From positions 1 to 15,221 of the forward strand of contig JALLAZ010000457.1 in the NCBI GenBank assembly GCA_036939755.1: 15,221 bases of DNA, read 5' to 3'. The DNA comes from Stephanodiscus triporus. Lineage: Eukaryota; Bacillariophyta; Thalassiosirophyceae; Thalassiosirales; Thalassiosiraceae. Below are positions 1 to 15,221 of the stretch, one piece after another; position 1 is the first letter of the stretch; each line of letters begins with the position of its first letter. Under the pieces are notes generated by a model. It saw only the letters and a program-made list of their open reading frames with translations, did not search any database and was not told the origin of the DNA. The position numbers and the translations under genes are program-made.

Positions 1-238
1 GAGGATGTGAACCTTTCAACGCGTCGTAGGGATGTCTGCGGCGGTCGGCGGTGGCGGTGGCAGCGGAGAGCAACACGGCTTTTTTGAGGTATGGTACTGA
101 GACTTGGAGTTACGAAGACAATTGTGTTCCCGCCACACTAAAGACGTCACCGGTGTTGCGCTCAACAACCCCTTTCTGGCCAAGCGTGAGGGCGAAGAAC
201 CAAATCACTCAGCAGTTCAACCCGGCAACAAATCGCAG

Positions 239-1559
239 ATGAAGATGGGCATTAAGGACATCATAGTTTGGAGAATCATTCCCGGTCTCGCTGTTGCGAT
301 AGCCGCTGCCGCCGGCTTTTTTCTCTCTCATGAGTTCCCCTTCGCATTCATCTTTGCCACGGTCGTTCCCCTGTCCAACGGCGTACTCCCCCCTAGCGTT
401 GTCGGACATGGCAAAATGAGGGGAACTCCGGAAGTACCGAGCGATCTAATGCCTCTGCCTCGTCCGAAGGATGAGCTGTTTTTGGACTTGCCAGGCGGCG
501 GCAAGCTCCCTCAACAGGGCATTGGGATGTGCTGTCGAGCAACCGCTACCGATGACGTCCTGGTTTATCGCACCGTGCTTTGGTACTTACTCCTTGGCGG
601 CAGACACATCGACGGGGCCCACGTTTATTGGAATCATGCGGCCATCGGCCGAGGAATTTCCGAAGCCATCCGCAGGGGGGTACCGAGGGAAGAGATTTTC
701 GTCACTACCAAGATTTTTCCCACACATTTCGGCTTCGAGAGTACCAAGGAAAACGTCCAGAACTATCTTCGGGAACTCGGATTAGGGTATATCGACATGG
801 TGCTCTTACATTGGCCTCAGAATTTCCCACTCTTGTCGTCGCCGTGTCAAAAGGAGGGAAAGAGTCGCTCGGAATGTCGTCGGGAGACATGGCGAGCATT
901 GTCTGATTTGCGCGAGGAGGGATTGATCAAGAATGCAGGTGTTTCAAATTTTTCCCTGAAACATATCAAAGAACTCGAAGGATTTGGAGCCCCAATCGCC
1001 AACAATCAGATATCTTTTCATCCATTTGAGCCGGATCATGTGATGGAAACTGTCAAGTACTGCCAGTCTAATGGCATAACAGTTACAGCCTACAGTCCTC
1101 TGGGGTAAGTTATGTTTTACCTAGAGTACAATTTATACTGAAACTTAATCTGACCACGTTGAGATTGACATCTATAACCATTTGCAGTGGAATGAGGGAC
1201 AAAGACAGAGCACATGCGAATAATTTGTTGAGAGAACTCTCTTCCAAGTATGGAAAGAATGTCTCTCAGATAATGTTACGCTGGGCCGTGCAAACGGGCT
1301 GTGCGGTCATCCCGGGTACTGGCAATCCAGGTCAGTGAGATGTCTCTGTTTTCGTCAAATTGTGTTATCAATCAAAGAGGTAGGTGTTACTACAGTAACT
1401 CACCTTTCTGTCTGTTTGTGTTGATGAAAATCAGATCACATGAAGGAAAATCTAAGTGTCTATGAATTCTACCTACGCGACGAGGATATGGACGCTATCA
1501 ACCAGCTGAAACACGTTGCTGAAGGGTTTACTCATGTTGACGTGCGTCAATTGGAATAA
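239..1559 (+). CDS. Membrane-anchored aldo/keto reductase, three exons
   Basis: Joined exons 239-1104, 1188-1330 and 1435-1559 keep frame and give 377 residues. The introns (83 and 104 nt) are GTAAGT...GCAG and GTCAGT...TCAG. Residues 8-46 are hydrophobic and look like a signal anchor, so this is probably a membrane or secretory-route enzyme rather than a bare cytosolic one. The AKR barrel starts near residue 80. The catalytic tetrad is visible as D125 and Y130 (HIDGAHVY), K158 (TTKIF) and H191 (LLHWP). The late NADPH-binding loop appears as VIPGTGNP in place of the usual IPKSxNP. Members of the family reduce aldehydes or ketones with NADPH; the substrate cannot be told. The frame is open upstream to about 101 but has no ATG before 239. 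An alternative first exon, 32-88 (ATG, then GAG|GTATGG), would splice in phase to the AG at 237-238. The family call is strong; the start is uncertain. Confidence 0.9.
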
Positions 1560-1943
1560 GTCTTCTTCAGCAAATTCAGAGATAACTCCCAAAAGATTCA
1601 GGTATTTCCGAATTCGTACGAGACATGGACGACCCCGTCCTGACGTCGTGGGCCTACGCCATCGTGCGGACCCGATGGAGAAAGGATGTCAGAGTGGGAG
1701 GGATAGAAATGTACTTAACTCATTAAGGTCATCGTTATTGTCAAACAAAAGCTTCGTCTACTTGTCATATTATCGTCATCATTCCTTTTCAACCAGTAAC
1801 ATCAGCGACGATGCTTCGTCCTTGGCTTCGGTCTACAAGGGCAGCTGCAGCAGTGGCGCGCGGACGACAGCGACGCAACTGTAAAATCTCATTTCACACA
1901 GGGTTTCCGTCATAAAAAGTGAGCCTTGGCTTCTTCTGGCTAA
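1560..1943. other. Spacer downstream of the reductase with small unassigned ORFs
   Basis: I see no complete gene here. Two short plus-strand ORFs stand out. One is 1625-1726 (33 aa, starting MDDPVLTSWAYAIV), which lies just after the reductase stop and reads like a protein C-terminus. The other is 1811-1915 (34 aa), whose first 24 residues contain eight arginines, many alanines and no acidic residue, as in a mitochondrial presequence. Neither continues into a recognisable domain. The first could be a further exon of the reductase, but no splice pair I tried joins it in phase. The second could be the orphaned first exon of a gene interrupted by the remnant DNA to its right. Confidence 0.3.
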
Positions 1944-2369
1944 TCAAAAGAGAAGAATAGCCAATCTAACAAGGAGAATAAACAACCGGCTTGGGTAACC
2001 TTGAGTCCTTGACAATAATTTTGCCACGGAGAGGTTGTGCAAACAAGCAATTGATTTTAATTGGAGGGCTTTAATCTCCTTTATGAAGACCTCACGTTCT
2101 TGTGATGCCGACTTCAGTTGGGAAGCTTTGGCGTCAACCAGCTTGCTGGCGGTCATGGTCATCAGCTCGTCTTCCAACTTCTTCACGGATGCTTCCTTCT
2201 CGACGTACTGTTCCCGGACGATATCCAAGGCGGCTTGTGTTTCATTAACCGCCTTCTCTGTGGATGACACCACCTCGTGCTTTGCCTTCAATTCATCCTT
2301 GAGGGATGTAATCTTCTGCTCCAAGCCAGCGTTCTTGATTCCATGGCCGATCTCCCGTCCGACGTATTT
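1944..2369 (-). pseudogene. Start-less coiled-coil protein fragment
   Basis: The minus strand is open from a stop near 2370 down to 1944, about 140 codons, and contains no ATG near its upstream end. The nominal start at 2324 is a TTG. The central ~100 residues (about 2325 down to 2030) are charged and helical, with a heptad-like spacing of Leu/Ile/Val and many Glu, Lys, Gln and Ala, for example LEQKITSLKDELKAKHE. This predicts a coiled coil. The last ~25 residues switch to hydrophobic, unrelated-looking sequence, which suggests the true coding part ends near 2020. It lies on the same strand as, and downstream of, the transposase remnant, so it may be captured host sequence or a tail of the same element. 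I do not recognise the parent gene. A non-terminal exon of a real gene is possible but no partner exon is visible. Confidence 0.4.
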
Positions 2370-2483
2370 TTAGAAATCAAATCAAAAAGTCGGTGGAGGC
2401 ATCGGCAAGGGCGGTTCTGTTGTTCCAATTTGATGTTGTGTTTCAGCCCCGTCATCGCCTTGGTGTCCTTGGTTTTAAATGTT

Positions 2484-3104
2484 TTAAAACTGGTACTGTA
2501 CGTTTGACCTCAATTGGCAGCAAGACATAGTCTTGATCACGAGAGGGATCTTCGCTCGAGGGACCTGCACCTCCAGATGAGCGAGGGCCACGGCACGCAC
2601 CTCGCCAGGCACGCACTGAGCCTTGTGGGTCGCCACACGGAGCGTCAAGCCATTTTTGACAAGAAAGCAAGAAATCGCCATCATGCGCGCAGAGCAACTC
2701 CTCTGTAAGAACTCCGGCTTCAACTTTCCAATCTTTCTCATCAGACCCATTCTTGTGACGGGGAATCCCTTCGACCTCCAATGCTCCACAAAACCTATGA
2801 GTTCCTCCTCAACATCCGCAACAATGCTTGTAGGTCCTTCGTGTAGAATTAGCTTGCTTTCAACAGAGGAATCAGAAAGGGCAACTGCTTTCTTCCTCCA
2901 ATCCCTAATACTTGCCGGGTCAACCCCATGCCTTGACGCAGCCACGTTGAGAGGGACATTCTCTGTGGTCATCACAGCGTCCACCGCACGAACAATCTTC
3001 ATTTTCTCGCTTGAGGTGTACATGCGCCTCAAGCGAGTCCTGTTCTCGATGCGCTGAGCATCACGGGCATGGTTGGTGCCACAGGGGTTGTAGATGAGTC
3101 TCAT
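2484..3104 (-). pseudogene. pogo/CENP-B-type transposase, N-terminal remnant
   Basis: An ORF starting at ATG 3104 runs 206 codons to 2484. Near residues 30-75 there is a helix-turn-helix-like segment (NVAASRHGVDPASIRDWRKK). A CENP-B/pogo-type second helical domain follows at about residues 92-150, with an E-rich helix, a W, a GFPVTR turn and the segment KNGLTLRVATHKAQ, which resembles the usual NGLSxRRxTHxAQ signature. After that the family should continue into a DDE nuclease domain. Instead the frame degenerates: residues resembling the region before the first catalytic Asp appear in another frame (RDQDYVL, near 2540-2520), and no DDE core is seen. This is a dead, 3'-truncated Tc1/mariner-superfamily element. 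I could not define terminal inverted repeats. The family assignment rests on motif recognition only. Confidence 0.6.
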
Positions 3105-3281
3105 TGTTTGTCGGAAGGTGAAGAGGTAAGAGAATTGTGAGGGTTTGTGTTTTGTGTCACGTGGCCAAGGGAGCAAAGGAGGGCAGCAGTAGGAATTAAA
3201 CGTAGGACCTAGGTACAAAATCAGGGGATGCGCCAAAAAAACACAAAAAAAACGAAGACGTAGGAATAGTATCACTACCAA

Positions 3282-3620
3282 ATTAGACCTAACTACCTAT
3301 GACGGGCGAGAATTTCTGTCGTCTCCGGAGTTGCCCTGCGTGTTCTACGGTAAGTCGATTTTACTTAATTAAGTAAGGGTACCTCATGTAAGAAGGTATG
3401 TTAATCTGAATTGCACATAGGAGCACGTTATAATTTGTATTGATCTCTAAAGGTACTGTGTATTGTAAACGCGTTTTTTCAACTTACGGCTGTTTTGCTG
3501 CCGCACTATGACTTCGCGCCCACGTACCTTACAACCTCCACAGCTGAGGCCAACCGAGCTGCCGAAAGAGCAGGGGTGGCGAAGGAAAGGGAGAAGGAGT
3601 GGGGACCGTGAGCTTTGCCC
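3282..3620. other. Non-coding spacer with a 16-bp perfect palindrome
   Basis: No convincing ORF lies here on either strand; the minus-strand ORF entering from 3764 has no recognisable content. The one clear structure is the perfect palindrome TTACTTAATTAAGTAA at 3361-3376. The stretch separates the transposase remnant (minus) from the decayed PARP/Deltex gene (plus), so it should contain one end of the mobile element, but no terminal repeat is recognised. Confidence 0.4.
3361..3376. repeat. 16-bp perfect palindrome
   Basis: TTACTTAATTAAGTAA equals its own reverse complement. It lies in non-coding DNA between a transposase remnant and the decayed PARP/Deltex gene. It could be a protein-binding site, a footprint near an element end, or chance in AT-rich DNA. 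Confidence 0.5.
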
Positions 3621-4316
3621 ATGAATTTTTTTAAAGCATACAGCCCTCTCTCTGCCGGGCAACGTCATTGGCGGGCCACAACGAACAACGACTAGTTTGT
3701 TATTGACAGCAGCAGTGAAAGTGACGACAACAACAACAACGACATAGATCTGCTGCAGGATCATAAGCCTGCCACAAAAAATAGATGTTGGGATAGAACT
3801 TGCTCTGCAAAGAAGAAGGATGAGACTTCACAGTGCATTTCCTTGCTGGTGGACAGCTCCGAAGAGGAAAACAATCCAGGATGAAGAAGCAAAACAGGGA
3901 TGAAGAGGCCACGGATCAAGAGCTGGCTAAGAAACTTCAACAGTTGGAAGAAGATGCCGCAAGGAAGGCAGATAAAAGGGAGGATGTGACGCAAAAGAGG
4001 CAAAACAAGGAGGAGGAGGCTGCGGATCAAGAGATGGCCGAGAAACTTCAACAATTGGACGAAAATGCTGCACACAAGGCAAGCGCAAGTGAGGAGAGGA
4101 GGCAAATGGCCAAATCTTCAGATGGCAAGGCCATCCTTGCCATGCAGGAAATCATTGCCCTTGTGAAAGCTGCCAAGGAAAGATTCATAGACAACAACCA
4201 AGCTCTTCAACGGCACAATATCGAGGCAGTGGCAATTGATGACATGGTTTTCATGGTCAAGAACATGTTAGAGAAGCAGGAAGAGTTTATTCGCAACCAA
4301 ATATCAGATTACACTG
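3621..4316 (+). pseudogene. N-terminal module: SUMO-interaction-like motifs and DQELAxxLQ repeats
   Basis: In the frame of ATG 3621, after a TAG at 3693-3695, the sequence reads FVIDSSSESDDNNNNDIDLL. About 45 codons later comes CISLLVDSSEEENN. Both are hydrophobic cores (VID, LLVD) followed by Ser and acidic residues, the form of SUMO-interacting motifs. The frame then changes around 3875-3895 into a long charged helix containing two copies, 37 residues apart, of DQELAKKLQQLEED (from about 3914) and DQEMAEKLQQLDEN (from about 4025). Similar DxExAxxLQ repeats occur in many ubiquitin-pathway proteins. The helix continues to residues encoded at 4316, where a GTGTGT donor follows ACT-G. The SIM reading is inference from composition. 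If the first exon lies elsewhere, the 3693 stop would be untranslated rather than a lesion. Confidence 0.5.
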
Positions 4317-4420
4317 GTGTGTTTTATGATATATTCTTCTGGTCTTTGTTTTGTTACTATTGTGCATTTGCTCAACATCTCTACGGACTTTATTCTAACA
4401 TTCCTTCGATGAACTGAAGA

Positions 4421-5076
4421 CATTTGATACCATTACACCGATCAAAGAAACCTCGTCAATATTTGGACACATGGGCTACTCACAAGTGCCGAGTGCCAAT
4501 CAAACAAAGTCCAAGCAGCCCCAAAAGGAAGATGTGCTGTAAAATCCTCATTAAGATGTATGTTGTTATCATATATTTGTGTTTGATTTGTTCTTGAAGT
4601 CAAACCGTGTGGTTTTCCCACAGTCACAGTGTCTTTGGAGATGGGATATACACTGCCAACAATGGCACGAGCTTTTCAAACTATGGAGATACAGGTGAGA
4701 ATTATGGGACCATTCTTTGTGGTTTGGTAGGCACGTATCTACTCCAGCTCATTGTGCTTCATTTTACAGGCCTTCTTGTGGCTAGACTCAAGGGCGAAAT
4801 GGTCTCCTGTGCAGACCGATCTCTTACACCTGGTCAAATAATTGACGCTAACACTGTTATCGGAGACAAGTTCCAAGGGATAACAGCATCGCAAACTCCC
4901 TTGTTTTATTTATTTACAGGGATGGATGGCCAGTCAATGATTCCTCCCACAAGATTGTCATCCATTCATCTGCACAGTGTTTGCCAATGGTCAAGTTTGA
5001 TAGGGTATTAATTGATCACAAAACAGGAAGGAACTGCATCAGATTCTTGAAGCATTCACTGGAACTGATTATATAA
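4421..5076 (+). pseudogene. PARP-type ADP-ribosyltransferase fragment
   Basis: Exons 4421-4557, 4624-4694, 4770-4869 and 4920-5076 join in one frame over introns of 66, 75 and 50 nt. The third exon pair gives the PARP signature HSVFGDGIYTANN (FGxGIYxA) followed by FSNYGDTG|LLVARLKG. The last exon gives HKIVIHSSAQCLPMVKFD, matching the EYIVYxxxQxLP strand that ends PARP catalytic domains. The NAD-binding His of the HGT motif is not visible. The residue aligned with the catalytic Glu (eight before the Q) is Lys, so transferase activity would be lost or altered even without the stops. The frame ends at TAA 5074-5076, 340 nt before the RING. In the family this domain transfers ADP-ribose from NAD+. 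Confidence is good for the fold family and low for the subfamily. Confidence 0.65.
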
Positions 5077-5084
5077 ATAGGCTG

Positions 5085-5426
5085 GTGTTCAATAAAGGGT
5101 TGGAGTGCAGCGACTTATGCAAAGCACCATTAATTGCAACGGTGCCTATTAGAGCCACTATGCCTCTGCCATTTCCACAATGTGGCATGCATCCTATTCT
5201 TCCAAGATTCCCTCCAGGAACGGTGGCCCCAGGAAATCATTTGTCAAGTTTATTTTCACTACCACATTCTTTGACTCTTCAAGCTGCAAAGGACAGGGCT
5301 CACGCCATCGCCATTGGCAGCAACAACTACCCAAGCAATTCAAGCAAATACGGCGGCTATCAAAGCAAACAAGGCGGCTTTCCAAGCAAATTGAGTCCCA
5401 GTTTCCACGAATCCACCAATGAATAA
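5085..5426 (+). pseudogene. Linker between PARP-like and RING modules with SKxGG repeats
   Basis: The region is open in one frame for about 113 codons (no ATG at its left edge; the nominal start is in-frame within the linker) and ends at a TAA at 5424-5426. Its content is linker-like, rich in Pro, Gly, Ser and Leu. Its last third holds a short 7-residue tandem repeat (SKYGGYQ, SKQGGFP, SKLSP) around 5344-5400. The RING frame begins at 5419, one base out of phase, so one small indel separates this linker from the RING. No catalytic domain is seen. Its only support as coding sequence is the open frame, the repeat and its place between the two modules. Confidence 0.4.
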
Positions 5427-6870
5427 CATTGCTAAAAGTCTGCAGTACACAGCTCTGCAGAGTCTTGCCATGTGCATCCTGTCCAATGCAATAACAGCAT
5501 CTCCAGCATCCTGCAATGTGAGAGATGATTGCATGATCTGCTTCAAGAGACTTGACAAGAGACACTATGTTGCACTGAAGGTGTGCAATCATGTGTTTAT
5601 CACCAGTGTATCCAGATTGCATTCATTCAAGTCCAAGCCTCAGTGTCCAGTTTGTTGAGTTCCCGTTGGGGCATCACCACAAGGGAAATCACCTTCTGGG
5701 ACAATGACTTTATCTATCAGCCCCATGAGTTGCTCTGGCTTTCGGTGCAACTCATTAGTCATATCGTACAATATTTTTGCTGCATAGCTATCAACTGAGC
5801 TACCACGACAACCTAGGCCAGTCCATAGTGGCAAAGTTGCAACTTCATTTTTTCCAAATAATGAAGAGGGAAAAGATCTTTTGAAACGATTGAAATTTGC
5901 TTTCATGCATGGTCTCATTTGTACTGTCGGGACGTCATTGTCGAGTGGTTTGTCTGATCAGTGTACATGGTAAGAGGTCTGGTGACATCACATATATTCT
6001 TTTCCTGATTTCTAAGCTGATTTTTTGACTTCTTCCTACGACAAGGTCATCTATTCATCACAAGACATTGCCTTCTGGGCATCCGCCCCCCAAGACCAAA
6101 GGCGTGGAGGTGATGTCGTCCCACATGTTGCCGTGCCCCCCAGCAGTATCAGGGGTGACATCACCATGAATGTCTTGTTCTTGCAATAGTGCACCCTCCA
6201 ACGTGCGGCACATTCTGTGTCCAGGGGGCACCGGGACTTGTCCATGTCGGTCTATTGGAGGCATCAGTTGAGAAGGAGCCAACGTTGCCAGTTGGCAGCA
6301 ACAGATTGCAACAAAACATTTGCCTTGCACCAAGAATACAAATGAGAGGCAAAAAATAGCTCAATTGGAAAACAAAGAAGAGTAGCCACCTACTCTCGGC
6401 AAATCTAATCAAGCAGCGAGGAAACACGCCAAAAAGATTGTCGTGGTGTCACCCATACCTTGGGGGTAAAGAGGCCCACCACATTCCTCTAATGATAGTA
6501 ATTATTACATGGCTCTGAGAAAACACCAAGCAGAGGGCTGTCATATTGATATTTACTTTAAATTAGCAACATATCCCCGAGCTTCTTCCTTGACACTGCC
6601 TTGATTTTCTAGCTCCTCCTCCATCAGATACCAATTCTTGAAAAGACTTTTCATTTGACCTCTGTCTCCTCCAGGATCCTGACCCCGATGGACCGCCTGA
6701 GCGCCTGGGTCAGAGCTTCGGTCTTGGACATCTCAAGTCATGTGTTTCCTGACCCAGACTACATTGGAAACTGCAGGAGAGAATTGGATGGTCTCTTGGT
6801 GCCACCTGCACAGGCAATCAATGAGGATGGCAATATAATCTGCAGAATTAGATACTTTACATTTCTTTGA
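5419..6870 (+). pseudogene. Deltex-type E3 ligase fragment: RING-H2 plus DTC domain
   Basis: The RING begins CMICFKRL and VCNHVF. A one-frame shift then supplies YHQCIQ, and return to the first frame gives KPQCPVC, completing a C3H2C3 RING. The TGA at 5656-5658 sits where a RING normally has an Arg. Immediately after comes the DTC hallmark GKSPSGTM (usual GNQPxGTM). Then follow LVISYNI, a TAG at 5785-5787, PRQPRP, FFPNNEEGKDLL, AFMHGLICTVGTS and, over a 76-nt intron (5970-6045, TG|G in phase), W-SSIHHKT. The terminal piece VFPDPDYIGNCRREL lies at 6742-6786. Every block occurs in the order known for Deltex C-terminal domains, which bind ADP-ribose and help place ubiquitin on ADP-ribosylated targets. 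The gap 6080-6740 is either a long intron or an insertion. Confidence 0.85.
6110..6674 (+). other. Probable long intron (or insertion) within the DTC domain
   Basis: GAG|GTGATG at 6109/6110 and CTGTCTCCTCCAG|GAT at 6674/6675 are both phase 0. They would join the IHHKT exon to DPDPDGPPERLGQSFG, shortly before the last DTC block. At 565 nt it is five to ten times longer than the other introns seen here. A perfect 9-bp inverted repeat (GGTGATGTC at 6109-6117, GACATCACC at 6157-6165) covers the proposed donor. The minus strand is open across 6058-6333, but the product resembles nothing I know. An inserted non-autonomous element that enlarged a normal intron is possible. I found no clear target-site duplication. 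Confidence 0.4.
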
Positions 6871-7101
6871 AGGAACACCTATCCACGTTGAGTGAGCAGT
6901 GAAGCTGATGTGAATTCGTATGGTACATCATATCTGGTGTTCGTGTCGGCAAGCCCAGAGATTCATGCAGGATATGGAAATTTCTACTTGGTTTTCTCGC
7001 ATTTCTAATTCACAGAGATATGATTCTTCGCATGCTCCGCTGATCAAGGATGCTTGGATACACCACAGAACGAGTGCCTAATGATCAAATTTGATGTACA
7101 C

Positions 7102-10100
7102 CTATTTACAATTCCATAATCTCGCACCGTTGTGCCAATTTTTATCCATCCTTCCGCTAGCAGGGCAAACTTTGCTATGCCATGGAGTTTTACGAAACAT
7201 GTCCTTCATCGCTGAGCCCGTTCGTTCGGGTAATCGACCGTTGGACGACATGGAATCCCGCCCTCCTAACAGGCGCGACAGATCAGAAACCGCCCCGCCG
7301 CGCTCTTCTTCTAATCGTAAGAGTGCCTGTTCCTTACATCGTGTAGCAAGATGCTGATTTCCCATCTTTTCTGCAATCTGATACCAAAGCTTCCACGTTA
7401 AAGAGTTGCCACCAGGCAAAAGATTCTCCTTAAGACTAAGTGCAATGCAGTGTTGTGCTAAGAGGTGTTCTCCACGCGAGAACTCGAGCCTCGCCATTGA
7501 GTACAGTATCAAAGACCTCATGGCCGAATCGCCCTCCTCCGATCCAGTCACCCGTAGTGCATTGTCGAAAAGTTGTTCTGCCCGCGAATAAGTCCCGAGG
7601 TGGTATTCGCAGACGCCCCATGTGTGGAAGAGTCGCGCCAAGCCACTTTTTCCACCGTCGACACTGCCATCAGGATTATCGACCAACGATAAACCAGACA
7701 TGGCCTGGGCACCTTTCATGAGGATCGCTTGCGCCTCCACAAAATTCTTCCGCTTCATTTCAAACTCGGCGAATAACTGGTACGGCTCGGCGCTCCTCAA
7801 TCCAACCCGGTGACAAGCTGCCTCGTATAAGAGCCGTGCCTTCTTGGGTTCCCCATGATCAGCCTGCAACTCGGCCCATTGGATTAACAAACTTACATCA
7901 TTGGGAAATAATCTTGCGGCCTTACCGAAGACGATGTGAGTAGTTTCGTACGTTCCATGAATTTGCTCCATGCGGCACCAAGACTTGAAAACGTTGATCC
8001 ACTTGTCGCCTGCGTAGCTACGCGCATATTGATTACCGTGTCCATCCCCCAAAGACGAAGTCTCAAAAGATTTAGTATCTTTCTCGAGTGTTGTTGGACG
8101 GTACAGACTGCGACTACGGCGTTTCTTCTCGTAGTTTGATAAGGCGTCTCGGTACACCTTTCGCGCTTGCTCAATGTTCCCCTCACTTTCCTCCAGTTGC
8201 GCCAGCGCAATTACACCTTGCGCATGCATTCCCCCATTAACATCCAATGATTGGCGAAGTAAGGTCCTACTATCTTTCGTATGCCCCTGTGCATACGAAA
8301 CAAAAGACAATGATGTGTAGAAGAACGGCTTGCTCCACTCTGGCCCATGCTGCAAACCCGCCAAGTACGACCCCTCCGCTAAGTCAAGCATGTTGGCGTC
8401 CATATACACGTCGCCCAGTGCATGATGTAATCGATGGTTGTAAGGGCAATTTCGTATCCCCTCCTTGATGACCGACAGTGCCGCGCGGATATTACCATGC
8501 GTGTGTTCCAACGTCCCCAAAGCATGGTACGGGTTCGGATATGTAGGATCACATTTGATTGCCTTGCGATAATACGTCTTGGCGCCATGGTCGTTCCCTG
8601 CTGCGCGTTCGAGCTGTGCCAATCCATTCAGCAGGTGAGCATTTTCTGGCTCGGATCGTAACGCCTGTATGAGAATGGCCCGCGACGAGGAAAAATTACC
8701 GTCCTCCTGCTCCATCCTGGCCAGGCGGCGCACGACGCGCATATCGTGAGGCGTCGCCTCGCGCAGCTGGGACAATATCGCCTTGGAATGCTTGCGATCT
8801 CCAGCCTGATCAGCCAGCTTTGCTTCCATGTACATTTCGCGTACCTCGCGATTTGAAAAGTTGGAGGAGGGGGCGTTGAATGTCTTGGATAACTGATTGA
8901 TCGATTCCTGGTTGATCATGCTGTTGTTTGACGCCTCTTCTAATTCTTCTTCGTCGTCGTTCTCGTCATCTTCCTTCTCGATGACAACTGTGGAGTTGCT
9001 AAAGTACGACTCGTCCACAAGACCCAAAACCCCACGTTTTGTTTTACGCTTCTTCTCCTTGGTCAACGCCTTCCTCTTATTAGTGAGAGCATCCACATCA
9101 TAGCTTTCGAAATCCACATCTGGGATATTCACTTCTATTATCCTCCCTTTGCTCTTACTGAGTTCGATCAAATCCTTCAAGCCGCTCAGCCTGTTTTTGA
9201 CCCGTTTCCTATCCTGAACCGTTGCCCATATTAAGAGTCGCTGCTGCAAATCCGGCTTCTTCCCAGAAATGGTCAAATCGCGTTCGGCGCACGCCGCTTG
9301 CAGCTCGGACTTCCTCAGTGCGTTGATCTGTGTCTCAGTGGGCACCCACGGCAGCCAGGGTGGCACCTCCTCCTCGACTTGTCCGCTGGGTGTGGATTTG
9401 GATTTCGGACGGGCGGACCGGCTGCCGGTGCTGATTGCGATGACTTCAAGTTCTGCCTTCATCGCTGCGGAGCTTCCATCCTTTTTCGGTAGTGAGGCCG
9501 CTACGCGTTGTGAGATCGAACTGACTAATTGAGGATTGAGCGTTCGTGCAGCAGGTCGTGCCTTGTTGTCAATTTCGAGCGAGAAGTCATCCCGGTAAGT
9601 ATCAAAGTCCTCGAATGAAAACTGCAACTCGTCAGCAGCCGAGTCGCTGTCACCATTGCTACCTTTGTAAGGTTCTAAGTCCTCCACGCGGAATCCCAGT
9701 ACGTTATCGGTGCTGCGCGATACCGGCAGACAAGTAGTGGAGCTGCCGCCAGAGACGAGTCGTCTCATTTGACGCAGTGCCCCGCTACCTTGTCGCATGG
9801 AAGCGAGTTTGGATGGCTTGAATTTCGAGGCTGGGGCTTTCAATAATTCGTCCATGGACATGATCAATGGTTGGAACGACTGGTGCAACGGACCTCCTGC
9901 TCTCAGCGGCAGCTCCTCGAACGTTGATGCGCTGCCGGTGTCTGGCGCTAATGTTCCGTCCAACAGAGACGCGATGCGAGCCGACGCCGACGGAGGATGC
10001 CGCGTGCTGCGAAGGGCGAAGGTGGATGTGGAGAACGCAGCCTCGGCTTGTTGAGGGTGTAAAATAGCCACGCTCGCGGCGGTCGCAGCAGTTGCTAATG

Positions 10101-10188
10101 CACGAGGACTTCTCCGATATCTAAGATTTTCTTGATACATTGATGTCGTTGTGGCCGGGAGGCTAGCGTTGGGTGATTGATTTGACAT
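7102..10188 (-). CDS. SAP-domain HAT/TPR repeat protein, HCF107/Mbb1-like plastid RNA maturation factor
   Basis: A single uninterrupted 1028-residue frame starts at ATG 10188. Residues 17-60 look like a diatom bipartite plastid signal: basic RYRRSPR, a mild hydrophobic stretch at 30-43, AEA|AFS around 48-52 (an ASAFAP-like site with Phe at +1 or +2), then a Ser/Arg-rich transit region. A shorter product from Met17 would fit this better. A SAP motif lies at about 288-320 (LRKSELQAACAERD, then SGKKPDLQQRLL). It is followed by basic and strongly acidic stretches (368-386, 404-418). From about 450 to 960 the protein is made of HAT/TPR-like helical pairs, such as EESEGNIEQARKVYRDAL at 666-683. The C-terminus has MFRKTPW. 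HCF107/Mbb1 proteins bind and stabilise the psbB/psbH transcripts of photosystem II. The repeat class and plastid link are well supported; the precise RNA target is inference. Confidence 0.82.
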   Translation of the reverse strand: MSNQSPNASLPATTTSMYQENLRYRRSPRALATAATAASVAILHPQQAEAAFSTSTFALRSTRHPPSASARIASLLDGTLAPDTGSASTFEELPLRAGGPLHQSFQPLIMSMDELLKAPASKFKPSKLASMRQGSGALRQMRRLVSGGSSTTCLPVSRSTDNVLGFRVEDLEPYKGSNGDSDSAADELQFSFEDFDTYRDDFSLEIDNKARPAARTLNPQLVSSISQRVAASLPKKDGSSAAMKAELEVIAISTGSRSARPKSKSTPSGQVEEEVPPWLPWVPTETQINALRKSELQAACAERDLTISGKKPDLQQRLLIWATVQDRKRVKNRLSGLKDLIELSKSKGRIIEVNIPDVDFESYDVDALTNKRKALTKEKKRKTKRGVLGLVDESYFSNSTVVIEKEDDENDDEEELEEASNNSMINQESINQLSKTFNAPSSNFSNREVREMYMEAKLADQAGDRKHSKAILSQLREATPHDMRVVRRLARMEQEDGNFSSSRAILIQALRSEPENAHLLNGLAQLERAAGNDHGAKTYYRKAIKCDPTYPNPYHALGTLEHTHGNIRAALSVIKEGIRNCPYNHRLHHALGDVYMDANMLDLAEGSYLAGLQHGPEWSKPFFYTSLSFVSYAQGHTKDSRTLLRQSLDVNGGMHAQGVIALAQLEESEGNIEQARKVYRDALSNYEKKRRSRSLYRPTTLEKDTKSFETSSLGDGHGNQYARSYAGDKWINVFKSWCRMEQIHGTYETTHIVFGKAARLFPNDVSLLIQWAELQADHGEPKKARLLYEAACHRVGLRSAEPYQLFAEFEMKRKNFVEAQAILMKGAQAMSGLSLVDNPDGSVDGGKSGLARLFHTWGVCEYHLGTYSRAEQLFDNALRVTGSEEGDSAMRSLILYSMARLEFSRGEHLLAQHCIALSLKENLLPGGNSLTWKLWYQIAEKMGNQHLATRCKEQALLRLEEERGGAVSDLSRLLGGRDSMSSNGRLPERTGSAMKDMFRKTPWHSKVCPASGRMDKNWHNGARLWNCK

Positions 10189-11344
10189 TTCGAAGACAAT
10201 AGAGGTTCACCTAACAGAGATTGAAATCTCTCTCTCTCCTCTTTGACCAATGATGCTACGAACATTCGACCTTGTTGACTGATGCCCTGCCTGCTTGTAG
10301 CTTGGAGTTCGAAAGCCGTCGCAGCTGCTGCCAGATAATGGTCCAGAACAAAAATTTCCTTTTTCCGAGAAGAGGTCCTGTTCCGAAACAGCTCAACGTG
10401 GCAGTCTGGCCATCGTCTGCGTTCTACGAGACAGAGATTTCCAACAACTCCTGGCCCTAAAGGAGGAGCATCATTGGATCAAGCTCAAGTGATAGTAATA
10501 CCTAGTAAAGTAAGAATAGTATTCACTTAGTGCTAGAGAAGTTGAGAGGAAGGGTGTAGATATGACAGGAAACATGATTTCAGAATGGCAGGATTCAGTT
10601 CTCAATGAGGGACCGAGGCATCATACCTCACTAGGTCGGGCGGAGGATTTGGCAAGTGCTGTCAGGTCAATGGTTGGCAAGGCAAGAAATGGGAGACAAA
10701 ATAAACATATGTTTGGAACATTAGATATTGAAGCCTGGTATTTATGTATAATATTACAACTGTCTGCCTAGAGAGGGAAACAGTCAAAATTGACACTTCT
10801 GTACATCACAAAAAATGAAAGATACTCCAAAAAAAAACATCAGTAACAACTCTCCTCTTTTCAAAAAGGATGTGTTTTGTTGCTATTGACGTACATCCCT
10901 TTAGCTGACCAGAAACTATGTCATCATTCACCCAGTCAACAACATATGTAAAATATTGATCTCCATATCGTTTTTAATATTGCTTAGTATTCGTCCACCA
11001 ATGACCAAGGTTGTGTATCAATGTTTTCAGGTTTACACTAGTACTTTTGTGACAGCATTATCACTATGCTCCTTGAAAGTTAATATTGGCCGATGTCCAC
11101 TGATGACAACTAGCAATGGTCTGCAACTACGACACCAGCAAACAACAAAGATAACACGTCAGATCTTTCTGGCCGTTTTCGATTGGGCAGCTCGAAGGAC
11201 AAACTGATCCTTGTGAGCAATGACATGTTCGTTGTTTAAGCTGGCTGTCAGCTTAAGACCAAGCATTTTTTCTCTTCGTGATCTACAACCTTGAATTTAT
11301 ACCATATGCTATCCATATCACCAAACATGTAACGCGAAACACTA
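10189..11344. other. Long spacer, no convincing gene
   Basis: The left end is the promoter side of the repeat-protein gene, with a 16-bp inverted repeat and CT tract at 10215-10240 and a CCAAT pentamer at 10248-10252. The longest ATG-started ORF is 10562-10771 (69 aa), with no recognised motif. ORFs at 10272-10460 and 10956-11207 begin with TTG. The rest is AT-rich with many stops in all frames. Scattered plausible coding bits without continuity suggest old decayed sequence, but I cannot assign a source. No tRNA, rRNA or array of repeats is visible. Confidence 0.4.
10215..10240. promoter_or_regulatory. Inverted repeat and CT-rich tract 5' of the HCF107-like gene
   Basis: AGAGATT-GA-AATCTCT (10216-10231) is a perfect 7+2+7 inverted repeat. 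It runs into a CT-dinucleotide tract, 28-50 nt upstream of the ATG on the minus strand. It therefore probably lies in the 5' untranslated leader or core promoter. On the RNA it could form a short hairpin. A regulatory role is inference. Confidence 0.3.
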
Positions 11345-12064
11345 CTATTTCAACCTACTGTAAATGACATTCTTGATCCTATCGCATGCGTCATCGACGC
11401 GGTTTGCCTCTATCCTTAGACACTCGAAATTGGCACAATTAACGCTCACCAAATCCTCGCATTGTTTGAGCCGTGCGACTTTCGTAGTATAAGCCCCCGG
11501 ACTGATCATTTGCAATTCATCATCACGAGGCCCTACCGTGATTTGAAATGCCGTGGGATTCACGCGCAGCGATTCGCGGACGATGCGCTCCGCTGCCATT
11601 TCACGTTGTCGCGTAAATCCGCCCACCAGGTTGACGACCACATCTGCCTTGGCAAGAGTGTCCTCCTGCCAGCCGAGGAAGTCCTGTCCGACGATATCGA
11701 GCAAGTCGCCGCCATCCCAGTCTCGTAATTTCACTCTGGGGTGTTTTTCGAGAAATTGGCGACCGATCCAACCAAAGTCGCCAGAAACACGAGCTGGCGC
11801 AGCGGCCAAGAAGGCATTGCGGCAAAGGATAGTAACATCGTGTCCATCGTTGACCAGAGCTGAGGAGAGGGTGGAGCCGATCTTGCCCGTTCCTCCCGCC
11901 AAGATGATGTTGAAGCCTTGGGCGAAGGATGAGTGAAAAATCACCGCCACGAATAATCGAATCAGCATTTCTTGAGTCATTTTGATTGAAGGTTCTTGCA
12001 GAAGGTTGTGATCGATAAGAGAGAGGAAATTATGTTCATCCCCTCGGTCCTCATCTCGCGTCAT
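11345..12064 (-). CDS. Atypical short-chain dehydrogenase/NAD(P)-binding Rossmann protein with N-terminal signal
   Basis: The 239-residue frame starts at ATG 12064, but Met29 (11980) is the likelier start. It opens with MTQEMLIRLFVAVIFHSSFA, a good signal peptide, giving a 211-residue product. The Rossmann dinucleotide motif GGTGKIG follows directly (residues 29-35 of the short form), and ADVVVNLVGG at 112-121 is the strand-4 NAG-type motif of extended or atypical SDRs. The classical YxxxK pair is not evident: YTTK (164-167) has the wrong spacing. The C-terminal third does not match an SDR subfamily I know. HSSFAQGF could serve as an ASAFAP-like plastid cleavage context, but almost no transit peptide precedes the Rossmann core, so ER or secretory location is equally possible. 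It is divergently paired with the plus-strand gene at 12219. The NAD(P)-binding fold is well supported; catalysis and substrate are unknown. Confidence 0.75.
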   Translation of the reverse strand: MTRDEDRGDEHNFLSLIDHNLLQEPSIKMTQEMLIRLFVAVIFHSSFAQGFNIILAGGTGKIGSTLSSALVNDGHDVTILCRNAFLAAAPARVSGDFGWIGRQFLEKHPRVKLRDWDGGDLLDIVGQDFLGWQEDTLAKADVVVNLVGGFTRQREMAAERIVRESLRVNPTAFQITVGPRDDELQMISPGAYTTKVARLKQCEDLVSVNCANFECLRIEANRVDDACDRIKNVIYSRLK

Positions 12065-12092
12065 CTGAGGCGTTCTACTCTAAAATATCGCC

Positions 12093-12118
12093 AGTACGAT
12101 AAGTACGATTATCGTACT
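12093..12118. promoter_or_regulatory. Palindromic element in the shared divergent promoter
   Basis: AGTACGAT occurs at 12093-12100 and again at 12102-12109, and its exact reverse complement ATCGTACT follows at 12111-12118. The second and third copies form a perfect 17-bp palindrome, AGTACGATTATCGTACT. The element lies between divergent start codons (11980 or 12064 on the minus strand, 12219 on the plus strand). It has the look of a dimeric transcription-factor site. No known factor is assigned. Confidence 0.4.
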
Positions 12119-12218
12119 ACCTACGTATTCCTACTATGTGCCTGTCTGTGCCATCACCGCCTCGACCTCATTCCTTGAACGCAAGCATCCTTCGCATTTC
12201 CCAGACCCCCACACCTCT

Positions 12219-13217
12219 ATGATCCGTCGATTATTCTTCTCTGTGCAGTCGTTGGCACTAGTTAGCACCAGGATCGGGAATGCACAATTGCTAAGCGCAT
12301 ACGAGCAGGCCTACGGAAGCTGGGATATCAAACTGGCGAAGAATATATTTGCGGGGAGAAGATGGCACGTACAGACTTTGGCCAACGAAAATATTGATGG
12401 CGTAGGTAGTAGCGACCTGCGACGGCGAAGTAGCAGGAGAAATGAGGAAGGCGATGGTGATTTGCAGTTGCTTTTCCCAGATATGCCAAGAGAACGACGT
12501 GGTACATTAGATGACAACGATGACATCCAACATCGACCTAGGAATGAGCACATCTGTACGTCGACCAAATCCGTAAGATCTGTTTCGTGCATATTGAATT
12601 TGGAGAAGAATGGAAAGTTTTCCTTGTCCCTTGTGGAAGAGGCATACGAGGAGGCAAACCGTAACGAAAAGAGCGCAACTGGCAAGAATACACCACCATC
12701 TCTACAATGCCATCCAACGTCGATCAAACATCAGCCATTACGGGGAGAATGGTACCTAACCCCCAATCCATATTGTGTAACCGATAGACACTACGATGAG
12801 CTCCTCCTTGTTTCTGAACCACGCATGCGACGTCGGTCTAAAATAATAGAAAAGGCTAGGGTTGAGCTGCGATGTCAAGTGTGGGGCAGATACGGAGCGG
12901 GGGCAGTTCGAAAAAAAATTGGTCTGAAGCATGGGAGGATACGAGGAAGGATGACTCATGGTACGATTGTAATCGTGAAGGAAAACGTAGAGGAGGGGAT
13001 TGTTAGTGTGAAAAAGGGGAAAAGGTCTCCAATAACTAGGGACGTAGTGGGCACGTTTGGTGGCAGAGCAATTGTGGACATTGAATCTTTGGGTGGGGAT
13101 CATGGCAGTTTAGACAATGCACGTGAATTTCCCGGTGAAGAAGAAGGGGAAGATGATGGCTTGGACTTTGGGGATAATTTTGATGAATTCGGTGTGCTGC
13201 GACCTATCGATAGGTAG
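12219..13217 (+). CDS. Protein of unknown function with signal-like N-terminus, basic core and acidic tail
   Basis: The ATG at 12219 gives 332 residues; the frame is open upstream to a GTG at 12138 but holds no other ATG. The first ~23 residues (MIRRLFFSVQSLALVSTRIG) look like a signal or presequence. Residues 60-165 are low in hydrophobics and probably disordered. The compact part is residues 172-290. It contains LRGEWYLTPNPYCVTDRHYD (174-193), then a run of Arg/Lys (201-213), CQVWGRYGAGAVRKK and GRIRGRMTHGTI (239-250), and VVGTFGGRAIVDIESLGG (276-293). A strongly acidic tail (305-323) ends the protein. The aromatic/Cys/Arg-rich core looks conserved, but I do not recognise the family and assign no function. 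It converges on the membrane-protein gene; the two stops are about 120 nt apart. Confidence 0.65.
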   Translation: MIRRLFFSVQSLALVSTRIGNAQLLSAYEQAYGSWDIKLAKNIFAGRRWHVQTLANENIDGVGSSDLRRRSSRRNEEGDGDLQLLFPDMPRERRGTLDDNDDIQHRPRNEHICTSTKSVRSVSCILNLEKNGKFSLSLVEEAYEEANRNEKSATGKNTPPSLQCHPTSIKHQPLRGEWYLTPNPYCVTDRHYDELLLVSEPRMRRRSKIIEKARVELRCQVWGRYGAGAVRKKIGLKHGRIRGRMTHGTIVIVKENVEEGIVSVKKGKRSPITRDVVGTFGGRAIVDIESLGGDHGSLDNAREFPGEEEGEDDGLDFGDNFDEFGVLRPIDR

Positions 13218-13335
13218 CTTATGGTACACTGTTGTATATAATGTACACGCATACATCATACACCCTAATCAATTAGACTCTAAATTTGCAATCGCCGTGG
13301 AAACAAATAGGGTACCACCAGACACTGCTAACCTC

Positions 13336-14721
13336 TCACACTATTCTGCCGAAGCTGGTGCCCTCGTAGATGGGCTCAGTCATTTTTTCCCTCTTCCTCC
13401 TCTTATTCTGCCCTATGGCGAAAAGTAACAGTACAAGCACAACGATGCCGAAGATGACGTAGAGACAAATGGCGATCAAGCTACCCGCGAACTTCTCATT
13501 CTCGTCGCGGGTTAGAAAATGCCAATTACCACCGCTAATTTTGCTACTGCTCTTCCCCGATCCACGATTGTTCCAACTTCCAGATTTCTCCAAGTCGTAA
13601 TTGTAACTATATTCTCCATCCTTCAGTTGAAGGACGGTGCATACATCATTCAGTTCTCCAAAGTTGTCGTAGTTCATGTCGAACTCGTAAAAGTCAATAT
13701 TGTCATCGGCATGTTGGTTGTTATTTTGGTAATTATTGCTCTGGTCGTCATCCTGGGCGCAGCTGTTGAAAGCTATCGGCTCTGATTGGAATATTCTCGC
13801 GCAGTAATCATTAACTCCCTGATCCATGGCATCGTCGCTTTCGTTTCCTTCATTTTCTGGGTTTCCGAACTCTTTGCTCATACAGGATGTCGTATCGGTA
13901 AAGGAACTCTTTATGTGAGTTTCGGCCATGTTAAAAGTTTCAGCGGTGCTATAGATGTAATACGAGGGGATGTCGGCGAACGACTTCTGATTGGTGTACA
14001 TCGTGCACTGATCGTCAAGGAATACGGCGAGCTCGACACCATCGCCATATGGACTGCACATGAAACCGATGTACATATTATAGCCATTCCAATTGACGCC
14101 GGTGTTGAGGCAAGCGGAGATACCGTTGATTAATTCCACCACCGCCTCGTCAGTGTAGGCGGCGACATTGTCTTTGTCGCCTTTGCAGCCGTATGCCTCG
14201 CATTGACTGCAGGTTATGTAACTCGTTGTGCGACGTGAGCGCTGCTCCATCTGCACTACTAGCTTGCGTGCGGCATCATCTCCATCATAATAAGCCGACA
14301 CGTCGTCATTCGCTGCCGTTGCGTCGTCATCCGCCACCGCACAATAATCGTAGTAATATTTGTTGCAAGCATCGCACGTGCCATTCGCGGAGGCGTGGTA
14401 CGATGCCACATTGTTAACATATGTGGACAAGTCGAGAAGGTAGACATCGTCATCCGATCCGCTGCCGCAATCGTCGTCCTGACAAACGTGGAAAAGGACG
14501 TAGGATTTCGTGGATATAATCTCACCAGCCTTGGTGTACTCGATGACGTCATCGTCAAATAGATCGTCGTCAAAGAGTTTCACGTCTACGCATTGCGAAA
14601 ATTGAAGATTGTAGCTCCCGTCGAAATCGAGGCGACGACTATGGTGAGATGTGCCGTTCTTCAAGTACCGACGAGCTTTTTGAATTAGAGCCTCGGCTCT
14701 CGATTCACCTCGTTGAACCAT
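13336..14721 (-). CDS. Cys- and Asp-rich single-pass membrane protein
   Basis: The 461-residue frame starts at ATG 14721; an in-frame TAA lies two codons upstream, so this start is firm unless a spliced first exon exists. One membrane segment, residues 413-436 (LIAICLYVIFGIVVLVLLLF), is followed by a basic stop-transfer (KRRKREK) and a short tail. The rest would therefore be lumenal or extracellular. The large domain is acidic (DDD runs at 51-58, 82-92, 131-148) and has paired cysteines, CDAC at 116-119 and CSQC at 171-174, suggesting disulfides. A distinctive block, MCSPYGDGVELAVFLDDQCT (221-240), looks like the conserved core of a stramenopile family of unknown function. No N-terminal signal peptide is seen, which is odd for this topology. 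Confidence 0.75.
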   Translation of the reverse strand: MVQRGESRAEALIQKARRYLKNGTSHHSRRLDFDGSYNLQFSQCVDVKLFDDDLFDDDVIEYTKAGEIISTKSYVLFHVCQDDDCGSGSDDDVYLLDLSTYVNNVASYHASANGTCDACNKYYYDYCAVADDDATAANDDVSAYYDGDDAARKLVVQMEQRSRRTTSYITCSQCEAYGCKGDKDNVAAYTDEAVVELINGISACLNTGVNWNGYNMYIGFMCSPYGDGVELAVFLDDQCTMYTNQKSFADIPSYYIYSTAETFNMAETHIKSSFTDTTSCMSKEFGNPENEGNESDDAMDQGVNDYCARIFQSEPIAFNSCAQDDDQSNNYQNNNQHADDNIDFYEFDMNYDNFGELNDVCTVLQLKDGEYSYNYDLEKSGSWNNRGSGKSSSKISGGNWHFLTRDENEKFAGSLIAICLYVIFGIVVLVLLLFAIGQNKRRKREKMTEPIYEGTSFGRIV

Positions 14722-14854
14722 TGCTTACCAACTGATTTGTGGCTTTCGACGCCAACGATGTTCGATACGAGAGTGCCACCTGCCAGTGCTGCAACGGAGA
14801 ATCCGACCGAATGAAAAATTCTGGGCCTGAGCCAGCAAAAAAAATGAAGGTCGC

Positions 14855-14860
14855 TATATA
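14855..14860 (-). promoter_or_regulatory. TATA-like element
   Basis: CTATATAG (core TATATA) lies 134 nt upstream of the ATG at 14721. This allows a leader of about 100 nt if transcription starts 25-30 nt downstream, close to a TCATTC initiator-like sequence near 14809. The element is self-complementary, so strand is inferred from the neighbouring gene only. Confidence 0.3.
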
Positions 14861-14937
14861 GAAGCTACGTACGCTTCCTTCGCGTACCCCGAAACCCTAC
14901 ACACGTTGGCTTTTTTTCATGGTAGTGGAGACGAAAT

Positions 14938-15024
14938 AAAAAGGGGGGAAAGAGGGGGGGAAGAGGGGGGAAGGGAAGGAAAAAAAGAGAAAAAGAGAGA
15001 AGAGGAAAAGAAGAGGGGGGGGGA
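14938..15024 (+). repeat. 87-nt polypurine tract with G-quadruplex potential
   Basis: Every base on the plus strand is A or G. Four G-runs at 14943-14948, 14954-14960, 14965-14970 and 14973-14975, separated by loops of 5, 4 and 2 nt, satisfy the usual G-quadruplex pattern; a G9 run closes the tract at about 15015-15023. Purine/pyrimidine strand asymmetry of this length can also form triplex (H-DNA). It lies about 80 nt upstream of the TATA-like element of the minus-strand gene. Confidence 0.7.
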
Positions 15025-15221
15025 TGACAGAAGTATATGATATATATTATTTGTTAAGTGTGATGTTTACGTATTACCTATCATCGTCAATTAGGCATTG
15101 GACACCTGCATTTGGGTCAGAAGAAGGGCAAGACGGCGCTGCGCCCCGCGCCCTTGGTGGCCCCCCCACCACCTCCCGAGGCTCATTTGGGCTTTTTTGG
15201 CGGGAAAAAAATTGGGGGTAG

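What the first reader, a model, noticed from the sequence alone, without database searches (positions are those of the whole stretch)
3621..6870. Collinear PARP and Deltex modules: a possible single-chain ADP-ribose/ubiquitin ligase family
Seen: on one strand, PARP-type signatures (FGDGIYTANN, then SSAQCLPMVKFD across three in-phase introns) are followed after a ~340-nt linker by a RING-H2 and the ordered Deltex C-terminal blocks (GKSPSGTM, ICTVGTS, IHHKT, PDPDY). Known: animal PARP9 and DTX3L are separate proteins that form a complex, and Deltex C-terminal domains bind ADP-ribose and ubiquitylate ADP-ribosylated substrates. Inferred: the ancestor of this locus encoded both activities in one polypeptide, a natural fusion supporting the PARP-Deltex functional link outside animals. 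I cannot tell whether this fusion has been described before.
Basis: partly seen in the sequence, partly recalled or inferred. Interest (0 to 1): 0.78.

Follow-up and report, generated by a model that had tools for sequence, protein, structure and literature searches.

The report
Decayed diatom PARP–Deltex single-chain ligase gene
The locus is a broken copy of a diatom gene whose intact relatives join, in one protein, a PARP-like enzyme that should attach ADP-ribose and a Deltex-type ligase that in animals attaches ubiquitin to ADP-ribose, two activities that animals keep in separate partner proteins.

The parts
3669..3881 (+). N-terminal acidic segment (...VIDSSSESDD...CISLLVDSSEEEN), with TAG at 3693-3695
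   Evidence: tblastn to P0011 (35%) and P0052 (40%) N-termini; stop located
3899..4316 (+). helical segment with two repeats of the type DQELAKKLQQLE / DQEMAEKLQQLD (resembles a ubiquitin-binding MIU motif; consensus recalled, not tested) and the 'AKSSDGKAILAMQEIIALV' block; different frame from the segment before it
   Evidence: 54-59% identity to P0011/P0050, 48% to P0008; motif scan with shuffles
4317..4419 (+). GT-AG intron (inferred) that keeps the frame of ...DYT|DI*YHYT
   Evidence: sequence and frame
4420..4532 (+). ART first block (YHYTDQRNLVNIWTHGLLTS), catalytic His codon 4431-4433; TGA at 4425-4427
   Evidence: 70% identity to P0050; stop
4624..4694 (+). ART block FGDGIYTANNGTSFSNYGD with the GxGxY motif; catalytic Tyr codon 4649-4651
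4695..4769 (+). GT-AG intron (inferred) inside the ART
4770..4915 (+). ART block GLLVARLKGEMV...DANTVIGDKFQGITASQTPLFYLF
   Evidence: 80% identity to P0086 over 4811-4915
4916..4920 (+). change of frame inside the ART, no intron in the close relative P0086
4921..5073 (+). ART last block DGWPVNDSSHKIVIHSSAQCLPMVKFD...; codon 4951-4953 is Lys where 76 of 76 relatives have Glu; frame closed by TAA 5074-5076
5085..5418 (+). coding linker between ART and RING, spread over two frames, with TGA at 5392-5394; continuous and open in P0086
5419..5655 (+). RING-H2 (C-x2-C ... CPVC) with its middle His/Cys part out of frame
   Evidence: PF13639 E 5.2e-6
5656..5658 (+). TGA at the RING linchpin position
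   Evidence: Arg in 73 of 77 relatives
5659..5969 (+). DTC, first two thirds (QGKSPSGTM ... ICTVGTSLSSGLSDQCTW), with TAG at 5785-5787 and a short out-of-frame piece after it
   Evidence: PF18102 68.7 bits over 5680-5982
5970..6045 (+). GT-AG intron (inferred) after DQCTW; the sequences of the close relatives P0086, P0072 and P0087 end at this same point
6046..6085 (+). DTC block SSIHHKT; His equivalent to DTX2 His582 at codon 6056-6058
   Evidence: mapping through 6y22
6086..6729 (+). about 640 nt that split the DTC (insertion, or a very long intron); two short pieces match elsewhere in the genome
   Evidence: intact relatives have about ten residues here
6730..6867 (+). DTC tail HVFPDPDYIGNCRRELDGLLVPP; Glu equivalent to DTX2 Glu608 at codon 6781-6783
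   Evidence: 56% identity to P0008/P0052

Best explanation
The locus is a decayed member of a diatom gene family that encodes one polypeptide with a PARP-fold ADP-ribosyltransferase followed by a Deltex RING-DTC ubiquitin ligase. Proposed mechanism of the intact proteins: (1) the ART uses NAD+ to put ADP-ribose on a substrate or on itself; (2) the DTC pocket of the same chain (or a neighbouring copy) holds that ADP-ribose, and its His-Glu pair activates the ribose hydroxyl; (3) the RING brings in E2~ubiquitin, which is moved to the ADP-ribose or, as its linchpin Arg would favour, to a nearby lysine. Thus writer and ubiquitin extender are tethered, where animals use separate proteins (PARP9/PARP14 with DTX3L). 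Shown here: the joined architecture, conserved active-site residues, predicted folds, and the decay of this copy. Inferred: steps 1 to 3.
Against: No activity was measured. The ART is below Pfam's PARP cut-off: 13.2 against 26.7 bits for the P0011 slice, and none of the 88 precomputed Pfam lists holds PF00644. Weak hits to DarT and other ART families are of similar strength, and a PDB sequence search with the ART profile found no PARP. An intact H-Y-E triad does not prove transferase activity. Human Deltex ligases lack a linchpin Arg, which PMC7615817 suggests helps them avoid lysines; the Arg here (73/77) may mean a more ordinary lysine ligase, although in DTX2 a change to Arg had only a limited negative effect on NAD+ ubiquitylation. 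8 ART-only and 11 RING+DTC-only relatives show that the modules can live apart. Both copies in this genome are broken. Most relatives are unnamed metagenome records and 16 of the 65 fused ones have a partial ART. Agreement of ART and DTC distances is also expected from species relatedness alone.
Confidence: 0.85

Rival explanations
1. Two neighbouring genes, one PARP and one Deltex, that only happen to lie side by side.
For: ART-only and RING+DTC-only relatives exist; the window itself has stops between the modules.
Against: 65 single chains, 36 near-complete, full-length chains with MMETSP records (P0011, P0052), a coding linker open in the closest relative P0086, and the second genomic copy, whose 355-aa frame runs from the end of the ART into RING and DTC.
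Confidence: 0.02
2. The ART of the fusion is a dead or non-catalytic domain, as in PARP9; the protein only reads ADP-ribose made by others and ubiquitylates there.
For: PARP9, the partner of DTX3L, is described as transferase-inactive (PMC13224862 and PMC4245714, passages).
Against: H, Y and E are invariant in all members that cover them (60/60, 65/65, 76/76), which a dead domain would not need.
Confidence: 0.12
3. The RING works as an ordinary lysine ligase: the ART and DTC only mark and recruit the target, and ubiquitin goes to protein lysines rather than to ADP-ribose.
For: A linchpin Arg, which favours lysine transfer, is present in 73 of 77 RINGs, unlike Lys, Gln or Gly in human Deltex ligases (PMC7615817, section 9).
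Against: The DTC His and Glu needed for hydroxyl transfer are kept in 51 of 55 and 48 of 54, and Arg at this place in DTX2 had only a limited negative effect on NAD+ ubiquitylation.
Confidence: 0.25
4. The ART modifies nucleic acid rather than protein (DarT-like), and the DTC then ubiquitylates ADP-ribosylated DNA or RNA.
For: Weak sequence similarity to DarT: PF14487 in 6 of 22 slices, best E 0.0011, and the DarT chain 8baq_A, E 0.0013. Work on Deltex ubiquitylation of nucleic acids is in print (PMC11460948, search listing; further titles in a reference list).
Against: All 50 fold matches listed in each ranking of the ART model are PARP catalytic domains (lower ranks not seen), and the H-Y-E triad with GxGxY is PARP-type (recalled); the DarT match covers only 31 residues.
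Confidence: 0.12
5. The lesions in the window are assembly or sequencing errors and the gene is intact in the cell.
For: Only an unnamed assembly of 1324 contigs is held; reads cannot be checked.
Against: Neighbouring frames are long and open (1034-aa TPR protein, 335-aa aldo/keto reductase frame); the lesions include stops, a Glu-to-Lys change in the triad and a 640-nt split of the DTC, and the second copy is broken in its own way.
Confidence: 0.06

Closest known systems
Human DTX3L-PARP9 (with PARP14)
   Same: Pairs a PARP-fold ART with a Deltex RING-DTC; DTX proteins keep His582 and Glu608 (DTX2 numbers; PMC7615817), and so do most of the diatom chains.
   Different: Two or three separate proteins; PARP9's ART is described as inactive, and KH domains and macrodomains are present (PMC13224862, passages). 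In the diatom family both modules are in one chain and the ART triad is invariant. No macrodomain is among the 18 Pfam families listed for P0011 or in the precomputed Pfam lists (PF01661, accession recalled).
DTX1/DTX2/DTX4-type Deltex ligases
   Different: The animal proteins carry WWE domains ahead of the RING (recalled), not an ART; their linchpin is Lys (PMC7615817, section 9), against Arg in 73 of 77 here.
Dictyostelium U-box + macro + PARP protein (Clade 3)
   Same: A PARP and a ubiquitin-ligase domain in one chain (PMC2964712 and PMC4245714, passages).
   Different: U-box at the N-terminus with a macrodomain, not a Deltex RING-DTC.
PARP6/8-type PARPs with a UBCc (E2-like) domain in fungi, moss and a green alga
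   Same: A PARP joined to a ubiquitin-pathway domain (PMC4245714; Clade 6A in PMC2964712).
   Different: An E2-like domain, not an E3 of the Deltex kind.
Tankyrase / PARP10 / PARP12 / PARP15 catalytic domains
   Different: Sequence too far for Pfam's PARP cut-off; distinct helical N-terminal part.

Membership tests
Deltex E3 ligases (RING-DTC) | DTC domain above Pfam's curated cut-off | tested here: met
   P0011 125.6 bits, window 38.3 and 68.7 bits, cut-off 25; DTC hit (E up to 1) in 46 of 47 members of A1
Deltex E3 ligases (RING-DTC) | RING with eight zinc ligands directly before the DTC | tested here: met
   six Cys 74/74 to 78/78; His 76/77 and 76/76; broken in the window copy
Deltex E3 ligases (RING-DTC) | ADP-ribose-activating His and Glu (DTX2 His582, Glu608) | tested here: met
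   51/55 and 48/54; mapped by alignment to 6y22, numbering checked on Lys473 after the last CxxC
Deltex E3 ligases (RING-DTC) | E2-dependent ubiquitylation of ADP-ribose | not testable with these tools
   needs purified protein
PARP / ARTD ADP-ribosyltransferases | PARP catalytic fold | tested here: met
PARP / ARTD ADP-ribosyltransferases | H-Y-E triad and GxGxY motif (assignment recalled) | tested here: met
   60/60, 65/65, 76/76; both Gly 65/65; not met in the window copy (Glu is Lys)
PARP / ARTD ADP-ribosyltransferases | Recognition by Pfam PF00644 above its cut-off (a detection threshold, not a structural feature; because of it I file the domain as a PARP-fold ART, not as a settled PARP family member) | tested here: not met
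   P0011 slice 13.2 bits against 26.7; weak hits in 15 of 22 slices, best E 0.0018, and in 13 of 47 chains, best E 0.0054; PF00644 in none of the 88 precomputed lists
PARP / ARTD ADP-ribosyltransferases | NAD+-dependent ADP-ribosylation | not testable with these tools
   needs purified protein
PARP9-DTX3L complex | Two separate gene products | tested here: not met
   one chain in 65 of 88

The most novel reading that the evidence does not exclude
Diatoms evolved a self-contained synthase of the hybrid ADP-ribose-ubiquitin mark: one chain with an active PARP and an active Deltex module that writes ADP-ribose and then caps it with ubiquitin. It would be separate from the animal PARP9/PARP14-DTX3L assembly and would show by natural fusion that the two reactions form one pathway.
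Probability: 0.42. Interest if true: 0.85.

Novelty: new variant of a known kind. Interest (0 to 1): 0.72.

Why it matters
[quoted passage not shown] A family that fuses both modules and keeps both active sites across diatom genera is independent natural evidence for a coupled pathway, and gives a one-protein system in which both steps can be tested; its linchpin Arg, absent from human Deltex ligases, lets the choice between lysine and ADP-ribose be tested too. It also adds to the revision of older reports that diatoms lack PARPs (PMC2964712 said they appear to have none; PMC4245714 found at least two in Thalassiosira oceanica but none in T. pseudonana).

Tried and rejected
Considered and rejected: two adjacent genes (see rivals); chance motifs (DTC scores, collinear alignment over more than 3 kb). 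A viral, phage or prokaryote home was looked for and not found: no relative in viral contigs, phages or genome contigs; those scans use peptide patterns or tblastn and could miss distant ones.

Led nowhere: a PDB sequence search with the ART profile gave only a 31-residue DarT match and chance hits, no PARP, so the PARP assignment rests on predicted fold, triad and weak Pfam hits. Literature searches for a PARP-Deltex or diatom-Deltex link listed no paper describing the fusion; only titles and abstract starts of the listed rows were seen, and subscription papers and most preprints are not in that library. I did not measure selection on the open RING-DTC frame of the C887 copy (no close nucleotide relative in hand) and could not check reads. 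The cause of the 640-nt split of the DTC stays open (one search found only two short matches elsewhere).

PMC7615817 section 9 says that human Deltex ligases lack it; it is now told as a difference, a rival was added, and the odds of the novel case went from 0.45 to 0.42.

Papers: PMC2964712, section 13 read whole plus passages; PMC7615817, section 9 read whole plus passages; PMC4245714, PMC9503650, PMC13224862, passages only; PMC11460948, search listing only. Recalled, not from a call: the MIU consensus; WWE domains of DTX1/2/4; H-Y-E as the PARP triad; the accession of the Pfam macrodomain.
Full report
What is in the window. The window is contig C454 of an unnamed eukaryote assembly (21.65 Mb, 1324 contigs). 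On the + strand, 3669-6867 aligns collinearly with single diatom proteins. The pieces, in order, are an acidic N-terminus, a helical segment, the exons of a PARP-like ART, a linker, a RING-H2 and a DTC. Pfam recognises the DTC (68.7 bits read through two stops) and, just under its cut-off, the interrupted RING. The ART pieces have no Pfam hit in the window.

Relatives. Three searches of about 5.8 billion proteins gave 88 different proteins, P0002-P0089. The queries were fusion proteins and candidates were bound in length, so the shares below are not natural frequencies. With profiles built from the family, 65 of 88 carry ART+RING+DTC, 11 RING+DTC, 8 ART, 2 ART+RING, 1 ART+DTC and 1 DTC. Of the 65, 49 cover at least 90% of the ART model and 36 of these also 90% of the DTC model; 16 have a partial ART. 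The order is ART, RING, DTC in 65 of 65, with a linker of 46 to 599 residues. Fifteen records print an organism, all diatoms: Thalassiosira (sp. AJA248-18, exigua, profunda, oceanica, MMETSP1071 with the genus taxid), Skeletonema (dohrnii, marinoi) and Chaetoceros tenuissimus. The others print none. P0011 (659 aa, 'type:complete') and P0052 (MMETSP1071) are full-length chains with MMETSP records. P0088 (706 aa, MMETSP, 'complete') has an ART and no RING or DTC, so not every member is a fusion. Some sources name members 'deltex-like protein' or 'RING-type E3 ubiquitin transferase'; none of the printed names mentions a PARP.

Is the second half a working Deltex module? In DTX2, His582 and Glu608 are proposed to activate the ADP-ribose 3' hydroxyl, and changing either impaired the reaction (PMC7615817, section 9). 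Aligned through PDB 6y22, with the numbering checked on Lys473 after the last CxxC, the equivalents are kept in 51 of 55 and 48 of 54. RING zinc ligands are near-invariant. One point differs from human Deltex ligases. They have Lys, Gln or Gly at the RING linchpin, which the same paper suggests helps them avoid lysines; the diatom family has Arg in 73 of 77. [quoted passage not shown] Of 36 chains that cover all the columns scored, 33 have the triad, all eight ligands and the DTC pair, and 31 the Arg as well; the five departing chains are P0016, P0079, P0040, P0029 and P0046. In 18 of 36 chains the first 450 residues hold a motif of the kind DQELAKKLQQLE, against a mean of 0.15 chains after shuffling; it resembles a ubiquitin-binding MIU, a lead only.

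History. Pairwise distances in ART and in RING-DTC agree (Mantel r 0.78, 44 chains, 0 of 2000 permutations), as expected if the modules travel together, though species relatedness alone adds to this. A RING-DTC tree of 69 rows (bootstrap not settled) puts the C887 copy with P0002-P0004 and the window piece with P0086, P0072 and P0087, both inside fused groups. So this genome holds remains of two old paralogs. The 11 ART-less RING-DTC rows need 4 changes on the tree, at least 3 of them forced by well supported branches, fitting repeated loss or gain of the ART; the root is unknown.

State of this copy. Lesions in the window: TAG 3693, a change of frame before 3899, TGA 4425 just before the catalytic His, a change of frame near 4916-4920 (P0086 shows no intron there), Lys at the triad Glu (codon 4951-4953), a frame closed at 5074, TGA 5392 in the linker, the middle of the RING out of frame, TGA 5656 at the linchpin, TAG 5785 with a short out-of-frame piece in the DTC, and about 640 nt between SSIHHKT and FPDPDY. 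The other copy (C887, L006 6078-7830, minus strand) is broken in its ART half by three changes of frame, with one more upstream, but keeps a 355-aa open frame from the ART end through RING and DTC. No third copy was found, with the limits that only the best candidates are scored and the assembly may be incomplete. Intact copies exist in other diatoms.

How it probably works. The ART should transfer ADP-ribose from NAD+, and the tethered RING-DTC should then ubiquitylate that ADP-ribose or a lysine near it. The invariant triad argues against a dead PARP9-like domain. Whether the acceptor is protein, the enzyme itself or nucleic acid is open; the weak DarT similarity keeps the last alive. None of this was tested here.

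Known and new. PARPs joined to ubiquitin-pathway domains are known: a U-box in a Dictyostelium Clade 3 PARP and a UBCc in PARP6/8 types (PMC2964712, PMC4245714, passages). Deltex and PARP working together is known from DTX3L-PARP9-PARP14 (PMC13224862, passages). I found no description of a PARP with a Deltex RING-DTC in one chain. Earlier surveys reported no PARPs in diatoms (PMC2964712, section 13) and later at least two in T. oceanica (PMC4245714); the main text of neither holds the word Deltex. I therefore call it a new variant of a known kind.

Noticed in passing
window 2420-3300: Dispersed repeat with a minus-strand frame weakly matching HTH_Tnp_1 (E 2e-4, just under cut-off); 20 matches in the genome at 71-100% identity, the window included. 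Probably a transposon remnant just upstream of the decayed gene.
   Followed up: partly
L006 7859-9551, minus strand: Directly upstream of the second PARP-Deltex copy, on the same strand, lie IF-2B (PF01008, 83 bits) and NUDIX (PF00293, 33.5 bits) frames, overlapping. NUDIX enzymes can act on ADP-ribose (recalled); the neighbourhood may be chance.
   Followed up: no
L003 339-1763 (contig C492): 474-aa open frame over Pfam's PARP cut-off (52.2 bits), with Cys-rich repeats that look like GRF-type zinc fingers (by eye); this genome thus also has a more ordinary PARP. A second frame, L004 (contig C591), is just over the cut-off (28.8 bits).
   Followed up: no
P0082 and P0049: P0082 (ART+RING+DTC, Thalassiosira profunda) and the ART-only P0049 both show a Nup98 GLEBS-like segment at the edge of the Pfam cut-off (26.8 and 26.3 bits, cut-off 27).
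   Followed up: no
P0002, P0003, P0004 C-termini and L006 about 5640-6100: C-terminal tail made of degenerate repeats (...KPSTLQVKAAAS...), shared by the C887 copy.
   Followed up: no
window 7105-10206 minus, window 101-1105 plus: Intact neighbours: a 1034-aa frame with TPR/HAT repeats and a SAP domain, and an aldo/keto reductase frame.
   Followed up: partly
P0029 (Chaetoceros tenuissimus): Long N-terminal region of about 450 residues before the ART that by eye resembles a PCI or COP9-signalosome subunit; a further fusion or a gene-model error.
   Followed up: no
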